From contig JAGFIV010000027.1 in the NCBI GenBank assembly GCA_024103275.1, positions 1 to 64,000 of the forward strand: a DNA stretch of 64,000 nucleotides. Direction: 5' to 3'. The stretch comes from Flavobacteriales bacterium (GTDB taxonomy: Bacteria; Bacteroidota; Bacteroidia; Flavobacteriales_F; PHOS-HE28). The notes under the pieces were generated by a model. The model was not told the DNA's origin and did no database searches. It was given only the letters and a program-made list of their open reading frames with translations. Both the position numbers and the translations under genes were made by a program. Of this stretch, positions 1-64,000 are shown in pieces. The stretch's first letter is position 1. Each line of letters begins with the position of its first letter.

Positions 1-65
1 ATTGTGGCGTCCAACGGGGAGGTTGGTGCGGGGTTTGGCTGTGGGCGCCGGGTGGATGTCTTTTT

Positions 66-2222
66 CTACTGGTCGCTCACCACCACGCAACTGCCGTTGC
101 CGGTGGTGGGCAGCTTCAGCGTCACGCTGCCGTTGGCGATCTCCGTGGCCGTGGGCGTGTAGGTGGCGGGCAGGTTGGTGGTGCTGGGGTCGAAGGTGCC
201 CGGGCCGCCGCTCCAGATGCCGCCGGTGGCCACGGTGATGGAGCCATTGAGCGGGGCCACCGGGTTATTGGCGCACAGCGTTTGGTCGGGGCCGGCATCC
301 ACCGTCGGTGCCGGGGTGAAGGTCACCAGCAAGCTGTCCTTCACGGCGCTGCACACGCCGTTGCCGGTGCTTGTGAGGTAGATCCACATCGAACCGGAAG
401 CCACTTCGGCCGGTGTAGGCGTGTAGGTGGCGTTCAGGTTGGAGTTGGCGGGCAGGAAGGGGTTGGTGCCGCCGGTCCACACGCCGCCCACGGCATTGAG
501 CACGCTGCCGGCCAGCGTCACGGTGGGGGCGCTGGTGCATACCTGCTGGTCCGGTCCCGCATCGGTGATGGGCTTGGGCTGCAGGGTGAGGGTCATTTCA
601 TCGAACTCCGGCATGCAGGGCCCGGTGGAGGTGAGGCGCAGGGTCACGCCGCCCAGGGCGATGTCGCCGATGCTGGGTTCGTAGGTTGCGTTCAGGCTGG
701 TGGCGCTGGGTTGGAACGTGCCGCTGCCGGTGGTGGTCCAGATGCCGGTGGTGCTTCCGCCGGAGACCGTTCCGGTGAGCGATGCGGATTCCCCCGCACA
801 CAGTGTTTGGTCTGTCCCGGCATCCACTTCGATCTTGCCGGAGAACTCCGAGAAGAAGCCGTAGCGGCAGCCGGAACCGGCCCCGCCGTTGATCACGCCC
901 AGGGAGAAGACGTCCGAGGTGTTGGTGATTACCAGGCCTTGGTTCACGGGCACCTGGGTGGTGTTGTATTGGATGTGTGCGGCCATCCAGGCACCGCCGG
1001 TTCCGGGCACCACCCTGAAGGCCGATCCCGGGATGGTGGCCGTGCCCGGGCCGGTCACCACGAAGTCGTTCTCCGAACCGCTGCGTACCAGCAGGTTCAG
1101 GAAGAAGCCCTCGTTGGTGGAGCGCGTGATGCCCACCTGCTGGCTGCCCGCGCAGTTCAGCGGCGGCAGGATGGCCATGCCCATCTCACAGCCGAAGCCG
1201 GTGACGTGGATGGCGTACACCGGCTTGGAAGCGCTCATGTAGGTGGCGTTGTCCGTGGCGCCGCTCAGGTAGTCCATGTCGTGCCGGTAGTACTGGCCGG
1301 CAAACAGCGTCGCCACCGGGGCGGGGTTCCCGTTGATGTAGATCTTCGTGTTGTTCTCCACGGCCATCAGGAAGACGGATTCGTCACCGGTGTTGTAGAG
1401 CGAGCCTTTCACGGCGACATAGTCGGTGCCCAGGATGTTCACCGGCACGATCTGGTCCATCATCAGGTCGTAGCAGCCGCCGCTGGGGTTGTGGTTGCTG
1501 TCATCCTTGATGGTGATGGCGATGGGCTTGTCCGAAAGCACGGCGGCACCCGAAGGGTGCTTGGTGGGGTCGGTGTAGGTGGCGTAAAGGGTGTTCGCGC
1601 AGGAATAGGTCTGGCCCCGGTTCAGGGTGATCATGAACGGGGTGAGGCCCGGGTGGCCGTCCACGTCCACCGGTGAGTTGATCAGCACCGTGGTGTTGTC
1701 CTCCGTGGCCACGATGTCGAAGGAGGCGAAGGCCTTGTTGCTGTTATTGCCGAAGTCGTGGTTGTGGAAGGGCGGGTGCTTGTGCAGGGGGATGTAAAAC
1801 TCCGTGCCCAGGCCGTTGGCGCCTTTCAGGGCGATGATGTCCGGGTTGTTGGTGTTGCTGCTCTCGTAGTAGCACGTGATGTCCTCCGTGGCCGTGATGT
1901 GAAGGCCCGTGTTGCACACCGTGTTGGTCGGACGGGTCTCCAGCTGGGTCTTCAGGCTGGTCATGTTGTAGCGCACCGAGCTGTTGGCCGGCACGTTCAG
2001 CACGATGGGACTTCCCCCGTTGAATCCCGGGTTCGCCGGCTGGGCGATGGTGACCACTGCGGCCGTATTCCCTGCTGTGACATTGAAATAGATCGGCTGG
2101 TCGCCGGGCTGGTTGTGCAGATAGGTCACGTCAGGCGGTGCCACCCAGAATTCCCTGCCGGTTTGGCCGGACACCCAAGCAGGAAGCAGCAGGAAGACAA
2201 GGGCTTGTATGACGTTTTTCAT
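66..2222 (-). CDS. IgGFc-binding-like secreted protein with Ig-like repeats, probably frameshifted
   Basis: The 718-aa product starts at the ATG at 2222; a TTG two codons upstream is less likely. A signal peptide covers roughly residues 1-20. The body up to about residue 465 resembles the IgGFc-binding N-terminal region found in Bacteroidota surface proteins. It is followed by three repeats of about 85 aa, each opening with DAGxDQ and a cysteine and containing an NATYxPT-like stretch. The reading frame stops at TAG (66-68) in the middle of repeat 3. In a shifted frame the DNA continues with VEKDIHPAPTA, which lines up with the end of repeat 2. The gene therefore probably extends beyond the window and the stop is a frameshift or assembly error. 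A role in adhesion or gliding is inferred only. No C-terminal sorting domain is visible inside the window. Confidence 0.7.
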   Translation of the reverse strand: MKNVIQALVFLLLPAWVSGQTGREFWVAPPDVTYLHNQPGDQPIYFNVTAGNTAAVVTIAQPANPGFNGGSPIVLNVPANSSVRYNMTSLKTQLETRPTNTVCNTGLHITATEDITCYYESSNTNNPDIIALKGANGLGTEFYIPLHKHPPFHNHDFGNNSNKAFASFDIVATEDNTTVLINSPVDVDGHPGLTPFMITLNRGQTYSCANTLYATYTDPTKHPSGAAVLSDKPIAITIKDDSNHNPSGGCYDLMMDQIVPVNILGTDYVAVKGSLYNTGDESVFLMAVENNTKIYINGNPAPVATLFAGQYYRHDMDYLSGATDNATYMSASKPVYAIHVTGFGCEMGMAILPPLNCAGSQQVGITRSTNEGFFLNLLVRSGSENDFVVTGPGTATIPGSAFRVVPGTGGAWMAAHIQYNTTQVPVNQGLVITNTSDVFSLGVINGGAGSGCRYGFFSEFSGKIEVDAGTDQTLCAGESASLTGTVSGGSTTGIWTTTGSGTFQPSATSLNATYEPSIGDIALGGVTLRLTSTGPCMPEFDEMTLTLQPKPITDAGPDQQVCTSAPTVTLAGSVLNAVGGVWTGGTNPFLPANSNLNATYTPTPAEVASGSMWIYLTSTGNGVCSAVKDSLLVTFTPAPTVDAGPDQTLCANNPVAPLNGSITVATGGIWSGGPGTFDPSTTNLPATYTPTATEIANGSVTLKLPTTGNGSCVVVSDQ

Positions 2223-2392
2223 GGTCAACGGATGGGTCGCTCAATGGCTGTGCGCGTCATTCATACGCAGCCTTGGCAGATCCGTTTCCTTCGTCGAGAA
2301 ATTCCCGTGTTTCGGCGAAATGTGCTTGACACGATGGAGCCGTTCCCCTTATGGCTTCAGGCCCGTGTCAGGCGGACTCTTATACCATGACC

Positions 2393-2413
2393 CCCGACGG
2401 TTGCGCCGTCGGG
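2393..2413. terminator. Possible hairpin terminator
   Basis: CCCGACGG and CCGTCGGG form an 8-bp stem with a 5-nt loop, just downstream of the SDR gene on the minus strand. It lacks a clear T-run on either side, so it may be only a stabilising 3' hairpin. Confidence 0.35.
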
Positions 2414-2438
2414 CTTCCGCCTTCGGCCGGCCGGGGCA

Positions 2439-3266
2439 TCACTTGGACAGGAAGCCCCCGTCCACCGGCACGGCCGACCCGTGCATGAATGCGGAGAGGT
2501 CGGAGGCCAGGAAGAGCACCACGCGTGCGATGTCGTCGGGCTGGCCCCTGCGCCGGGCGGGCAGGCGCTGCAAGAAATCATAGCCCACCTTCAGCAGGCC
2601 CAGGCGGCCCTTCAAGATCCCTTTGGCCATGCCCCGGGTTCCCGGTGTATCGATGCCGCCGGGCACCACCACGTTGGCGCGGAACCCATGCTTGGCCTGC
2701 TCGCTGGCGATGGCGCGGGTCAGGGTGATGACCGCCGACTTGCCCGCGCTGTAAACGGACATGTCATCCTTGAAGGGCATCACCGCCTCAATGGAGCCGA
2801 TGTTGACGATCACCCCGCCCTTCCGTCCCCTTTTCTTGATGAAGCCTTGGCACATCCAGAAGACGGCATCAAGGTTCACCGCCATCACAAGCCGGTAGTG
2901 TTCCTCATCCACGTCCTCGAAACGCCTGTCCGGATAGATGCCCGCGTTGTTCACCAGGATGTCCGGCGGCCGGTCGGCAAGGACTTCCCACAGGCCATCG
3001 ATGGCCGCCTTGGTGCCCAGGTCCACCACATGTGTCCCGATGGCACGGCCCCAAGCCCGCAATTCCGCCTTGGCCCCGGCCAGCCCTTGTTCCGAACGAT
3101 CCACCAGGACCAGGTCGGCCCCCGCCTCCGCCAAGCGGTGGGCGATGGCCTTGCCGATGCCTGCGGCCCCACCCGTTATCAAGGCCGTCTTACCCTCCAG
3201 GCTGATCAGGGTTTCCAAGGGGACCAGGTCATCCCGCATCCCCGTCGTCGGACGTGCATCGCTCAT
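2439..3266 (-). CDS. SDR-family NAD(P)-dependent oxidoreductase
   Basis: This 275-aa protein is a classical short-chain dehydrogenase/reductase. The Rossmann cofactor motif TGGAAGIG is at residues 31-38, NNAG at about 106-109, and the catalytic set is Asn131, Ser158, Tyr172 and Lys176 (YSAGK). The C-terminus has the usual PGGIDTPGTRG and DGGFLSK segments. An alternative ATG nine codons downstream would remove an unconserved N-terminal tail. The substrate cannot be read from the sequence; sugar or hydroxyacyl alcohols are typical for the family. It is transcribed alone, divergent from the thioredoxin-like gene. Confidence 0.9.
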   Translation of the reverse strand: MSDARPTTGMRDDLVPLETLISLEGKTALITGGAAGIGKAIAHRLAEAGADLVLVDRSEQGLAGAKAELRAWGRAIGTHVVDLGTKAAIDGLWEVLADRPPDILVNNAGIYPDRRFEDVDEEHYRLVMAVNLDAVFWMCQGFIKKRGRKGGVIVNIGSIEAVMPFKDDMSVYSAGKSAVITLTRAIASEQAKHGFRANVVVPGGIDTPGTRGMAKGILKGRLGLLKVGYDFLQRLPARRRGQPDDIARVVLFLASDLSAFMHGSAVPVDGGFLSK

Positions 3267-3327
3267 TCCAATGTTTCCGTTTATGGCCGTGTCGGCAAGG
3301 TATCCTGCCCGCCCGGCCGATCCCCGG

Positions 3328-4254
3328 ATGAATGTCAGGTTCCTGCATGCGTACGGTCAGTCCCCGGAAATCCGGTCTTGGAAATCGGGGGCATTGATCA
3401 ACTTTGTTATTACCCCCCTGACCACGACCAAACGATTACTCCCGACCCTCCTTGCCGCCGTACTGCACTGCGGGGCCAATGCCCAAGTGGGCACCTACTC
3501 CGTGGGCCAGACCGTGGATGATTTCACGGTAACCGACGCCCATGGCAACGTACACAACCTGTATTCGATCACGGCCGGCGGCAAACACGTGATGCTGGAT
3601 TTCTTTTTCGTGGACTGCCAGCCATGCCAAGCCACGCAACCGTATTTCAACCAGTTGCATGAGGTGTATGGCTGCAACGGTCACGACCTCTTCGTTTTGT
3701 CCATCAACCGCGGGACGGACAGCAATGCCCAGGTTGACCAGTACGAGGCGACCTACGGTGGCAGCCATGCCCACGGGCCTGCCGTGGCCGGCCAGGGCGG
3801 AAGCGCCGCCGTGAAAACCGCATTCGGCATATCCGCCTACCCCACCTATTGCCTGATCGGGCCGGACAACAAGCTGAAGAACGGGGACATCTGGCCTGTC
3901 GGCAGCATGCAGAGCTTGGTGCATGCGTTCCCGGCAGGCAGCAATATCCTGCCGGCCCAGTGTTCCTTGGCGGGCATCGATGAAATTGAGCAGCTTACCC
4001 TGGACCGCCTATTCCCCAATCCCACCACGGGCACGGTAGCCATGGACATTTCGCTGCCCCGGCCGGGCCGCGTTTCACTGGAAGTACAGGATGCGCTGGG
4101 CCGCCTGGCCTATACGCAAACCCCGGGGCGGCGCGGCACGGGCCACTTTATGCACACCTTGGACCTTGGCGCCTTGAACAACGGACACTATACCCTACGC
4201 CTGCTGCTGGACGGCATACCCTCCGCCACCCGGCGGCTTGTCGTGGCGCATTGA
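3328..4254 (+). CDS. Thioredoxin/TlpA-fold protein with T9SS C-terminal sorting domain
   Basis: The open frame from ATG 3328 gives 308 aa, but the signal peptide begins only at residue 31. That residue is an in-frame CTG (3418), giving MTTTKRLLPTLL and a cleavage site after CGANA. A promoter-like element lies just upstream of that CTG, so CTG may be the real start. The redox motif CQPC (Cys97/Cys100 in the long numbering) sits after a DFFFVD strand, as in TlpA/AhpC-like redoxins. A later cis-Pro region (SAYPTY) fits a thioredoxin fold. The last 75 residues (LFPNPTTGTVAMDI through LVVAH) are a type IX secretion sorting domain, so the protein is probably exported to the surface. The function is presumably disulfide exchange; the partner is unknown. 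Confidence 0.85.
   Translation: MNVRFLHAYGQSPEIRSWKSGALINFVITPLTTTKRLLPTLLAAVLHCGANAQVGTYSVGQTVDDFTVTDAHGNVHNLYSITAGGKHVMLDFFFVDCQPCQATQPYFNQLHEVYGCNGHDLFVLSINRGTDSNAQVDQYEATYGGSHAHGPAVAGQGGSAAVKTAFGISAYPTYCLIGPDNKLKNGDIWPVGSMQSLVHAFPAGSNILPAQCSLAGIDEIEQLTLDRLFPNPTTGTVAMDISLPRPGRVSLEVQDALGRLAYTQTPGRRGTGHFMHTLDLGALNNGHYTLRLLLDGIPSATRRLVVAH
3378..3406 (+). promoter_or_regulatory. Candidate Bacteroidota promoter for the thioredoxin-like gene
   Basis: TTG at 3378-3380 is followed after 18 nt by CAACTTTG (3399-3406), close to the TTG-N19-TAnnTTTG consensus. It lies inside the 5' part of the annotated frame, which suggests translation starts later, near 3418. Confidence 0.45.
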
Positions 4255-4268
4255 TCCATACAGGCCAT

Positions 4269-4307
4269 GGAAAAGGGAGGCACCCCTTGCGTGGTGCCTC
4301 CTTTTCC
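4269..4307. terminator. Bidirectional rho-independent terminator
   Basis: GGAAAAGGGAGGCACC (4269-4284) pairs with GGTGCCTCCTTTTCC (4293-4307) with one bulged G. It lies between two convergent genes, and A/T tracts in the stem suit both directions. Confidence 0.9.
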
Positions 4308-4315
4308 CTGCTTAT

Positions 4316-6463
4316 TCATCGGGATTGTTCCACCAGGAGTCCTTGCTTGCGGAGCTTCCGCAAGGTGCGGGCCTTGGCCCTCAAGGTGGCGCCTTCGTGC
4401 ACGATGATCCGCGATCCGGCCGCAACGTCCAACTTGGCCTTCCGGTCCATGGTGAGCACGGTGCCCGGCATGATGTGCATCACGCTGTTGTTCAGCAGGC
4501 GGAGCCTGGACTTGCGCTCGAACACGGCGCTTGCCCCGGCGGCCAGGGTGAACCGTGTGGGCGGGCTGAACCAACTTCGGTCCCGGTCGTCCACCTGCCG
4601 GTCCAGCCGCGTGGGCGTTCCGGAACGGTCGATGGTGAGCGTCTTGCCTGCGGCCATGGTGAGCGCCGTGCCCTGGAACCCTTTCAAGGGAGGCAGCACA
4701 ATGCTGTCCGCGCACCAGCGCACATCCCCGGTGAGGCGGGTGTCGCCGGCTTTCACCCGCACGGTGATGCCGCCGTCCCCGCGTTGCTCCATCAGTTCAA
4801 TGCTGATGCCGTTCAGGTACACGGTGCGGTTATCGGGCTTCCGTCCCTTGTTCACCTCGGCGGCCGCACCCGTCACCAAGGTGAGCCGGTTGGCGCTGGA
4901 CGGGTTGGTGCCCATGGCGATGCGCCTGTTGCCCTGCGGGGTGAAGACCTGGCGTGCGCTTCCCAGGAATCCCCCATCGTCCACCAGTTTGCCGTTGTGG
5001 AAGCCGATGCGCGGCACGATGTGTTCCTTGCGCACCAGGCGGCCGTCGCCGTTCCGGTCGAACAGGGGGAATTCCTGCTCGTACAGGCCCGTCAGCGGAT
5101 TGGCCCAGGCCTCCTTCAGTTCATAAGGCACATCCCGCCCGCCCCAGAGGCATTCAAACCGGATGGTGTCGCCCCGCAGGCGCCAGTCATGGTTGCCGTT
5201 GGCCAGCACCGGCGCCAGGTAATCGGCGTGCCCGCCGAAGATGCCCTCTCCCTCCTTCCTTTCCTTGTCCACCTGCATTTGCGCATAGATGCCGGGGATG
5301 GCGGCATGCACGCAACCAAGCTCCTCGTAGTGGAACACGTCCGTCGGGCTTCCGTTGCGGGCCTTGGTCTGGTGATTCTCGAGCCACAACCACTGGGGAT
5401 ATTCATCCTCCGGCAGGAAGGGCATGCGGATGCGCAAGGCATCCCCCGTGGGCACGAAATCGCGCAACACGAAGATGCCGGTATCCCCGGCCAGCGGGTC
5501 CAGGTCGCCGTTCACCTCTTCGCCGGCCAAGCTGTGCGCGCGGATGCGGTGGCGGCTTCCCTCCGGCATCCAACCCAGGCGGTCGCGGTCCCATGCGCTG
5601 GCGGTCATCAACGAGCTGTTGGCCGCCCCCATCATGCTCCATCCGCCCTGCACCGGGATGAAGTAGCCGGCGAAGATCGGCGCGTTGCCACCGCCGCTAT
5701 GGAAGTTGTTGCCGCCCAGGAGCAGGTGGTTGAACTCGTGCTTGAGGATGGCAAAGGGAAGGCCGTTCATGGCCCCGAAGCGGCTTTGCGTATCACTCGG
5801 GAATCCGAACAAGAGGCCTGCGCTGCCCGCGTCGGTGCTGCCTTGCCCGTGGGTGAGCACATGGCTGTTTCGCCAGATCACCATCACATGGTCATAGCTG
5901 TGCGGCTTGTCCGGCCTGTTGATCTTGGGCATGCCCGGGGAACGGCAATCCGTCCAGAGGTCAAAGTCCTCCATGGACAGCCCGTGTGCGGTGTGCAGCG
6001 TCCCAAGCTTGTTGGCCTCCTCCCAGGCCATGGCGCTCCAGTCCCGCAGGGCGTGTTGCCCACTTTCACGCACGGTGACCAGGGTGTCCAAATAATCGCC
6101 CAGCACCAGGAACTGCCCCAAGCTCGTTTCGTGGTAGTAGCGCGTCACCTGGGCGCGGGGTTCATCCGTGGGGAAGGGGTCGAAGAGGTCATCCCTCCAG
6201 GCCGGCAACTCCCCTTTGGGCCATTCCTTCTTGGCCACGGGTTGCGGGTCGAGCTTCGGGTCCTTGTCATACTCCACCTCGGCAAAAATGACCAGGACCC
6301 GGATGGTTCCGTGCGGGCTGAGGTACCATCCGTTCGAACTGCGGGGTATGTCGCGCTCCGCGTCAGGTGCCTGGGCGTGCATGGTGCCGGCAAGGACGGC
6401 CAAGAACAGCAGGAAGGCCGGGATCCTCCAGGGCGTGCCAACGGTCGGCGAGGGTGCATGCAT
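4316..6463 (-). CDS. Secreted zinc metalloprotease, M6-like
   Basis: The start at ATG 6463 is chosen because it follows GAAAGAGGCGA and gives a good signal peptide (hydrophobic PAFLLFLAVLAG, cleavage near HAQA); the frame is open further upstream. The 715-aa protein has a gluzincin-type HEFNH motif at residues 242-246. GGWSMMGAAN at 274-283 resembles the methionine turn and downstream region of M6 (immune inhibitor A-like) peptidases. An acidic EF-hand-like loop (DRNGDGR) follows in the C-terminal half, consistent with calcium binding. The last 150 residues look like a beta-rich repeat region but not a clear T9SS sorting domain. Extracellular proteolysis is the expected role; family assignment is by motif only. 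Confidence 0.75.
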   Translation of the reverse strand: MHAPSPTVGTPWRIPAFLLFLAVLAGTMHAQAPDAERDIPRSSNGWYLSPHGTIRVLVIFAEVEYDKDPKLDPQPVAKKEWPKGELPAWRDDLFDPFPTDEPRAQVTRYYHETSLGQFLVLGDYLDTLVTVRESGQHALRDWSAMAWEEANKLGTLHTAHGLSMEDFDLWTDCRSPGMPKINRPDKPHSYDHVMVIWRNSHVLTHGQGSTDAGSAGLLFGFPSDTQSRFGAMNGLPFAILKHEFNHLLLGGNNFHSGGGNAPIFAGYFIPVQGGWSMMGAANSSLMTASAWDRDRLGWMPEGSRHRIRAHSLAGEEVNGDLDPLAGDTGIFVLRDFVPTGDALRIRMPFLPEDEYPQWLWLENHQTKARNGSPTDVFHYEELGCVHAAIPGIYAQMQVDKERKEGEGIFGGHADYLAPVLANGNHDWRLRGDTIRFECLWGGRDVPYELKEAWANPLTGLYEQEFPLFDRNGDGRLVRKEHIVPRIGFHNGKLVDDGGFLGSARQVFTPQGNRRIAMGTNPSSANRLTLVTGAAAEVNKGRKPDNRTVYLNGISIELMEQRGDGGITVRVKAGDTRLTGDVRWCADSIVLPPLKGFQGTALTMAAGKTLTIDRSGTPTRLDRQVDDRDRSWFSPPTRFTLAAGASAVFERKSRLRLLNNSVMHIMPGTVLTMDRKAKLDVAAGSRIIVHEGATLRAKARTLRKLRKQGLLVEQSR

Positions 6464-6520
6464 CGGTGTGTCGCCTCTTTCAAGATCGGTGCCGGGCCGG
6501 CCCCGGGGAAACGGACGGGG

Positions 6521-6528
6521 CAAAGGTG
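6521..6528 (-). promoter_or_regulatory. Candidate -7 element, metalloprotease gene
   Basis: CACCTTTG on the minus strand lies 57 nt before the chosen start at 6463. It matches TAnnTTTG except for the first base. No -33 TTG at proper spacing was found. Confidence 0.35.
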
Positions 6529-6598
6529 GGCCGGACAACCTTTACCGGTGGCACGCGAAGCCCAGGTGTCTTCACTCCGCCGCAGCAGGCCCTATGGT

Positions 6599-6919
6599 TC
6601 ACATGAATCCGAGCTCCAGCATGGCCGCCTCGCTCATCATGTCGCGCGTCCATGGCGGGTCGAAGGTGAGGTCCACCTTGGCATTGGCCACGCCCGACGT
6701 TTGTGCCACGCGTTCGCGCACTTCCTCGGGCAGCGACTCCGCCACCGGGCACGAGGGGCTGGTGAGCGTCATGGTGATGTCCACGCTGGCATCGTCATTC
6801 ACCTGCACATTGTAGATCAGGCCCAGCTCGTACACGTCCACGGGGATCTCCGGGTCATAAACGGTCTTGAGCGCCATGATCACGCGCTCCTCCAGTTGCT
6901 CCCTTTCTTGGTTTGTCAT
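6599..6919 (-). CDS. sufT: SufT/MIP18-family (DUF59) Fe-S assembly protein
   Basis: This 106-aa protein is a full-length DUF59 domain. The DPEIPVDVYELGLIY segment and the TMTLTSPSCP motif with its conserved cysteine are the family hallmarks. Family members assist maturation or carriage of Fe-S clusters. It is the last gene of the minus-strand suf operon; its start overlaps the sufE stop by 4 nt, which supports translational coupling and a role in the same pathway. Confidence 0.92.
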   Translation of the reverse strand: MTNQEREQLEERVIMALKTVYDPEIPVDVYELGLIYNVQVNDDASVDITMTLTSPSCPVAESLPEEVRERVAQTSGVANAKVDLTFDPPWTRDMMSEAAMLELGFM

Positions 6920-7356
6920 CGTTGTTCTTCCTTGGCCCCGAATGCCAACGCATAGCGTTTGATCTGGTCCAGCATGCTGGCCAGTCCGTTGCTGCGGGTG
7001 GGCGACAGGTGTTCGCGCAGCCCGATGCGTTCAATGAAGGTGATCGGCGTCCCCAGGATCTCCTCGGGAGTGCGGTCGTTGAGCACGCGCACCAGCAGCG
7101 CCACCAGCCCTTTGGTGATCAGCGCGTCGCTGTCCGCGGACAGGTGGATGGTGCCGTCGCGCCGCTCGGCCGCCAGCCACACCCGGCTTTGGCAGCCGTT
7201 CACCAGGTTCGCGTCCACCTTCTTTTCCGGGTCGATCCGGGGCAGGTCCTTGGCGGACTCGATGATCTGCTCGTACCGGTCCTGCCAGTCCGCGATCAGG
7301 GCGAATTCCTCCACCACCTGGTCCTGGGCCTCCTGCAAGGTCATGCGGTTGCTCAT
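6916..7356 (-). CDS. sufE: SufE cysteine desulfurase activator
   Basis: SufE accepts persulfide sulfur from SufS and stimulates desulfurase activity. The 146-aa product has the active-site loop NGCQSRVW with Cys55, matching the family. The start at 7356 overlaps the sufS stop by 4 nt. A second ATG four codons in is also possible. Size and order (after sufS) are standard. Confidence 0.95.
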   Translation of the reverse strand: MSNRMTLQEAQDQVVEEFALIADWQDRYEQIIESAKDLPRIDPEKKVDANLVNGCQSRVWLAAERRDGTIHLSADSDALITKGLVALLVRVLNDRTPEEILGTPITFIERIGLREHLSPTRSNGLASMLDQIKRYALAFGAKEEQR

Positions 7357-8600
7357 CGCAGCATCTTTACGGCCTTCCTGGTGGCGGCCACCAGCACGTC
7401 CACTTCCTCCATGGTGTTGAACGGGGCGAAACTTGCCCGCGTGGTGCCCTCCAGGCCCAGGCGCGCCAGCAGGGGCTGGGTGCAGTGGTGGCCGGTGCGC
7501 ACGGCCACGCCCTGCTGGTCCAGCAGGGTGCCCAGGTCGTAATGGTGCACGCCTTCAATGACGAAGCTGGCCACCCCGACCTTGTTCCGCGCCGTTCCGA
7601 CGATGCGCAGCCCATCGATGGCGCCCAGCTCACGCGTGGCATGCTCCAGCAAGCGTGCTTCATGGGCCGCCATGGCCCGCAGGTCGTGGGCGGCCATCCA
7701 CCGCACGGCCTCGCCCAGGCCGACGATGCCCGCGATGTGCGGCGTGCCCGCCTCCAACTTGAAAGGCAGCTTCGCGTATGTTGTTTTCGCGAAGGTGACG
7801 CGGTCGATCATCTCGCCGCCGCCCTGCCATGGCGGCATGCGGTCCAACACCTCCTCGCGGCCATACAGCACGCCGATGCCCGTGGGCGCAAACATCTTGT
7901 GGCCGCTGAACACATAGATGTCGCAACCGATGTCCTGCACGTCCACGGCCATGTGCGGAACCGCCTGTGCGCCGTCCACCACGGTGGTAATGCCGTGCTT
8001 CCGCGCCTCCGCGACAATTTCCTTCACCGGGTTGACCGTGCCCAGGGTGTTGCTGGCGTGGGTGATCGCCAAGATGCGGGTACGCTCCGTCAGGAAACGG
8101 CCGATCTCCGGTTCCAATTCGCCTTCATCGGTGATCGGGATCACCTTCAGCCCGGCACCGTGGCGTTCGCAGGCCATTTGCCAAGGCACCAGGTTGGCAT
8201 GGTGCTCCATGGTGCTTATCAGCACCTCATCACCCGGTTTCAGCAACAGGGAACCCAGGCCGTATGCGGCCATGTTCAGCGCCGAGGTGGTCCCCTGGGT
8301 GAAGATCACCTCGTGGGCATGGCGGGCGTTGATGTGGCGGCGCACCGCCTCACGCGCGCTTTCCTGGGCATCGGTGGCCAGGTTGCTCAGCGTGTGCACG
8401 CCCCGGTGCACGTTGGCATTGATGCTGCGGTAGTACGTTTCCACCACATCGATCACCTGCTGCGGCTTTTGGCCGGTGGCCGCATTGTCCAGGTACACCA
8501 GCGGCTTGCCGTGGACGCGCTCTTCCAGGATGGGGAAGCAGGCCCGTACGGCCTTGACGTCGTACCCCGTGCCGGTGAGTGTCCCTGTGTGCGCGGTCAT
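7353..8600 (-). CDS. sufS: Cysteine desulfurase SufS
   Basis: This PLP enzyme converts L-cysteine to alanine and donates persulfide to SufE for Fe-S assembly. The 415-aa sequence shows the cofactor lysine Lys235 in SGHKMF, the PLP-binding VVDGAQ, and the catalytic Cys373 in RTGHHCTQP, the pattern of group II (SufS-type) desulfurases. It is preceded by 41 nt after sufD and followed by overlapping sufE. Confidence in the name is high because of both motif and operon context. Confidence 0.96.
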   Translation of the reverse strand: MTAHTGTLTGTGYDVKAVRACFPILEERVHGKPLVYLDNAATGQKPQQVIDVVETYYRSINANVHRGVHTLSNLATDAQESAREAVRRHINARHAHEVIFTQGTTSALNMAAYGLGSLLLKPGDEVLISTMEHHANLVPWQMACERHGAGLKVIPITDEGELEPEIGRFLTERTRILAITHASNTLGTVNPVKEIVAEARKHGITTVVDGAQAVPHMAVDVQDIGCDIYVFSGHKMFAPTGIGVLYGREEVLDRMPPWQGGGEMIDRVTFAKTTYAKLPFKLEAGTPHIAGIVGLGEAVRWMAAHDLRAMAAHEARLLEHATRELGAIDGLRIVGTARNKVGVASFVIEGVHHYDLGTLLDQQGVAVRTGHHCTQPLLARLGLEGTTRASFAPFNTMEEVDVLVAATRKAVKMLR

Positions 8601-8641
8601 GGTTCAGCAGGTGTGGTCATCAGGGCTTGGCGCCCCACCGG

Positions 8642-9934
8642 TCATTTGATCTGTTCCAGGCGTGCGTCCACCATCCGGGTGAGGTGTTCGCGCCATTGGG
8701 TGTTGGTTATGCGCTCCATCACCTCGGCGATGAAGGCGTGCGACATCATGCGCCAGGCCTCGGCCTCGCTCACGCCGCGTGAACGCAGGTAGAAAACGGC
8801 GGCCTCGTCCATGCGGCCCACGGTGCAGCCGTGGCTGCAACGCACGTCATCCGCGTAGATCTCGAGCTCCGGCTTGGAATAGACGCGGGCATTGTCGTCC
8901 TGCAGCACGTTGGCGTTGCGCTGGTAGGCCAGCGTGCGCTGCGCGTCGGGCTTCACGAAGACCTTGCCGTTGAACACGCCCGTGGCGTGGTCCGCCACCA
9001 CGCCTTTGTACAGTTCGTCGCTGGTGCAATCCGGCACGTTGTGGCCGATGTAGGTGTGGTTGTCGCAATGGGCCTTCCCGTTGAGCAGGTATACGCCGTT
9101 GAGCTCGGCGTGGGCCCCCGGACCGTCGAGTTCCACGCGCAGGTCGTTGCGCACCAACGGGCCGTGCAGGGTGGTGGTGTCCACGCTGAAGTGGCCCTTG
9201 GCCGCCACGCGCACGGCATCCAGGCTGATGTCGGCGGGGCCGTCGTCCTCGTTCTGCAACAGGTGCAGGACGAGCTCCGCGCCTTCACCCACGAAGCTCT
9301 CACGCACGCCGTTCACCAGCGACGCGGAGGTATGCCCGATGGTGATGTGCTCATCGATCACCTCCAACGCGGCGCCGCCCTGCATCATGAACAGGTCGCG
9401 GGGCTGGACCAGCACCGGTCGGCCTCCTTCGTCCGCCGTGGTGATCCGCAGGATGTGGACGGGATGCGCCGCCTTGGCGGCCTTGGTGGCCAGGATGATC
9501 AGGCCATCGGTGGGCGCGGCGGTGTTCATGGCCGTGAAGAGGCGGTCGTCCAGCACGGCGGCCTGCCCGTAATGGGCCTTCAGCGGCCCGTGGCCAAGGT
9601 GGTTGGTGATGCTGTCGATCACGATGCCCTTGTGGGCCTTGAGGTCGTCGCTGAGGTCGGTGCGCAGGAAGCCGTTGACGAAGACCACGCGGGTGGCGGG
9701 AAACGGCAGGCGCCGCGGCAATTCCACGCGCACGCCGCCTTGCGGCCTGGTGTAAGGGTCGCGGAAGAGGTGGGCCACCCGCGTGTATTTCCACTGCTCC
9801 GTCCGGCGGTCCGGGACCGGGACCGCCAGAGCCTTGGCATAGCCTTCGGCCGCAAGCGGCCAGGTGCCGTCCTGGATCAGCGGCAACACGGTGGCCTTGG
9901 GTTCCATTAGGGTATCGGTGGTGATGGCATTCAT
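8642..9934 (-). CDS. sufD: Fe-S scaffold complex protein SufD
   Basis: SufD is the partner of SufB in the SufBC2D scaffold. The 430-aa protein has the beta-helical SufB/SufD core and the conserved C-terminal region with CSHGCTVG and AFYLRSRGV-like segments before a terminal helix (FIAEVMERI). SufB and SufD are paralogues. SufD is favoured because the N-terminal region is short, lacks the SufB cysteine signature, and the gene sits between sufC and sufS. The usual sufB is not found elsewhere in the window. Confidence 0.9.
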   Translation of the reverse strand: MNAITTDTLMEPKATVLPLIQDGTWPLAAEGYAKALAVPVPDRRTEQWKYTRVAHLFRDPYTRPQGGVRVELPRRLPFPATRVVFVNGFLRTDLSDDLKAHKGIVIDSITNHLGHGPLKAHYGQAAVLDDRLFTAMNTAAPTDGLIILATKAAKAAHPVHILRITTADEGGRPVLVQPRDLFMMQGGAALEVIDEHITIGHTSASLVNGVRESFVGEGAELVLHLLQNEDDGPADISLDAVRVAAKGHFSVDTTTLHGPLVRNDLRVELDGPGAHAELNGVYLLNGKAHCDNHTYIGHNVPDCTSDELYKGVVADHATGVFNGKVFVKPDAQRTLAYQRNANVLQDDNARVYSKPELEIYADDVRCSHGCTVGRMDEAAVFYLRSRGVSEAEAWRMMSHAFIAEVMERITNTQWREHLTRMVDARLEQIK

Positions 9935-10040
9935 TTTTCAATAGCGATCAACGGGATCGATGTCATGGTCTTTCGGTATCGGTCGTCCAGGTTTTCGTGC
10001 GGCTTCCACGGGTCCCGGGGTTCTGCCCCAACTCCCCGGA

Positions 10041-10080
10041 TCATCCGATCTTCTGATCATCTGATTTCCTGATCGTCTGA
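10041..10080. repeat. Five tandem octamers (consensus TCNTCTGA)
   Basis: The units are TCATCCGA, TCTTCTGA, TCATCTGA, TTTCCTGA and TCGTCTGA, in perfect 8-bp register. They fill part of the 160-bp gap between sufC and sufD. The rest of that gap shows nothing else recognisable. Eight bp is not a codon multiple, so it is non-coding. Confidence 0.85.
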
Positions 10081-10094
10081 TCCCCAACCCCTCT

Positions 10095-10844
<750 letters not shown>

Positions 10845-10875
10845 CTCGTTCCGTATCAGCCCTTGTCGGGCTTAT

Positions 10876-10890
10876 TTAGATTGATTCTAA
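10876..10890. promoter_or_regulatory. Palindromic operator candidate in the sufC leader
   Basis: TTAGA-TTGAT-TCTAA is a perfect 5-bp inverted repeat with a 5-nt spacer, extended by AT-rich flanks. It lies 31 nt before the sufC start and just downstream of the predicted transcription start. Its form is reminiscent of iron- or metal-responsive repressor boxes (DtxR/IdeR or Fur types), but the actual regulator is unknown. Confidence 0.5.
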
Positions 10891-10906
10891 TTCTTCGTTG
10901 GGGCCA

Positions 10907-10937
10907 CAAAGGTAGGCTCCGGCGGGGTGGGCAACAA
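10907..10937 (-). promoter_or_regulatory. Promoter of the suf operon
   Basis: On the minus strand, TTG (10935-10937), a 20-nt spacer and TACCTTTG (10907-10914) match the Bacteroidota TTG-N19/20-TAnnTTTG promoter. The leader to sufC is about 60 nt and carries the palindrome. Confidence 0.8.
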
Positions 10938-11009
10938 GCTCCCCATGGGTTGCCGGGCTGTTTGCCGGGCGCAATCCCATCGGGGTCCGATGATGGCGAC
11001 CTTCGCCCC

Positions 11010-12080
11010 ATGGAAACACTGAAGATCGATTGGGACCGGATCCGCCGGGACTACCCCGGCCTGGAGGGGAAGACCTACCTGGACACCTCCGCGATGGGGC
11101 TGATCGCCCGGCCCACGGCGGAGGCCGGGCAACGGGTGCAGGAAGAGGTGATGGGGCAGGGGTCGCTTCGCGGGATCTGGTGGCAGATGGAAGGCAGGCG
11201 GCAGGTGGGCGCCGAGGTGGCGGCCCAGCTCGGCGGCGACCCGGCCGGCACGGTGCTCTTCCAAAGCTTCACTGCGGGCCTCACGCGGTTGGCCCCCCTG
11301 CTGAAGCACCGCGGGAAGGTGGTGCTGTTTGAGGGCGATTACCCCACGCTGCATGGGCCGTTCACGTGGAACGGCTTCGGCACGGTGATGGTGAGGCCCG
11401 CCGCCGACGGCAGCATCCCCCTGGATGCGCTGGAGGAGGTGCTGCGGCGCGAGAAGCCCGGACTGGTGGCCATCAGCCACGTGCAATGGCTCACCGGATC
11501 CATGGTGCACCTGAAGGCCTTCGGGGAACTGTGCCGCAAGTACGGCGCCTGGTCGGTGGTTGACATCACGCAGTCGTGGTGCCTTGTGCCGATCGACCTT
11601 CGCCACCTGTCCATCGACATCATCGGCAGCAGCGGCTACAAATGGCCTTTGGCGGGCTTCGGCAACGGGTTCTTCCACCTGGCGGAAGGCGTGCGCGAGG
11701 AGCTCGACCGGGAGCACGGGTTCAGTGTGGTGCAAGCCTTGGGCGAGGGCCACATGGATCCGGTGGCGCTGGTGCGGCTCAGCCATGCCCTTCAGCGCTC
11801 CAACAGCTGGGGCGTGGAACCCGCCTTCGGGCGGGTGAAGGAGCTTTGCGGGCGGGCAGTGGTGAAGATCCAGTCCGCGGGCATCCGCGTCCTCCATGGC
11901 ACGGATGCGGGCCACCGCGCGGGTATCCTCATCCTCGAGGGAGACAAGGCAAGGCAGCGGTATTTGGAACAACACGGCTGTCCGACGCAGCTGCGCGGCG
12001 CGGGCCTGCGCATCGGGATCCATTTCTACAACAACGAAGCCGACGTGGACCGTTTCGTGGAGGTGTTGGCCACGTCCTGA
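11010..12080 (+). CDS. Class V aminotransferase-fold PLP enzyme
   Basis: The ATG at 11010 starts a 356-aa protein related to cysteine desulfurases and isopenicillin-N-epimerase-like enzymes. Asp185 and Gln188 in VVDITQSW and the Schiff-base lysine Lys211 in SSGYKW are visible. There is no SufS-type catalytic cysteine loop, so it is not a second desulfurase of that type. It runs divergently from sufC and converges on egtD. Mycobacterial EgtE, the C-S lyase of ergothioneine synthesis, belongs to this same fold, so an EgtE-like role is a reasonable inference but is not shown by sequence alone. Confidence 0.8.
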   Translation: METLKIDWDRIRRDYPGLEGKTYLDTSAMGLIARPTAEAGQRVQEEVMGQGSLRGIWWQMEGRRQVGAEVAAQLGGDPAGTVLFQSFTAGLTRLAPLLKHRGKVVLFEGDYPTLHGPFTWNGFGTVMVRPAADGSIPLDALEEVLRREKPGLVAISHVQWLTGSMVHLKAFGELCRKYGAWSVVDITQSWCLVPIDLRHLSIDIIGSSGYKWPLAGFGNGFFHLAEGVREELDREHGFSVVQALGEGHMDPVALVRLSHALQRSNSWGVEPAFGRVKELCGRAVVKIQSAGIRVLHGTDAGHRAGILILEGDKARQRYLEQHGCPTQLRGAGLRIGIHFYNNEADVDRFVEVLATS

Positions 12081-12137
12081 AGGTCGTACCCGGCCTGTGG
12101 ACACGGCATTGCGACGAATCCGGGATACGCACGGCGG

Positions 12138-13145
12138 TCAATCCCGCCGGGCAAACACGACATCGCTGAACAAGCCCCTGCCGTCGGTGAAGCGCGCCGC
12201 GATCCGTAGGCCCGCATCCTGGGCCAGCGCCCCGATCATCGCATCATCGTACTTCTGGCTCATCTCGGTCTGCACCGCCTCCCATGCCCTGAACCGGAAG
12301 GGCTCACCCTGCCCGGGCAGGTGCACCTCCTGCTGGCAGGTGCTCACCAGAAAGCTCTTGGCCTGGCCGCTCCCGGGATCGTAAACGGGGGCATGGATGA
12401 AGCGTTCCGGGTTGAAGTCCATCCCGAGCTCGCGGTTCATGCGATGCAGCAGGTTCAGGTTGAACGCCCGTGTATGGCCCTCCCGGTCATTGTATGCGCG
12501 CAGGATCATGGCGGGGTCCTTTTTCCGGTCGAAACCCACCAGGAACCGGTCGTCCGGAGCCATCTGGTCCGCCACGCCCTTCAAGAGCACCCGGGCACGC
12601 TCATGGGGCAGGTTGCCGATGTTGGACCCTAGCAACATCACGGCCGTGGGGGTGCCGCGCTCCACGAACCCACGCCTGATCAGCTCGAAGTATTCACCCT
12701 GTTCGCCGCACACGGCCAAGGCGGGCATCTCCCTCCCCAGTGCCAGCTCCAGCCCGCGCAAGGCATGGGCGGAGATGTCCGTGGGGCGGTAGCGCAGCGT
12801 GCGCCCCTCCTGCAGCGCCCGGCGCAGCAGGTGTTTGGTCTTGGCCCCGTCACCCGCCCCCAGTTCGACAAGGTCCAGGCCGTTGCGGCCGCCCGAAAGG
12901 GCCTGCAGCACGTCGGGGGCCTGTTCGCGCAACACCTCGTCCTCGGCACGGGTGACGTAATAGTCCTCACACGCCATGATCTTCTGGAACAGGCGGTCGC
13001 CCTCGGCATCATAGAAGTACCGCGAACTGAGCCGCTTGGGCGAGGTGCCAAGGCCGCTGATGACGTCCTCCCTGAACCGTGTCGCCTCCCTCTCCAGGGA
13101 TAGGTCCCTGGTCCCTGCGGTTCCGATGTCCCCTTGTTGCCTCAT
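12138..13145 (-). CDS. egtD: L-histidine N-alpha-methyltransferase EgtD
   Basis: EgtD trimethylates histidine to hercynine with SAM, the first step of ergothioneine synthesis. The 335-aa length fits the family. The SAM-binding motif ELGAGDGAKT, the DISAHAL segment, the LLGSNIGN loop and the FVGFDRKKDP-like region are recognisable EgtD features. It lies 18 nt downstream of egtB on the same strand, which supports the pathway assignment. Confidence 0.9.
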   Translation of the reverse strand: MRQQGDIGTAGTRDLSLEREATRFREDVISGLGTSPKRLSSRYFYDAEGDRLFQKIMACEDYYVTRAEDEVLREQAPDVLQALSGGRNGLDLVELGAGDGAKTKHLLRRALQEGRTLRYRPTDISAHALRGLELALGREMPALAVCGEQGEYFELIRRGFVERGTPTAVMLLGSNIGNLPHERARVLLKGVADQMAPDDRFLVGFDRKKDPAMILRAYNDREGHTRAFNLNLLHRMNRELGMDFNPERFIHAPVYDPGSGQAKSFLVSTCQQEVHLPGQGEPFRFRAWEAVQTEMSQKYDDAMIGALAQDAGLRIAARFTDGRGLFSDVVFARRD

Positions 13146-13163
13146 GCGGGACGATGACGGCGA

Positions 13164-14360
13164 TCAGCCTTTCGCCAGGCGGATGCCCGTGTATTGCCAG
13201 CGGTGGTAGGGTTGGAAGAAGTTGCGGTACGTGGGCCGTGAGTGGTGGGGCGGCGTGGCCACGGATGCCCCGCGCAGCACCATCTGGTCCACCATGAACT
13301 TGCCATTGTATTCACCCAGCGCCCCCGCCGGTGCCTTGTAGCCGGGATAGGGCAGGTAGCCGCTGTTGGTCCATTCCCAGCGCTGGCCCCAGTGGAACCG
13401 TTCCTGGGCCACCTCCCATTCGGCCTCGGTGGGCAGGCGGAGACCTTTCCATTTCGCATAGGCCGATGCCTCATAGAACGAGATGTGGCTGAGCGGCAAC
13501 GACGGGTCCGCCTTTGCCAAGCCCTGTAGCGTGTAACAGTGCCAAGCACCGTCCACCTGATGCCAATACAGCGGGGCATCCACCCTGTTGCCCTGCACCC
13601 ATTGCCAGCCGTCGCTGTGCCAAAGGTCCACCTGGCCGTACCCGCCGGCCTCCATGAATTCCATGAACTCGCCGTTGGTCACCAGCCTGTCGCTGATGGC
13701 AAAGTCGCGCAGGAAAACCTCGTGGCGCTCCAGCTCATTGTCGTAGCAGAATCCATCGCCCTGGAAACCGATCCGGTGCAGCCCCCCTTTCACCTCGATG
13801 AACCGACCCCCGGGGTTCTCGGCCCGGCCCTCCCCGAACGCACCGTATGGGGGGAAAAGCGGATTGTTGCCCAGGATGTATTTCAGGTCGGTGACCAACA
13901 GCTCCTGGTGCTGTTCCTCGTGGTTGAGCCCCACGTTGAGGATGTACAAGACCTCCTCGTTTGGCAGGCCCTTTGCCAGGAGACCCTCCATGGCCCTGTC
14001 CACGTGGGCCCGGTATGCATGGACCTCCTTCAGCGTGGGGCGCGACAGGTTGCCGCGGTTGGCACGCAGTACGTGCTTGCCTACCGTTTCGTAGTAGCTG
14101 TTGAACAGGTAGGCCATGTCGGGGTTGAAGAGCTTGTAGCCCGGAAGTTTCGACAGGATGAACTGCTCAAAGAACCATGTGACGTGCGCCAGGTGCCACT
14201 TCGGCGGTGACACGAACTCCACGGGCTGCACCACGTGGTCCTCCACGGCAAGGGGCTCGCAAAGCCGCATGGACCGGGCGCGGACGGTCCTGTACCGTTC
14301 AATAAGGTCCGCAGCCGTCGTGATCCTTTCTTCCGATGCTGTTCCTTTCACTGCTGGCAT
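13164..14360 (-). CDS. egtB: Ergothioneine-type sulfoxide synthase EgtB
   Basis: EgtB is a non-heme iron enzyme that joins hercynine to a thiol (gamma-glutamylcysteine or cysteine) with oxygen. The ATG at 14360 gives 398 aa; the frame is open far upstream but conservation starts here. The N-terminal DinB-like half has WHLAH (His56/His59) and the HxxxH pair His147/His151 (NHEEQHQE), the iron-ligand pattern. The C-terminal half is a formylglycine-generating-enzyme-like fold ending in FFQPYHRWQYTGIRLAKG. No egtA or egtC is nearby, so a cysteine-using variant is possible. Confidence 0.9.
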   Translation of the reverse strand: MPAVKGTASEERITTAADLIERYRTVRARSMRLCEPLAVEDHVVQPVEFVSPPKWHLAHVTWFFEQFILSKLPGYKLFNPDMAYLFNSYYETVGKHVLRANRGNLSRPTLKEVHAYRAHVDRAMEGLLAKGLPNEEVLYILNVGLNHEEQHQELLVTDLKYILGNNPLFPPYGAFGEGRAENPGGRFIEVKGGLHRIGFQGDGFCYDNELERHEVFLRDFAISDRLVTNGEFMEFMEAGGYGQVDLWHSDGWQWVQGNRVDAPLYWHQVDGAWHCYTLQGLAKADPSLPLSHISFYEASAYAKWKGLRLPTEAEWEVAQERFHWGQRWEWTNSGYLPYPGYKAPAGALGEYNGKFMVDQMVLRGASVATPPHHSRPTYRNFFQPYHRWQYTGIRLAKG

Positions 14361-14440
14361 GACGGGAACAATACAAATCGCCAGCCGCAATGTTCGCGGG
14401 CGGCCGTCCCCGGGGCACCGTGCCCGCAAGGCCATGCTTG

Positions 14441-15685
14441 CTACACTGCCTCCAAGGCCCGCGCGATATCGTGGATCAGGTCGTCGGGGTGCTCCACGCC
14501 CACGCTGAGGCGCACCAGAGCGCTGGTGATGCCCAGCTTCCCGCGCTCGCCGGGGTCCACGCCGATGTGCGTCATGGTGGCCGGATGTTCGGCGAGGGAT
14601 TCGGTGCTGCCCAGGCTCACCGCCAGTTTTACCAGTTTCAGGGCATTGAGGAACCGGAACGCCTCGGGTTCCCCGCCCTTCACCTCGAAGGAGAGCATGG
14701 CGCCCGCACTCAGGCATTGGTTCCGGAAGATGGCCTGTTGGGCGGGGTCGTCCATGTGTCCGAGGTAGTGGAGCCGGGTCACCTTGGGATGCCCTTTCAG
14801 GAAGGCGGCCACCGCCTCCGCACCCCGGGCCTGCGCCTCCATGCGCACCTTCAGGGTTTCCAGGCTGCGCAGCATCAGCCAGCAGGTCCACGGACCCGCC
14901 ATGGACCCCAGGAAGCTGCGCATGCCCTTCAGGCGGCCGATCAATGCCTCACTGCCCAGGCAGGCCCCGGCGATCAGGTCGCTATGCCCGCCGATGTACT
15001 TGGTGGCCGAGTACAGCACCAGGTCGGCACCCTGCTTCAGCGGGTGCTGCCACAGCGGTCCCATGTAGGTATTGTCCACCGCCACCAGCACTTGCTTTTC
15101 CGCGGTGCTGAACGCCTTGGCCGCGCGGCCCGCGTTGGCGATGTCGATCAGGATGTTGGTGGGGTTGGCGGGCGTCTCCACATAGATCATCCTCAGTTTA
15201 TCCGCTTTGCCGCTGTTCCGGATGATTTCCGCCAGATGGTCCTGCTCCCACGGGTAGAACCCCATCACCTCGATGCCGAAGCGCGGCAGGATCTCCTTGA
15301 TGAAATGGTCGGTGCCGCCATAGACCGGGTTGCTGAACAGCAACAGGTCGCCCGGCGAAAGGAATTCCATGAGCGTGGTGGTGATGGCGCTCATCCCGCT
15401 TTCGAACACGGCGCAGTCCCCGGCCCCCTCCCACAGGCATAGGCGGTCCTCCAGGATCTCCATGTTCGGGTTGTTCAGGCGGCTGTAGATCAGCCCCATC
15501 TCCTCGCCTTCGGCCTTTTCGCGCAGGCCGTAGGCCACCTCGAAGAATGCCTTGCCATGCTCCGCCTTGTCGAACACGAACGTGCTGGTCTGGAAGATCG
15601 GGCTCTTGACGGCCCCTTGGCTGAGCTCCGGCTTGTAGCCGAAGCTCATCATCAGGCTCTCGGGATGGAACTTATGGTCGGACAT
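14441..15685 (-). CDS. Cys/Met metabolism PLP enzyme (cystathionine gamma-synthase/lyase family)
   Basis: This 414-aa protein belongs to the trans-sulfuration PLP family. YSRLNNPN (67-74), the PLP-stacking and phosphate-binding segments ESGMSA, Asp204 in VDNTY, and Lys229 in SATKYIGGHSD are all present. The family includes cystathionine gamma-synthase, cystathionine gamma-lyase, O-acetylhomoserine sulfhydrylase and methionine gamma-lyase; the sequence alone does not decide. It lies 80 bp upstream of egtB on the same strand, so it may be co-transcribed and act in sulfur supply or in C-S bond cleavage. Confidence 0.88.
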   Translation of the reverse strand: MSDHKFHPESLMMSFGYKPELSQGAVKSPIFQTSTFVFDKAEHGKAFFEVAYGLREKAEGEEMGLIYSRLNNPNMEILEDRLCLWEGAGDCAVFESGMSAITTTLMEFLSPGDLLLFSNPVYGGTDHFIKEILPRFGIEVMGFYPWEQDHLAEIIRNSGKADKLRMIYVETPANPTNILIDIANAGRAAKAFSTAEKQVLVAVDNTYMGPLWQHPLKQGADLVLYSATKYIGGHSDLIAGACLGSEALIGRLKGMRSFLGSMAGPWTCWLMLRSLETLKVRMEAQARGAEAVAAFLKGHPKVTRLHYLGHMDDPAQQAIFRNQCLSAGAMLSFEVKGGEPEAFRFLNALKLVKLAVSLGSTESLAEHPATMTHIGVDPGERGKLGITSALVRLSVGVEHPDDLIHDIARALEAV

Positions 15686-15694
15686 GCTGCTAAG

Positions 15695-16246
15695 CTATCC
15701 TTGCGCCACCGATGCAACAATGATTTTTTCACACCTGTTCCGCCCCCGCTTCACGGCATCAAGGGCTTCGCGCAGCCATTGCGTGTCGCCCAGCGCCGGC
15801 ACAATGGCCGGGGCCAGTGCGCGCAGGGGCTTGTACAGGACGGACGCATCCAATGTGTCGCGCGGCACCAGTCCGGAAACCTCGGCACGCGCCAGCAGGA
15901 TGTTGAGCACCACGCTAAGCACGAATGCGGCCCGCAACAAGCCGAAGAAGCACCCGGCCACCTTGTTGGGCAGGCCGAGCATGGCCAGGTCCATCGCCTT
16001 GGTGATCAACTTGGCCAATAGATGCACGGCCACCAACACGCCGATGAAGGTGACCAGGAAGGAGATCACCTCGTGCTGCGGGTCCAGACCGATCCATCCC
16101 GCCACGCGGGCGTTGTAGCGCGATGCCGCCCAGATGCCCGCCACCAGGGCCACCAGCGAAGCGATCTCCACCACGAAACCGCGGAAAAAGCCCCGCACGG
16201 CGGCAGCCGCCAACAGCGCCATCATCACCCAATCGAGCCAGTTCAT
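15695..16246 (-). CDS. cvpA: CvpA family membrane protein
   Basis: The start ATG 16246 gives a 183-aa protein opening MNWLDWVMMALL, typical of CvpA. There are about four hydrophobic segments in the first 130 residues and the conserved RGFFRGFVVEIASL region at its N-terminal end. CvpA-family proteins are inner-membrane proteins linked to colicin V production and envelope stress, with poorly defined function. A -7-like box TACACTTG (16252-16259) sits only 5 nt before the ATG. Confidence 0.85.
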   Translation of the reverse strand: MNWLDWVMMALLAAAAVRGFFRGFVVEIASLVALVAGIWAASRYNARVAGWIGLDPQHEVISFLVTFIGVLVAVHLLAKLITKAMDLAMLGLPNKVAGCFFGLLRAAFVLSVVLNILLARAEVSGLVPRDTLDASVLYKPLRALAPAIVPALGDTQWLREALDAVKRGRNRCEKIIVASVAQG

Positions 16247-16306
16247 CCGGACAAGTGTAAGCAAGGCTGCAGGATGCCTGTTCCCCGGTCAGCCGCATTT
16301 GCACCC

Positions 16307-16346
16307 TTGGCAAATTGGCAAATTGCTTCACTGGCAAATTGGCAAA
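16307..16346. repeat. Five tandem octamers (TTGGCAAA)
   Basis: Units are TTGGCAAA, TTGGCAAA, TTGCTTCA (degenerate), CTGGCAAA and TTGGCAAA in exact 8-bp register. They lie in the gap between cvpA and the divergent 119-aa gene. Confidence 0.88.
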
Positions 16347-16369
16347 TTCCCCACCCCTTCCCCACCTCC

Positions 16370-16377
16370 TACCTTTG
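16370..16377 (+). promoter_or_regulatory. -7 promoter element
   Basis: TACCTTTG matches TAnnTTTG exactly and ends 12 nt before the ATG at 16390. No -33 TTG at standard spacing is present. Confidence 0.55.
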
Positions 16378-16389
16378 CCGACCTGTCCC

Positions 16390-16749
16390 ATGGCCTTGGC
16401 GCATCCCACTGACACGGACGTTGACCTGGTGTTTGACACCCGGTGGCGCAATCTGGCGGCCCGCTTGGAAAAGCGCTTCGAGATGCCGATGGACCTGGAC
16501 GGCATCCTTTTCCTGATCGGGGTTCAAGAGCTGGGACAGGGAGGCCGTGTGTTCACCAAGGACGAAAAGGTGGGGCTGATGCACATCGCGGTCTCCGTGC
16601 TGCTGGCACGCTACGGCTACTACCGGGAGGTGCGCCGCGATGCCGACGGCTGGCCGCACTTTGAGCGTGTGAAGGACCTGCCCCGGATCAGCGGCAAGCA
16701 ACAGGAACACTTGCTGAAAGAGGCCATCCTGGCCTATTTCGGGGAATAA
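16390..16749 (+). CDS. Conserved hypothetical protein, 119 aa
   Basis: This is a soluble acidic/basic mixed protein with no signal peptide or membrane segment. It begins MALAHPTDTDVDLVFDT and contains DGILFLIGVQELGQG and a helix-rich C-terminal half ending LLKEAILAYFGE. I recognise the general type as a small Bacteroidota-conserved protein without known function. The start is set by the -7 box 12 nt upstream. The longer frame includes the repeat and is unlikely to be coding. Confidence 0.75.
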   Translation: MALAHPTDTDVDLVFDTRWRNLAARLEKRFEMPMDLDGILFLIGVQELGQGGRVFTKDEKVGLMHIAVSVLLARYGYYREVRRDADGWPHFERVKDLPRISGKQQEHLLKEAILAYFGE

Positions 16750-16780
16750 GGACGGCACTGCGCCAAGACGCACCGCCGGG

Positions 16781-17164
16781 CTAGAAGACCACCTTCAGCT
16801 TCACCGTCTCCTCGTTGGTCTGCTCCTCCTCGATGCGGATGATGCCTTCGCCCACCAGGGAATCCTTCTTCGCAAGGATGTCCAACACGGCAAACCCGGC
16901 CTGGCCGCGCTTGTAGAATTCCGAGTAGTCGAACTCCACGCGGCCGTTGGACCCGGTGGTGCCTTCCTTGGTCAGGCGGGAGAAATCCGCCTGCAAGGGT
17001 TGCACGGGGTTGGCGTACAGCTTCACATAGGCGCCCGAAACCACGGCACCCGCCGTGTCCAGCACCGTGATCACGGCCTTGGTGTCCTTCTCTTTCTTGC
17101 AGGAGGAAAGCCCCGAACCAAGGATGAGAAGAAGCAATGCTGCAAGAAGGGCCTTGAAGGGCAT
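16781..17164 (-). CDS. Small lipoprotein with a carboxypeptidase-regulatory-like beta domain
   Basis: The 127-aa product has a lipoprotein signal (LLLLILGSGLSSC, Cys22 as the acylation site) followed by KKEKD. The mature part, VITVLDTAGAVVSGAYVKLY and SNGRVEFDY, looks like a single Ig/carboxypeptidase-regulatory-like beta sandwich common in Bacteroidota outer membrane lipoproteins. Function is unknown. It is divergent from the cyclophilin gene. Confidence 0.8.
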   Translation of the reverse strand: MPFKALLAALLLLILGSGLSSCKKEKDTKAVITVLDTAGAVVSGAYVKLYANPVQPLQADFSRLTKEGTTGSNGRVEFDYSEFYKRGQAGFAVLDILAKKDSLVGEGIIRIEEEQTNEETVKLKVVF

Positions 17165-17180
17165 GGGCGGGTGTGTTGGT

Positions 17181-17188
17181 TACTTTTG
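17181..17188 (+). promoter_or_regulatory. -7 element upstream of the cyclophilin gene
   Basis: TACTTTTG matches TAnnTTTG and lies 56 nt before the ATG at 17245, in the divergent region with the lipoprotein gene. Confidence 0.45.
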
Positions 17189-17244
17189 GCCGCTTCGCTG
17201 CGGCGTGGTCGCGGCGCAAGGAGCCAAAAATACGTTTTCAGGCG

Positions 17245-17955
17245 ATGTCCATGCAATTCACGCTCCGTTCCCTGGCCTTGGCCACGGCGCTTGCTGCGGT
17301 GGGGGCAGGGGCTTGGGCCCAAGGCGGCAACAAGGAGCTGCGGCACCTGGTGGAGATCAACACCACGGCCGGCCGCATGGTGGTGGAGCTGTACAACGAA
17401 ACCCCGCTGCACCGGGACAACTTCCTGAAACTGGCGCGCGAACACTACTACGACAGCACGCTCTTCCACCGGGTGATCAAGGGCTTCATGATCCAGGGGG
17501 GCGACCCCGACAGCAGGAAGGCCGACGACCGCTCCAAGCCCCTGGGCAACGGCGGGCCGGATTACACCATCCCCGCCGAATTCCGGCCCGGGCTGTTCCA
17601 CCGCAAGGGCGCCCTGGCCGCCGCCCGCGAGGGTGACGACATCAACCCGGAAAAGGCCAGCAGCGGCAGCCAGTTTTACATCGTGCAGGGCCGCAGCTGG
17701 CTGCCCTCGGACCTGGCGCGCCTGGAGGAAAAGAAGAACGCGGACCGGCCGGACAGCCTGGCCTGGCATTACACGGAAGAGCAGAAGGACACGTACTGGA
17801 AGGTGGGCGGCGCCCCGCACCTGGACGGCAACTACACCGTGTTCGGCCAGGTGCTGGAAGGCATGGACGTGCTGGACCTGATCGCCAACCAACCGACCGA
17901 CGGCAACGACCGGCCGCTGACTGACGTGCGCATGTGGGTGCGCGTGATCCAATGA
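17245..17955 (+). CDS. Exported cyclophilin-type peptidyl-prolyl isomerase
   Basis: The ATG at 17245 gives 236 aa with a signal peptide (LRSLALATALAAVGAGAWAQ). The catalytic core has HRVIKGFMIQGGDP, containing the FHRV and Q-G motifs of cyclophilins. It is followed by FYIVQG and the typical end VFGQVLEGMDVLDLIA. An inserted stretch around residues 160-200 is longer than in minimal cyclophilins. It should act on periplasmic or outer-membrane proteins. Its stop overlaps the pheS start (ATGA), so the two are co-transcribed although functionally unrelated. Confidence 0.92.
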   Translation: MSMQFTLRSLALATALAAVGAGAWAQGGNKELRHLVEINTTAGRMVVELYNETPLHRDNFLKLAREHYYDSTLFHRVIKGFMIQGGDPDSRKADDRSKPLGNGGPDYTIPAEFRPGLFHRKGALAAAREGDDINPEKASSGSQFYIVQGRSWLPSDLARLEEKKNADRPDSLAWHYTEEQKDTYWKVGGAPHLDGNYTVFGQVLEGMDVLDLIANQPTDGNDRPLTDVRMWVRVIQ

Positions 17956-18992
17956 ACCTGGGGGAGCGTATAGCGGCCGTGGAGGCCGAGATCGCGGCCA
18001 CGGTCGCCGCCGATGCCCGGGCCGTGGAAGGCTTCCGCGTGGGCATGTTGGGGCGCAACGGCAAGGTGACGCTCCTGTTGGACGAGCTCCGGCACGTACC
18101 CAAGGAGGAAAAGCGCGAGTGGGGCCAGCGGTTGAACCAACTGAAGCAGGCTGCCAGCGCGCGCCTGGAGGAGCTGAAGGGCGCACTGGCCAGCACGGCC
18201 ACGGCCCAGGGGCCCGAAGGCGATGCCACGCGCCCGGCGCTTACGGGACATGCCGGCAGCCTGCATCCCATCAGCATGGTGCGGCAGCGCATCACGGACG
18301 TGTTCGCCCGCATCGGCTACACGGTGAGCCAAGGGCCCGAGGTGGAGGACGACCGGCACAACTTCGGTGCGCTCAACTTCCCGGCCGACCATCCGGCGCG
18401 CGACATGCAGGACACCTTTTTCGTGGAAGGCGGAGGCGGTGAGCTAGCGCTGCGCACCCACACCAGCAGCGTGCAGGTGCGCGTGATGGAGAACAGCCAA
18501 CCGCCGATCCGCACCATTTCGCCGGGACGCGTGTACCGCAACGAGGCGATCAGCGCACGCGCCCACTGCATGTTCCACCAGGTGGAAGGGCTGTACGTGG
18601 ACCGCGGCGTGAGCTTCGCCGAGCTCAAGGGCACCTTGGAGCACTTTGTCCGCTCGATGTTCGGGCCGGACATGAAGATCCGCCTGCGGCCGAGCTACTT
18701 CCCCTTCACCGAGCCCAGCGCCGAGGTGGACATGAGCTGCACCATTTGCGCCGGCAAGGGATGCCCCGTGTGCAAGGGCAGCGGCTGGGTGGAGATCATG
18801 GGCTGCGGCATGGTGGACCCCGCCGTGCTCACCAATTGCGGCATCGATCCCGAGGTATACAGCGGCTTCGCCTTCGGCATGGGCGTGGAGCGCATCGCGC
18901 AGCTGCTCTACCGTGTGCCGGACCTGCGACTGTACTGGGAAAACGACGTGCGCTTCCTGGACCAGTTCACCGACGGGGCCTTCCGGGCCTGA
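17952..18992 (+). CDS. pheS: Phenylalanyl-tRNA synthetase alpha subunit
   Basis: This 346-aa protein charges tRNA-Phe together with PheT, which is not in the window. The N-terminal coiled-coil is followed by the class II core: motif 1-2 region HPISMVRQRI and SPGRVYRNEAISARAHCMFHQVEG, and motif 3 FGMGVERIAQL. A cysteine cluster CTICAGKGCPVCKGSGW near residue 263, seen in many but not all PheS proteins, suggests a zinc site. The ATG at 17952 overlaps the preceding stop. Confidence 0.96.
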   Translation: MNLGERIAAVEAEIAATVAADARAVEGFRVGMLGRNGKVTLLLDELRHVPKEEKREWGQRLNQLKQAASARLEELKGALASTATAQGPEGDATRPALTGHAGSLHPISMVRQRITDVFARIGYTVSQGPEVEDDRHNFGALNFPADHPARDMQDTFFVEGGGGELALRTHTSSVQVRVMENSQPPIRTISPGRVYRNEAISARAHCMFHQVEGLYVDRGVSFAELKGTLEHFVRSMFGPDMKIRLRPSYFPFTEPSAEVDMSCTICAGKGCPVCKGSGWVEIMGCGMVDPAVLTNCGIDPEVYSGFAFGMGVERIAQLLYRVPDLRLYWENDVRFLDQFTDGAFRA

Positions 18993-18998
18993 GCCGGC

Positions 18999-20249
18999 AT
19001 GGACGGGGCGTTGAATGCGGAGGTTTGCATCATCGGCGCGGGGCCGGGTGGCTGTGCCACCGCCCTGCAACTGGACAAGCACGGGGTGGGAACGATCTTG
19101 CTGGACAAGGCCGTGTTTCCTCGCGACAAGGTGTGCGGCGACGCCCTCAGCGGCAAGGTGGCACGCTCGCTGGAACGGCTTGATCCGGAATTGGCCATCG
19201 CCCTGCGCCGGCAGCCCGGCACGCAACCCAGCTGGGGCGTCACCTTCGTGGCACCCAACGGCAAGGCGCTGAGGGTGCCCTTCACCCGGGAGACGGGCGT
19301 GGGCGACGCGCCGGGCGCCATCCTGCCCCGCTTGGGCTTCGACCATTTCCTGCTGCAGGCCGTGAAGCAGGAAGGGTCGGCCACCGTGCTCGAGGGTACG
19401 CGGGCCAAGGGGTTCGAACGCACCGCCGAAGGCTGGCACGTCACGGCGCTGCACGACGGAAAGCCCTTGGCCGTCCGGTGTCGTTTGGTGATCGACGCTT
19501 CGGGGGCCAACTCCATTTTCGCCACGCAGGTGGCGGGCCTGCCCATGGAGCCGCGCCACCACTGCGCCGGGGTTCGCGCCTACTACAGCGGTGTCACGGG
19601 CCTGGACACGCAAGGCTTCATCGAGCTGATCTTCCTGAAGGAGCTGCTGCCCGGTTATCTGTGGATCTTCCCGCTGCCGGGCGGGCGTGCCAACGTGGGG
19701 CTGGGCCTGCGCAGCGACATGGTGCGCCGGCGCAAAAGCGACCTGAAGAAACTGCTTGTGCAATTGCTGGCCGAGCTTCCGCAACTGCGGGAACGCTTTG
19801 CCGATGCACGGGCCGAGGGTCCCATCCAAGGCATGGGCCTGCCCTTGGGCAGCAAGCGCTGGCCGCTCAGCGGCGACGGCTACCTGCTGGTGGGCGATGC
19901 CGCACACCTGATCGATCCCTTCACCGGCGAGGGCATCAGCCATGCCATGATCAGCGGCATGCACGCGGCGGACGTGGCCGCGCACGCCCTGCAAGCGAAC
20001 GACGGCCCCATCCCGGCAAGCGCCCTGAAGGACCACGATGCCCGGGTATGGAAACGGCTGGGTCAGGAACTGGCCATCAGCACGCGCCTGCAGCAGCTCA
20101 CCGCCTTCCCGTGGCTGTTCAACTTCGTGGTGAACAAGGCCACGCGCAACCCCGTGCTCGCCGACACCATCAGCAGCATGTTCAACGACCTGGACATGCG
20201 CGAGCAGCTGAAGAAGCCGGGGTTCTATGTGAAGCTGTTGTTCGGGTAG
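18999..20249 (+). CDS. Geranylgeranyl-reductase-family FAD oxidoreductase
   Basis: The 416-aa protein has the FAD-binding GAGPGGCATALQL near residue 13, the family motif DKVCGDALSGK, and the second FAD motif GYLLVGDAAHLIDPFTGEGI. This family reduces isoprenoid chains or acts as a related monooxygenase-type flavoprotein. In Bacteroidota the substrate (menaquinone chain, polyprenols or other) is uncertain. It starts 6 nt after pheS and is probably in the same transcript. It converges on the methyltransferase gene with only 5 nt between stops. Confidence 0.88.
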   Translation: MDGALNAEVCIIGAGPGGCATALQLDKHGVGTILLDKAVFPRDKVCGDALSGKVARSLERLDPELAIALRRQPGTQPSWGVTFVAPNGKALRVPFTRETGVGDAPGAILPRLGFDHFLLQAVKQEGSATVLEGTRAKGFERTAEGWHVTALHDGKPLAVRCRLVIDASGANSIFATQVAGLPMEPRHHCAGVRAYYSGVTGLDTQGFIELIFLKELLPGYLWIFPLPGGRANVGLGLRSDMVRRRKSDLKKLLVQLLAELPQLRERFADARAEGPIQGMGLPLGSKRWPLSGDGYLLVGDAAHLIDPFTGEGISHAMISGMHAADVAAHALQANDGPIPASALKDHDARVWKRLGQELAISTRLQQLTAFPWLFNFVVNKATRNPVLADTISSMFNDLDMREQLKKPGFYVKLLFG

Positions 20250-20254
20250 GGCAC

Positions 20255-20998
20255 CTATCCGGCTTTCCGCGCCACAGCCATCCAATTCCACGGCAAGGGC
20301 GGTCCCATTTCCGCCGGAGCCTCGGCCAGGGCGTATCCCCACGGGTATTCGATCTTCCTGATGTCCTTCACCTGCATACCGCGCCGGGCCATCACATCGG
20401 CCAGTTCCTCCTTGAGGAAATGCTTGGTGGGCGTGCCGTCCACCACCACCACGCCCATGTCCAGGCGGGTGGTGTCCCGCGCGGCCTTGCGTTGGGCCAC
20501 GGCAGGTTTCATGCCTTCGGCCTCATGGAGCTGCACCAGCCTGTGCGTGGCATAGAGGGCGGACTCCAGGGCGGGGGTCACCAGCAACAGGTGGCCACCA
20601 GGCTTAACGGCGGCGCAGATGTTGTCCAACATGGATTGGCGCCTGGCGCGCGATGCGGCAAGCAGCACATTGATGCACAGCACGAAATCCACCGGCTTGA
20701 ACGGCAGGCCCCGGCTGATGTCGGCGTGGAAGTACTCCACGTTGTCATAGCGGGCATGGGTGCGCTCGGCGCGTTTCAGGCAGCGCTTGGAGATGTCCGT
20801 GGCCCGCACACGGCCGAAGTGCTCGGCCAGCATGGGGATGGTGCGGCCGATGCCGCAACCCAGGTCGGCCGCGGTTTTCTTGTCGCCGCCATGGTGCTTT
20901 ACGGCCTGCAAGATCTTCTTGCCCCGGTCATGCCGCGGCACATCTAGGATGATCTCGTCGAATACATCGGCCACCTCGTCCCATTCCGTTTCATCCAT
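20255..20998 (-). CDS. SAM-dependent class I methyltransferase
   Basis: The 247-aa protein has motif I ADLGCGIGR near residue 42, motif II region VRATDIS, and motif post-II YFHADISRGLPF, all of the class I Rossmann methyltransferase fold. The rest is not diagnostic of a substrate. It is monocistronic, followed on its upstream side by a pyrimidine-rich repeat. Confidence 0.85.
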   Translation of the reverse strand: MDETEWDEVADVFDEIILDVPRHDRGKKILQAVKHHGGDKKTAADLGCGIGRTIPMLAEHFGRVRATDISKRCLKRAERTHARYDNVEYFHADISRGLPFKPVDFVLCINVLLAASRARRQSMLDNICAAVKPGGHLLLVTPALESALYATHRLVQLHEAEGMKPAVAQRKAARDTTRLDMGVVVVDGTPTKHFLKEELADVMARRGMQVKDIRKIEYPWGYALAEAPAEMGPPLPWNWMAVARKAG

Positions 20999-21086
20999 CT
21001 GCGGCGAAGGTCGCGTTAAATCCGCGGAGGCAAGGACTGCATCGATACCACTTGTGCCGGAGGATCCTGCTTAACCGCTTCCCCCT

Positions 21087-21132
21087 CCTTACCCTCCTTA
21101 CCTTCTTTACCCCTCCTTACCCTCCTGTACTC
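21087..21132. repeat. Degenerate nonamer repeats (CCTTACCCT-like)
   Basis: About five copies of a pyrimidine-rich 9-bp unit (CCTTACCCT, CCTTACCTT, a 10-bp variant, CCTTACCCT, CCTGTACTC) occupy the gap between the methyltransferase and pyk genes. Confidence 0.8.
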
Positions 21133-21149
21133 CCCGTCTCCCGCCCCCC

Positions 21150-22580
21150 TTACACCGCGCTCAGGCGGATCATGTTGGCCATGCCCTGCTCGGCTATGGG
21201 CATGCTGGCGATATTGGCCACCAGGTCGCCTTTGCCCACCAGGTTCTTGCTGCGCAGGATGTGCTTGATGTCGGCGATGGTGTGGTCGGTGCTCACGGTC
21301 TTGTCGTAATACTCGGCACGCACGCCCCACACCAGGTTGAGCATGGTGAGTATGCGGCGGTTGCTGGTGAAGGCGAAGATGTGCGCCTTGGGCCGCATGC
21401 TGCTGATCTTGAAGGCCGTGTACCCGCTGTGGGTCATGGTGACGATGGCCTTGATGTCGATGGCCGCGGCCATGCGCACGCTGGCCATGCAGATGGTGTC
21501 GGAAACCATGCGGTCGCTCTTGTCCAGCGGCGGCTCGGTCACGTTGTACATCTCCTCGCTGCTTTCCATTTCCACGAGGATGCGGTTCATGGCCTTGACC
21601 ACCTCTACAGGGTACTTGCCCACGCTGGTCTCGGCGCTGAGCATCACCGCGTCGGCATGGTCGAGCACGGCGTTTGCCACATCGTTCACCTCGGCGCGGG
21701 TGGGCGTGCTGTTCTGGATCATGCTCTCCATCATCTGGGTGGCCACGATCACCGGGCGGTTGTGCCGCAGGCATCGCTTGATGATGTCCTTCTGCAACAG
21801 GGGCACCTGTTCCATGGGCAGTTCCACGCCCAGGTCGCCGCGCGCCACCATCAGGGCATCGGCCTCGCGGATGATCTCGTCGATCTCCTGGATGGCCTCG
21901 GGCTTCTCGATCTTGGCCACCACGCGGGCCAGGCCGCCCTCGGCACGGATGCGGTGCTTAAGCTCGATGATGTCCCTGGCGCTGCGCACGAAGCTCAGCC
22001 CCACCCAGTCCACGCGCTGCGAGAGCGCAAACGAAAGGTCCTGCAGGTCCTTCGGCGTCAGGCAGGGCAGGCTCACCTTGGTATAGGGCAGGTTGATGCC
22101 CTTGTTGCTGCTGAGCAGGCCCCCGCTGAGCACGGTGGTGGCCACCCTCTGCCTGCCGTCCGTATGCTTCACCTCCAGGCGCAGCTTGCCGTCGTCCAGC
22201 AGCACGATCTCGCCCGCCTTCACATCCTGCGGGAACTGTGCATAGCTCGTGCTCACCAGCCCCGGCACACCCTTTACGGGCTCGGTGGTGATCACCAATT
22301 CGCCGCCCTCCTTGAGCTCGATGGGGCCGTTGGCCATTTCACCCACGCGCAGCTTGGGCCCTTGCAGGTCGGCCAGGATGGCGGTGTTGATGCCCAGTTC
22401 CTGGTTCAACGAGCGGATGGTGGCGATCACCTCCCGGTAGAAATCGTAGTTGCCGTGGCTGAAGTTCAGCCGGCACACGTCCACGCCATGGGTGAGCATC
22501 TCGCGCAACACCTCCCGCGAGGAACTGGCCGGTCCCAGGGTGGCCACGATCTTGGTCTTCGGATCCGATGCAGTGCTCAT
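21150..22580 (-). CDS. pyk: Pyruvate kinase
   Basis: Pyruvate kinase makes pyruvate and ATP from phosphoenolpyruvate and ADP in glycolysis. The 476-aa protein has the N-terminal TKIVATLGPAS, RLNFSHG, the metal-binding VARGDLGVELP, and the MMESM signature region, followed by SAETSVGKYPVE. It overlaps the preceding IPExxxVDY gene by 4 nt, an arrangement I know from other Bacteroidota. Confidence 0.97.
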   Translation of the reverse strand: MSTASDPKTKIVATLGPASSSREVLREMLTHGVDVCRLNFSHGNYDFYREVIATIRSLNQELGINTAILADLQGPKLRVGEMANGPIELKEGGELVITTEPVKGVPGLVSTSYAQFPQDVKAGEIVLLDDGKLRLEVKHTDGRQRVATTVLSGGLLSSNKGINLPYTKVSLPCLTPKDLQDLSFALSQRVDWVGLSFVRSARDIIELKHRIRAEGGLARVVAKIEKPEAIQEIDEIIREADALMVARGDLGVELPMEQVPLLQKDIIKRCLRHNRPVIVATQMMESMIQNSTPTRAEVNDVANAVLDHADAVMLSAETSVGKYPVEVVKAMNRILVEMESSEEMYNVTEPPLDKSDRMVSDTICMASVRMAAAIDIKAIVTMTHSGYTAFKISSMRPKAHIFAFTSNRRILTMLNLVWGVRAEYYDKTVSTDHTIADIKHILRSKNLVGKGDLVANIASMPIAEQGMANMIRLSAV

Positions 22581-22990
22581 TCCAATAATTTGTAGGCGCC
22601 TTTCAGCTGCCTGATGTCCAGCTCGAAGGCGGCCAGGATGAATTCGGTGCGCCGCAGCCCTTCCAGCGCCTGCCCGGGCCGCAGGGGCGCTTCCTCATCG
22701 ATCACCAGGAAATAGTCCGCTTGGTGCTGGTCGGCCAGCAGGACCCCCTCAGGAGCATGGTTGCCCACCAGGGTCACCGTTGTCCGCGTTTCCTCGTCAA
22801 TGCTGTCAAAGGCGGGAAACAGGGCCTTGCCTTGCGGGCCTTGGGCCTCGATGTCCGTACGTCGCCGTTCCAGGTTCAGGCCCAGGCTCTTGTTGATGGA
22901 CCAGCACAGGCGGTAGTCGTTCACATGGCTGCTGATGGCGATGACGTGCACGTCGGGCAGGACGGGGCTATCCAGTTTGATCTTGGCCAT
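22577..22990 (-). CDS. IPExxxVDY family protein
   Basis: The ATG at 22990 gives a 137-aa soluble protein (MAKIKLDSPVLP). Size, the alternating-strand pattern ending LLADQHQADYFLVIDE (a degenerate form of the name-giving motif), and its position between rnc and pyk are typical of this Bacteroidota family of unknown function. A perfect -7 box TACCTTTG ends 10 nt before the ATG, so this gene likely opens a transcript with pyk. Confidence 0.8.
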   Translation of the reverse strand: MAKIKLDSPVLPDVHVIAISSHVNDYRLCWSINKSLGLNLERRRTDIEAQGPQGKALFPAFDSIDEETRTTVTLVGNHAPEGVLLADQHQADYFLVIDEEAPLRPGQALEGLRRTEFILAAFELDIRQLKGAYKLLE

Positions 22991-23000
22991 GGTGGACACG

Positions 23001-23008
23001 CAAAGGTA
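23001..23008 (-). promoter_or_regulatory. -7 element for the IPExxxVDY-pyk transcript
   Basis: TACCTTTG on the minus strand ends 10 nt before the start at 22990. No -33 TTG at standard distance. Confidence 0.55.
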
Positions 23009-23024
23009 GGTGGCCGTGCCGCGC

Positions 23025-23876
23025 TCAGGCCCGGTCCCCTTCGGGTCTCGTGCCGTGCCGTTGTCCGCCCGTGGCACGCCGATCCTGCCGGTACCGCCTG
23101 CGCGGCCGGTTCGCGGCCTCCTGCGCATCAGCCAGGGGTTCGGCACGGGCGGCATCACCGGCCAGGCCCAGCTTGCGGGTGGCATCGCGCGCGGCTTCCT
23201 GCTCCGCCTTCTTCTTGCTGTGCCCCGCACCGGTCCCGCACGGGCGGCCATCCACCTTCACCTCGGCCACAAACCGGCGGTTGCGGCCTCCCTGGCCGTT
23301 GTCCTCGTTGATGAGGAACTCCACCTTCCGGTGCTGTTTCTGGCCCCATTCCAGCAGGCGGCTCTTGCTGTCGCGGTCCTCCTGTTCCACGGCCCGCAAG
23401 TCGAAATGCGTGGTGACCAGCCGGATGACGGCGGCCTTGGTGCGGTCGAATCCCTTGTCCAGCAGCAGTGCGCCGAAGAGGGCCTCCATGGCGTTGCCCG
23501 GCACGGAGGTGTCCTGGTTGCCGCCGATGTTCACCTCCATGACGCGTTCGATCTCCACGTGCTTGGCCAGGATGCTGAGCTGGTGGCGGCTCACCAGCTT
23601 GCTGCGCATGCGGGTCAGGAAACCTTCGCCCCGGTCGGGATAGCGGTGGTAGAGGTATTCGCCCATCACGGCATCCAGCACGGCATCGCCCAGGAATTCC
23701 AACCGCTCGTTGTCGGCCAGGTCGGGGCGGTCGCCGTTCAGGGCGCTGCGGTGGCGCAGGGCCTGGCGGTAAAGGGGCAGGTTCCTCGGGTTGATGCCGA
23801 GGGTCTTGCGGCACCAGGCGCGGATGCGCCGCTCCTCGGGGGAGCCGGGCCTGTTGAACAAGGAACCGAACAGCAA
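23025..23876 (-). CDS. rnc: Ribonuclease III
   Basis: RNase III cleaves double-stranded RNA in rRNA and mRNA maturation. The 283-aa protein has the signature NERLEFLGDAVLD (56-68) and a second acidic cluster in GNAMEALFGALLLDKG. A C-terminal dsRNA-binding domain follows, ending near HSKKKAEQEAARDATRKLG. The last ~35 residues are Arg-rich and not conserved. No ATG is available: the best start is TTG at 23876, 4 nt after the fabF stop, giving the family-typical MLFGSLFN. Confidence 0.94.
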   Translation of the reverse strand: MLFGSLFNRPGSPEERRIRAWCRKTLGINPRNLPLYRQALRHRSALNGDRPDLADNERLEFLGDAVLDAVMGEYLYHRYPDRGEGFLTRMRSKLVSRHQLSILAKHVEIERVMEVNIGGNQDTSVPGNAMEALFGALLLDKGFDRTKAAVIRLVTTHFDLRAVEQEDRDSKSRLLEWGQKQHRKVEFLINEDNGQGGRNRRFVAEVKVDGRPCGTGAGHSKKKAEQEAARDATRKLGLAGDAARAEPLADAQEAANRPRRRYRQDRRATGGQRHGTRPEGDRA

Positions 23877-23880
23877 CGGC

Positions 23881-25134
23881 TTAACGGTACTTGCGGAAGA
23901 TCACCGATGTGTTGTGGCCGCCAAAGCCGAACGTGTTGCTCATGGCGGCATTGACCGTGCGCTGCTGTGCCTTGTTGAAGGTGAAGTTCAGCTTGGGGTC
24001 GATCTCGGGATCGTCCGTGAAATGGTTGATCGTGGGCGGCACCACGTCCTTGTATACCGCCATGATGCTGGCCAATGCCTCCACGGCTCCTGCGGCCCCG
24101 AGCAGGTGGCCGGTCATGCTCTTGGAGGAACTGATGTTCAGCCGGTAGGCCTGTTCGCCGAACAGCCGCTGGATGGCCTTCACCTCCTGGGGGTCGCCGA
24201 TGGGGGTGCTGGTCCCGTGGGTGTTGATGTAGTCGATCTCTTCCGGCTTCATGCCCGCGTCCTGCAGGGCATGCTTCATGCACAGGAAGGCCCCCAGGCC
24301 CTCGGGGTGCGGGGCGGTGATGTGGTAGGCATCGCTGCTCATGCCGCCGCCCACGAGCTCGCAATAGATCTTCGCGCCGCGTGCGCGGGCATGTTCCAGT
24401 TCCTCCAGCACGATGATGCCGCTGCCCTCGCCCAACACGAAGCCGTCGCGGTCCTTGTCGTAAGGGCGGCTGGCGGTCGCAGGGTCATCGTTGCGGGTGC
24501 TCATGGCGTGCATGGCGTTGAACCCGCCCACCCCGGCCTCATGGATGGAGGCCTCGGTACCGCCGGTCACCATCACGTCGGCCGTGCCCAGCCGGATGTA
24601 GTTGAAGGAATCGATCAGGGCGTTGTTGGCGCTGGCGCAGGCGCTTACGGTGACGTAGCTGGGGCCCCGCAAGCCATGGCGCATGCTGATCAGCCCCGAG
24701 GAGCTGTCGGCGATCATCTTGGGGATGAAGAACGGGTTGAAGCGCGGCGTTCCGTCGCCCTGCCCGAAGCCGATGCACTCCTCCTGGAAGGTGAGCAGCC
24801 CGCCGATGCCGGACCCCAAGATCACGCCCATACGCTCGCGTTCCGGGTCGGTCTGCGGCGACAGCGCGGCATCCTTCATGGCCTCTTCGGCGGCGGCCAC
24901 GGCATACTGGGAGACCGGGTCCATCTTCCGGGCCTCCTTGCGGTCCATGTACGCCGTGGGGTCAAAACCCTTCACCTCGCAGGCGAACTGGGTCTTGAAC
25001 TTCGACGGGTCGAAGTGTGTGATGCGCGCCGCACCGCTGATGCCGTTCACGAGCCCGTGCCAATACGATTCCAACGTATTGCCCAAGGGCGTGATGGCGC
25101 CCAGACCGGTGACGACCACTCGCCTGAGCTGCAT
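23881..25134 (-). CDS. fabF: 3-oxoacyl-ACP synthase II
   Basis: FabF elongates acyl-ACP with malonyl-ACP in fatty acid synthesis. The 417-aa protein has the Cys-His-His triad Cys166 (VSACASAN), His306 (NTHGTSTPIGD) and His343 (MTGHLLGAAG). It lies 9 nt after acpP and 4 nt before rnc, the common acpP-fabF-rnc operon. Confidence 0.97.
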   Translation of the reverse strand: MQLRRVVVTGLGAITPLGNTLESYWHGLVNGISGAARITHFDPSKFKTQFACEVKGFDPTAYMDRKEARKMDPVSQYAVAAAEEAMKDAALSPQTDPERERMGVILGSGIGGLLTFQEECIGFGQGDGTPRFNPFFIPKMIADSSSGLISMRHGLRGPSYVTVSACASANNALIDSFNYIRLGTADVMVTGGTEASIHEAGVGGFNAMHAMSTRNDDPATASRPYDKDRDGFVLGEGSGIIVLEELEHARARGAKIYCELVGGGMSSDAYHITAPHPEGLGAFLCMKHALQDAGMKPEEIDYINTHGTSTPIGDPQEVKAIQRLFGEQAYRLNISSSKSMTGHLLGAAGAVEALASIMAVYKDVVPPTINHFTDDPEIDPKLNFTFNKAQQRTVNAAMSNTFGFGGHNTSVIFRKYR

Positions 25135-25143
25135 CCTGCGGGG

Positions 25144-25380
25144 TTACTTCGCGTTCTTCTCCACGTAGTCCACGGCCTGGCCCACGGTTTGGATCTTCTC
25201 CGCCTGGTCGTCCGGGATGGCAATGTTGAACTCCTTCTCGAACTCCATGATGAGCTCGACGGTATCCAGGCTGTCGGCGCCAAGGTCGTTGGTGAAGCTC
25301 GCTTCCGGGGTAACCTCGCTTTGATCCACGCCGAGCTTATCCACGATGATAGCGATGACCCTTGACTTGATATCGGACAT
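25144..25380 (-). CDS. acpP: Acyl carrier protein
   Basis: The 78-aa acidic protein carries acyl chains on phosphopantetheine attached to Ser37 in GADSLD. The ATG at 25380 is set by family length; the frame is open further upstream but that part is not ACP. It is first in the acpP-fabF-rnc operon. Confidence 0.97.
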
Positions 25381-25408
25381 ATCCGTTGGTTGTTGGTTGA
25401 ACAGGCTG

Positions 25409-25437
25409 CAAAGGAAAGATATTTTCGACATCCGCAA
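25409..25437 (-). promoter_or_regulatory. Promoter of acpP-fabF-rnc
   Basis: On the minus strand TTG (25435-25437), 18 nt, then TTCCTTTG (25409-25416), close to consensus. The leader to acpP is about 28 nt. Confidence 0.6.
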
Positions 25438-25539
25438 CCCTCCCCCCTTCCGAAAGTGCTCCACAGGGTGCCACCCCCTGGCCGCCAACCCCCAAAAGTG
25501 CAACTTCGCACCGCCGTACCCGACAGCGGCAGCCCGGCC

Positions 25540-26112
25540 ATGATCCGTATCGCCATCCTCGCCTCAGGCTCCGGCACCAACGCCCAGCGGCTGATGGAGC
25601 ATTTCGCGGGCTCCGGGGCGGCCACCGTGGCCCTGGTAGGTTGCGACCAGCCCCAGGCCCGCGTGGTGCAGCGCGCCTGGGACATGGGGGTGCCCGGCTA
25701 CCTCTTCAACGGACGGCAATTGCGGGAAGGCACCGTGCAGCTCGAATTGCAACGCGCCCGGATCGACCTGATCGTGCTTGCCGGGTTCATGCGGCTGATC
25801 CCCGCGGAAATGGTGCAGGCCTGGCCGGAGCGTATCATCAACATCCATCCCTCACTGCTGCCCAAGCATGGCGGCAAGGGCATGTACGGCCACCGTGTAC
25901 ACGAGGCCGTACTGGCGGCCGGGGATACGGAGAGCGGCATCACCATCCACCTGGTGAACGAGCGGTACGATGAGGGGCGCGTGCTCTTTCAGGCCCGGTG
26001 CCCGGTACTGCCCGGTGATGATGCCGATACGCTGGCCGGGCGCATCCACGCGCTGGAACACGCCCACTACCCGGAGGTGGTGGCGAAGTTCGCCGCGGGA
26101 CTGCATGGTTGA
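25540..26112 (+). CDS. purN: Phosphoribosylglycinamide formyltransferase
   Basis: PurN transfers a formyl group from 10-formyl-THF to GAR in purine synthesis. The 190-aa protein starts [14 protein letters not shown] (phosphate-binding loop) and contains the catalytic [17 protein letters not shown] region with Asn and His, plus the later VNERYDEG with Asp. Start is the ATG at 25540, divergent from acpP. CAACTTCG (25501-25508) upstream resembles a -7 box. Confidence 0.95.
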
Positions 26113-26146
26113 ACGGTCCGCGGTGCGCCGTTCCAGGCATCCGTCC

Positions 26147-26154
26147 GAGCTTTG
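26147..26154 (+). promoter_or_regulatory. -7-like element directly before marC
   Basis: GAGCTTTG ends 5 nt before the ATG at 26160. It lacks a good -33 element, so the assignment is tentative. Confidence 0.35.
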
Positions 26155-26159
26155 CACCC

Positions 26160-26762
26160 ATGTTCAACGTGGTGCATGTAGGCAAGGCCTTCCTGGTGCT
26201 CTTCGCGGTGATCGACATCATCGGCGGCATCCCCGTGATCCTGCAGGTGCGGGAGAAGGCGGGCAAGATCTACCCGGCGCGGGCCACCTTGGTGAGCGCG
26301 GGCATCATGATCGTCTTCCTCTACCTGGGGGAAACGATCCTGGAATTCCTGGGCCTGGACGTGAACTCGTTTGCCGTGGCGGGCTCGCTCGTGCTGTTCT
26401 TCATCGCCTTGGAGATGACCCTGGGCATCCGCCTGTTCAAGGAGGACACCTCGGCGCCGGGCCTGAGCGAGGACCCCAAGGTGTACAGCATCGTACCCTT
26501 GGCCTTCCCGGTGATAGCCGGGGCGGGCACCATCACCACGGTGCTTTCCCTGCGGGCCGAATTCAGCCGGCCGGAGATCCTGGCGGCCATCATCCTGAAC
26601 ATGATCCCCGTGCTGGCCGTGATGCTGCTGACCAACCGCATCGAGCGCCTGCTGGGCCGCGTGGGCATCATCGTGGTGCGCAAGGCCTTCGGCATCATCC
26701 TGCTGGCCATTAGCGTGAAGCTTTTCGCAGGGAACATCACCTACCTGTTCCCCGGCCATTGA
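26160..26762 (+). CDS. MarC family integral membrane protein
   Basis: This 200-aa protein has about six hydrophobic segments and the family pattern FVLFAVIDIIGGIPVI-like near the N-terminus (here LFAVIDIIGGIPVIL), a later SIVPLAFPVIAGAGTITTV, and a C-terminal KAFGIILLAISVKLF. MarC proteins are inner-membrane proteins whose function is still undefined. The gene begins 47 nt after purN, so it might be read through from it or from its own promoter. Confidence 0.9.
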   Translation: MFNVVHVGKAFLVLFAVIDIIGGIPVILQVREKAGKIYPARATLVSAGIMIVFLYLGETILEFLGLDVNSFAVAGSLVLFFIALEMTLGIRLFKEDTSAPGLSEDPKVYSIVPLAFPVIAGAGTITTVLSLRAEFSRPEILAAIILNMIPVLAVMLLTNRIERLLGRVGIIVVRKAFGIILLAISVKLFAGNITYLFPGH

Positions 26763-26789
26763 GCGGCCGTGGTCCCCCATCCACTACCC

Positions 26790-26880
26790 CCTCACCTCCT
26801 TTACTTCCCTTACCTCCCTTACCTCCCTTACCTCCTTCACCCCCCTTCATATCCATTATCTCCCTTTCTTTACCTCCCTC
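26790..26880. repeat. Nonamer tandem repeats (CCTTACCTC)
   Basis: Seven or more pyrimidine-rich 9-bp units, including three perfect consecutive CCTTACCTC (26808-26834) and flanking variants, fill most of the 176-bp gap between marC and rnhA. Confidence 0.88.
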
Positions 26881-26938
26881 GCTTTCCCCACCCCCATCGG
26901 AAAGCCGCAAGCCACGAGCTGACCACCATCCCGCCCCC

Positions 26939-27409
26939 ATGCAGATCACCATCCACACCGACGGGGCCGCCAGCGGCAACCCCGGGCCGGGCGGCTACGG
27001 CGTGGTGCTCCAGGCCGGCAAGCACCGCAAGGAGCTTTGGGGCGGATACCGCCTCACCACCAACAACCGCATGGAGCTGCTGGCGGTGATCGTGGCGCTG
27101 GAAGCCCTGAAGGGCGAAGGGCACGAGGTGACCATCGTGAGCGACAGCAAGTACGTGGTCGATGCCGTGGAAAAAGGCTGGGTGTTCGACTGGCAGAAGA
27201 AGGGGTTCGCCAAGAAGAAGAACCCCGACCTGTGGCAACGCTTCCTGAAGGTCTATCCCAAGCACAAGGTGCGGTTCCGGTGGATACGCGGCCATGCCGG
27301 ACACCCGCTGAACGAGCTGTGCGACCGGTTGGCCGTGGCCGCCCGTGAGCAGCCGGACCTGCCCGCCGACGAGACTTACGAGCAAGGCGCGGAGCAGGGA
27401 CTGTTTTGA
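26939..27409 (+). CDS. rnhA: Ribonuclease HI
   Basis: RNase HI degrades the RNA of RNA-DNA hybrids. The 156-aa protein has the catalytic carboxylates Asp8 (HTDGAASGNPGPGG), Glu in NNRMELLAV, Asp in VSDSKYVV and Asp in NELCDRLA. The HAGHPLNE loop has the expected His. The ATG at 26939 is the family start; upstream frame crosses the repeat and is not coding. Confidence 0.96.
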   Translation: MQITIHTDGAASGNPGPGGYGVVLQAGKHRKELWGGYRLTTNNRMELLAVIVALEALKGEGHEVTIVSDSKYVVDAVEKGWVFDWQKKGFAKKKNPDLWQRFLKVYPKHKVRFRWIRGHAGHPLNELCDRLAVAAREQPDLPADETYEQGAEQGLF

Positions 27410-27518
27410 ACGAGGCGCGACCACCGGGGCCACGACGGGCCGGAAAGCATCCGTTGGGAATAACTTCGCACCCGGTGCGGGCCGCGATCGTCCGTGCCGG
27501 GACCAACCGCCACCGCCC

Positions 27519-28034
27519 ATGCCCATCAACCTGCGCGCCATCGTCAATGCCCATTCCGGGCCCGTCGAGCTGGAACGTGCCACCCCGGAAGCACGCTGGC
27601 AGGTGAAGGGCGCCGCACCGGCCGACCTGGTGAAGACCGGGCCGGGCATGTACAGCCTGGTGCAGGACGGGCGTTCCTTCCGGGCCCTGGTGCTGAAGCA
27701 CGATGCCGGGACGGGCGCGGTGCGGGTCCGCATCGGCGCGCACACCTACACGGTACGCCTGCAGGATGAGCGCCAGCGTCTGATGGAGCTGCTGGGCATC
27801 GACCGCAAGGCGGCGGCCGTGGCGCATGAGCTGAAGGCGCCCATGCCCGGGCTGGTGCTGAAGGTGCTGGTGAAGGAGGGGCAGGAAGTGCAGAAGAACG
27901 ACCCCCTGCTGGTGCTGGAGGCCATGAAGATGGAAAACGTGATCAAGAGCACCGGCCAAGGCACGGTGAAAAAGATACACGCCCGGGAGCAAGCTGCCGT
28001 GGAAAAGGGGCAGTTGCTGCTCAGCTTTGAATAA
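27519..28034 (+). CDS. Biotin carboxyl carrier protein of an acyl-CoA carboxylase
   Basis: The 171-aa product ends with a biotinyl domain. The biotinylated lysine is in EAMKMEN, with the APMPGLVLKVLVKEGQEV lead-in. The N-terminal ~90 residues resemble the biotin-carrier part of propionyl/acetyl-CoA carboxylase or the gamma subunit of a decarboxylase. The matching carboxylase subunits are not in the window. Start ATG 27519 follows a short gap after rnhA; TAACTTCG at 27461-27468 may be a -7 box. Confidence 0.85.
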   Translation: MPINLRAIVNAHSGPVELERATPEARWQVKGAAPADLVKTGPGMYSLVQDGRSFRALVLKHDAGTGAVRVRIGAHTYTVRLQDERQRLMELLGIDRKAAAVAHELKAPMPGLVLKVLVKEGQEVQKNDPLLVLEAMKMENVIKSTGQGTVKKIHAREQAAVEKGQLLLSFE

Positions 28035-28046
28035 CAACCACAAGGA

Positions 28047-28880
28047 ATGAACATGAAGAACCCGATCCCCTCCCTGCTGGCCGTGGCGGCCCTGGCCGCC
28101 TGTAGCCAGCCCGCCCCCGAGACCGCGCCGCCGGCGCCGGTGGCCGATACCACGGCCAAGGCCGAACGGCCTGCATTGGTCGCCCCCGCAAATGCCAAAC
28201 TGACCTTGGTGGCGGCACCCCCCGCCGCCGCCTTCCCCGAGGCGGCATTGAGGCTGGACACCATGGCCCGCAACGAAAAGGACATGACGGTGCATTACAC
28301 CTTCGGCGTCACCGGCTTCGACCTGACCGCGCAAACACCCGATGCCCCGGCACGGGGATGCGCCAACAGCCCCGATGGCCAGCACATCCATTTCATCCTC
28401 AACAACAAACCGTACATCGCCGAATACAAGGCGGACTTCACCGAGAAGGCCGATCCGGGGAACAACGTGATGCTGGCCTTCCTGAGCCGCAGTTACCACG
28501 AAAGCCTGAAGAACAGCGCATCGGTGGTGGTGAGGGAGTTTGCCATGCCTGGCAGCGACGGGGTGCCGGCCATCAACCTGGAGAAAGACCCCGTCCTGTT
28601 CTACAGCCGCCCCAAGGGCGATTACAAGCAGTTCGACGGGGAGAAGATGTTGTTGGACTTCTACCTGCTGAACACCAATCTGGAGGACCAAGGCTACAGC
28701 GTACGCGCCACCATCGACGGTGAAACCTGGATCATCAACAAGTGGGACGCCTACTTCATCGAAGGGCTGGCGCTGGGCCAGCACACCGTGCGACTGGAAC
28801 TGATCGACAAGGACGGCAAGCTGGTGCCCGGCCCGTTCAACGACAGCGGGGAACGCACTTTCAACTATCTGGCCAGTTAG
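28047..28880 (+). CDS. Putative lipoprotein of unknown function
   Basis: The 277-aa product has a lipoprotein signal (LLAVAALAAC, acylated Cys at about residue 19) and a proline/alanine-rich linker. Its C-terminal half contains GQHIHFILNNKPYIAEY and FNDSGERTFNYL and looks like a beta-sandwich repeated twice. The HxHxxxN type segment recalls copper- or sugar-binding folds, but I cannot name a family. It starts 12 nt after the biotin-carrier stop and ends at a strong terminator, so it is the last gene of that unit. Confidence 0.75.
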   Translation: MNMKNPIPSLLAVAALAACSQPAPETAPPAPVADTTAKAERPALVAPANAKLTLVAAPPAAAFPEAALRLDTMARNEKDMTVHYTFGVTGFDLTAQTPDAPARGCANSPDGQHIHFILNNKPYIAEYKADFTEKADPGNNVMLAFLSRSYHESLKNSASVVVREFAMPGSDGVPAINLEKDPVLFYSRPKGDYKQFDGEKMLLDFYLLNTNLEDQGYSVRATIDGETWIINKWDAYFIEGLALGQHTVRLELIDKDGKLVPGPFNDSGERTFNYLAS

Positions 28881-28904
28881 GACGGGAACCCGCTCCTACC
28901 CGAC

Positions 28905-28947
28905 GCAAAGACCCCGGGACCAAGCGGCTTGGTTCCGGGGTCTTTGC
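28905..28947. terminator. Bidirectional terminator hairpin
   Basis: GCAAAGACCCCGGGACCAAGC (21 nt, 28905-28925) pairs with 28927-28947 with a single G-T pair and almost no loop. It lies between the lipoprotein gene and the oppositely oriented pair at 29-32 kb. Confidence 0.85.
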
Positions 28948-29019
28948 ATCCACGTGGTTGGTGCCCGCCTGTCGATGTTCTTCCTGCATCTGCGGTCAAC
29001 CCGGCTTGGCGGGTCCTCT

Positions 29020-29559
29020 TCACTTCAGGCGCTTGCAACGGGTATCCAGCGTACCGGAATGGATCAGCTCCTGCAACTCCCTGATGGGATCACCGAACGA
29101 GGACCGGGGCCCGCAGTCGCAAAGGTCCGTTATCGGGTCGCGGTCGATGATGTCGGCCAGCATGTCCGCCAATGGCGGCGGCTCCTTCATGGCCGCATAG
29201 TCGGCGTAGGTCATGCCCAGGAATGCCGTGTTCAGGCCGACGCCGCGGCGGTCCAGCAGCCAGCCTTGGCCCAGTTCCACCGGCGTGGTCAGCCCGTGTG
29301 CCGTTCGCAGGTCCGTGGGCGCCGGGTAGGAAAGGATGCTCTTCCCATCGTCCGCCAGCATCACGGGCACATGGTCCCGCAGGTCGGTGCGGGTGCGGTA
29401 CAGCACCACACGGGCCGTGCGCGCCATATCCGGGCTTGCGGGCGCGTTTTGGGCACCGGTTTGCGATGAAGGGGGAGGCGGGGGCACCTCGGCCGCCTTC
29501 TTCTTCGCACAGCAGCCGCCGATGAGCAGCAGTGCCGAAACGATCAGGACCTGTTTCAT
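29020..29559 (-). CDS. Conserved Bacteroidota lipoprotein next to the C10 protease
   Basis: The ATG at 29559 (inside the C10 protease stop region, ATGA overlap) gives 179 aa with lipobox LIGGC (Cys at residue 16) and a proline-rich linker. The mature domain has SYPAPTDLR, GWLLDRRGVGLNTAFLGMTYADY and DCGPRSSFGDP. I recognise this pattern as a conserved Bacteroidota protein of unknown function. The coupling to a secreted protease suggests a related role (inhibitor, chaperone or unrelated co-expression), which is only inference. Confidence 0.75.
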   Translation of the reverse strand: MKQVLIVSALLLIGGCCAKKKAAEVPPPPPSSQTGAQNAPASPDMARTARVVLYRTRTDLRDHVPVMLADDGKSILSYPAPTDLRTAHGLTTPVELGQGWLLDRRGVGLNTAFLGMTYADYAAMKEPPPLADMLADIIDRDPITDLCDCGPRSSFGDPIRELQELIHSGTLDTRCKRLK

Positions 29560-32216
29560 CGCGCTATGATCAACCGGTTGTTCCACACGCCCTGGTCCGT
29601 GTGCAGGCGAAGCACGTACGCACCTTCGGGCAATTTGCCCACCGCCAGGTTGATCCGGCCAGCCGGGGCCTTCGCCAACGGCGTTTCCTCCGGCAAGGCA
29701 CGTCCCTGCATGTCCACCAGCTCCGCCCGCAGTACCGCGCCTTGGAAATCCCCAAGCTCCAACGTCACCTGGTCGTTGGCCGGGTTGGGGTGCATGGTGA
29801 TGTGCCCCAGGGCAGGATTCCCCTCAATGCCGTTGACCCCTTGCTGGATGTCCAGTTCCAGCAGGTACGTCCCGGTATTGCCGGCGAAGTAGGGTGCCAC
29901 ATGGAACCATACGGTTCCACCCCCGGCCACCGTGATCGGGCCGGACATCACATCATCATAGGCTTCAGACCAGTTGGCGCCATCGGTGGACCAGGACCAC
30001 AGGCCGTCCACGGTGTAGCTGTATCCATTGCCACTGTTCCAGGAATCGTGCAGGCGTGCGTTGATGGCATAGGTTGTCCCCGCAGGCAATACCACCTTGT
30101 AATGATCCTGGTCGGTGCCGTTGTGCAGGTTGGAACCCGTGGTGGCCACCGTGGCGTTGTTGCCGTTGAAGGAAACGGGGAGGGCGGCTGCCTGTGCCGT
30201 GGTGTTGTTGGGCTCATACTGGTCGCCTTGCACGGCAGGAGCGGTCACCGTCACGAAGATCGGGTTGGCATAATAGCTGGACCCGGTGAGCTGCCAGCCG
30301 CTGTTGTTGGGATTGTGCTGCACGGCCAGCAGGTAGGTGCCCGGCTCCACGGTCACCGTGGCGGGCCCGAACGAGAGCGGGTTGTTGTACACGTATCCGC
30401 TGGGAAGGCCTTGTGATTCGTTGAGCAAGCCGACATCCTGTGCCCAGGTGCCGTCCAAGTTGTACAGGCCGATGCCGTACTGGCCATAGAAGGTGGCCCA
30501 GCCGTCATTGATGATGTTGGTGGTGACGGTGATCTGCTGGCCTTGTACCAACGATGTTCCCGGGGATACATTGATCGCGCTGTACAGCTCGATGTCGTTG
30601 GGGTTGGTCACGGTGATCTCCGGGAAGTTGGTATAGGAACCGTTGTCATCCACCAGCACCCACTCGCCCCCCGTGGCGCGGTAGAAGATGCCGATGTAAT
30701 AGGTGCCGGGCAGCATGGAGAACAGCCCGCTGGTGGAAAACACGAGGTTGTTGTTGTACACATTGCCCGCCGGCAGACTGTAATTCGTCAGCACCTGTAC
30801 GTAGCCCACGAAATTCCCGTTGGCATCGAAGGCCGCCGCACAGTAGTCCCCGTTGAAGGTGTTGGAGCCGTTGTTGATGATGTTGGTGCTCACCGAGAAG
30901 GCCTGCCCATAGTATATGGTGGTGGCCGAGGGGCTCACCCAGGTGTACAGGGCCATGTTGAAGGTTTCGGGATTGCCCCCTCCGCCGCCACCGGGCGGGG
31001 GCTTCAGCCCGAATATGGCGTGCTGGTCGCTGTTGAACCCACCGGTGCCGCCACCGGTGCCGATCGAGGTCGGGTCCAGGTTGGAGATTGCAAAATAGCC
31101 GTCGGCCTGGCCGCCCCATCCCCAGTTGATGTGGAACAAATCGTTGTTGTCGTAGCCGTCCAGCACGAAACAATGGCCGCCGCCGGAACCAAATCCGGCA
31201 TAAATGATGGGGCGGCTGCCGTCCAGTTCGGCCTTGAGCATGTTCACCCACTGCGACTCGGAAAAGTTGGCGCGCATCTTCCCCTGCATCCCCTGGTCGT
31301 AGCCGAAATAGGTGCGCAATGCATACTCGGCACAATGCTGAACGGGGGTGTAGCTGCTGATCACATACGCGCCGCTTACCTGCGGGCTGTAGTTCATCTC
31401 CACGCCCACCCCGCAGTGGTACATCAGGGTGGCCACCGCATTGTTGGCGCTGTTCACGATGTTCGGCATGGCCCCCCAGTCGTATGTGGTGGCCCCGAAG
31501 TTGGCCGACAGGGTGCCGTAGTTGTCGGCATTGTAGGAGTGGAAGCCCTGCCCTTGGGCCGGGTGGTTGTGGTACTTCATCACCTGGGCCATGGCCGTGG
31601 CCACGCAGCCGGTGACCGAGCCGCCCGGACATAAGGCATTCACATAAGGCGCCTGGTCCCATTTGGTGGCCACCAAGGGCTGCACGGAATCCATGTCCCT
31701 GGCGGATTCCTGCCCGCCGTCCAGGATCGCCGCCCAGGCAGCCTGCACGTCGGGGTCCGCCTGTCCACCTTCTTCCACGGCCACCCTGATCTGGACTTCA
31801 TACCCGTGCAGCCAGTCCCGCACATCGTACCGCAGCTCGCCTGCAGGGAACTGCACCTCGGTGGAATAGCCCAGAATGGGCATCACCAGGTTGTCGCCGG
31901 CCACGATCACGAAGCCTTGTCCGGCAGTATTGTAGACGCGGTAGAACACCTGCGGTCCTTCAAAGCCCTGCACAGGCCCTTCCCGGGTGAGCACCAATTG
32001 CAGGTCGTTGGCGCGCAGGGTGCTGAATCCGGCACCTTGGCTGGCCAGCTGGCGCGCCGCCACGGTCCGCGCGGTGGCCTCGGGCACTTGTGCGGCCATG
32101 GCCGAGGCGGAAAGAAAAATGAAGGACCACAGGCCGACAATGATCTTGGCAACCTCGGTTGGCCACGGGCTTGCGGGGGTAGGGATCGTTTTCATGGGGT
32201 GAAGGTTCAGGTTCAT
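29556..32216 (-). CDS. C10 (streptopain-family) cysteine protease, T9SS-secreted
   Basis: Start is ATG 32216; the frame begins at 32252 but the -7 box at 32234-32241 excludes that. An inner ATG at 32195 is also possible. The 886-aa protein has a signal/hydrophobic segment (residues 24-40) and a pro-region of about 140 residues. The catalytic core has Cys204 (VTGCVATAMAQ) and His348 (GGGHCFVLDGY), followed by FHINWGWGG. Two Ig-like domains of about 130 aa, a PPC-like domain (EPNNTTAQ onward) and a T9SS sorting domain (HPNPANDQVTLE to LIIAR) follow. The protein should be an extracellular or surface protease. Confidence 0.92.
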   Translation of the reverse strand: MNLNLHPMKTIPTPASPWPTEVAKIIVGLWSFIFLSASAMAAQVPEATARTVAARQLASQGAGFSTLRANDLQLVLTREGPVQGFEGPQVFYRVYNTAGQGFVIVAGDNLVMPILGYSTEVQFPAGELRYDVRDWLHGYEVQIRVAVEEGGQADPDVQAAWAAILDGGQESARDMDSVQPLVATKWDQAPYVNALCPGGSVTGCVATAMAQVMKYHNHPAQGQGFHSYNADNYGTLSANFGATTYDWGAMPNIVNSANNAVATLMYHCGVGVEMNYSPQVSGAYVISSYTPVQHCAEYALRTYFGYDQGMQGKMRANFSESQWVNMLKAELDGSRPIIYAGFGSGGGHCFVLDGYDNNDLFHINWGWGGQADGYFAISNLDPTSIGTGGGTGGFNSDQHAIFGLKPPPGGGGGGNPETFNMALYTWVSPSATTIYYGQAFSVSTNIINNGSNTFNGDYCAAAFDANGNFVGYVQVLTNYSLPAGNVYNNNLVFSTSGLFSMLPGTYYIGIFYRATGGEWVLVDDNGSYTNFPEITVTNPNDIELYSAINVSPGTSLVQGQQITVTTNIINDGWATFYGQYGIGLYNLDGTWAQDVGLLNESQGLPSGYVYNNPLSFGPATVTVEPGTYLLAVQHNPNNSGWQLTGSSYYANPIFVTVTAPAVQGDQYEPNNTTAQAAALPVSFNGNNATVATTGSNLHNGTDQDHYKVVLPAGTTYAINARLHDSWNSGNGYSYTVDGLWSWSTDGANWSEAYDDVMSGPITVAGGGTVWFHVAPYFAGNTGTYLLELDIQQGVNGIEGNPALGHITMHPNPANDQVTLELGDFQGAVLRAELVDMQGRALPEETPLAKAPAGRINLAVGKLPEGAYVLRLHTDQGVWNNRLIIAR

Positions 32217-32233
32217 GCGGGGTTCCCTTACCG

Positions 32234-32241
32234 CAAACCTA
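32234..32241 (-). promoter_or_regulatory. -7 element for the C10 protease gene
   Basis: TAGGTTTG on the minus strand matches TAnnTTTG and ends 17 nt before ATG 32216. No -33 TTG at normal spacing. Confidence 0.55.
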
Positions 32242-32289
32242 TCCAGATTCACCCGCCGCCACCATCCCCAAAATGGGGGTCCCAGTCAC

Positions 32290-33216
32290 TTATTCCCGCA
32301 CCAGCTTGATGTCGAAATCCACCAGGTCCACGAACTGCTGGATGCGCAGGTCGATCTCTTCCTGCTTGAGCTCCAACAGGCGTTCCACGCCGAACTTTTC
32401 GCAGCAAAAGGACGCCATGGCCGATCCCACGATGATGGCCCGCTTGAGGTTGTTGAAACTGTGGTCGCCGCTGCGGGCCAGGTAGCCGATGAAGCCGCCC
32501 GCGAAGGTGTCGCCGGCACCGGTGGGGTCCACCACCTCGTCCAAGGGCATGGCAGGTGCAAAAAACACACGCTTCTTGTTGAAGAGCAAGGCACCATGTT
32601 CCCCCTTTTTCACCACCAGGTATTGGGGGCCCATTTCCATGATGGCGTGGGCGGCCCTCACCAAGCTGTGCTCATCGCTCAGCTGGCGTGCTTCCGAATC
32701 GTTGATGGCCAGGATGTCCACCCGCGAGATCACGTCGCGCAGCTTGTCCAAGGCGTTGTCCATCCAGAAGTTCATGGTGTCCATCACCACCAGTGATGGG
32801 CTTTCCACCTGGTCGAGCACCTTGGCCTGCACCGCGGGGTCCAGGTTGCCGAGCATCAGGTATTCGGCCCGCCTGTATGCGGGATTGAGGTCGGGGTCCA
32901 GGTCCTGCAGCACGTTCAAGCGGGTCTCCAGGGTGTCCCGGGAGTTCATGTCGTAGTGGTACTTGCCGCTCCAGAAGAAACTTTCCTTGCCCGGCATCAG
33001 CTCCAGGCCGTCCAGGTTGATGCCGCGTTCGCGCATGCGGTGCATCATGCCTTGGGGAAAGTCGTCGCCGATCACGCTGACGATGCCTTGGTCCCGCACG
33101 AAATACGAGGCGGCCAGCGAGATGTAGGTGGCGGCCCCGCCGACCACCTTGTCGGCCCGGCCGAAGGGCGTTTCAATGTTGTCGAAGGCGACGGTTCCGA
33201 CGGTGACGAGCTTCAT
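32290..33216 (-). CDS. PfkB-family carbohydrate kinase
   Basis: The 308-aa protein belongs to the ribokinase/PfkB family, ATP-dependent kinases of sugars and nucleosides. It has the N-terminal GGAATYISLAASYF and the C-terminal signature DPTGAGDTFAGGF with the catalytic Asp. The substrate (adenosine, fructose or other sugar) is not determinable here. CACCTTTG (33239-33246) upstream may be its -7 box. Confidence 0.9.
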   Translation of the reverse strand: MKLVTVGTVAFDNIETPFGRADKVVGGAATYISLAASYFVRDQGIVSVIGDDFPQGMMHRMRERGINLDGLELMPGKESFFWSGKYHYDMNSRDTLETRLNVLQDLDPDLNPAYRRAEYLMLGNLDPAVQAKVLDQVESPSLVVMDTMNFWMDNALDKLRDVISRVDILAINDSEARQLSDEHSLVRAAHAIMEMGPQYLVVKKGEHGALLFNKKRVFFAPAMPLDEVVDPTGAGDTFAGGFIGYLARSGDHSFNNLKRAIIVGSAMASFCCEKFGVERLLELKQEEIDLRIQQFVDLVDFDIKLVRE

Positions 33217-33238
33217 GGATGGATGTTTGTACGGTCGG

Positions 33239-33246
33239 CAAAGGTG
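33239..33246 (-). promoter_or_regulatory. -7-like element for the PfkB kinase gene
   Basis: CACCTTTG on the minus strand lies 22 nt before the ATG at 33216. It deviates from TAnnTTTG only in the first base. Confidence 0.35.
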
Positions 33247-33278
33247 GGGCGATCCGTGCGAACGCGCCCGGCATGAAA

Positions 33279-33309
33279 AAAGGGCCCCGACAGCGTGCCG
33301 AGGCCCTTT
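33279..33309 (-). terminator. Terminator after tRNA-Asn
   Basis: On the minus strand AAAGGGCC and GGCCCTTT pair around a loop that also has inner complementarity, and a T-run follows. It lies directly downstream of the tRNA-Asn. Confidence 0.85.
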
Positions 33310-33310
33310 G

Positions 33311-33384
33311 CTCCCCGGGCTGGACTTGAACCAGCGACCCCCTGATTAACAGTCAGGTGCTCTAACCGGCTGAGCTACCGAGGA
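33311..33384 (-). tRNA. tRNA-Asn(GUU)
   Basis: Read on the minus strand, the acceptor stem TCCTCGG/CCGGGGA, the D-arm with TAGCTCAG, the anticodon stem-loop CTGACTGTTAATCAG with GTT, and the T-arm GGTTCAAGTCC form a complete 74-nt cloverleaf. CCA is not encoded. Confidence 0.96.
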
Positions 33385-33412
33385 AGAAATCCCCCTTCTT
33401 GCAAAGGGATCG

Positions 33413-33442
33413 CAAAAGTAGACAGCCCCGGCGATCGTGCAA
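33413..33442 (-). promoter_or_regulatory. Promoter of tRNA-Asn
   Basis: On the minus strand TTG (33440-33442), a 19-nt spacer and TACTTTTG (33413-33420) match the Bacteroidota promoter exactly. The -7 box is 28 nt before the mature tRNA 5' end. Confidence 0.8.
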
Positions 33443-33464
33443 GTACCAAGGCACAAAGGCCGGC

Positions 33465-34619
33465 CTACACAGCGGCCTGCGGCGTGGAATCCAACGCCTT
33501 CACATAGACCCGGTAGCGCTTCCAGATCACACCGCCCAGCCGCTCCACCTCCGCGCACATCCGCGTGTTGGTCTCCAGGATCAAGTGGCTGTCCATGTGC
33601 GTGAAGCCGCGGCGGCGGGCCGTGCCCAGCAGTTCGTTGGCCAGCAGGCAGGTTAGTCCGCGCCCTTGCAGGTGGGGCTGCACCGCACCCAGCAGCAGGT
33701 CCAGTTGCTTGGAGCGGCGCATGCTCCGCAGCACATGGATGAAGCCGAAGGGGAAGAGGCGGCCCTTGGCCTTCCGCAATCCTTCGCTCATGTCCGGCAT
33801 GGCCACCACGAAGGCGACCGGCCTATCCTCGCGGTCCACCAACACCTTCACCAGTTCAGGGTCCAGCACGGGCATGTACTGGGCCGCAAGCTTCCTCATC
33901 TCCTTCGGGGTCAGGGGCGTGAAGCCGAGCAGGTCCCCGTAGGTTTCGTTCACCAGCTGAAGGACGGGCACCACCCAGGGCTTCAGGGTGCGGCGCGAAT
34001 GGATGGGCACGATGCGGAACCCGGCCGTGGAGGCCAAGCGCCCGGCGATGCGTGCGTAGAGCGGTGGCAGCACTTCCGGTATGGGCGTGCGGTAGGCCAC
34101 GGCATCGGAGAACTTGGTGTAGCCGCACGCCTCGATATGGCCCGGTAAGAATTCCGGGTTGGTGGGCGTGGCGATCACGGGCAGGTGCTCGAAGCCCTCC
34201 ACCTGCGCGCCTTGCGGGTCCTTGTCGCTGAGGCCGAACGGCCCGATGATGCGCTGCATGCCATGGCCACGGGCCCAATGCTCCACGGCGGCCAGCAGGG
34301 CCGCGCCCACCGCCCCGTCGTCGATCATGTCCAACTGGTAGAAACGTGCCGTCCGCTCCCCGTGGGCCTGGTTGTGAACACGGTGGATGATGCCCATGAT
34401 GCGCCCCGTGCACCGGTCGCCTTGCCAGGCGAGGAAGCGCACATGGTCGCACGCCTTCAGCGCGTCGTTCCGGCGCAGGTCGTGGAAGGCATGCTCATCG
34501 GCCCAAACCGGCGGCACGCGGTTGGGCCGCTGACCGGGCAGCGTTTCCGGAAGGTGGATGAACCGGCGCAGCGCCTTGGCGTCCCGTACTTCCTCCACGC
34601 GGACCGGTAGGGCGGGCAT
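33465..34619 (-). CDS. GNAT-like N-acetyltransferase-fold protein
   Basis: The ATG at 34619 gives 384 aa. The protein resembles a conserved Bacteroidota family of GNAT-fold proteins with an N-terminal RRFIHLPETL region, an IGPFGLSDKDPQG segment, and a C-terminal LQGRGLTCLLANELL acetyl-CoA-like loop. The real acyl donor and substrate are unknown. CGAATGTA (34664-34671; TACATTCG on the minus strand) may be the -7 box 44 nt upstream. Confidence 0.8.
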   Translation of the reverse strand: MPALPVRVEEVRDAKALRRFIHLPETLPGQRPNRVPPVWADEHAFHDLRRNDALKACDHVRFLAWQGDRCTGRIMGIIHRVHNQAHGERTARFYQLDMIDDGAVGAALLAAVEHWARGHGMQRIIGPFGLSDKDPQGAQVEGFEHLPVIATPTNPEFLPGHIEACGYTKFSDAVAYRTPIPEVLPPLYARIAGRLASTAGFRIVPIHSRRTLKPWVVPVLQLVNETYGDLLGFTPLTPKEMRKLAAQYMPVLDPELVKVLVDREDRPVAFVVAMPDMSEGLRKAKGRLFPFGFIHVLRSMRRSKQLDLLLGAVQPHLQGRGLTCLLANELLGTARRRGFTHMDSHLILETNTRMCAEVERLGGVIWKRYRVYVKALDSTPQAAV

Positions 34620-34697
34620 TGCTGGTTGGCTGGTGAAAGGGTGCGTAGGGCACGGCACCGGTGCGAATGTATCCGGTGGCGCGGTGCGCCGGCCCGA

Positions 34698-36980
34698 TCA
34701 CCCGCCCACGTCCACCACGAAGCGGAAGCCCGGCGCGCCGATGAACCCGGCCAACTCCTCCTCGGTGCCCTTGCGGAAGATGATCCGGCCGGGCGCGATG
34801 CCGGCCTTGGCCAAGTATTGGCGAACGGCCTCCTGGCGCTGCTGCTCGGTGGCCTCCACGGCCTGCACCGCGGCTTCCTGGCCCACGGCCGCCAGGCAGC
34901 GCTGCCGTTCGGGTTGGCCCGCCGTGCCCGGTGCGCGGCCGTTCAGGAAGGCGGCGAAACTGCTGTCCCGCAGGCTCAATCCCTCCACGCGCAGGCTGTC
35001 CTCCTTGGTCAATGGTGCGGCCAGGCCCAGGAACGCCATCTTCATCTGCTTGGCGGCCCACTCCCCGGCCTGTTCCTGCATGTCGGTCACGGAGATCAAC
35101 GCCGCGCCCAGCTCGGGCTTCTCCTTCAGCAAGGCGGCCAGCGCGTCCAGGGGCCGTTGCTGTTCCTTGCCCAACGCAGCGGAGAGCGAAGCGAAGCGCA
35201 CTTCCTCCACGCTACCTTCTTCCTCCTTGCTGCCTACCAGGCCGCCCACCAGCTTCACCGGTGCGGCCGCAGCCTTCACCACCAGGTTCTTCAACACTTT
35301 CCACACGATGGGCCACGGCTTGAACTGCGGGTCGTTCAGGTCGCCGGTCACGGGAATATCCAGGTCGATCCGGCCGTTCACATCGCGCAGCAAGGCCGCG
35401 CCCAGCCTCAGCGGAAGGATATAGATCCCGGTGTCATGTACGGCCACCTTCTTCCCGAAGCGGAGGTTGTCCACGAGCAGGTGGTTTTGGCTGTCCAGCT
35501 TGCCGCCCTGGATGGTGGTGGCCCCTTGGTAGGCCAGCAGGCCGGAGGTGATCGGGTGGGCGGCGTACCAGCGGCTGTAGGCGTCCAGGTCGGGCAAGGA
35601 GAGGTCCTTCACTTCCATGGTGGCCGCCACGTTGTGGAAATCCTTGGGGTCGAACCGGAAGGTGCTGGTGAGCATGCCGCGCCGGTTCAGCCGCGCCGAC
35701 GCCGTGAAATCCGCGGTACCGGCCGCCGTGGTGATGCGGCTGCTGCGTATGTCCATCCGGTCCAGCGTGTAGCGGAACGGCTTCTCCGGTGTGAAATCCT
35801 CGAACTCCACGGTGCCGTCGGTGAGCAGCAGGCTGTCCGCCGTGTACTGGTTGGCCACGAATTCCTGGCCGAGCATGCGGATGTAGTCGGCCAGCATCAC
35901 GAAGATGTTGGAGGGCGCGGCGGCCAGCACCGTCGTCGTGCTGTCGCCGGTGGCGGTGCTGTCCAGCTTCAGCACCTTGGTCCAGGTGTTGCTGCCGTCC
36001 GGCCATTGCCGGAACCGCGTGGCCAGCCCGTCGATGGCCATGCGGCTCACCTTGAATGACTGTGTGCGGGCATTGAGCGTGTCCAACACCACCTGGCCTT
36101 GGCGCATGGCGATCAACGGCGCGCCCTCCCCATCGGTGATGCCGAACCCGTCGAGGGTCAGGTTGCCGCTGACGGCCAAGCCACTCGTGTCCGCCCAGCT
36201 GTCCGCCAGGTCCAGCCCCAGGTCCAGCTGGCCCTGCAGTGCGGTGGTGTGCATGAAGTCCTGCAGGTACGGCAGCAGCTGTGCGAGCGCGAATTGCTTC
36301 AGCTCCGCCCGGATCGCATAGAGGCTCCTTTCCGTATCGATCTCGAAACCACCGTCCAGCCTGCCGCCACCGTCGATTGAGAAGCCGAGTTCGAAGTGCA
36401 TCCGGGCGCTCTCCGAGGTGATCCGGTTGCACGTGGCCCGCAGGCCCGAAATGGCCACGGGGGCTTTCAGGATGTCGCTGGCATACACGATGCGCCCGCC
36501 CGAGAGCCCGATGTCCTCCAGGCTGAATTGCACAAGCCCGGTGGCCGTGGTGTCCGCCGGCCCGTCCGACCCCATTTCCAGCAGGTCGCTGAAGTTGAAA
36601 CGGTCGCCTTGCTGCGCGATATGGACATAGGGGTCGGCGATGCGCAGTTTCCTGAAGCGCCAGTGGTTGTTGCGGAACCCGTCGATGAGGTCGCTCTTCA
36701 CGGCGATGTTCCTCCAGGACACGAACACCTCGTCGCTGCCCGGTTCGAAGCAGGTGACCCCTTTCACCGCGTAGGTGAACGTGAAGGGGTTGAGCACGAT
36801 GCGGTCGATGGTGACCCGGCGGCCGATCCACTCCACGCTGTGCTTCTCGATGTAGCGCTTGAGCAGGAAGGGGAAGAAGAAAGCGGCCAGGCACGGCACC
36901 AGCGCTACTGCCGCCCCGATGACCAGTACCGCGCGGAGGCGTTTGCGTCCGGATGCGGCACCGTCCCCCGAATTTGCCAT
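34698..36980 (-). CDS. AsmA-like DUF748 membrane protein
   Basis: The ATG at 36980 gives 760 aa. An N-terminal membrane anchor (about residues 16-40, VLVIGAAVALVPCLAAFFFPF) precedes a large beta-rich region rich in short amphipathic strands, typical of DUF748/AsmA-type bridge-like lipid transport proteins. The early segment RRVTIDRIVLNPFTFTYAVKGVTC and the later DLDIPVTGDLNDPQF are family hallmarks. A role in envelope lipid transport or stability is expected for the family but not proven here. GAACTTTG lies 5 nt before the ATG. Confidence 0.85.
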   Translation of the reverse strand: MANSGDGAASGRKRLRAVLVIGAAVALVPCLAAFFFPFLLKRYIEKHSVEWIGRRVTIDRIVLNPFTFTYAVKGVTCFEPGSDEVFVSWRNIAVKSDLIDGFRNNHWRFRKLRIADPYVHIAQQGDRFNFSDLLEMGSDGPADTTATGLVQFSLEDIGLSGGRIVYASDILKAPVAISGLRATCNRITSESARMHFELGFSIDGGGRLDGGFEIDTERSLYAIRAELKQFALAQLLPYLQDFMHTTALQGQLDLGLDLADSWADTSGLAVSGNLTLDGFGITDGEGAPLIAMRQGQVVLDTLNARTQSFKVSRMAIDGLATRFRQWPDGSNTWTKVLKLDSTATGDSTTTVLAAAPSNIFVMLADYIRMLGQEFVANQYTADSLLLTDGTVEFEDFTPEKPFRYTLDRMDIRSSRITTAAGTADFTASARLNRRGMLTSTFRFDPKDFHNVAATMEVKDLSLPDLDAYSRWYAAHPITSGLLAYQGATTIQGGKLDSQNHLLVDNLRFGKKVAVHDTGIYILPLRLGAALLRDVNGRIDLDIPVTGDLNDPQFKPWPIVWKVLKNLVVKAAAAPVKLVGGLVGSKEEEGSVEEVRFASLSAALGKEQQRPLDALAALLKEKPELGAALISVTDMQEQAGEWAAKQMKMAFLGLAAPLTKEDSLRVEGLSLRDSSFAAFLNGRAPGTAGQPERQRCLAAVGQEAAVQAVEATEQQRQEAVRQYLAKAGIAPGRIIFRKGTEEELAGFIGAPGFRFVVDVGG

Positions 36981-36985
36981 GGGGA

Positions 36986-36993
36986 CAAAGTTC
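36986..36993 (-). promoter_or_regulatory. -7-like element directly before the DUF748 gene
   Basis: GAACTTTG on the minus strand ends 5 nt before ATG 36980. The -33 is poor, so this is tentative. Confidence 0.35.
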
Positions 36994-37161
36994 CGCCACA
37001 TCCGGCAATTCGGTCCACGGGCTGGAACAAGCGGGGAGTGGCGCTGAATGCGTGTCCCATCGGCCCGCCCGCCAGGCCGGCGAAACACCTCCCGCGTCCC
37101 ATCCTTGTCGGCCCGGGCCGTCGTGGCTACACGGACAAACGACCCCCCTACCCGTATTTCA

Positions 37162-37169
37162 TATCTTTG
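37162..37169 (+). promoter_or_regulatory. -7 element for the small GNAT gene
   Basis: TATCTTTG matches TAnnTTTG; it lies 60 nt before the ATG at 37230. No -33 TTG at standard spacing. Confidence 0.45.
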
Positions 37170-37229
37170 CAACTGTTTCGGGGGCGGAAACGTCCTGCAT
37201 TCCGCATCCGGCCGTTTTCAATTTGTACC

Positions 37230-37532
37230 ATGATGGATTTCAGCGAGATTCCCATGACCAACGATGAAAGCTCCCGCCAATTCGAGATGGAGGTGGAGGG
37301 CCGGATCGTCAAACTGGAATATGAGCTCAACGGCACCAAGATGTTCCTGACCTGTGCGAAGGTGCCGAAATCGTTGGTGGACAAAGGAGTGGGAGCGGAA
37401 TTGGTGGAACGGGTGTTCCGGCATATCGAGGACAACAACCTCAAGCTGGTGCCCATGTGCGGCTTCGTGACCAGCTACCTGCGCGAGCATCCCGAGTGGA
37501 AGCGCATCGTCGAGAAGGGCGTGGAGGTTTAA
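37230..37532 (+). CDS. Small GNAT (YjdJ-like) N-acetyltransferase
   Basis: The 100-aa protein has the compact pattern of the minimal GNAT family: KLEYELNGTKMFLTCAKVPKSLVDKGVGAELVERV followed by LKLVPMCGFVTSYLREHPEW. The acetyl-CoA loop is reduced to KGVGAEL. An alternative start is ATG 37254. The biological substrate is unknown; such small proteins occur widely in Bacteroidota. Confidence 0.85.
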   Translation: MMDFSEIPMTNDESSRQFEMEVEGRIVKLEYELNGTKMFLTCAKVPKSLVDKGVGAELVERVFRHIEDNNLKLVPMCGFVTSYLREHPEWKRIVEKGVEV

Positions 37533-37609
37533 GGCGGGACTTACGGTTAATTTCGCGGCCCCAAGGGCGGCCGAAGGATGACCCCGGCGTCGGCCGTGGG
37601 CCTTGTAGC

Positions 37610-39145
37610 ATGCCGGTCAGAGTACGATTCGCACCCAGTCCCACGGGGCCGCTGCACATGGGCGGCGTCCGCACAGCCTTGTACAACTTCCTCTTCGCGC
37701 GCAAGCACGGAGGCCAATTCCTGATCCGCATTGAGGACACGGACCAGGCGCGGCTGGTGCCCGGTGCGGAGGACTACATCCGGGAGGCGTTGGGCTGGTG
37801 CGGCCTTCGGCCCGATGAAAGCCCTTGGGACGGGGGGCCGCACGGCCCTTACCGCCAAAGCGACCGCAAGCACCTGTACCGCGAGTATGCAGACCGGCTG
37901 GTGCGGGAGGACAAGGCCTACTACGCGTTCGATACGGCCGAGGAGATCGAGGCCATGCGCGAACGCCTGAAGGCCGCCGGCATGGCCTCGGCAGCCTACA
38001 ACGCCGTGACGCGCGAACACATGCGCAATAGCCTCACCCTGGGGGCCGATGAAACCAGCGAGCGCCTCGCGCGGGGTGATGAACACGTGATCCGCCTGAA
38101 GGTGCCACGCCAGGCGGAGGTCCGTTTCGAGGATGCCATCCGTGGGTGGGTGACGGTGCACAGCTCCAACATCGATGACAAGGTGCTGTTCAAGAGCGAC
38201 GGCATGCCCACCTACCACCTGGCCAACATCGTGGACGACCACCTGATGGGGATCACGCACGTGATCCGCGGGGAGGAGTGGCTGCCCAGTGCACCGCTGC
38301 ACGTGCTGTTGTACGAGGCTTTCGGATGGCAGCGGCCGGTCTTCGCCCACCTGCCCCTGATCCTGAAACCGGACGGCAACGGCAAGCTGAGCAAGCGCGA
38401 CGGCGACCGCCTGGGCTTCCCGGTGTTCCCGTTGGACTGGCACGACCCCGCCAGCGGCGAGCGCAGCATGGGTTACCGCGAACGCGGGTACTTCCCCGAG
38501 GCATTCGTGAACATGCTGGCGTTGCTGGGCTGGAACCCCGGTACGGACCAGGAGATCATGTCCATGGACGAGATGATCGCGCTCTTCGACCTGGAGCGGG
38601 TACACAAGGGCGGTGCGCGATTCGACCCGGAGAAGGCCCGGTGGTTCAACCAACAATACCTGCGCAAACAGCCCGATGCCGAACTGGGCGTCCAGCTGCG
38701 GCAGCGGCTGGCCGCGATCGGCATCCAAGCCACGTTGGAAAAGTCCACCGCCGCGGTCGCCTTGTTGAAGGAGCGCGCCACTTTCGTGGACGACATGCTC
38801 GAGGGCATGTACCTCTTCACCACGGGCACGCCGGTGGCGGGCAATGACGAGGGCATGGCCGCGTTGAAAAAGCATTGGAAGCCGGGTTCCGCCGATGCCA
38901 TGGCGGCTTTCATCACCCGGCTTGGCGCGGATTCCCCGGCCACGGCCGCCGCTTTCGAGGAAAGCTTCAACGGCGTGCTGCAGGAGCGCGGGCTGAAGAT
39001 GGGCCAGTTGATGCCGCTGTACCGCCTCTTTGTGGCCGGGCGCATGCAGGGCCCCGGCATGTTCGACGTGAGTGCGCTGCTGGGCTGGGAGGAAGTGGTC
39101 GCCCGCCTGAAGGCCGGTTTGGAGATCTGCGCAGGATGGGCCTGA
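37610..39145 (+). CDS. gltX: Glutamyl-tRNA synthetase
   Basis: GltX charges tRNA-Glu. The 511-aa protein has the class I HIGH-type motif in SPTGPLHMGG (10-19), the PYRQSDR segment and the KMSKS-like KLSKRDG near residue 262. The ATG at 37610 fixes the canonical N-terminus MPVRVRFAPSPTG. TAATTTCG (37549-37556) may be a -7 box. It overlaps folB by 10 nt, so the two are co-expressed. Confidence 0.96.
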   Translation: MPVRVRFAPSPTGPLHMGGVRTALYNFLFARKHGGQFLIRIEDTDQARLVPGAEDYIREALGWCGLRPDESPWDGGPHGPYRQSDRKHLYREYADRLVREDKAYYAFDTAEEIEAMRERLKAAGMASAAYNAVTREHMRNSLTLGADETSERLARGDEHVIRLKVPRQAEVRFEDAIRGWVTVHSSNIDDKVLFKSDGMPTYHLANIVDDHLMGITHVIRGEEWLPSAPLHVLLYEAFGWQRPVFAHLPLILKPDGNGKLSKRDGDRLGFPVFPLDWHDPASGERSMGYRERGYFPEAFVNMLALLGWNPGTDQEIMSMDEMIALFDLERVHKGGARFDPEKARWFNQQYLRKQPDAELGVQLRQRLAAIGIQATLEKSTAAVALLKERATFVDDMLEGMYLFTTGTPVAGNDEGMAALKKHWKPGSADAMAAFITRLGADSPATAAAFEESFNGVLQERGLKMGQLMPLYRLFVAGRMQGPGMFDVSALLGWEEVVARLKAGLEICAGWA

Positions 39146-39486
39146 TCGAAGTGAAGGGGATCCGGGTGTATGCCTACCACGGCTGCCTCACCGAGGAAGG
39201 CCGCATCGGCGGGCATTACCAAGTGGACGTGGCCGTGGAGGGCGACCTGGCGCGCGCGGAGCGGACCGACAAGCTGGGGGACACCATCGACTATGGGCGG
39301 GTGACCGCGATCGTGGTGGAACAAATGGCCGTGCGCTCCCACCTGATCGAACACGTGGCGGCACGCATCCTGGAAGCGCTGCGCGCGGAGTGGCCGCATG
39401 GCTTCGCATGGACCGTTCGGCTGGTGAAGGAGCACCCCCCGATCGCCGGGGCGGTGGATGGCGTGGTATACACCGTGAAGGGATAG
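39136..39486 (+). CDS. folB: Dihydroneopterin aldolase
   Basis: FolB converts dihydroneopterin to 6-hydroxymethyl-dihydropterin in folate synthesis. The 116-aa protein has AYHGCLTEEGRIGGHYQVDV, IDYGRV and the catalytic Lys in VRLVKEHPPI, all typical. It starts at ATG 39136, inside the 3' end of gltX. Confidence 0.93.
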   Translation: MGLIEVKGIRVYAYHGCLTEEGRIGGHYQVDVAVEGDLARAERTDKLGDTIDYGRVTAIVVEQMAVRSHLIEHVAARILEALRAEWPHGFAWTVRLVKEHPPIAGAVDGVVYTVKG

Positions 39487-39552
39487 TGTACTTCCCTGCG
39501 TCCCTTTGTTCATTGACCAAGCAACCGGGCACACCCTTCGTGCGGTGCGGGC

Positions 39553-39978
39553 ATGGCGCTCCTGCAACTTTCGAATCTCAACCTGCTGTGCGGAATGCAG
39601 CCGCGCCAACCAGACCAGCACTTCTTCCGGCAAATGGCCGGCCATCTTGTTGATGACCTGTCTCAAAAGACCATCGTCCTTCAAGCCCCCCTTCCGGCAG
39701 CTGCGGGGCCCATGTCCCTGCCTGGTGATGGCGGGCAATGGCACACCTGCGTCAACCCCTTCCAAGGCGCGTACAACATCGATTTCCCGCTGGGGCTTTT
39801 AAGCGAACAGGGGCTGGTGCCTGCATTCGGGGTGCACAGGGCCAAGTAGTGCAGGAGGGGCCATTGAACCTTACGGAGGGCACCGTGCATCTGGACATTC
39901 ACGCACATGACACGGCGCCTTCGTGACCGAGGTGTCCAACGGGAACGTGTGGTACACGGGAAGATCGTGTTCGAGTAG
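39553..39978 (+). pseudogene. Possible decayed gene in a 505-bp gap
   Basis: No intact gene is visible between folB and the following membrane gene. Three plausible protein-like fragments lie in order in different frames: one ending GLVPAFGVHRAK (stop near 39847), one with LNLTEGTVHLDIHAHD (to 39926), then AFVTEVSNGNVWYTG and GKIVFE (stop 39976-39978). Their order suggests a single gene broken by several frameshifts, but the pieces are short and I do not recognise a family. The reverse frame also has an ORF that is less protein-like. Confidence 0.3.
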
Positions 39979-39991
39979 AACCTCCTCCCGC

Positions 39992-41362
39992 TCAGGGCAA
40001 CCCCACCAGGGCATACGGCTCGTCCGGCAGGTTGAAGTATGCCCGGTTCTCGATCTGCATCCCGTTGGGGTTCCAGCTGGTATATAGGAATGGGAAGTTG
40101 CCGCCCCGCTCCACCAACCAGCGGTCGGGCGCATCATCCATAAAGATCGTCCTTGCGATGGGTCCCATGCAGCGGCTCATGATCATGGCATCCATGCTCA
40201 GCGCCCAGTTGTTCAACACCAGCGGCGTGTCCTTGTATGGAGTTTCGCGAATGATCATCTTGGCGGTATGGCCGCCGGGCCCGTCGATCAGCGCCCGCAT
40301 AATCTCCAACCGCCGGGAATACGGGAGCCCCGCCTCCTGGATGGTGTACACCGAATGGATGGCCCCCACGCACACCAGCACGATCGCCATGCGCCTGAAC
40401 CGCATCCGTGGCAGCGCGGTACAGAAAGCCAGCACGATCATGAACAGGGCCGGCAGGTAGCTCTTTTCCATCATGGCCAAGCTGTCGCCGTCGGGGAAGG
40501 TCAGGATAGTGATCAGCACGAACACAAGCACGGAGACGGTCATGAACGCCGCCACACGCCAGCTCCTCCCGAAGATGATCACAACACCCGCCATGATGAG
40601 GGGAACGAGGTACTGCCCACCGACCCACTCCTTCAGGAACCATACGGCAGCCAGGTCTGTGATGTGCGGGATGCGCCCCAACCCTCCCAACAGCGTTTGG
40701 TACTTATCCGCATCGTAGGATCCCTTCTCCGCCATCAGCATAGCCGCCAAGGTGTATGCAACCACCAGGCCCACGGCAGGCAACAACGTCCTGGCCGATG
40801 CCAAGCCCCTGAGCCATGCCAGCACGGCGACGAAGCCCACGGTGAAGAGAGCGTTGGGATGGATGCTCAGGCACCAAAGCGAGACCATCAGCGGAACGGC
40901 CTGGTGAACAAGAGAGCTGGTGTCACGCCCGAACGCCTGGTACGTACCATAGAGCAGCACCGAGGCGGCCAGCAACAGATGGGTCTCCGTGGTGCAGTGG
41001 AAAAAGGTGGACCCCCAGCCCAGCATCAGCGTGGCGGCCGTTGCCAAGGCGGCCTCCGGCGCATGCAGCACGCGCTGGTTGAGCCAAATGATGAGGCCAT
41101 ACACAAGGGGAAAGCTCACCGAGTAGATGATCACCAGCCACTTCATGGGCCATTGAAGGAGGATGCCCAGCACCACTGGGATCTGCGTGGGCAACATGCC
41201 ATATCGGGACTCCTGGAAGAAGAAGGAGCGGTCGTTCACGGAGGAGAACAACTGGTAGGAACAATCGGTGTTCAGGATGCGCTCTTGGGCGAAGGTGAGC
41301 GCCAGCCACGCATGGGTCAACAGGATGGCCCACGGCAGGTACCGGAAGATCCAATGGTCCAT
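39992..41362 (-). CDS. Multi-pass membrane protein, glycosyltransferase-like
   Basis: The chosen ATG 41362 follows AGGA and gives 456 aa; ATG 41383 is an alternative. About ten hydrophobic helices are spread over residues 1-340, followed by a soluble C-terminal part of about 100 residues with PYSRRLEIMRALIDG and FLYTSWNPNGMQIENRAYF. The early EXR/DXD-like polar loop and topology recall C-type (GT39/PMT-like) glycosyltransferases or related membrane proteins, but I cannot confirm a family. A -7-like box TATATTCG lies at 41402-41409. Confidence 0.65.
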   Translation of the reverse strand: MDHWIFRYLPWAILLTHAWLALTFAQERILNTDCSYQLFSSVNDRSFFFQESRYGMLPTQIPVVLGILLQWPMKWLVIIYSVSFPLVYGLIIWLNQRVLHAPEAALATAATLMLGWGSTFFHCTTETHLLLAASVLLYGTYQAFGRDTSSLVHQAVPLMVSLWCLSIHPNALFTVGFVAVLAWLRGLASARTLLPAVGLVVAYTLAAMLMAEKGSYDADKYQTLLGGLGRIPHITDLAAVWFLKEWVGGQYLVPLIMAGVVIIFGRSWRVAAFMTVSVLVFVLITILTFPDGDSLAMMEKSYLPALFMIVLAFCTALPRMRFRRMAIVLVCVGAIHSVYTIQEAGLPYSRRLEIMRALIDGPGGHTAKMIIRETPYKDTPLVLNNWALSMDAMIMSRCMGPIARTIFMDDAPDRWLVERGGNFPFLYTSWNPNGMQIENRAYFNLPDEPYALVGLP

Positions 41363-41401
41363 TAGCGTGTTCCTGCCCTGCATGGTCAACGTCCCGACCG
41401 T

Positions 41402-41409
41402 CGAATATA
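41402..41409 (-). promoter_or_regulatory. -7-like element
   Basis: TATATTCG on the minus strand, upstream of the membrane protein gene; matches TAnnTTCG. No -33 assigned. Confidence 0.4.
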
Positions 41410-41509
41410 GACCATGTGCAAGCAACGCACGGCTGACCGGTTCAACGGCCGGTGGTGCGCGACGCCGCCGCGTACCTTCACCGCATTTCCCCGCGTGCCA
41501 GCCCACGGC

Positions 41510-44500
41510 ATGAAGCAACTCCCACAGGCCGCCGATCCCGGCCCGGCATCACCGCTGCGGCGCGATCTCGGCGTATTCCTGCTGATGCTCCTGGCGGCCC
41601 TGCTGGCATACTCGCCCGTGGCCTTCATGCAACATCCCCTGAAGTGGGACATGCTGGACTGCTATCTGCCGTGGCGCACCTTCGCCGCCGGATGCTTCGC
41701 GCATGGCACCTTCCCGCTCTGGGACCCCTACCAGAGCTTCGGCTATCCAATATATGGCGACCTGCGCTCGGTCTTTTACCCCGATGCGCTGCTGGCCGGC
41801 CTGTTTGCCGGCGGCTATGGCATCTACCTGCTCCACGGGCTCTTCATCGGCTACCTGGCCTTGGCCGGCACCGGGATGTACCTGCTGGCCGGGCATTTCA
41901 CCCGGCGCGTCGATGTCCGCGTGCTGGTGGGCCTGGCCTACCTGCTGTCGGGCTTCTTCACCGGCCATGCCCAGGAGATGTTCACCTTCACCGCCGCCAC
42001 GTGGATCCCGTGGGTGATCTACCACGCCATCCACGTGCTGCGGGGCGAGGGGCGGGGCGGCCATCCGCCCAAGTTGGCCCTGGTGCTGTTCCTGCAGCTC
42101 ACCGGCGGCTACCAGGCCATGAGCATCGTGTTGCTGTACCTGCTGGCGGCCTTGGGCCTCGCGATCACGGTGCAGCGCCTGCGTGCCGGCGACGGCCGTG
42201 CCGTGCGGCAGCTCTTGGCCCGGATGGCCCTTTGGTCCCTGCTCGTGGCGGCCTCGCTGGCCGTCCTGTGGGTCTCCTTCCTGGACATCGGCCCGCACGT
42301 CAGCCGCTTTTCCGGGGTATCGCCCGACATGTCCCGCGTGAGCCCATTTCCTCCCAAGGCACTGCTCTCGCTGATCCTCCCTTATGCGGTGATCGCACAG
42401 GTCCACACCTTCGGCACGGATCTCTCGGCCACCAACCTTTATGTCGGGCTGCTTCCGTTGGCAGCCTTTCTGGCCGGCCTGTTCCGCCGCCGCAACACAT
42501 TGGAATACGTGGTGTTGGCCTTCGGCCTGATGTGCCTGCTGGCCTCTTTCGGTGCACACACGCCCGTGCAACCCTGGCTCTTCCGGCACGCCCCGTTGAT
42601 GAACCTGTTCCGCATGCCCGCGCTGCTCCGCTATTTCACCGTGGTGGCATTCCTGCTGCTGGCCGCGGGCGAGCTCGACCGTTGGCTTACCGATCCCGCG
42701 CGGTCCAGGCGCAGGGCCCTCATCTCCATCGCCGGGGTGCTGGCGGCGTTGATCGGTGCGGAGATCTGGGCCATGCGGCAGTCCGGGGCGTTCCGCTTCC
42801 CCGGTGAATGGAGGCTGTTCCTGGCCGGACAGGACGATGCTTCCATCGCCGGACACGTGTTGATGCAAGCCCCGCTGCAGGCCGTTTTCCTGCTGCTGGC
42901 CATGCTTGCCGCATTGGGTATGCGCCGCCACCCGCGGCGGGCCCGGACGGTGTTCTTCGCCCTGCTTCTCGTGGAGATGGGAACGGCCATCCGCCTGAAC
43001 ATGGATGCCACGGTGGTATCGGGGGAAATCCCCGTTTCCCGCATCGCGGACGTGGTGCGGTCCGGCCCGGACGAGCCCCTTGTCCCCGACCTGCGGCGTA
43101 CCATCGGCATGGACCGTAATGATGATCCCGCGTTGTGGCCCCTGTGGCGCAACACCGGCAACTTCACCAAGCTGGTCTCACCCATCGGGTTCAACAGCTT
43201 CCAGATCAATTCCTCGTGGGATTTCGAGACCCATGCGCGCGACCTCTTCGATGCCACCCTCCGGCAACCCGTTGCCTTCCTTTCCTATCGGCTTTGCCCG
43301 GAGGACCGGTGGCGGGCAGGGGGGCGGGCCCCGGAGGAACTGGTGGTCCCCGACCAGGTGTACGGCGAATGGGCCGGGCAGGCATATCACCCATCACCCG
43401 CCGACCGCGTGGAATTGGACCGGTTCGACCCGGGTTCGGCCCGCTGTTCCGTGCATACGGAGAACGGTGCGGTGTTGACCTTGGCGCAAATGGATCATCC
43501 GGGCTGGGCCGTCCGGGTGGACGGAGAGGCCGTCAAGCACGCCCCTGGACAGCTGGCCTTGCTTTCGTTGCCGGTGCCTCCGGGCTCCCATGTGGTGGAG
43601 TTCACGTTCTCCAAGCCTTGGGTCGTGCGCGCCTATTGGTTCTCTTACCTGATGGTCGCGCTGTTCATCGGCATGATCCTCTTCCACCGTTTCCGCGCCC
43701 GCCCGGGGAGTTCATTCGCATCTGCCTTCGGCCGCGCCGCCGCCTGGGCGGTGCTCCTGTGCATCGCCATCGCCACGGCCTGGGCCTGCCGCCCTTCATG
43801 GGAGCAGCGGCGGCAAAGCGACCTGGTGGCGCTCGGCAAGGCCGTGGGGAGTGCCCGTGCCGGGGGGACCGGCCATGCCTTTCTCGACGTGGACCTGCCG
43901 GCGGAACTGGAGAAGGACCTCCGCGGCACGCCCGGTACCAGGGAATACTTCCGCAGCCCCTGGGGGTTGGACCTCACGCGCGTCGATGGTCACCTGCGGG
44001 AACTCAGGCGGGAGGGGACCCCCTCGGTGCTCCTGGCCGGCCGGGGCGGCCGCCTTTCACCGGCCACGGAGGAGATGTTCCGCCACCATTATCCGCAAAG
44101 GCGCGTCGTGGCGGAACAACGCGGCTTGTATGCATACCTGTTCTCGAAAGGCACCGCCCGGGAACCGTTGTTCAGCATCCGGCGCGAGGCGGGTCGGGCC
44201 GCCGACCATTGGCCGTTGGACGCCTTTGAGCGGAACGGCGATACCTCGCACGTGCAGGTGGGCGCGTGGCGTTTGGACCCGGGCTATCCCGGCCCGCCGG
44301 GGTTCGATGCAGCGGTGGGCGACCTCCGTGCGGGCACGGCCGTCCGCATCGTCTTTTCGTTGGACGCCACCCGCGTCACCCCGCGATCCATCGCCACGCT
44401 GTGGCTGGTGGTCCGCCGCCCCGGCGGCGGGGAGTGGAGCCGCTCCTTGCGGCTCGATGACGATGGCCTGCAACCCGGCCGCTCCGCCAGGGTGTTCCTG

Positions 44501-44617
44501 GTGAACACGCCGCCGGTCCCGCTCCGGGCCGATGACCGCATCATCGCCTTCGTATGGAACGACGGGACCGGCCCCGTGATCATCCGCGACATGCGGATCG
44601 AGGCCTTCCCCCGCTGA
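41510..44617 (+). CDS. YfhO-like large membrane protein
   Basis: The ATG at 41510 gives 1035 aa. The first ~500 residues have about a dozen hydrophobic helices with the YfhO-family pattern near the N-terminus (KWDMLDCYLPWRTF, FPLWDPYQSFGYPIYGD). The soluble C-terminal half is periplasmic, with a central anchor helix (AYWFSYLMVALFIG). Members of this family act in glycosylation of surface polymers or lipid-linked sugars. It is divergent from the preceding membrane gene and converges without a gap on the family-2 glycosyltransferase. Confidence 0.82.
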   Translation: MKQLPQAADPGPASPLRRDLGVFLLMLLAALLAYSPVAFMQHPLKWDMLDCYLPWRTFAAGCFAHGTFPLWDPYQSFGYPIYGDLRSVFYPDALLAGLFAGGYGIYLLHGLFIGYLALAGTGMYLLAGHFTRRVDVRVLVGLAYLLSGFFTGHAQEMFTFTAATWIPWVIYHAIHVLRGEGRGGHPPKLALVLFLQLTGGYQAMSIVLLYLLAALGLAITVQRLRAGDGRAVRQLLARMALWSLLVAASLAVLWVSFLDIGPHVSRFSGVSPDMSRVSPFPPKALLSLILPYAVIAQVHTFGTDLSATNLYVGLLPLAAFLAGLFRRRNTLEYVVLAFGLMCLLASFGAHTPVQPWLFRHAPLMNLFRMPALLRYFTVVAFLLLAAGELDRWLTDPARSRRRALISIAGVLAALIGAEIWAMRQSGAFRFPGEWRLFLAGQDDASIAGHVLMQAPLQAVFLLLAMLAALGMRRHPRRARTVFFALLLVEMGTAIRLNMDATVVSGEIPVSRIADVVRSGPDEPLVPDLRRTIGMDRNDDPALWPLWRNTGNFTKLVSPIGFNSFQINSSWDFETHARDLFDATLRQPVAFLSYRLCPEDRWRAGGRAPEELVVPDQVYGEWAGQAYHPSPADRVELDRFDPGSARCSVHTENGAVLTLAQMDHPGWAVRVDGEAVKHAPGQLALLSLPVPPGSHVVEFTFSKPWVVRAYWFSYLMVALFIGMILFHRFRARPGSSFASAFGRAAAWAVLLCIAIATAWACRPSWEQRRQSDLVALGKAVGSARAGGTGHAFLDVDLPAELEKDLRGTPGTREYFRSPWGLDLTRVDGHLRELRREGTPSVLLAGRGGRLSPATEEMFRHHYPQRRVVAEQRGLYAYLFSKGTAREPLFSIRREAGRAADHWPLDAFERNGDTSHVQVGAWRLDPGYPGPPGFDAAVGDLRAGTAVRIVFSLDATRVTPRSIATLWLVVRRPGGGEWSRSLRLDDDGLQPGRSARVFLVNTPPVPLRADDRIIAFVWNDGTGPVIIRDMRIEAFPR

Positions 44618-45550
44618 TCAGCGGTCGGTGTATTTCTTGCGGATGATGTAGCCCGGCCGCTTCTTCACCTCGATGAAGCTCTTGCCCACGTATTCGCCCA
44701 GCACGCCCAGCATCACCAGCTGGATGCCCCCGATGAGCAGCACGCTGGCGGTGGTGCTGGTCCACCCCGCCACCACCCTATCGGTGAACAGGAAGGCATA
44801 CAGCACGTAACAGCCGTACAACGCGGCCAAGGTGGCTATGCAAAGGCCGAGCACCGTGGCGATCCGCAAGGGGCGGATGCTGAACGAGGTGATGCCGGCC
44901 AGGGCCAGCCCGGCCATCTTCCGCACGGAATAGCTGCTGCGGCCCGCATGGCGGGGAGCCGGTTCGTACTCCACGGCCTTTTGGTTGAACCCCGCCCACA
45001 CCACCATGCCCCGCATGAACAGGTGCTGCTCACCGCATCCGCGCAACACCTCCACCACGGCGCGGTCCAGCAGGCGGAAATCGGCCGTGCCCGGGCGGAT
45101 GTCCACCGCGGCGAGCCGGCGCGCCATGGCGTAAAAGAGCCGGGACGTGGCCCGCTTGATGAACGGCGTGCGGCGGTCGCGGCGGACGGTGTACACCACC
45201 TCGTGGCCCGCCTGCCATTCCTGGATCAGCCGGGGGATCAGCGCCGGGGGATGCTGCAGGTCGCCGTCCAGGCTCACCACGCAATCGCCGGCGGCGTGGT
45301 CCAGGCCCGCCTTCAGGGCCTGTTGATGCCCGAAGTTGCGCGACAGGATGACGGGCTTCACCTGCGGGTCCTCCCGGTGCAGCCGCTCCAGCAACGCCCG
45401 CGTCCCGTCGGTGCTTCCGTCGTCCACGAACAGGTACTCCACCCGGTGGCCCTGCAGGGCGGCCCGGCAGGCGGCCATGAATTCCACGATGTTGGCCGCC
45501 TCATTGTGGCAAGGCACCACCACCGAGAGCAGGAAATCGTTTTCGCCCAT
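44618..45550 (-). CDS. Family 2 glycosyltransferase with C-terminal membrane anchors (GtrB/DPM-like)
   Basis: ATG 45550 gives 310 aa. The GT-A core has SVVVPCHNEAANI, FVDDGSTDGT and DGDLQHPP (DxD), then two hydrophobic helices near residues 235-260 and 270-295. This is the architecture of polyprenyl-phosphate sugar transferases such as GtrB. It probably loads a sugar onto undecaprenyl phosphate for the neighbouring YfhO-like or C-type membrane transferases (inference). The stop is adjacent to the stop of the YfhO-like gene. TACCTTCG (45606-45613, minus) may be the -7 box. Confidence 0.9.
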   Translation of the reverse strand: MGENDFLLSVVVPCHNEAANIVEFMAACRAALQGHRVEYLFVDDGSTDGTRALLERLHREDPQVKPVILSRNFGHQQALKAGLDHAAGDCVVSLDGDLQHPPALIPRLIQEWQAGHEVVYTVRRDRRTPFIKRATSRLFYAMARRLAAVDIRPGTADFRLLDRAVVEVLRGCGEQHLFMRGMVVWAGFNQKAVEYEPAPRHAGRSSYSVRKMAGLALAGITSFSIRPLRIATVLGLCIATLAALYGCYVLYAFLFTDRVVAGWTSTTASVLLIGGIQLVMLGVLGEYVGKSFIEVKKRPGYIIRKKYTDR

Positions 45551-45605
45551 GGGCCCCTGCGGGATCTCTTGTTCCTCAACCGCGGCGGAGGTGCCACGGC
45601 CCGGC

Positions 45606-45613
45606 CGAAGGTA
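45606..45613 (-). promoter_or_regulatory. -7-like element for the glycosyltransferase
   Basis: TACCTTCG on the minus strand matches TAnnTTCG, 55 nt before ATG 45550. Confidence 0.4.
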
Positions 45614-45646
45614 GGTCGCGGTCCGTCTCCGTTGGCCGGATCGGCC

Positions 45647-45654
45647 TATCTTCG
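45647..45654 (+). promoter_or_regulatory. -7 element of tRNA-Cys
   Basis: TATCTTCG matches TAnnTTCG and ends 10 nt before the mature tRNA. Confidence 0.5.
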
Positions 45655-45664
45655 CGGCCCTCAT

Positions 45665-45738
45665 GGTCGCGTGGCCGAGGGGTTAGGCACAGCTCTGCAA
45701 AAGCTGCTACTGCGGTTCGAATCCGCACGCGACCTCCA
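45665..45738 (+). tRNA. tRNA-Cys(GCA)
   Basis: GGTCGCG/CGCGACC acceptor stem, D-arm GGCCGAGGGGTTAGGC, anticodon stem CAGCT/AGCTG with loop CTGCAAA (anticodon GCA), and T-arm GCGGTTCGAATCCGC form a full cloverleaf. CCA is encoded at 45736-45738. It lies between the glycosyltransferase and porZ. Confidence 0.96.
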
Positions 45739-45835
45739 CCAGGCGCCCCGTCACCGGGGCGTTTTGCTTGCCGGGGGCGCCTTATCCATACCGATCACCC
45801 TCCTTTGCCGTTGTGACCCCGAAGCACCCGTACCC

Positions 45836-48205
45836 ATGCGTCCGACCCTAGCCTTGCCCATGGCCCTGTTGATGGGCATGCCGGCGGGATCCCTCGTCGC
45901 CCAACCGGCCATCGGCCAATGGCGCGACCATTTCCAGTACCGGCACACGGTGGCCGTGCTGGCCGCCGGCAGCGACACGTATTGCGCCACTTCCACGGCC
46001 GTGTTCCGATACAACGACCAGTCGGGCGAGACCGAGCGGTACACCAAGGTGAACAGCTTGAACGACGTGAACATCCAGGCCATCGGCTGGAACAGCACGC
46101 TGAACACCCTGCTGGTGGGCTACCGCAACGGCAACCTGGACCTGATCCGCAACGGGCACACCACCAACATGCCCGACATCAAGCGCAGCGGCATGGTGGG
46201 CGACAAGGGCATCTACACCATCAGCAACCGGGACGGCCTGGCATACTTGGGCTGCGGGTTCGGCATCGTGGTGATCGACCTGGAACGGGGCGAGGTGAAG
46301 GATACCTGGCTGATCGGCCCCAACGCCCAACAATTACAGGTGAACAGCATTGCCTTCCACGGCGATTCCATTTATGCGGCCACCCAGGCGGGCCTGTACG
46401 CGGCCTGGCAGCACGCGCCCAACCTGGCCTCCTACACCAGCTGGCACAAACGCACCGACCTGCCGAGTGCCAACGGTGCCTACAGCTGCGTCCTGGAGTT
46501 TGGCGGCCACTTGCTGGTGAACCGGCGTCCCAGCACCGTGCCGGAACTTGAGCTGGACACCCTTTATTACGAGGACAACGGCTGGCACGTGATGACGGAG
46601 GCCTTGGGCGACTTCAACCGGAACATCACGGTTTCGACGGACGGCCAGCGCCTATTGTTGGCGGGGCGCAACCTGGTGCGCGAATTCAACACGGACCTCT
46701 CCTTCGTCGACTACCTCATGGAGATCGGCACGCAGGACCTCAGGCCTCGTGATGCGGTACGCACGGCCCCGGACCGCCTTTGGGTGGCCACGGACGGGAA
46801 CGGGCTCGTGCTTTCCAGGGGCTACAACAACTTCAGCACCATCCATCCCAACGGGCCCGAAAACAATTCCGTGTACCGGATGGCCACGGGCAAGGGGGTG
46901 GTCTATGCCACCACGGGCGGCCTGGCCGGAAACTGGACGAGCCTCTACCGCAAGGAAGGCGTACACTACCTGGTGGACGGGCGCTGGAGCACCGCCAACC
47001 GGGCGAACGACCCGCTGTTCGATTCCGGTGGCAACGACTTCGCCGGATCCCTGAACGATGTGTTGGCCGTACAGGTCGACCCGGACGACCCCATGCACGC
47101 CTTCGTCAGCAGCTGGGACGACGGGATCCTGGAGATGCGCAACGGCCACGGGACGGGCTTCTTCGATGCCAGCAACAGCACCCTGCAACGCTGGCAAAAC
47201 AGCGGCACGAACAACATCCCGACGCAGGTGGCCGGGCTGGACTTCGACGAAAAAGGCAACCTGTGGGCGACCAACAGCAATTGCACCAACCCCATCAGCG
47301 TGCGCATGAAAAGCGGCACCTGGTACGCCATGGGGCCGATCCCCGGCCTGGGCAGCAGCCCCCTGCTGTCCGACATCGTGGCGGCCAAGAATGGCTTCAA
47401 GTGGGTGGTGCTGCCCCGGGCCAGCGGCCTGCTGGTCTTTTCGGACGGCGACACGCCTACGCAGACCGGCGACGACCAGTCCAAGGTGCTCACCACCTTC
47501 GAGGGCGAGGGCAAGTTGCCGTCCATGGACATCTTCAGCGTGGCCGAGGACCTGAACGGGCAGGTGTGGGTGGGCACCGGCAAGGGCATCGCGGTGTTCT
47601 ACAATCCCGACCTGATCTTCTCCGGCGACCACTGGGATTCGCAGCAGATCCTGATCGAGCAGGACGGCAACGTGCAGATCCTGCTGGAAACCGAATCGGT
47701 GAGCGCGATCATCGTGGACGGCGCCAACCGCAAATGGCTGGGCACGCAGACCAGCGGCCTTTTCCTGGTGTCGGCGGACGGCACCGAGCAACTGGCGCAC
47801 TTCACCGCCGCCAACAGCCCGCTGCCCAGCGACAACATCGTGTGCCTGGCCATGGACGATGATACCGGCGAGCTGTTCATCGGCACCGACCTGGGCATCG
47901 TCAGTTACCGGGGCGATGCCATTGCGGGCCGCAAGGTGGCCGACTGCGCCACGGTGTTCCCCAACCCCGTGCGCGAGAGCTTTGCCGGGCCCGTGGCCAT
48001 CACCGGGCTGGTGCGTGACAGCGACGTGCGCATCACCGATGTGGCGGGCAATCTGGTGTACCACACCATCTCCAAGGGCGGGCAGGCCATTTGGCCCGTG
48101 ACCGACATGACGGGCCGGCGCGTGGCCACCGGGGTGTACATGGTGCTGGCCATGGGACCCGACGGGGCGCAGAAATGCAACACCAAAGTGGCCGTGGTCC
48201 GCTAG
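45836..48205 (+). CDS. porZ: PorZ-like type IX secretion protein
   Basis: PorZ is a surface component of the T9SS needed for A-LPS addition to cargo. The ATG at 45836 gives 789 aa with a signal peptide (LPMALLMGMPAGSLVAQ), repeated beta-propeller blades across residues 25-690 (opening IGQWRDHFQYRH), and a C-terminal sorting domain (VFPNPVRESFAGP through NTKVAVVR). The N-terminal IGQWRDH start and the adjacent recO are characteristic. It implies that a complete T9SS exists in this genome. A CTCCTTTG box at 45800-45807 may be the promoter. Confidence 0.88.
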   Translation: MRPTLALPMALLMGMPAGSLVAQPAIGQWRDHFQYRHTVAVLAAGSDTYCATSTAVFRYNDQSGETERYTKVNSLNDVNIQAIGWNSTLNTLLVGYRNGNLDLIRNGHTTNMPDIKRSGMVGDKGIYTISNRDGLAYLGCGFGIVVIDLERGEVKDTWLIGPNAQQLQVNSIAFHGDSIYAATQAGLYAAWQHAPNLASYTSWHKRTDLPSANGAYSCVLEFGGHLLVNRRPSTVPELELDTLYYEDNGWHVMTEALGDFNRNITVSTDGQRLLLAGRNLVREFNTDLSFVDYLMEIGTQDLRPRDAVRTAPDRLWVATDGNGLVLSRGYNNFSTIHPNGPENNSVYRMATGKGVVYATTGGLAGNWTSLYRKEGVHYLVDGRWSTANRANDPLFDSGGNDFAGSLNDVLAVQVDPDDPMHAFVSSWDDGILEMRNGHGTGFFDASNSTLQRWQNSGTNNIPTQVAGLDFDEKGNLWATNSNCTNPISVRMKSGTWYAMGPIPGLGSSPLLSDIVAAKNGFKWVVLPRASGLLVFSDGDTPTQTGDDQSKVLTTFEGEGKLPSMDIFSVAEDLNGQVWVGTGKGIAVFYNPDLIFSGDHWDSQQILIEQDGNVQILLETESVSAIIVDGANRKWLGTQTSGLFLVSADGTEQLAHFTAANSPLPSDNIVCLAMDDDTGELFIGTDLGIVSYRGDAIAGRKVADCATVFPNPVRESFAGPVAITGLVRDSDVRITDVAGNLVYHTISKGGQAIWPVTDMTGRRVATGVYMVLAMGPDGAQKCNTKVAVVR

Positions 48206-48224
48206 GCCACGCAGGCATCCGGAG

Positions 48225-48935
48225 ATGCTGCACACCACCCGGGCCGTGGCGCTCCGCACCTTCAGGCACACCGACAACACGTTGGTGATGAAGGCCTATA
48301 CGGAAGCATTCGGCGCCCGGTCATACCTGGTGCGCACCGGCAAGCGTGGCGGCATGCGCCAGGCACCGGTGCAGCCCTTGGACCGCTTGGAGCTGGTGGT
48401 GACCGAATCGGGGGACCGCGAGATGCACACCGTCCGGGAAATGCGGGTCTTCCTGCCGTACACCAACCTGGCCGCCGACCCCGTGCGGGGGCTGGTGCTG
48501 CTTTTCGCGCAGGAGGTGTTCTACCGCACCCTCCGGGCCGGTGCCCCGGACCCGCCGTTGTTCCACTTCGTCCTGGAGACCTTGGAGACCATCGATTCCG
48601 GCAGGGACCCCGGCGCGGTGCCCGTGCTGCTGCTGGTGCGCCTGGCCCACCATTTGGGCATCTTGCCGCAGCCCCCCCCGGATGCCGAAGGGCATTTCGA
48701 CCTGCGCGAGGGCAGCTTCACCAAGGGCAGCCCGGTCCATGCCTTCTGCATGGACCCGGAAAGCTCGGCCCTCTTCGCGCGCCTGCTCCACGCCGAGCTG
48801 CAGGGCGCCCCCCTGCCCGTGCCGATGATGCGGCAGAAGGTCCTGCTGGACCACCTGCTCATCTATTTCCGCCTGCATGTGGAGGGCTTTGGCGAACTGC
48901 GCTCGCCCGGGGTGCTGCACGATGTGCTCCGTTGA
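48225..48935 (+). CDS. recO: DNA repair protein RecO
   Basis: RecO loads RecA onto SSB-coated DNA in the RecFOR pathway. The 236-aa protein has the N-terminal OB fold (TTRAVALRTFRHTDNTLVMKAYT) and the helical C-terminal half. No zinc-binding cysteines are visible, as in many Bacteroidota RecO. It lies 19 nt after porZ and overlaps the next short frame, consistent with one transcript. Confidence 0.9.
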   Translation: MLHTTRAVALRTFRHTDNTLVMKAYTEAFGARSYLVRTGKRGGMRQAPVQPLDRLELVVTESGDREMHTVREMRVFLPYTNLAADPVRGLVLLFAQEVFYRTLRAGAPDPPLFHFVLETLETIDSGRDPGAVPVLLLVRLAHHLGILPQPPPDAEGHFDLREGSFTKGSPVHAFCMDPESSALFARLLHAELQGAPLPVPMMRQKVLLDHLLIYFRLHVEGFGELRSPGVLHDVLR

Positions 48936-48979
48936 GCGGCAGCTGCTGCGGGCTCGTGGACGCGCCCGGGAGTCCCGTC

Positions 48980-48987
48980 TATTTTCG
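48980..48987 (+). promoter_or_regulatory. -7-like element for ptrB
   Basis: TATTTTCG matches TAnnTTCG and ends 22 nt before ATG 49010. Confidence 0.4.
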
Positions 48988-49009
48988 CCGATCCCGCCGC
49001 ACGTCCGTG

Positions 49010-51109
49010 ATGAAATCAACCACCCTGCCACCGCCCCCCGCAACAATCCGGAAAAACCACGTCACCGTGGTGCACGGGCGGAAACGGAATGATCCGTTCG
49101 CCTGGCTCAGGGTTTCCGAGGAACAACGGCGCTCACCCGTTCCCGACGGGCACACCCGGCTGGTAACGGACCACCTCCGCCTGGAGAACGCCTATACGGA
49201 GGCCGTGCTGGCACCCGTGGCCGGGCTGCGCGAAGCGCTTTACCGGGAAATGAAGGGGCGCATCAAGCAGAGCGACCTCAGCGTGCCCTACCGCGAAAAC
49301 GGCTACTGGTACCGCTTCCGCTTTGACGAGGGGGCCGAATATCCCGTGCACATGCGGGCCCGCGTGGCCGAAGACCGCGACCGGGTGCCGGAGGTGTTCA
49401 CGGACTTCCTCGACGAGAACGCCATGTCGGCCGGGCACGACTATTTCGACCTGGCCGACTTCGAGATTGCGCCCGGCAACCGCCTGATGGCGTATAGCTT
49501 GGATACCACGGGCCGCAGGTGCTATGAGATCCGCTTCCGCGACCCCGACACCGGGCAGGAACTGCCGGAGGTGATCACCCATGCCGCCGACGGCGGGGCC
49601 TTTGCCGATGACCGCACCTTCTTCTATGTGCGCAAGGACCGCAGCCTGCGCAACGCCCGCGTGTACCGGCACATCATCGGCACCGACCCATCGGCCGACG
49701 TGCTGGTGTACCACGAGCGGAACCGCGCATTCAGCTGCGAGGTTTACCGCAGCCGGTCCGACCGGTATGTGGTCATTTCCACCGAGAGCACGCTGTCCAG
49801 CGAGCACCGCCTGCTGCCCGTGGACGACCCCATGGGGGAGTTCCGGGTGCTTTTCCCGCGCGGACGCCGGCACGAGCTGAGCATCATGCACGTCCCGGGC
49901 AAGTTCTATCTGCTCACCAACTGGAAGGCCCGGAACTTCCGTTTGATGGAATGCCCGGAAGACTCCACGGAAAAGACAAGCTGGAAGGAAGTGGTGCCCC
50001 ATCGCGGGAACGTGCTGCTGGAGGATGTCACCGTGTTCCGCGACCACTTGGTGCTCACCGAACGGGAGGAGGGGCTGGTGCACCTGCGGGTGATCCAGAT
50101 CGGCACCGGCAAGGAGCACCAGATCAAGTTCCACGACCCGGCGTATGTGGCCTTCGCAGGCACCAACCCCGAGTGGGACACCACCCGGTTCCGCTACGGA
50201 TACACCTCGCTCACCACCCCGTCCAGCGTGTTTGAACACGACCTGGTTTCCGGCCGTGACCGCTTGCTGAAACAACAGGACGTGTTGGGCGGCTTTGATC
50301 CGGCCCAGTATGTCAGCGAGCGCATCTGGGCCAGGGCGGCCGACGGCACCCGGGTGCCGATCAGCCTGGTGCACCGGCGCGATCTGGCCATGGACGGGCG
50401 TGCGCCGCTGCTGCTGTACGGCTATGGGGCTTATGGGATCAATGTGGAGCCGGTGTTCAGCAGCGCACGCCTGAGCTTGCTGGACCGGGGCTTCGTGTAT
50501 GCCATCGCCCATGTCCGCGGCGGTGAGGAGCTGGGCCGGGCCTGGTACGAGGATGGGCGGATGGAGCACAAGCCGAACACGTTCACCGACTTCATTGCGT
50601 GTGCCGAGCAGCTGGTGGCCGACGGCCACGCGGACCACAGGCGGCTCTATTGCATGGGCGGCAGCGCCGGGGGCCTGTTGGTGGGGGCGGTGATGAACAT
50701 GCGGCCCGACCTGTGGGACGGCGTGGTGGCCGAAGTGCCCTTCGTGGACGTGGTGAACACCATGCTGGACGACAGCCTGCCGCTCACTACCGGTGAGTAT
50801 GACGAGTGGGGCGACCCGCGGCAGGCCGATGCTTTCATGCGGATGCTTTCCTATTCGCCCTATGACAACGTCCGCGACGCCTCCTATCCGGCCTTGCTGG
50901 CCACCACGGGCTTCCACGACAGCCAGGTGCAGTATTGGGAACCGGCCAAATGGGTGGCACGCCTGCGCGAGCATCAGCGGGGGAAGGCACCCTTGCTGCT
51001 GTGGACCAACATGGAAGCGGGGCATGGCGGTGCCACGGGCCGGTTTGAGCAGCTCGCCGAGATCGCGCGCATATACGCCTTCCTGCTCCTGCGGGCCGGC
51101 CTCGCCTAG
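49010..51109 (+). CDS. ptrB: Oligopeptidase B (S9A prolyl oligopeptidase family)
   Basis: PtrB cleaves short peptides after basic residues. The ATG at 49010 gives 699 aa. An N-terminal beta-propeller domain is followed by the hydrolase domain with Ser552 (GGSAGG), Asp637 (HDSQV) and His672 (GHGG), the catalytic triad. There is no signal peptide, as usual for the cytosolic form. It is transcribed after recO with its own possible -7 box. Confidence 0.92.
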   Translation: MKSTTLPPPPATIRKNHVTVVHGRKRNDPFAWLRVSEEQRRSPVPDGHTRLVTDHLRLENAYTEAVLAPVAGLREALYREMKGRIKQSDLSVPYRENGYWYRFRFDEGAEYPVHMRARVAEDRDRVPEVFTDFLDENAMSAGHDYFDLADFEIAPGNRLMAYSLDTTGRRCYEIRFRDPDTGQELPEVITHAADGGAFADDRTFFYVRKDRSLRNARVYRHIIGTDPSADVLVYHERNRAFSCEVYRSRSDRYVVISTESTLSSEHRLLPVDDPMGEFRVLFPRGRRHELSIMHVPGKFYLLTNWKARNFRLMECPEDSTEKTSWKEVVPHRGNVLLEDVTVFRDHLVLTEREEGLVHLRVIQIGTGKEHQIKFHDPAYVAFAGTNPEWDTTRFRYGYTSLTTPSSVFEHDLVSGRDRLLKQQDVLGGFDPAQYVSERIWARAADGTRVPISLVHRRDLAMDGRAPLLLYGYGAYGINVEPVFSSARLSLLDRGFVYAIAHVRGGEELGRAWYEDGRMEHKPNTFTDFIACAEQLVADGHADHRRLYCMGGSAGGLLVGAVMNMRPDLWDGVVAEVPFVDVVNTMLDDSLPLTTGEYDEWGDPRQADAFMRMLSYSPYDNVRDASYPALLATTGFHDSQVQYWEPAKWVARLREHQRGKAPLLLWTNMEAGHGGATGRFEQLAEIARIYAFLLLRAGLA

Positions 51110-51123
51110 GTGTCCGGGCCGGA

Positions 51124-51351
51124 TCAGGGCAACCGCTCCGCCATCACGATGTCCTCCGGCCGCACCGCGATCGCGTCGCGGGGCTGGCTGGCATCGCGCC
51201 GTGCCCGTTCATACTCGCCGATGGAGGCGAAATGCAGCAGGCGGCCCGCTTGGGTGCCGGCTTCCCAAACCACGCCGAAGACCTCACGCCCACTGCGCAG
51301 CCGGAAGCGGCAATGTGCATGCATGAAGTCGCGGATATCGGGCAGGCCCAT
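51124..51351 (-). CDS. Conserved small protein (75 aa), possibly regulated by a palindrome
   Basis: This short soluble protein (MGLPDIRDFMHAHCRFRLRS) is rich in beta structure and Arg and has a compact SH3/Sm-like look, with DAIAVRPEDIVMAERL at the end. I do not recognise a named family. Its start abuts a perfect palindrome (51352-51368) and a -7 box (51368-51375), which points to a self-contained, regulated unit. Confidence 0.7.
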   Translation of the reverse strand: MGLPDIRDFMHAHCRFRLRSGREVFGVVWEAGTQAGRLLHFASIGEYERARRDASQPRDAIAVRPEDIVMAERLP

Positions 51352-51368
51352 GGTGCAACAGTTGCACC
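51352..51368. promoter_or_regulatory. Perfect 17-bp palindrome abutting the 75-aa gene
   Basis: GGTGCAAC-A-GTTGCACC is a perfect inverted repeat that fills the whole stretch between the -7 box and the ATG. It would span the predicted transcription start, a position suited to a repressor operator. Confidence 0.6.
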
Positions 51369-51375
51369 GAAAATA
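51368..51375 (-). promoter_or_regulatory. -7 element of the 75-aa gene
   Basis: TATTTTCG on the minus strand matches TAnnTTCG and touches the palindrome. Confidence 0.5.
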
Positions 51376-51462
51376 ATTGATGCCGGCCTGCCCTGCCCGA
51401 TGAAAAGATCAACAAGGGATCGGTTTCTGTTGATAAGTGCGCAAGGTCCGCCCCAGTGCCGT

Positions 51463-52944
51463 TCACCCCTTTTCCACGCCCACCCTGATCTTCTTGCCCA
51501 CGGTGAGGTGGCGGAAATTCATCCCTTGGTTCAGGTGCTTGAGGTCCTCCACGCTCACGCCCGGGTAGCTCTTGGCGATCTCCCACAAGGTGTCGCCCGG
51601 CTGGATGGTGTGGTAGATGTATCCGTTGTCCCCTTCCGTGGCAGGTGCGGCGTTGGCCTCGTCCTTCCCCGCCGTTTCGGCTGCGACGGAATGCCCGGTG
51701 TCCTGGCGATGCAGCACCAGGCACTGGCCCACCCGGATGTGGTCGCCCTTCAGGTGGTTCCAGCGGCGCAGGTCGTGCAGGCTTACCCGGTGCCGTTTGG
51801 CGATCAGGCCCAACGATTCGCCGCTGCGCACCACATGCGTATAGGTTTTCGTGGCCGTGCCGCCGGCCTGCACCCTGGCGGTGGCCGGCGCCGGCGCGCT
51901 CAGGTCCGGCCGATAGGACCGCGCGATGGTGTCCTCCTGTTGGATGAAGGCGGCCACATTCGATTCGGGGATGTACACCACGGCCGGCCAATCCATCACG
52001 GGCACCACCCCGGCCTTGAACACGGGGTTCAGGTCCCGGATCTCCTGTTGGTCGGCGCCGATCAGTGCGGCCAGCTTGTCCAGCTCCAACGGGTAGCGCA
52101 CGTGGATGGTGTCCACCTCATAGGCGCAATAGTTGGGGATGATCGGATAGATGTTGTGGTCCGCCGCGTGGTGGAAGATGTAGTTCACGGCGATGAAGGC
52201 GGGCACGTATCCGCGCGTCTCCCTCGGCAGGAAATCGTAGACCTTCCAGTAGTCCAAGGCGCCACCGGCGCGGCGGATGGCCTTGTTGACGTTGCCCGGC
52301 CCGCAATTGTAGGCGGCCAGGGCCAGCTCCCAATCACCGAACACCTCGTACAGGTCCTTCAGGTAACGGCAGGCGGCATCGGTGCTCTTGTAAATGTCGC
52401 AGCGCTCATCCACGTAACTGTCCACCCGCAGGCCATAGAGCTTGCCCGTGCCGATGATGAACTGCCACAGGCCCACGGCCGCCGCCCTTGAGCGGGCCCC
52501 GGGGTAAAGCGCGCTCTCCACCACGGCCAGGTATTTCAGTTCCTGGGGCAGGCCGTAGCGGTCCAGTGCCTGCTCGAAGGTGGGGAAATACAGGTGGGCC
52601 AGCCCCAGCATGCGTGCTGTCTGTTCCTGTTTCCGCTGGGCGTACATATCGATGTAGGACCGCACCGGCGCATTGTAGGTGAGCTTGAAGGGGCTGCGTT
52701 CATCCAGCTCCAGGAGCCGCTCCCGGTACACGCTGTCGGGCCAGGAAGGGACCTCCCCGGGCGCGAAGCCGTGAACGTTCAGCACGCCCACATCGGCGGT
52801 GAACGGGTCGTTCTTCAACCACGGCAGCCGGCTGAGCTCGTTGATGCGTTCCAGCACCGGGTCGTCCTGCAGGAGCGAATCCTGTGCAGGGGAGGTGCAA
52901 GGGATGGCAAGCGATAGCAGGAGCAGATACCGGATGATGTGCAT
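51463..52944 (-). CDS. LysM-containing membrane-bound lytic transglycosylase (MltD-like)
   Basis: ATG 52944 gives 493 aa with a signal peptide (IIRYLLLLSLAIPCTSPAQ). The transglycosylase domain has the catalytic Glu143 in VVESALYPGA and AVGLWQF downstream, as in family 1 lytic transglycosylases. Two LysM modules follow at about residues 345-390 and 424-470 (HVVRSGESL, HTIQPGDTL), which bind peptidoglycan. It cuts glycan strands and is probably involved in cell-wall turnover or division. It lies in the envelope run, 111 nt after gatA. Confidence 0.93.
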   Translation of the reverse strand: MHIIRYLLLLSLAIPCTSPAQDSLLQDDPVLERINELSRLPWLKNDPFTADVGVLNVHGFAPGEVPSWPDSVYRERLLELDERSPFKLTYNAPVRSYIDMYAQRKQEQTARMLGLAHLYFPTFEQALDRYGLPQELKYLAVVESALYPGARSRAAAVGLWQFIIGTGKLYGLRVDSYVDERCDIYKSTDAACRYLKDLYEVFGDWELALAAYNCGPGNVNKAIRRAGGALDYWKVYDFLPRETRGYVPAFIAVNYIFHHAADHNIYPIIPNYCAYEVDTIHVRYPLELDKLAALIGADQQEIRDLNPVFKAGVVPVMDWPAVVYIPESNVAAFIQQEDTIARSYRPDLSAPAPATARVQAGGTATKTYTHVVRSGESLGLIAKRHRVSLHDLRRWNHLKGDHIRVGQCLVLHRQDTGHSVAAETAGKDEANAAPATEGDNGYIYHTIQPGDTLWEIAKSYPGVSVEDLKHLNQGMNFRHLTVGKKIRVGVEKG

Positions 52945-53055
52945 GGAAGGGCGAATATCTTGTTTCTTACGCAGCGGCCGCCCCGATGTTGCCCCAAGTA
53001 CCAACGATCGCGGGTTCATGGCCTCGGTGGAAGGGCCATGAAGGTAAGGGCCGGC

Positions 53056-54462
53056 TCAAACGTCAAAGAGGCGGCCCGCTGCCGCCAGCAGTCGTTCGTC
53101 CTCGAAGGGCTTGGCCATCAGCTGGATGCCGAAGGGCATGCCGTTGCCGTGGCGGCCCGTGGGGACGGAGATGGCGGGGATGCCGGCCAGATTGGCCTGC
53201 ACGGTGAAGATGTCCTGCAGGTACATGGACACCGGGTCGCTGATATGGCCCTTGGGGAAGGCCGTCACCGGCGAGGTGGGGGTCAAGATCAGGTCGTGCC
53301 CGGCCAGGGTCTCCAGGGTCTTGTCGCGGATCATGCGCCGTACGCGCATCCCTTGTCCGTAGTAGGCATCATGGTAACCCGCGCTGAGCACGAAGGTGCC
53401 CAGCATGATCCGCCGCTGCACCTCGGGCCCGAAGCCTTCGCTGCGGCTGCGGCGGTACACCTCTTCCACGCCATGCGCCCCGCCGGCGCGGTGGCCGTAG
53501 CGGATGCCGTCGAAGCGGGCCAGGTTGCTGCTGGCCTCCGCCGTGGAGAGGATGTAGTAGGCGGGCACGAACAGGTCGGCCATCGGCAGGTCCACGGCCT
53601 CCACGGCGTGCCCCTCGTCCTGCAGGCGTTGGAGCTGGGATTCCACATGGGCGCGGATCTCCGGGTCCATGCCCGCATGATCCAGGCAGTGTGCATAGTA
53701 CCCGATCCGGAGCCTGTCCGGCAAGCCCGTGGGGGCCGCTTCGCGGTGGCTGGTGGTATTGTCCCGGACATCGGGGCCGGCGATCACCCGGAAGACGCTC
53801 TCCACGTCGCGCACGTCATGGGCCAGCGGGCCGATCTGGTCGAAGGAGCTGGCGAAGGCGATCAGCCCGTAGCGGCTCACCCGCCCGTAGGTGGGCTTGA
53901 AACCGGTGACACCGCAAAAGGAGGCCGGCTGGCGGATGGAGCCGCCGGTATCGCTGGCCAGGGCGATGTGGCACAGGCCCGCCGCCACGGATGCGGCCGC
54001 GCCCCCGCTGCTGCCGCCCGGCACACGGGCGGGGTCCCAGGGGTTGGCCACGGGCCCGTAGGCGCTGCTTTCGTTGCTGCTGCCCATGGCGAACTCGTCG
54101 CAGTTGGTGCGGCCGATGATCACCGTGTCGGCGGCCAACAAGCGCTCCACCACGGTGGCGCTGTATGGGCTAACATAGCCGTCCAGCATGCGCGATGCCG
54201 CCGACACGCGATGGCCCGCATAGCACAGGTTGTCCTTGATGCTGACGATGGCACCGGCCAGCGGGCCGGCATTGCCGGCGGCCACCTTGGCATCCACCTC
54301 GGCAGCCTTGGCCAAGGCGCTCCGGTCAAAAAGCTCCAGGAAGATGTTCAGGTGGGCCTTTTCCTTGGCCAGGTCCAGCGCGGCCCGCACCATCGCGGTC
54401 ACGGACGTCCCGCCGTTGGCAAGCACTTCCCGGGCCTCGTGGAACGTACGCGGCATGCCCAT
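53056..54462 (-). CDS. gatA: Asp-tRNA(Asn)/Glu-tRNA(Gln) amidotransferase subunit A
   Basis: GatA hydrolyses glutamine to supply ammonia for transamidation of mischarged tRNA. ATG 54462 gives 468 aa; a GTG is one codon upstream. The amidase signature has Lys in SIKDNLCY and the Ser pair in PGGSSGGAAASVA and SDTGGSIRQPASF. The gatB and gatC partners are not in the window. The gene follows tatA in the same run with a 16-nt gap. Confidence 0.94.
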   Translation of the reverse strand: MGMPRTFHEAREVLANGGTSVTAMVRAALDLAKEKAHLNIFLELFDRSALAKAAEVDAKVAAGNAGPLAGAIVSIKDNLCYAGHRVSAASRMLDGYVSPYSATVVERLLAADTVIIGRTNCDEFAMGSSNESSAYGPVANPWDPARVPGGSSGGAAASVAAGLCHIALASDTGGSIRQPASFCGVTGFKPTYGRVSRYGLIAFASSFDQIGPLAHDVRDVESVFRVIAGPDVRDNTTSHREAAPTGLPDRLRIGYYAHCLDHAGMDPEIRAHVESQLQRLQDEGHAVEAVDLPMADLFVPAYYILSTAEASSNLARFDGIRYGHRAGGAHGVEEVYRRSRSEGFGPEVQRRIMLGTFVLSAGYHDAYYGQGMRVRRMIRDKTLETLAGHDLILTPTSPVTAFPKGHISDPVSMYLQDIFTVQANLAGIPAISVPTGRHGNGMPFGIQLMAKPFEDERLLAAAGRLFDV

Positions 54463-54478
54463 CACACGCGGTCACCCG

Positions 54479-54634
54479 TTACGGCTTGTCGGCGTTGTCG
54501 TCCTTTTGGGCGTCCTTGAATTCCTTCATGCCCTTGCCCAGGCCACGCATCAGCTCGGGGATCTTCCGGCCCCCGAAGAGCAGCAGGATCAGGACGATGA
54601 TGAGGATGATCTCCGTTGGGCCTATTCTTCCCAT
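54479..54634 (-). CDS. tatA: TatA-family twin-arginine translocase subunit
   Basis: ATG 54634 gives 51 aa with a single N-terminal membrane helix ([14 protein letters not shown]), the amphipathic [18 protein letters not shown] segment and an acidic tail. This is the short TatA form; tatC is not seen. It probably serves export of folded proteins together with the chromosomal TatC. It lies between the EnvC-like gene and gatA. Confidence 0.9.
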
Positions 54635-54706
54635 GGTGAGCCGGAAGGTCGGTCTAAGGCGGCCCGTCCGGTCGCGCAAATGTAGCACCCGCCGGGCGGG
54701 CGGCCC

Positions 54707-55984
54707 CTATTGGGCGATCCAGGCGGCGGGATTGATCTTTTGGAGCTGTCCGTCGCCACCGATCTTCCAGATCTCGATGTGGGCGGTGCTGGCGCCGTCC
54801 TCGGTCATCACCGTGCCCACCACTTGCTTGGTATCCACCTGGTCGCCCTTGTTCACGGCCACGTCGCGCAGGTTGCTGTACACGGATCGGTAGGCTCCGT
54901 GGTTGAGCATCACGGCCTTTCCGGCACCGGGGATCACGATCACGCTGCTGACCTGCCCGCGGAAGATGGCCCGCACCGGCGCCCCCGGCATGCAGCTGAT
55001 ATCGATGCCGTTGTTCTCGATCACGATGCCCTTCAGCACCGGATGCGGCTGTTTCCCGAAGGAGCTGGTGATGGTGCCCTTTTCCACGGGCCAGGGCAAT
55101 TTGCCCCGGTTGTTCTCGAAATCGGCATTGAGTTCCTTGGCCTCGGGGGTGAGGGCGAACTCCGCCTTGGCGGCGGCGGCCCCTTTCGGGGCCTTGGCCG
55201 TGGCGGCCCGGCTCTTGGCGATCTCCGCCTCGATGGCCTTGCGGATGGCGCTGGCGAGTTCCTGGCGCTGCCGTTCCTGCTTGGCCAACGCCTGCTTCAA
55301 GCGGCCTTCTTCCTTGCGCAGGCCCTCCAGTGCTTCCTGGTGCTCCTTCTTGTCGGCGCTCAATTTCCGGGTCTCGGCCAATTGGCGGTCCAGCAGGCCG
55401 GCCTTCTCGTTGCGCGCCGCCTGGAGGTTCTCCACCTTGCGGTCCAGCGCCTGGCGGGCCCCGGCGATCAATTCGGCCTGGGTGCTGCGCTGGCGGGCCA
55501 GTTGGTCCAGGTAGCGCGATCGGCGGAAGGCCTGCGCGAAGCTTTCCGCGGCGAAGATGTAGCTCAGCCGGTCGTACGCGCTGCGGTTCATGTAGGCGAA
55601 CTGGACCATGCGGGCATATTCACCCTTGAGCTTTTCCAGGTCCTCCTCCAGGTTCCGGATGCTGTCGCGGGAATCCTCGATGGCCTGGTTCAGGCGGAAG
55701 ATCTCGCTGTTGACCGTGTTGATCAGCTCCTGGCGCTGGCCGATGCGCGCGTCCAGCAGTTGCACCTGCTGCTGGGTGGCCCGTTGTTCGCTGCGGGCCT
55801 TGCCCAGCAGGGCGTTGGTCTCCTTGATCTGGGCATCGATGGCGTCCCGCCGCTTTTCCAGCTCCTTGCGGCTTTGGGCGGAAAGGGCCGACGGCAGGAA
55901 CAGGAGCAGGAACAGTCCCGCCCACCGGCTAATCCATCGGGGTGAATTTCTCCGGGATGCGGAAGGGCAGGTTGAGCGGTCCAT
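54707..55984 (-). CDS. EnvC-like peptidoglycan hydrolase activator (degenerate LytM)
   Basis: ATG 55984 gives 425 aa: an Arg-rich n-region, a hydrophobic signal (WAGLFLLLFLPSALSAQ), a long coiled coil (about residues 40-265, rich in Lys/Glu/Gln) and a C-terminal LytM-like domain. The metal-binding histidine before the conserved GxDI is replaced (ENNGIDIS), and the YxHL position reads YSNL. The domain is therefore probably catalytically inactive, as in EnvC, which activates amidases. The start lies 55 nt inside the DUF4292 gene because no ATG exists after its stop. Confidence 0.85.
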   Translation of the reverse strand: MDRSTCPSASRRNSPRWISRWAGLFLLLFLPSALSAQSRKELEKRRDAIDAQIKETNALLGKARSEQRATQQQVQLLDARIGQRQELINTVNSEIFRLNQAIEDSRDSIRNLEEDLEKLKGEYARMVQFAYMNRSAYDRLSYIFAAESFAQAFRRSRYLDQLARQRSTQAELIAGARQALDRKVENLQAARNEKAGLLDRQLAETRKLSADKKEHQEALEGLRKEEGRLKQALAKQERQRQELASAIRKAIEAEIAKSRAATAKAPKGAAAAKAEFALTPEAKELNADFENNRGKLPWPVEKGTITSSFGKQPHPVLKGIVIENNGIDISCMPGAPVRAIFRGQVSSVIVIPGAGKAVMLNHGAYRSVYSNLRDVAVNKGDQVDTKQVVGTVMTEDGASTAHIEIWKIGGDGQLQKINPAAWIAQ

Positions 55985-56828
55985 CAAGCTTGACCCGGTC
56001 CAGCAGCATGGTGCCACTGGCCGTTTGGCCGGGTGCCGACAAAGAAAGGGCCACCGAGGTGGGAATGGAATGTCCATCGACGGTTTTCCGCTGGATATAA
56101 CGCACATCGGCCTGTTGATCGTGCGCCAGCTCGCTGATCAACACCCGGTTCACCACCATGCTGTCCGGGTCGATCCAGTACTTGTACACCATGAGTTCCT
56201 TGCGCTCGGCGCGGCGCAGGGTGCGTTCGAGCCGGCGCTCGCGCATGTCCTTGTCATTGGGCAGGGTGTCGCCCACGGCCATGTCCTCGGCCGCGCGGAT
56301 GAACTTGCGCCGCTCCCTGGAGGCCAGCGTGTATTGGCCATCCTCTCGCCCGGCGCGGTATTTCTCGGTGGTGTCCAGGCCGATGGGCAGCCCCAGCAGG
56401 GCATCCTGCAGCAGCCCCAGGTTGGGCTGTATCCCGAAGCGGGCCTTGGCCTTTGCGGTGTCGCCGGCCCAGTATTGGTCGTGGATCTTGTCCAACACCA
56501 GCAACGAGTCCGGTGTGAGCATGGCGCGCGCCACCTCGATGCCCAGGGCGGGGGTGACGCTGAACCAGGCGGCGCTGTCACGTACCAGGCGCACATGGGC
56601 CTTGAAGGCCCGCTTCCCGGCGGGGGTCTGCAGCGCGATGTCGGCCTTGGCGCTGAAGTAGCGCGGCGGGTGCAGGGTGCCGTCCGCCAGGTGTGCCAGC
56701 AGCTCGGCCGGGCTGCGCGGGTGCAGGTCGCGCGGGCGGGCCGTTTCACCGGCGGCGGGCTTGCTGCTTCGGCAAGCGGACACCAACAGGACCAGGCTGA
56801 GGCCCAGGAAGAGCTGCCCGGCCCTCAT
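55929..56828 (-). CDS. DUF4292 lipoprotein
   Basis: ATG 56828 gives 299 aa with lipobox LVSAC (acylated Cys at residue 19). The mature part resembles the LolA/LolB-like DUF4292 fold: FSAKADIALQTPAGKRAFKAHVRL, then long beta strands and a late SVALSLSAPGQTASG. It is probably an outer-membrane lipoprotein with a lipid-binding role (family inference). It overlaps the TPR gene by 4 nt. Confidence 0.88.
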   Translation of the reverse strand: MRAGQLFLGLSLVLLVSACRSSKPAAGETARPRDLHPRSPAELLAHLADGTLHPPRYFSAKADIALQTPAGKRAFKAHVRLVRDSAAWFSVTPALGIEVARAMLTPDSLLVLDKIHDQYWAGDTAKAKARFGIQPNLGLLQDALLGLPIGLDTTEKYRAGREDGQYTLASRERRKFIRAAEDMAVGDTLPNDKDMRERRLERTLRRAERKELMVYKYWIDPDSMVVNRVLISELAHDQQADVRYIQRKTVDGHSIPTSVALSLSAPGQTASGTMLLDRVKLDGPLNLPFRIPEKFTPMD

Positions 56829-58579
56829 TCCACCAGTTTGCCCTCGCTGATCTTGCGGTCGATGAGGCCGCTGGCCCCGCCCGCGGCCTTGGCCTTTTTC
56901 CATTGCTCCATGGCCCCGGCGGGGTCATTGAGCTTGTACAGGATGTCGCCGTAGTGTTCCAGCAGCACCCCTTCGTCCTGCGGGCTTGCCTTCAACGCCT
57001 TCTCCTGCCACTGCCGCGCCTCCTCATACCGTCCTTGCTTGTACAGGATCCAGGCGTATGTGTCCATGTAGGTGCCGTTGTCCGGCGAAAGCTCGTTGCT
57101 CCTGCGGCTCATCGTCTCGGCCTTGTCCAGCTTTTCGCCCCGCTCGCTGAGGTAGTAGGCCCAGTTGTTCAGCACGCCTGCATCATCCTTGTTGATGGCC
57201 AGTGCCTTGGTGTAGGCCTCGTCGCTCTTGGCATACTCTTTCAGCTCGTTGTACGCATCGCCCAGTTGGCTTTGGAACTGGGCCTCCAGCGGTTTGTTGT
57301 CCACCACCAGGTTCCGGCCCTCCAACAGGGTCTCCACGGCCTCGTCGTACCGATCCAGCTGGCCCAGGGCCACGCCGTCGTAGAGGTACATTTCAGGCTG
57401 GGCGGGGAAGAGCGAGGCGGCCTTGGAGGCATCTTCGTGCAGGGCCTTCCAGTCCTGCAGCTGGAGGTCGAGCTGCACCAGGGCGCCCCAGATGGGGTAC
57501 TTGTCCTGCTCGTATTCCAGGGCCGCGCGGAAGGCGGTGCGGGCCTCGTCGGGCTTGCCTTCCCGCATGAAGAAGTCGCCCTCCAGCGCGCTGGGTTTGC
57601 CCGAGCGGGGATGGGCCTTCTTCATGATCTGGATCAAGGCGTGGCTTTGTTCGATCAGCTTCCGGCTGGTGCTGTCCGCCTGGTCGCTGTCGGTGATCTG
57701 GAAGAAGCCCAGCAGCAACTGCATCTTCGGGTCGATGTCGAGGTCCGGGTCGGAAAACGCTTCCTTCAACTGCCCGAAGCCCTCGTCCAGCTTCCCCTCG
57801 TTGTAGAAGAACTGCGCGAGCGAGATGCGGGCCATGCTGTCGTCCGGGTCGGCGGCCACGGCCTGTTCATACAGTTCCTGGGCCTTGTCCATCTGCCCCA
57901 GGCTGGCATAGGCCTCGGCCATCATGCCCAGGTATTGCGGGTTTCCGGGGTCCTGCTTCCTGGCCCGCTGGAGCAGCTCCAACGCCTTCTGCCCCTGTCC
58001 GCCCTGCATCAGCATGTCGTATTCATGCGCCACGAGCTCCTCGCTGAGGCCAAACTGCTGCTCCAGGCGGCGGTAGGCCTTTTCGGCCTCGTCCGTCTTG
58101 CCTTGGCGGGCCTGCACGTCGGCCAGTTCAAAATACACCTCGTAGCGCTCGGGCCATTGGTCCAGGATGCCCTGGTAGGCCTTGGCGGCACCGGGCAGGT
58201 CGCCCAGCTGGCTGCTCAGGTCGGCCACCAGGAACCGGTACCAGATGTTGGACTTGTCGGCCGCCACCGCCTTCTTGGCCATGGCCAATGCCTCCTCGCC
58301 GTGCATGCCCTGGTGGTACAGCTTGGCCAGTTCGAACAGGGTGGCCGCATTGTCGGGGTCCAGCCTGAGGACGCCCCGGTAGAGCTGCACGGCCTTCCCG
58401 GGGTCGCCTTGCAGGCGCGCATTGGTGGCGTCCATGAACAGGCGCATCACCTCGGCCCGCCTGTCCTTGGGCGCGGCAGCCCCGGCGGTGTCGGCCCCGT
58501 CGCCCACGGCCTTCACGCCCCCGCAGGCCGTGAGCAGCACGGCCAGCAGCAGGACGGGGAATGCGCGCGCCTTGGACAT
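56825..58579 (-). CDS. TPR-repeat lipoprotein
   Basis: The 584-aa product has a lipoprotein signal (FPVLLLAVLLTAC; Cys at residue 19) and at least nine to ten tetratricopeptide repeats with the usual A/G/Y pattern (for example FELAKLYHQG, AYNELKEYAKSDEAY). TPR proteins are scaffolds for protein assembly. Together with DUF4292 and the EnvC-like protein it is part of a conserved Bacteroidota envelope cluster. The start overlaps the stop of the nucleotidyltransferase by one base. Confidence 0.9.
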   Translation of the reverse strand: MSKARAFPVLLLAVLLTACGGVKAVGDGADTAGAAAPKDRRAEVMRLFMDATNARLQGDPGKAVQLYRGVLRLDPDNAATLFELAKLYHQGMHGEEALAMAKKAVAADKSNIWYRFLVADLSSQLGDLPGAAKAYQGILDQWPERYEVYFELADVQARQGKTDEAEKAYRRLEQQFGLSEELVAHEYDMLMQGGQGQKALELLQRARKQDPGNPQYLGMMAEAYASLGQMDKAQELYEQAVAADPDDSMARISLAQFFYNEGKLDEGFGQLKEAFSDPDLDIDPKMQLLLGFFQITDSDQADSTSRKLIEQSHALIQIMKKAHPRSGKPSALEGDFFMREGKPDEARTAFRAALEYEQDKYPIWGALVQLDLQLQDWKALHEDASKAASLFPAQPEMYLYDGVALGQLDRYDEAVETLLEGRNLVVDNKPLEAQFQSQLGDAYNELKEYAKSDEAYTKALAINKDDAGVLNNWAYYLSERGEKLDKAETMSRRSNELSPDNGTYMDTYAWILYKQGRYEEARQWQEKALKASPQDEGVLLEHYGDILYKLNDPAGAMEQWKKAKAAGGASGLIDRKISEGKLVE

Positions 58580-59586
58580 CAGCCGAGGGTGCAGTCGTCG
58601 CCGATGCTGAGGTCCATGGCCTTGCCACGGACGGTTGACCGCTCGCCCAGCATGCAGTTGCCCAATACGGCATCGGCGACGGTAGCCTGGGGCCGGACAA
58701 TGGAATTGCGCACCACGCTGCCGGTGATGGTGCTGCCCCCTTCAATGGACACGTAGGGTCCCACGACCGAGCGCTCCAAGGTGACCCCATCGGCGATGAA
58801 GCAAGGCGGGATCACCACACTGTCGGTCATCCTCACGCCTTTGGCCACCAGGCCCTTTTCATCCTTCAGGAAGCCGAGCACCTTGGCGTTGGTGTCCACC
58901 ATGGCGTCCTTGTTGCCGCAATCCATCCACGCCTCCACGGCACCGGCCTTGAAGCGCGCGCCCTTGCGCTTCATGTTCTCCATGGCGTTGGTCAGCTGGT
59001 ACTCGCCCTTTTCCTTGATGTCGTTGTCGATCAGGTACTGCATCTCATCGCGCAGGCGCCGCCCGTCGGCGAAGTAGTAGATGCCGATGATGGCCAGGTC
59101 GCTGACGAACTCCACGGGCTTCTCCACGAACTCGGTGATGATCCCCTGGTCGTCCAGCTTCACCACGCCGAAGGGACGCGGGTCCTTCACCTTGTTCACC
59201 CAGATCACCCCGTCGCTCGCGGTGTCCAGCTTCATGTCGGCGCGGAAGAGGGTGTCGGCAAATGCAATGATGACCCGGCCGGCCAGCGCGGGCCGCGCGC
59301 ACAGGATGGCGTGGGCGGTGCCCAGGGCCTCCTCCTGGTAGTGGATGGACCCCTTGGCGCCGATGCCCTTCGCGATCGCCAGCAGCTGCTCCTCCACGCG
59401 GGGGCCGAAGGCCGGGTTGGTGACGTAAGCCACCTCCTCCACGGCTTCACCGGCCACCAGCGCCAGGTCTTCCACCAGGCGTTGCACGATGGGCTTGCCC
59501 GCGATGGGCAGCAAGGGTTTGGCCGTGGTGTGGGTGTGTGGGCGCATGCGCTTGCCCATACCGGCCATGGGAACGATGATCTTCAT
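58579..59586 (-). CDS. Sugar-phosphate nucleotidyltransferase (RmlA/GlmU-like)
   Basis: ATG 59586 gives 335 aa. The nucleotidyltransferase signature MAGMGKRMRPHTHTTAKPLLPIAGKP sits at the N-terminus and is followed by the acidic metal site (FADTLFR). A left-handed beta-helix of hexapeptide repeats forms the C-terminal third (GPYVSIEGGSTITGSVV). This resembles glucose-1-phosphate nucleotidyltransferases. The sugar is not identifiable. It is in an operon with dut. Confidence 0.85.
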   Translation of the reverse strand: MKIIVPMAGMGKRMRPHTHTTAKPLLPIAGKPIVQRLVEDLALVAGEAVEEVAYVTNPAFGPRVEEQLLAIAKGIGAKGSIHYQEEALGTAHAILCARPALAGRVIIAFADTLFRADMKLDTASDGVIWVNKVKDPRPFGVVKLDDQGIITEFVEKPVEFVSDLAIIGIYYFADGRRLRDEMQYLIDNDIKEKGEYQLTNAMENMKRKGARFKAGAVEAWMDCGNKDAMVDTNAKVLGFLKDEKGLVAKGVRMTDSVVIPPCFIADGVTLERSVVGPYVSIEGGSTITGSVVRNSIVRPQATVADAVLGNCMLGERSTVRGKAMDLSIGDDCTLG

Positions 59587-59602
59587 GCAGGGGTCTTCTC
59601 GG

Positions 59603-60088
59603 TCAGTGCGTGCCGGTGTGGCCAAAGCCCCCGGCACCGCGTTCGGAGGCGCGAAGGTCCGCGTTTTCCGCGAAACGGACCCGCACATATTGCGAAATCA
59701 CCAATTGGGCCACCCGCTCGCCGTCGTTCACCACGAAGGGTTGCCGCCCGTGGTTGACCAGCAGCACGCCGACCTCGCCGCGGTAGTCGGCATCGATGGT
59801 GCCCGGCGCGTTCAGCACGGTGATGCCGTGCTTGAAGGCCAGCCCGCTGCGCGGCCGCACCTGGGCCTCGGTGCCTTCGGGAAGCTCCAGGTGGAGGCCG
59901 GTGGGGATCAGCCGGTACTCGCCCGGCGCCAGGGTGATCGGCGTGTCGATGTTGGCGCGCAGGTCCAGGCCGGCGCTGTGCGGCGTGGCATATTCCGGCA
60001 GCGGGTGCCGCCCCTTGTTCACGATGCGCACCGCAACGGCGTGCCGGACCTCTCCGCGGATGGCGGGGGACGATGTGGCGTTGGACAT
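59603..60088 (-). CDS. dut: dUTP diphosphatase
   Basis: Dut hydrolyses dUTP to dUMP to keep uracil out of DNA. The 161-aa protein has all five trimeric dUTPase motifs: [40 protein letters not shown] and [14 protein letters not shown] 60088 is chosen over the longer frame. GATATTTG lies 4 nt before the ATG. Confidence 0.96.
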
Positions 60089-60092
60089 GGCA

Positions 60093-60100
60093 CAAATATC
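60093..60100 (-). promoter_or_regulatory. -7-like element directly before dut
   Basis: GATATTTG on the minus strand ends 4 nt before ATG 60088. The -33 is poor. Confidence 0.35.
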
Positions 60101-60183
60101 GGGGCCGCACGCCGGGCGGCGGCACGCACCGCCGTCCATCAACGCATTTCAGGGAAGGGCCCCCGGCCCGGTGATCCATCCCA

Positions 60184-60228
60184 ACCATCCTTACTATCCT
60201 TACTATCTTCTCAATCCCTACCATCTTT
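60184..60228. repeat. Degenerate nonamer repeats (ACTATCCTT-like)
   Basis: Five 9-bp units (ACCATCCTT, ACTATCCTT, ACTATCTTC, TCAATCCCT, ACCATCTTT) lie between dut and the divergent membrane gene. The rest of the 267-bp gap shows nothing else. Confidence 0.82.
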
Positions 60229-60355
60229 ACCCCACCCCCATCGCCCGAAACCAATAGGCCGGTTCTCCGATTTAGCCAGGGCAACCCGGTCCTTCCATCA
60301 CCGACGGCGTGTCCGTGCAATAGGCAGCCGCACCCCTTCGTTGCGGGACAAGACC

Positions 60356-61066
60356 ATGGACCGCGACCCTTCCTGGACCGCCCGCCTGCCTTGGATGCTG
60401 GCCTTCGCCGTGTCCATGGCCTGGCTGGAATCGGCGGTGGTGGCCTACCTGCGTGCGCTGTACTATCCCGGTGGCTTCGGCTTCCCGTTGGCACCCATCG
60501 ACCCCGGACTGGCCCTGATCGAAGTGGGGCGCGAGGCGGCCACCTTGGTGATGCTGATGGCCCCCGGAGCATTGCTCACGCGCAGGCGCCTGGCCCGTTT
60601 CGCCTGGTTCGCCATCCTGTTCGGGGTGTGGGACGTGTTCTACTACGTCTGGCTGAAGGTCTTCCTGGGCTGGCCCGCCAGCCTGCTGGAGCCGGACATC
60701 CTCTTCCTGATCCCCGCACCCTGGGTGGGGCCGGTGCTGGCCCCGTGCATCGTGTCGGCGGGGCTGGTGGCCCTGGGCCTGCTCCTGCTGCACCGCCTGG
60801 GGCGTCACCCGCTCTTCCGGGTGGGTGCCAAGGCTTGGGCCTGGATGGCCACGGGGGCCGCCGTGATCTTGGCTTCCTTCCTGCTGGACCCGCTTCGGTA
60901 CATCGCCCGGTCCGGCGCCGCGCCATGGTCGGTGGATGCGGCCGACGGGTCGGGGCTGGGACAGCTGACGGGCTATGTGCCGGGCCCGTTCGCGTGGGGG
61001 GTGTTCCTGGCAGGCTGTGCGCTGGCCGTGGCGGGGATGGTGATGGCCCTGCGCCGCGCCCGGTGA
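60356..61066 (+). CDS. Multi-pass membrane protein of unknown function
   Basis: ATG 60356 gives a 236-aa protein with about six or seven hydrophobic helices and few charged loops (one has Arg-rich TRRRLARF). I do not recognise a family. It is flanked by the nonamer repeat upstream and a hairpin downstream, and is monocistronic. Confidence 0.75.
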   Translation: MDRDPSWTARLPWMLAFAVSMAWLESAVVAYLRALYYPGGFGFPLAPIDPGLALIEVGREAATLVMLMAPGALLTRRRLARFAWFAILFGVWDVFYYVWLKVFLGWPASLLEPDILFLIPAPWVGPVLAPCIVSAGLVALGLLLLHRLGRHPLFRVGAKAWAWMATGAAVILASFLLDPLRYIARSGAAPWSVDAADGSGLGQLTGYVPGPFAWGVFLAGCALAVAGMVMALRRAR

Positions 61067-61195
61067 TAGCCCGGGACAAGGGCCATGTAGGCCACCGCCG
61101 GCACCGGCTGCGGGGCCGGGCCGCCGTTCGGGCAACCCGTCGCTGGCATGTACCCGCGTGGTACGCGTACCTCCGGCCACGGCGGCCTGAAACGC

Positions 61196-61225
61196 GGACG
61201 GGGGCACGTTCCCGCGCCCCCGTCC
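61196..61225. terminator. GC-rich hairpin between convergent genes
   Basis: GGACGGGGGC (61196-61205) and GCCCCCGTCC (61216-61225) form a perfect 10-bp stem with a 10-nt loop. There is no strong T-run, but it stands between the stops of two convergent genes. Confidence 0.5.
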
Positions 61226-61245
61226 GGCCCTGAATGGCCACCCGT

Positions 61246-61617
61246 TCAGGCAGCCGCCCGGGTTTCATCAGCCTGCCCGCGCTTGCCGCTGGCCAACACC
61301 TTCAGGTCGCGCAGGACCACCTCGGTGACATAGCGCTTCAGGCCATCGGTGTCCTCGAAGCTGCGGTGCAGCAAGCGTCCCTCCACGATCACCGATGAGC
61401 CCTTGGCCAACAGGCGTTGCGCCACCTCGGCCATGCGGCCCCAAGCCACCACGGTGTGCCATTGCGTATCGGTCACGCGCTCGCCGTTAGTGTTGGTGTA
61501 GCTCTCATTGGTGGCCACGCTCATGCGGGCCACTTTCCGGCCGGGGGCCAGTTCGCGCACTTCCGGTGCATGGCCCAGGTTGCCGATCAGGCGGACGGTG
61601 TTGTTCTGCGTGTTCAT
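61246..61617 (-). CDS. ssb: Single-stranded DNA-binding protein
   Basis: SSB coats single-stranded DNA. The 123-aa protein has the OB-fold pattern NTVRLIGNLGHAPEVREL, VATNESYTNTNGERVTDTQWHTVV and KGSSVIVEGRLLHRSFED. It lacks the long acidic tail of E. coli SSB, as in other short Bacteroidota paralogues. Confidence 0.93.
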   Translation of the reverse strand: MNTQNNTVRLIGNLGHAPEVRELAPGRKVARMSVATNESYTNTNGERVTDTQWHTVVAWGRMAEVAQRLLAKGSSVIVEGRLLHRSFEDTDGLKRYVTEVVLRDLKVLASGKRGQADETRAAA

Positions 61618-61873
61618 CTTGTTGGGGGTTTATGGGGTTGTTGTTTTCCGGAGTGGTTGTTTTTGAACTCCGGTGCAAACATTCAGCGCAGCTACCCCGA
61701 CATTCGGTTGATCTTGCGTTTGTATGCGTTCATAGCTGTTTACTGTCGTTTGCTTTGCGGCTGCGACCCGTACGCGGGGCCGCACCGATACCAGCGGATC
61801 GGTATTGCAAAAGGCCGGGATCGCCCAATGCGCCCGGCCATTGCCGCGATCACGGATCCTGCTTAGGCTCCGA

Positions 61874-63379
61874 TCACGAGGGATCCACCTTCTTCAGGTC
61901 CGTCATGGCCGGGCCATAGATGACCTTGCCGTACTTATCGAAACGGGAGCCATGGCACGGGCAATCCCAGGTGCCATCCCCATCGTTGAGCCCCAAGGGG
62001 CACCCCATGTGCGTGCAGGCCAGGTCCATGTAGTGCACCTTCCCCTGCGGGTCCTTGTACACCCCGATCCGCTTTCCGTCCCGTTCAATCACGGTTTGCC
62101 TGTCGGGCCCCAGGGTTTCCACGGTCACCTGCTCCACCTTGGAGACTGTGCTGCTGCTGCGCTCTTTTTCCTTGTCCTTCGCCAAGGGCTGGATCTTCCG
62201 GAAGGGGTCGTACATCTCCACGTACGGGTTGCTCCGGCCCATGATCAGGTCGGTGATCATCAGGGCCCCGGCGGAAGAGTTGGCCAGCCCCCAGGCATTG
62301 AGCCCCGTGATGGTGTATACGTTCGGCAGGTCGGGGTACAGGCGGCCCATGAAGGGCATGTGATCCTCGGTCATCAGGTCGTGGGTAGACCACTTGAAGG
62401 CCGGACCGGTGACCCCGAAGAGCTTATGTGCCAATTCCTCGATCCGTTCATACCGCTCCTCATCGGAAAATCCATCGCCCGTCATGTGGCTCTGCCCGCC
62501 GATCAGGAAATAGTGCTTCCCGAAGTACTCCATGGTGCGCAGGGTGACCGAAGGGGTATCATACGCGATGTGGGCACCCTCGAAGAGCTTTTCTCTTGTC
62601 TCGTAGGCCAAGGCCTGCGTGGTGCGTGCATGCAGCCGGTCGTAGTAGTCGTCCTTCTCCCACCCGGGATAGTGTGTACCGTACACCACGTGCCCGCAGG
62701 TGATCTTCAGACCGTCCCGCGTGCCCAGCACATACCTGTCGCCCTTCCTATCCAGGCCCTCCACCAGGGTCTCCTCGTATACGCCCAGCCCCTTCTTCGC
62801 TGCGGCCTTCACCACGCCGTCCAGGAATTCCACGGGGTGCAGGATGCCTTGGTCCTGCATGGAAACCGCGGCCTCAATCCTCCAGTGCAGCGGTGTTTCC
62901 TCCAGGTATTCACCCCGGATGCCCAGTTCCCTGTAGGCTTCAATCTCGCGCTTGAACGAGGGCACCTTCGCCGGGTCCGTGGTGTAGGCATACACGGTTT
63001 CGTTCTCCACCAGGCTGCCCAGGTCCAGCAGCAGGTCGATCTGCTTGATGGCCTCGATCCCGTCCATGTTCGCCTTGTAGTATGCGCCCGCCCGGTCCTT
63101 GCCGTAGCGCTGGATCAGGTCCTGATAGATCAGTCCATGCTGGGCCGAAAGCTTCGCGGTGGTGTTCCCGGTGGTGCCGTTGATGATCCGGAACCGCTCG
63201 AAGAGGGCCACCTTCTTCCCTTCCTGCACCAAGTGGTAGGCGGTGAGGATCCCGGCGATGCCGGCACCCACCACGGCCACATCCACATCAATGTCCTGCC
63301 CGAGTTTGGGGTATCGCGTCCGGTGCCCGGTCTTCAGCCAGTAGGAGCCCGACATCAATTTGGAAACTGCAAATGCCAT
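61874..63379 (-). CDS. FAD-dependent oxidoreductase with C-terminal Rieske domain
   Basis: ATG 63379 gives 501 aa. An N-terminal FAD domain with VVGAGIAGILTAYHL (GxGxxG) and a glycine-oxidase/DAO-like core (YTITGLNAWGLANSSAGA) is fused to a Rieske [2Fe-2S] domain. The ligands are Cys455, His457, Cys473 and His476, with the disulfide pair Cys460/Cys475. This architecture occurs in YhfW-like oxidoreductases. The substrate is unknown. A perfect -7 box (63444-63451) and an AT-rich region precede the start. Confidence 0.9.
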   Translation of the reverse strand: MAFAVSKLMSGSYWLKTGHRTRYPKLGQDIDVDVAVVGAGIAGILTAYHLVQEGKKVALFERFRIINGTTGNTTAKLSAQHGLIYQDLIQRYGKDRAGAYYKANMDGIEAIKQIDLLLDLGSLVENETVYAYTTDPAKVPSFKREIEAYRELGIRGEYLEETPLHWRIEAAVSMQDQGILHPVEFLDGVVKAAAKKGLGVYEETLVEGLDRKGDRYVLGTRDGLKITCGHVVYGTHYPGWEKDDYYDRLHARTTQALAYETREKLFEGAHIAYDTPSVTLRTMEYFGKHYFLIGGQSHMTGDGFSDEERYERIEELAHKLFGVTGPAFKWSTHDLMTEDHMPFMGRLYPDLPNVYTITGLNAWGLANSSAGALMITDLIMGRSNPYVEMYDPFRKIQPLAKDKEKERSSSTVSKVEQVTVETLGPDRQTVIERDGKRIGVYKDPQGKVHYMDLACTHMGCPLGLNDGDGTWDCPCHGSRFDKYGKVIYGPAMTDLKKVDPS

Positions 63380-63443
63380 ATGTGATCTTTTTATTATTGT
63401 AGGAACGGGCGGACCGTCTACGGGTCCGCCCCGCACAAGAACC

Positions 63444-63451
63444 CAAAGCTA
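63444..63451 (-). promoter_or_regulatory. -7 element for the FAD-Rieske gene
   Basis: TAGCTTTG on the minus strand matches TAnnTTTG, 64 nt before ATG 63379. No -33 TTG at standard spacing. Confidence 0.5.
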
Positions 63452-63599
63452 AGGACCCCCTCGGCATACCGGCCCACATGACCGGCCCGGCCGCTGGCGG
63501 GATGCTGCGGCCCCGGTCATTCATCGGGGTGCACGGGCCTGCCCCGCCTTGGTGTGGGCTTTTCTTCGTGCAGGTGCCCCTCCGTAATTTTCAAGCCGC

Positions 63600-64000
63600 A
63601 TGGAAACCCTGCTGCTCCTCCTGGCCGTCATCCTGCTGATCACCGGCATCCTGGGCAGCTTTCTTCCGGTTCTGCCGGGCCCGCCGCTCTCCTGGGCCGG
63701 GCTGCTGCTCCTGCATTTCACCAAGGGCGCCGAGTTCAGCACGGCATTCCTCCTGATCACGGGCCTGATCACCCTGGTCCTCACCGTGGTGGACTACGTG
63801 CTGCCGAGCTGGGCGGTGAAGAAGCGGGGCGGTACCAAGCTGGGCGAGCGCGGCGCATTGATCGGGGCCTTGGTGGGCGTGCTGCTCGGCCCCTTGGGCA
63901 TCATCCTCGGCCCCTTCGTCGGTGCGTTCATCGGGGAGTACATCGCCAACCAGGGCGACCACGGCCATGCACTGCGCATCGCCTTCAGCTCATTTGTGGG
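63600..64000 (+). CDS. DUF456 membrane protein (partial)
   Basis: The frame opens at ATG 63600 and is open to the window end (133 codons seen). It has the DUF456 pattern: two N-terminal helices with FLPVLPGPPLSWAGLLLLHF, then a later glycine-rich LLGPLGIILGPFVGAFIGEY. Function is unknown. TAATTTTC (63585-63592) sits 7 nt before the ATG. Confidence 0.85.
   Translation, partial: METLLLLLAVILLITGILGSFLPVLPGPPLSWAGLLLLHFTKGAEFSTAFLLITGLITLVLTVVDYVLPSWAVKKRGGTKLGERGALIGALVGVLLGPLGIILGPFVGAFIGEYIANQGDHGHALRIAFSSFV

Follow-up and report, generated by a model that had tools for sequence, protein, structure and literature searches.

A DnaA double-box regulon is known from Escherichia coli, for which a ChIP-seq study reports a preference of DnaA for paired boxes with 2 or 3 bp between them (PMC11317965). 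The residues P423 and T435 are described as base contacts of the E. coli protein in two articles (PMC7561715, PMC5043019), and the latter also mentions an alanine at position 435 in some Epsilon- and Deltaproteobacteria. For Bacteroidetes, a replication origin (oriC) lying far from dnaA has been reported (PMC4755523). Among the matches listed in the open-licence literature on DnaA and oriC in Bacteroidota, no title dealt with DnaA as a transcription factor or with a regulon of the kind described below. The mechanism, DnaA acting as a transcription factor, is already known; the new parts would be a changed box, altered protein contacts, and the targets. At the locus analysed here, comparison of orthologous upstream regions indicated that the signal is probably a DnaA double box of a Bacteroidia type with A or C at position 6, which is probably activating, and not the palindrome that had been highlighted in an earlier note on this DNA.

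The window, i.e., the whole stretch of 64,000 nucleotides that was analysed, contains a gene for a 75-aa protein preceded by an intergenic region of 111 bp, which is bounded by a lytic transglycosylase gene. The features of the locus and related sites elsewhere are compiled in Table 1. One end of the palindrome shares one base with the -7-like box, and the other end abuts the start codon. The box is of the TAnnTTTG type, the consensus of this kind of -7 element, and a TAnnTT match occupies a constant position in each of the 41 genus upstream regions that were scored. Orthologues of the 75-aa gene were detected in 41 of 45 genomes of the genus (own genome included) and in 7/53 genomes of other families in a first search, and a profile search retrieved them from 54 of 396 genomes of the class. 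The perfect palindrome does separate a -7 box from the ATG of a small conserved gene, as had been noted, and the promoter looks regulated.

Table 1. Positions of features at the 75-aa gene locus and of related box sites elsewhere.
Feature	Position	Strand	Remarks
Prolyl oligopeptidase (S9)	48932..51109	+	Convergent neighbour, 14 bp away
75-aa gene, uncharacterised family	51124..51351	-	Conserved across genus; no Pfam/NCBIfam match
17-bp palindrome GGTGCAAC-A-GTTGCACC	51352..51368		Single exact genome copy; poorly conserved
-7 promoter box TATTTTCG (TAnnTTTG type)	51368..51375	-	TAnnTT 29-31 bp after box 2 in genus orthologues
DnaA-like box 2 TGTTGATCT	51406..51414	-	6/8 informative positions; 30 bp upstream of -7 box
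DnaA-like box 1 TTATCAACA	51428..51436	-	8/8 informative positions; spacer to box 2, 13 bp
Lytic transglycosylase (SLT) with LysM domains	51463..53019	-	Upstream neighbour, same strand
Box pair before receiver-type protein	L244 (G000:C78:17298-17323), L226, L222, L225, L228		
rpiB-upstream box cluster and AT-rich stretch	L075 (G010 3,003.7-3,004.1 kb), L129 (G004:C2 1,055.8-1,056.2 kb), L176, L178, L184		

The palindrome is real and neatly placed, and it is poorly conserved. Perfect inverted repeats with arms of at least 8 and a centre of 0-3 nt were counted over the whole window, and 8 were found, compared to a mean of 7.45 (4-11) in 20 first-order random sequences. This is the number expected by chance, and therefore the sequence itself is unsurprising and only its placement is not. 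The own genome does not contain a second exact copy. With up to 3 mismatches it was matched at 44 places, versus 70 for a reversed control pattern, showing that there is no family of palindrome-like sites in this genome; both matches with 2 mismatches lie within ORFs. Upstream of the 41 genus orthologues the full palindrome with its 8-bp arms is present only once, namely in the own genome. Arms of at least 5 bp abutting the ATG were found in eight of the 41 (own genome included), all of which belong to the ten closest orthologues. In four further loci (L017, L019, L023, L030), 5-bp repeats of unrelated sequence occur at other places within the 24 nt preceding the ATG, and in the same 24 nt of the remaining genus orthologues no repeat of at least 5 bp was found.

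In the earlier note, the palindrome was read as an operator that serves to block transcription, with a local repressor that could even be the product of the 75-aa gene. The perfect symmetry, the exact placement, and the retention of arms of at least 5 bp in 8 of the 10 closest orthologues are in favour of this proposal, but the chance number in the window, the scarcity among the 41 orthologues and the single copy in the genome argue against it. In addition, the 75-aa protein was modelled as a small barrel with no helix-turn-helix, and its predicted structure thus gives no support to autoregulation. A role as operator is therefore highly doubtful, and the palindrome amounts to no more than a minor peculiarity of this lineage at the start site. 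Alternatively, the palindrome could form an RNA hairpin in the leader that controls translation. Inspection of the sequence by eye shows that 7 bp with a 3-nt loop could be formed beside the AUG. However, the usual distance between a -7 box and the transcription start would place the start inside the palindrome, and therefore only one arm would be transcribed; this and the missing conservation among the orthologues make a hairpin extremely improbable.

A comparison of the orthologue upstream regions revealed, in place of the palindrome, two 9-mers in inverted orientation (TTATNAACA...TGTTNATAA), which are located some 50-130 bp ahead of the ATG. In the window it is represented by two head-to-head 9-mers 38-68 bp upstream of the palindrome, with an imperfect box 2. 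Pairs of TTWTN(A/C)ACA boxes were scored within 150 bp upstream of the genes (16 = perfect), whereby spacers of 2-4 and 12-14 were allowed, and direct pairs at spacers of 2-3 only. The own pair scored 14 of 16 (p = 0.010 against shuffles). A score of at least 15 was reached by 19/41 genus orthologues and by 18/30 orthologues from nine other families, counts that are not independent given that the orthologues are related (L031 and L032, for instance, do not differ over a stretch of 110 bp). The remaining 22 and 12 orthologues, respectively, scored lower. Significance against shuffles (p ≤ 0.05) was found for 28/41 genus and 19/30 other-family upstream regions, and 13 of the 41 genus regions were not significant. 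Among control genes of at least 200 aa within the fetched stretches only 1 of 981 had a pair scoring at least 15 (0/782 in the genus, 1/199 in other families). The genus set comprised 41 of 42 loci from 40 genomes, because G005 has two loci, and L025, the upstream region of which is cut by the contig start, was dropped. The weak profile matches in G210 and G223, the second matches in G054 and G179, and a weak second match in G018 were left out, and a doubtful homologue (L187 in G208) was kept among the 30 other-family orthologues.

In the 22 genus rows that scored at least 14 the spacer was 13 bp in 21 cases and 14 bp in one. The weaker pairs of L009 and L012 have a spacer of 2, which is one helical turn less, and outside of the genus the spacers are 2-3 or 12-14. 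Position 6 of TTWTNxACA showed a preference: upstream of the 75-aa gene the genus (41 regions) had A34 C5 G0 T0 (expected 0.5/0.6/0.3/0.1), and the other families (30 regions) had A34 C3 G0 T0 (expected 2.4/1.0/0.8/1.6), resulting in A68 C8 G0 T0 for all 71 regions. As a separate observation, in three loci of the family f11 (L162, L163, L189) the pair is enclosed by a near-perfect inverted repeat. Its arms are about 16-18 bp long and a T-rich stretch comes after it, so that it might at the same time be a terminator of the upstream gene.

The distance between the pair and the promoter was found to be fixed. Box 2 and the TAnnTT -7 box are 30 bp apart in 29 of the 41 genus orthologues, and 29 and 31 bp apart in one each. 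For the ten closest orthologues, an unrestricted scan takes a farther 9-mer, and hence box 2 was sought at -80 to -45 or the pair coordinates were used; the restricted scan gave a gap of 29-30 bp for eight of them, and the pair coordinates of L009 and L012 gave 30 bp. In contrast, the distance from the -7 box to the ATG varies from 10 to 63 nt in the genus orthologues. The position of the pair is thus constant relative to the promoter and variable relative to the gene, and the pair should therefore act on transcription. Since the promoter boxes lie downstream of it, activation is more probable than a block.

The occurrence of the pair was also analysed at other genes. In 29 gyrB upstream regions from 20 genera (without L285), 11 had a score of at least 15 and 15 had a p value of at most 0.05. 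Pairs of at least 15 occur in the families f5, f11, f27, f29, f33, and f37 and in the genus; some of the gyrB pairs are direct with an 11-bp period, and the spacers include 2-3. Scores of 13 or less were obtained for 12 of the 29 regions, among them four genus genomes with TGTTGGGAA as box 2. Position 6 in the gyrB set was A27 G1. When 11 genus genomes were searched with the strict pattern AACAN{12,14}TGTTSAWAA, each of them contained 1-4 matches, and the reversed control yielded none in 11/11. For other families, of which 16 AT-richer genomes were searched, the summed matches (111) were not above the control (103). The genus matches lie before gyrB in seven genomes (including G020, by coordinates), and the identity of the own gyrB was verified by the Pfam domains DNA_gyraseB and Toprim. 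In five genus genomes matches are located 12-54 bp before a gene for a receiver-type protein of 159-172 aa, and both of two tested proteins contain the Pfam domain Response_reg. The remaining genus matches are mostly inside ORFs, and one match in G010 is flanked by a MarR-like gene and a 305-aa gene. The exact 9-mer TTATCMACA was near background genome-wide (22 versus 18 for the reversed control in G010); single boxes thus say little, and it is the pairs that are informative.

Although DnaA is often autoregulated, autoregulation by the pair was rejected, because none of 21 dnaA upstream regions (without L211, which was unreadable) had a pair scoring at least 15, and only two had a p value of at most 0.05. 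The own dnaA upstream region has an imperfect direct pair with a score of 14. Seven genus loci (L190-L192, L194, L199, L200, L204) share a T-run with (T)TCACTT and have a CATATTTGCC-like or similar -7 box about 100 bp before dnaA.

Clustered 9-mers were also found before rpiB. In a 196-kb stretch of G010 the GC-skew minimum is at the intergenic region before rpiB, which contains such a cluster, and dnaA is distant from the skew minimum. Some genomes of the family f37 have runs of TAG/TAA trinucleotides before rpiB, which resemble DnaA-trios. The region before rpiB is likely to be oriC, as judged from these sequence features. The skew in the fetched stretches is weak and noisy, and the rpiB region coincides with the minimum in G010 alone: in G004 the skew is lowest around 950-955 kb, and the rpiB region (1,056 kb) is at a later dip; in G024 it is lowest near 2,607 kb, and the positions of rpiB and of the 75-aa gene are 2,531 kb and 2,582 kb, respectively. 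At least one box is present upstream of rpiB in 22 of 30 genomes and none in the other eight. Position 6 was A5 C4 G0 T0 in 12 genus regions (expected 0.5/0.4/0.4/0.2) and A34 C7 G0 T4 in 18 others (expected 6.7/2.2/1.5/4.7). Therefore, A and C are well over expectation, G never occurs, and T is at expectation, and the preference for A or C is common to the predicted oriC and the promoters of the 75-aa gene. The 75-aa gene and rpiB are on one contig in 14 of 30 genomes (G004, G010, G013, G022, G024, G026, G041, G058, G080, G116, G144, G170, G193, G251), at distances of 3-77 kb; the own draft genome has them on two separate contigs.

The proximity of the 75-aa locus to the GC-skew minimum of the fetched stretches in G010 and G024 (within about 80 kb) had suggested that its intergenic region might be the chromosomal replication origin itself. 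This was rejected, because there is no skew switch at the locus in the other families, where the right-half skew exceeded the left-half skew in only 4 of 19 loci (four of the 19 had less than 4 kb on the left), and because the region before rpiB, which lies at the G010 skew minimum 76 kb from the locus, is the better candidate. That the locus is the origin has hardly any probability left.

Taken together, the pair is conserved, its distance to the -7 box is fixed, it is rare at other genes, it recurs at gyrB, and it has the same letter preference as the boxes before rpiB, and for these reasons DnaA is regarded as the probable binder. DnaA would bind boxes 1 and 2 as a dimer in phase with the promoter, would be positioned at roughly -45 and -67, and would activate transcription of the 75-aa gene. 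This gene and gyrB, and in some species the gene of the receiver-domain protein, would then follow the DnaA/replication cycle. We infer all three elements, i.e., the identity of the binder, activation rather than repression, and the physiological link to replication, from sequence comparisons.

The DnaA protein of the clade was inspected as well. Domain III was found in 22 of 24 genomes and domain IV in 14 of 17, both including the own genome; domain IV was masked in G067. DnaA was not found with the two domain models in G055 and G072, the drafts of which are rated 98-99% complete. In domain IV (L190-L210) the sequence GGKDHATVLHA, which follows SLA(N/T/S)IG, is present in 20 of 22 loci. According to an alignment by eye, 20/22 loci have an alanine at the positions equivalent to E. 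coli P423 and T435, and the replacement of these base-contacting residues could explain the altered box at position 6, although an alanine at 435 is not confined to this class.

Alternatively, the pair might be bound by a transcription factor other than DnaA, e.g., a regulator common to gyrB and the 75-aa gene, and the site might merely look like a DnaA box. The missing strong pairs at dnaA (0/21) would fit, as would G072, in which strong pairs precede the 75-aa gene as well as gyrB despite the failure to detect DnaA, and the E. coli consensus TTWTNCACA (PMC7561715) does not have an A at position 6. However, the preference at position 6 (A and C, not G and T) is identical before rpiB and at the promoters, box 1 is exactly TTATCCACA in L031, L032, and L038, and the spacers of 2 bp and 13 bp (2+9+2) as well as the 11-bp period of direct gyrB pairs agree with DnaA arrays. 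A different factor thus seems rather unlikely, and DnaA is retained as the probable binder.

The 75-aa protein has a conserved core, C-(R/K)-F-x-(L/M)-x-G-x-x-(V/I)-(F/Y)-G-x-x-W-E. The window protein matched none of the Pfam and NCBIfam models, and two relatives had weak Pfam matches below the cut-off. AlphaFold2 predicted a small barrel (pLDDT 83.7, pTM 0.67). The top Foldseek matches of the model were Edc3, Lsm, and Hfq proteins, with a best E value of 0.013 and none at or below 0.001. A VIA comparison gave a Z score of 5.8 for both YaeO and a cyanobacterial Hfq, and the two best rows were small lipoprotein barrels (6.2 and 6.0), values for which it has to be considered that a Z score below 8 may mean merely a common arrangement. 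A search for solved relatives gave a profile match to YaeO alone, with a non-significant E value of 0.61. The model thus weakly resembles Sm/Hfq folds.

It is tempting to speculate that the DnaA of Bacteroidia, with Ala at positions 423 and 435, reads TTWTN(A/C)ACA and runs a small replication-coupled regulon, which would comprise gyrB and an unstudied gene for an Sm/Hfq-like protein that in several lineages lies near the origin. This extended proposal is tentative and in its entirety not probable. If it were true, supercoiling and a nucleic-acid-binding factor would follow the initiation cycle, in a group that is said to be devoid of classical RNA chaperones (stated for Bacteroides in PMC11697453). 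The analysis offers a testable DnaA regulon for Bacteroidota, proposes the boxes that would be read by DnaA in this class, and points to an oriC before rpiB. It would tie gyrase expression to the start of replication, and it singles out a conserved uncharacterised 75-aa protein that probably belongs to the replication programme.

The comparison with known systems reveals both similarities and differences. Sm/Hfq-like proteins and YaeO (Rof) may be similar in fold to the model of the 75-aa protein, for which no significant sequence match was obtained. As in Prevotella intermedia, where oriC is reported to be far from dnaA (PMC4755523), dnaA is distant from the skew minimum; the difference is that the locus described here is a promoter, and the oriC candidate lies before rpiB. 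Compared with the E. coli consensus TTWTNCACA, the own box 1 differs at position 6, and the own box 2 is poorer. A further comparable system is the E. coli double-box regulon (PMC11317965). As in E. coli, pairs of 9-mers close to TTATCCACA lie upstream of genes that are partly replication-related, the proposed regulon is compact, and several families have spacers of 2-3 bp. In contrast to E. coli, most of the boxes have an A instead of a C at position 6, the pairs are mostly head-to-head with a spacer of 13 bp in the genus, and the targets found are gyrB, the 75-aa gene, and the gene of the receiver-type protein.
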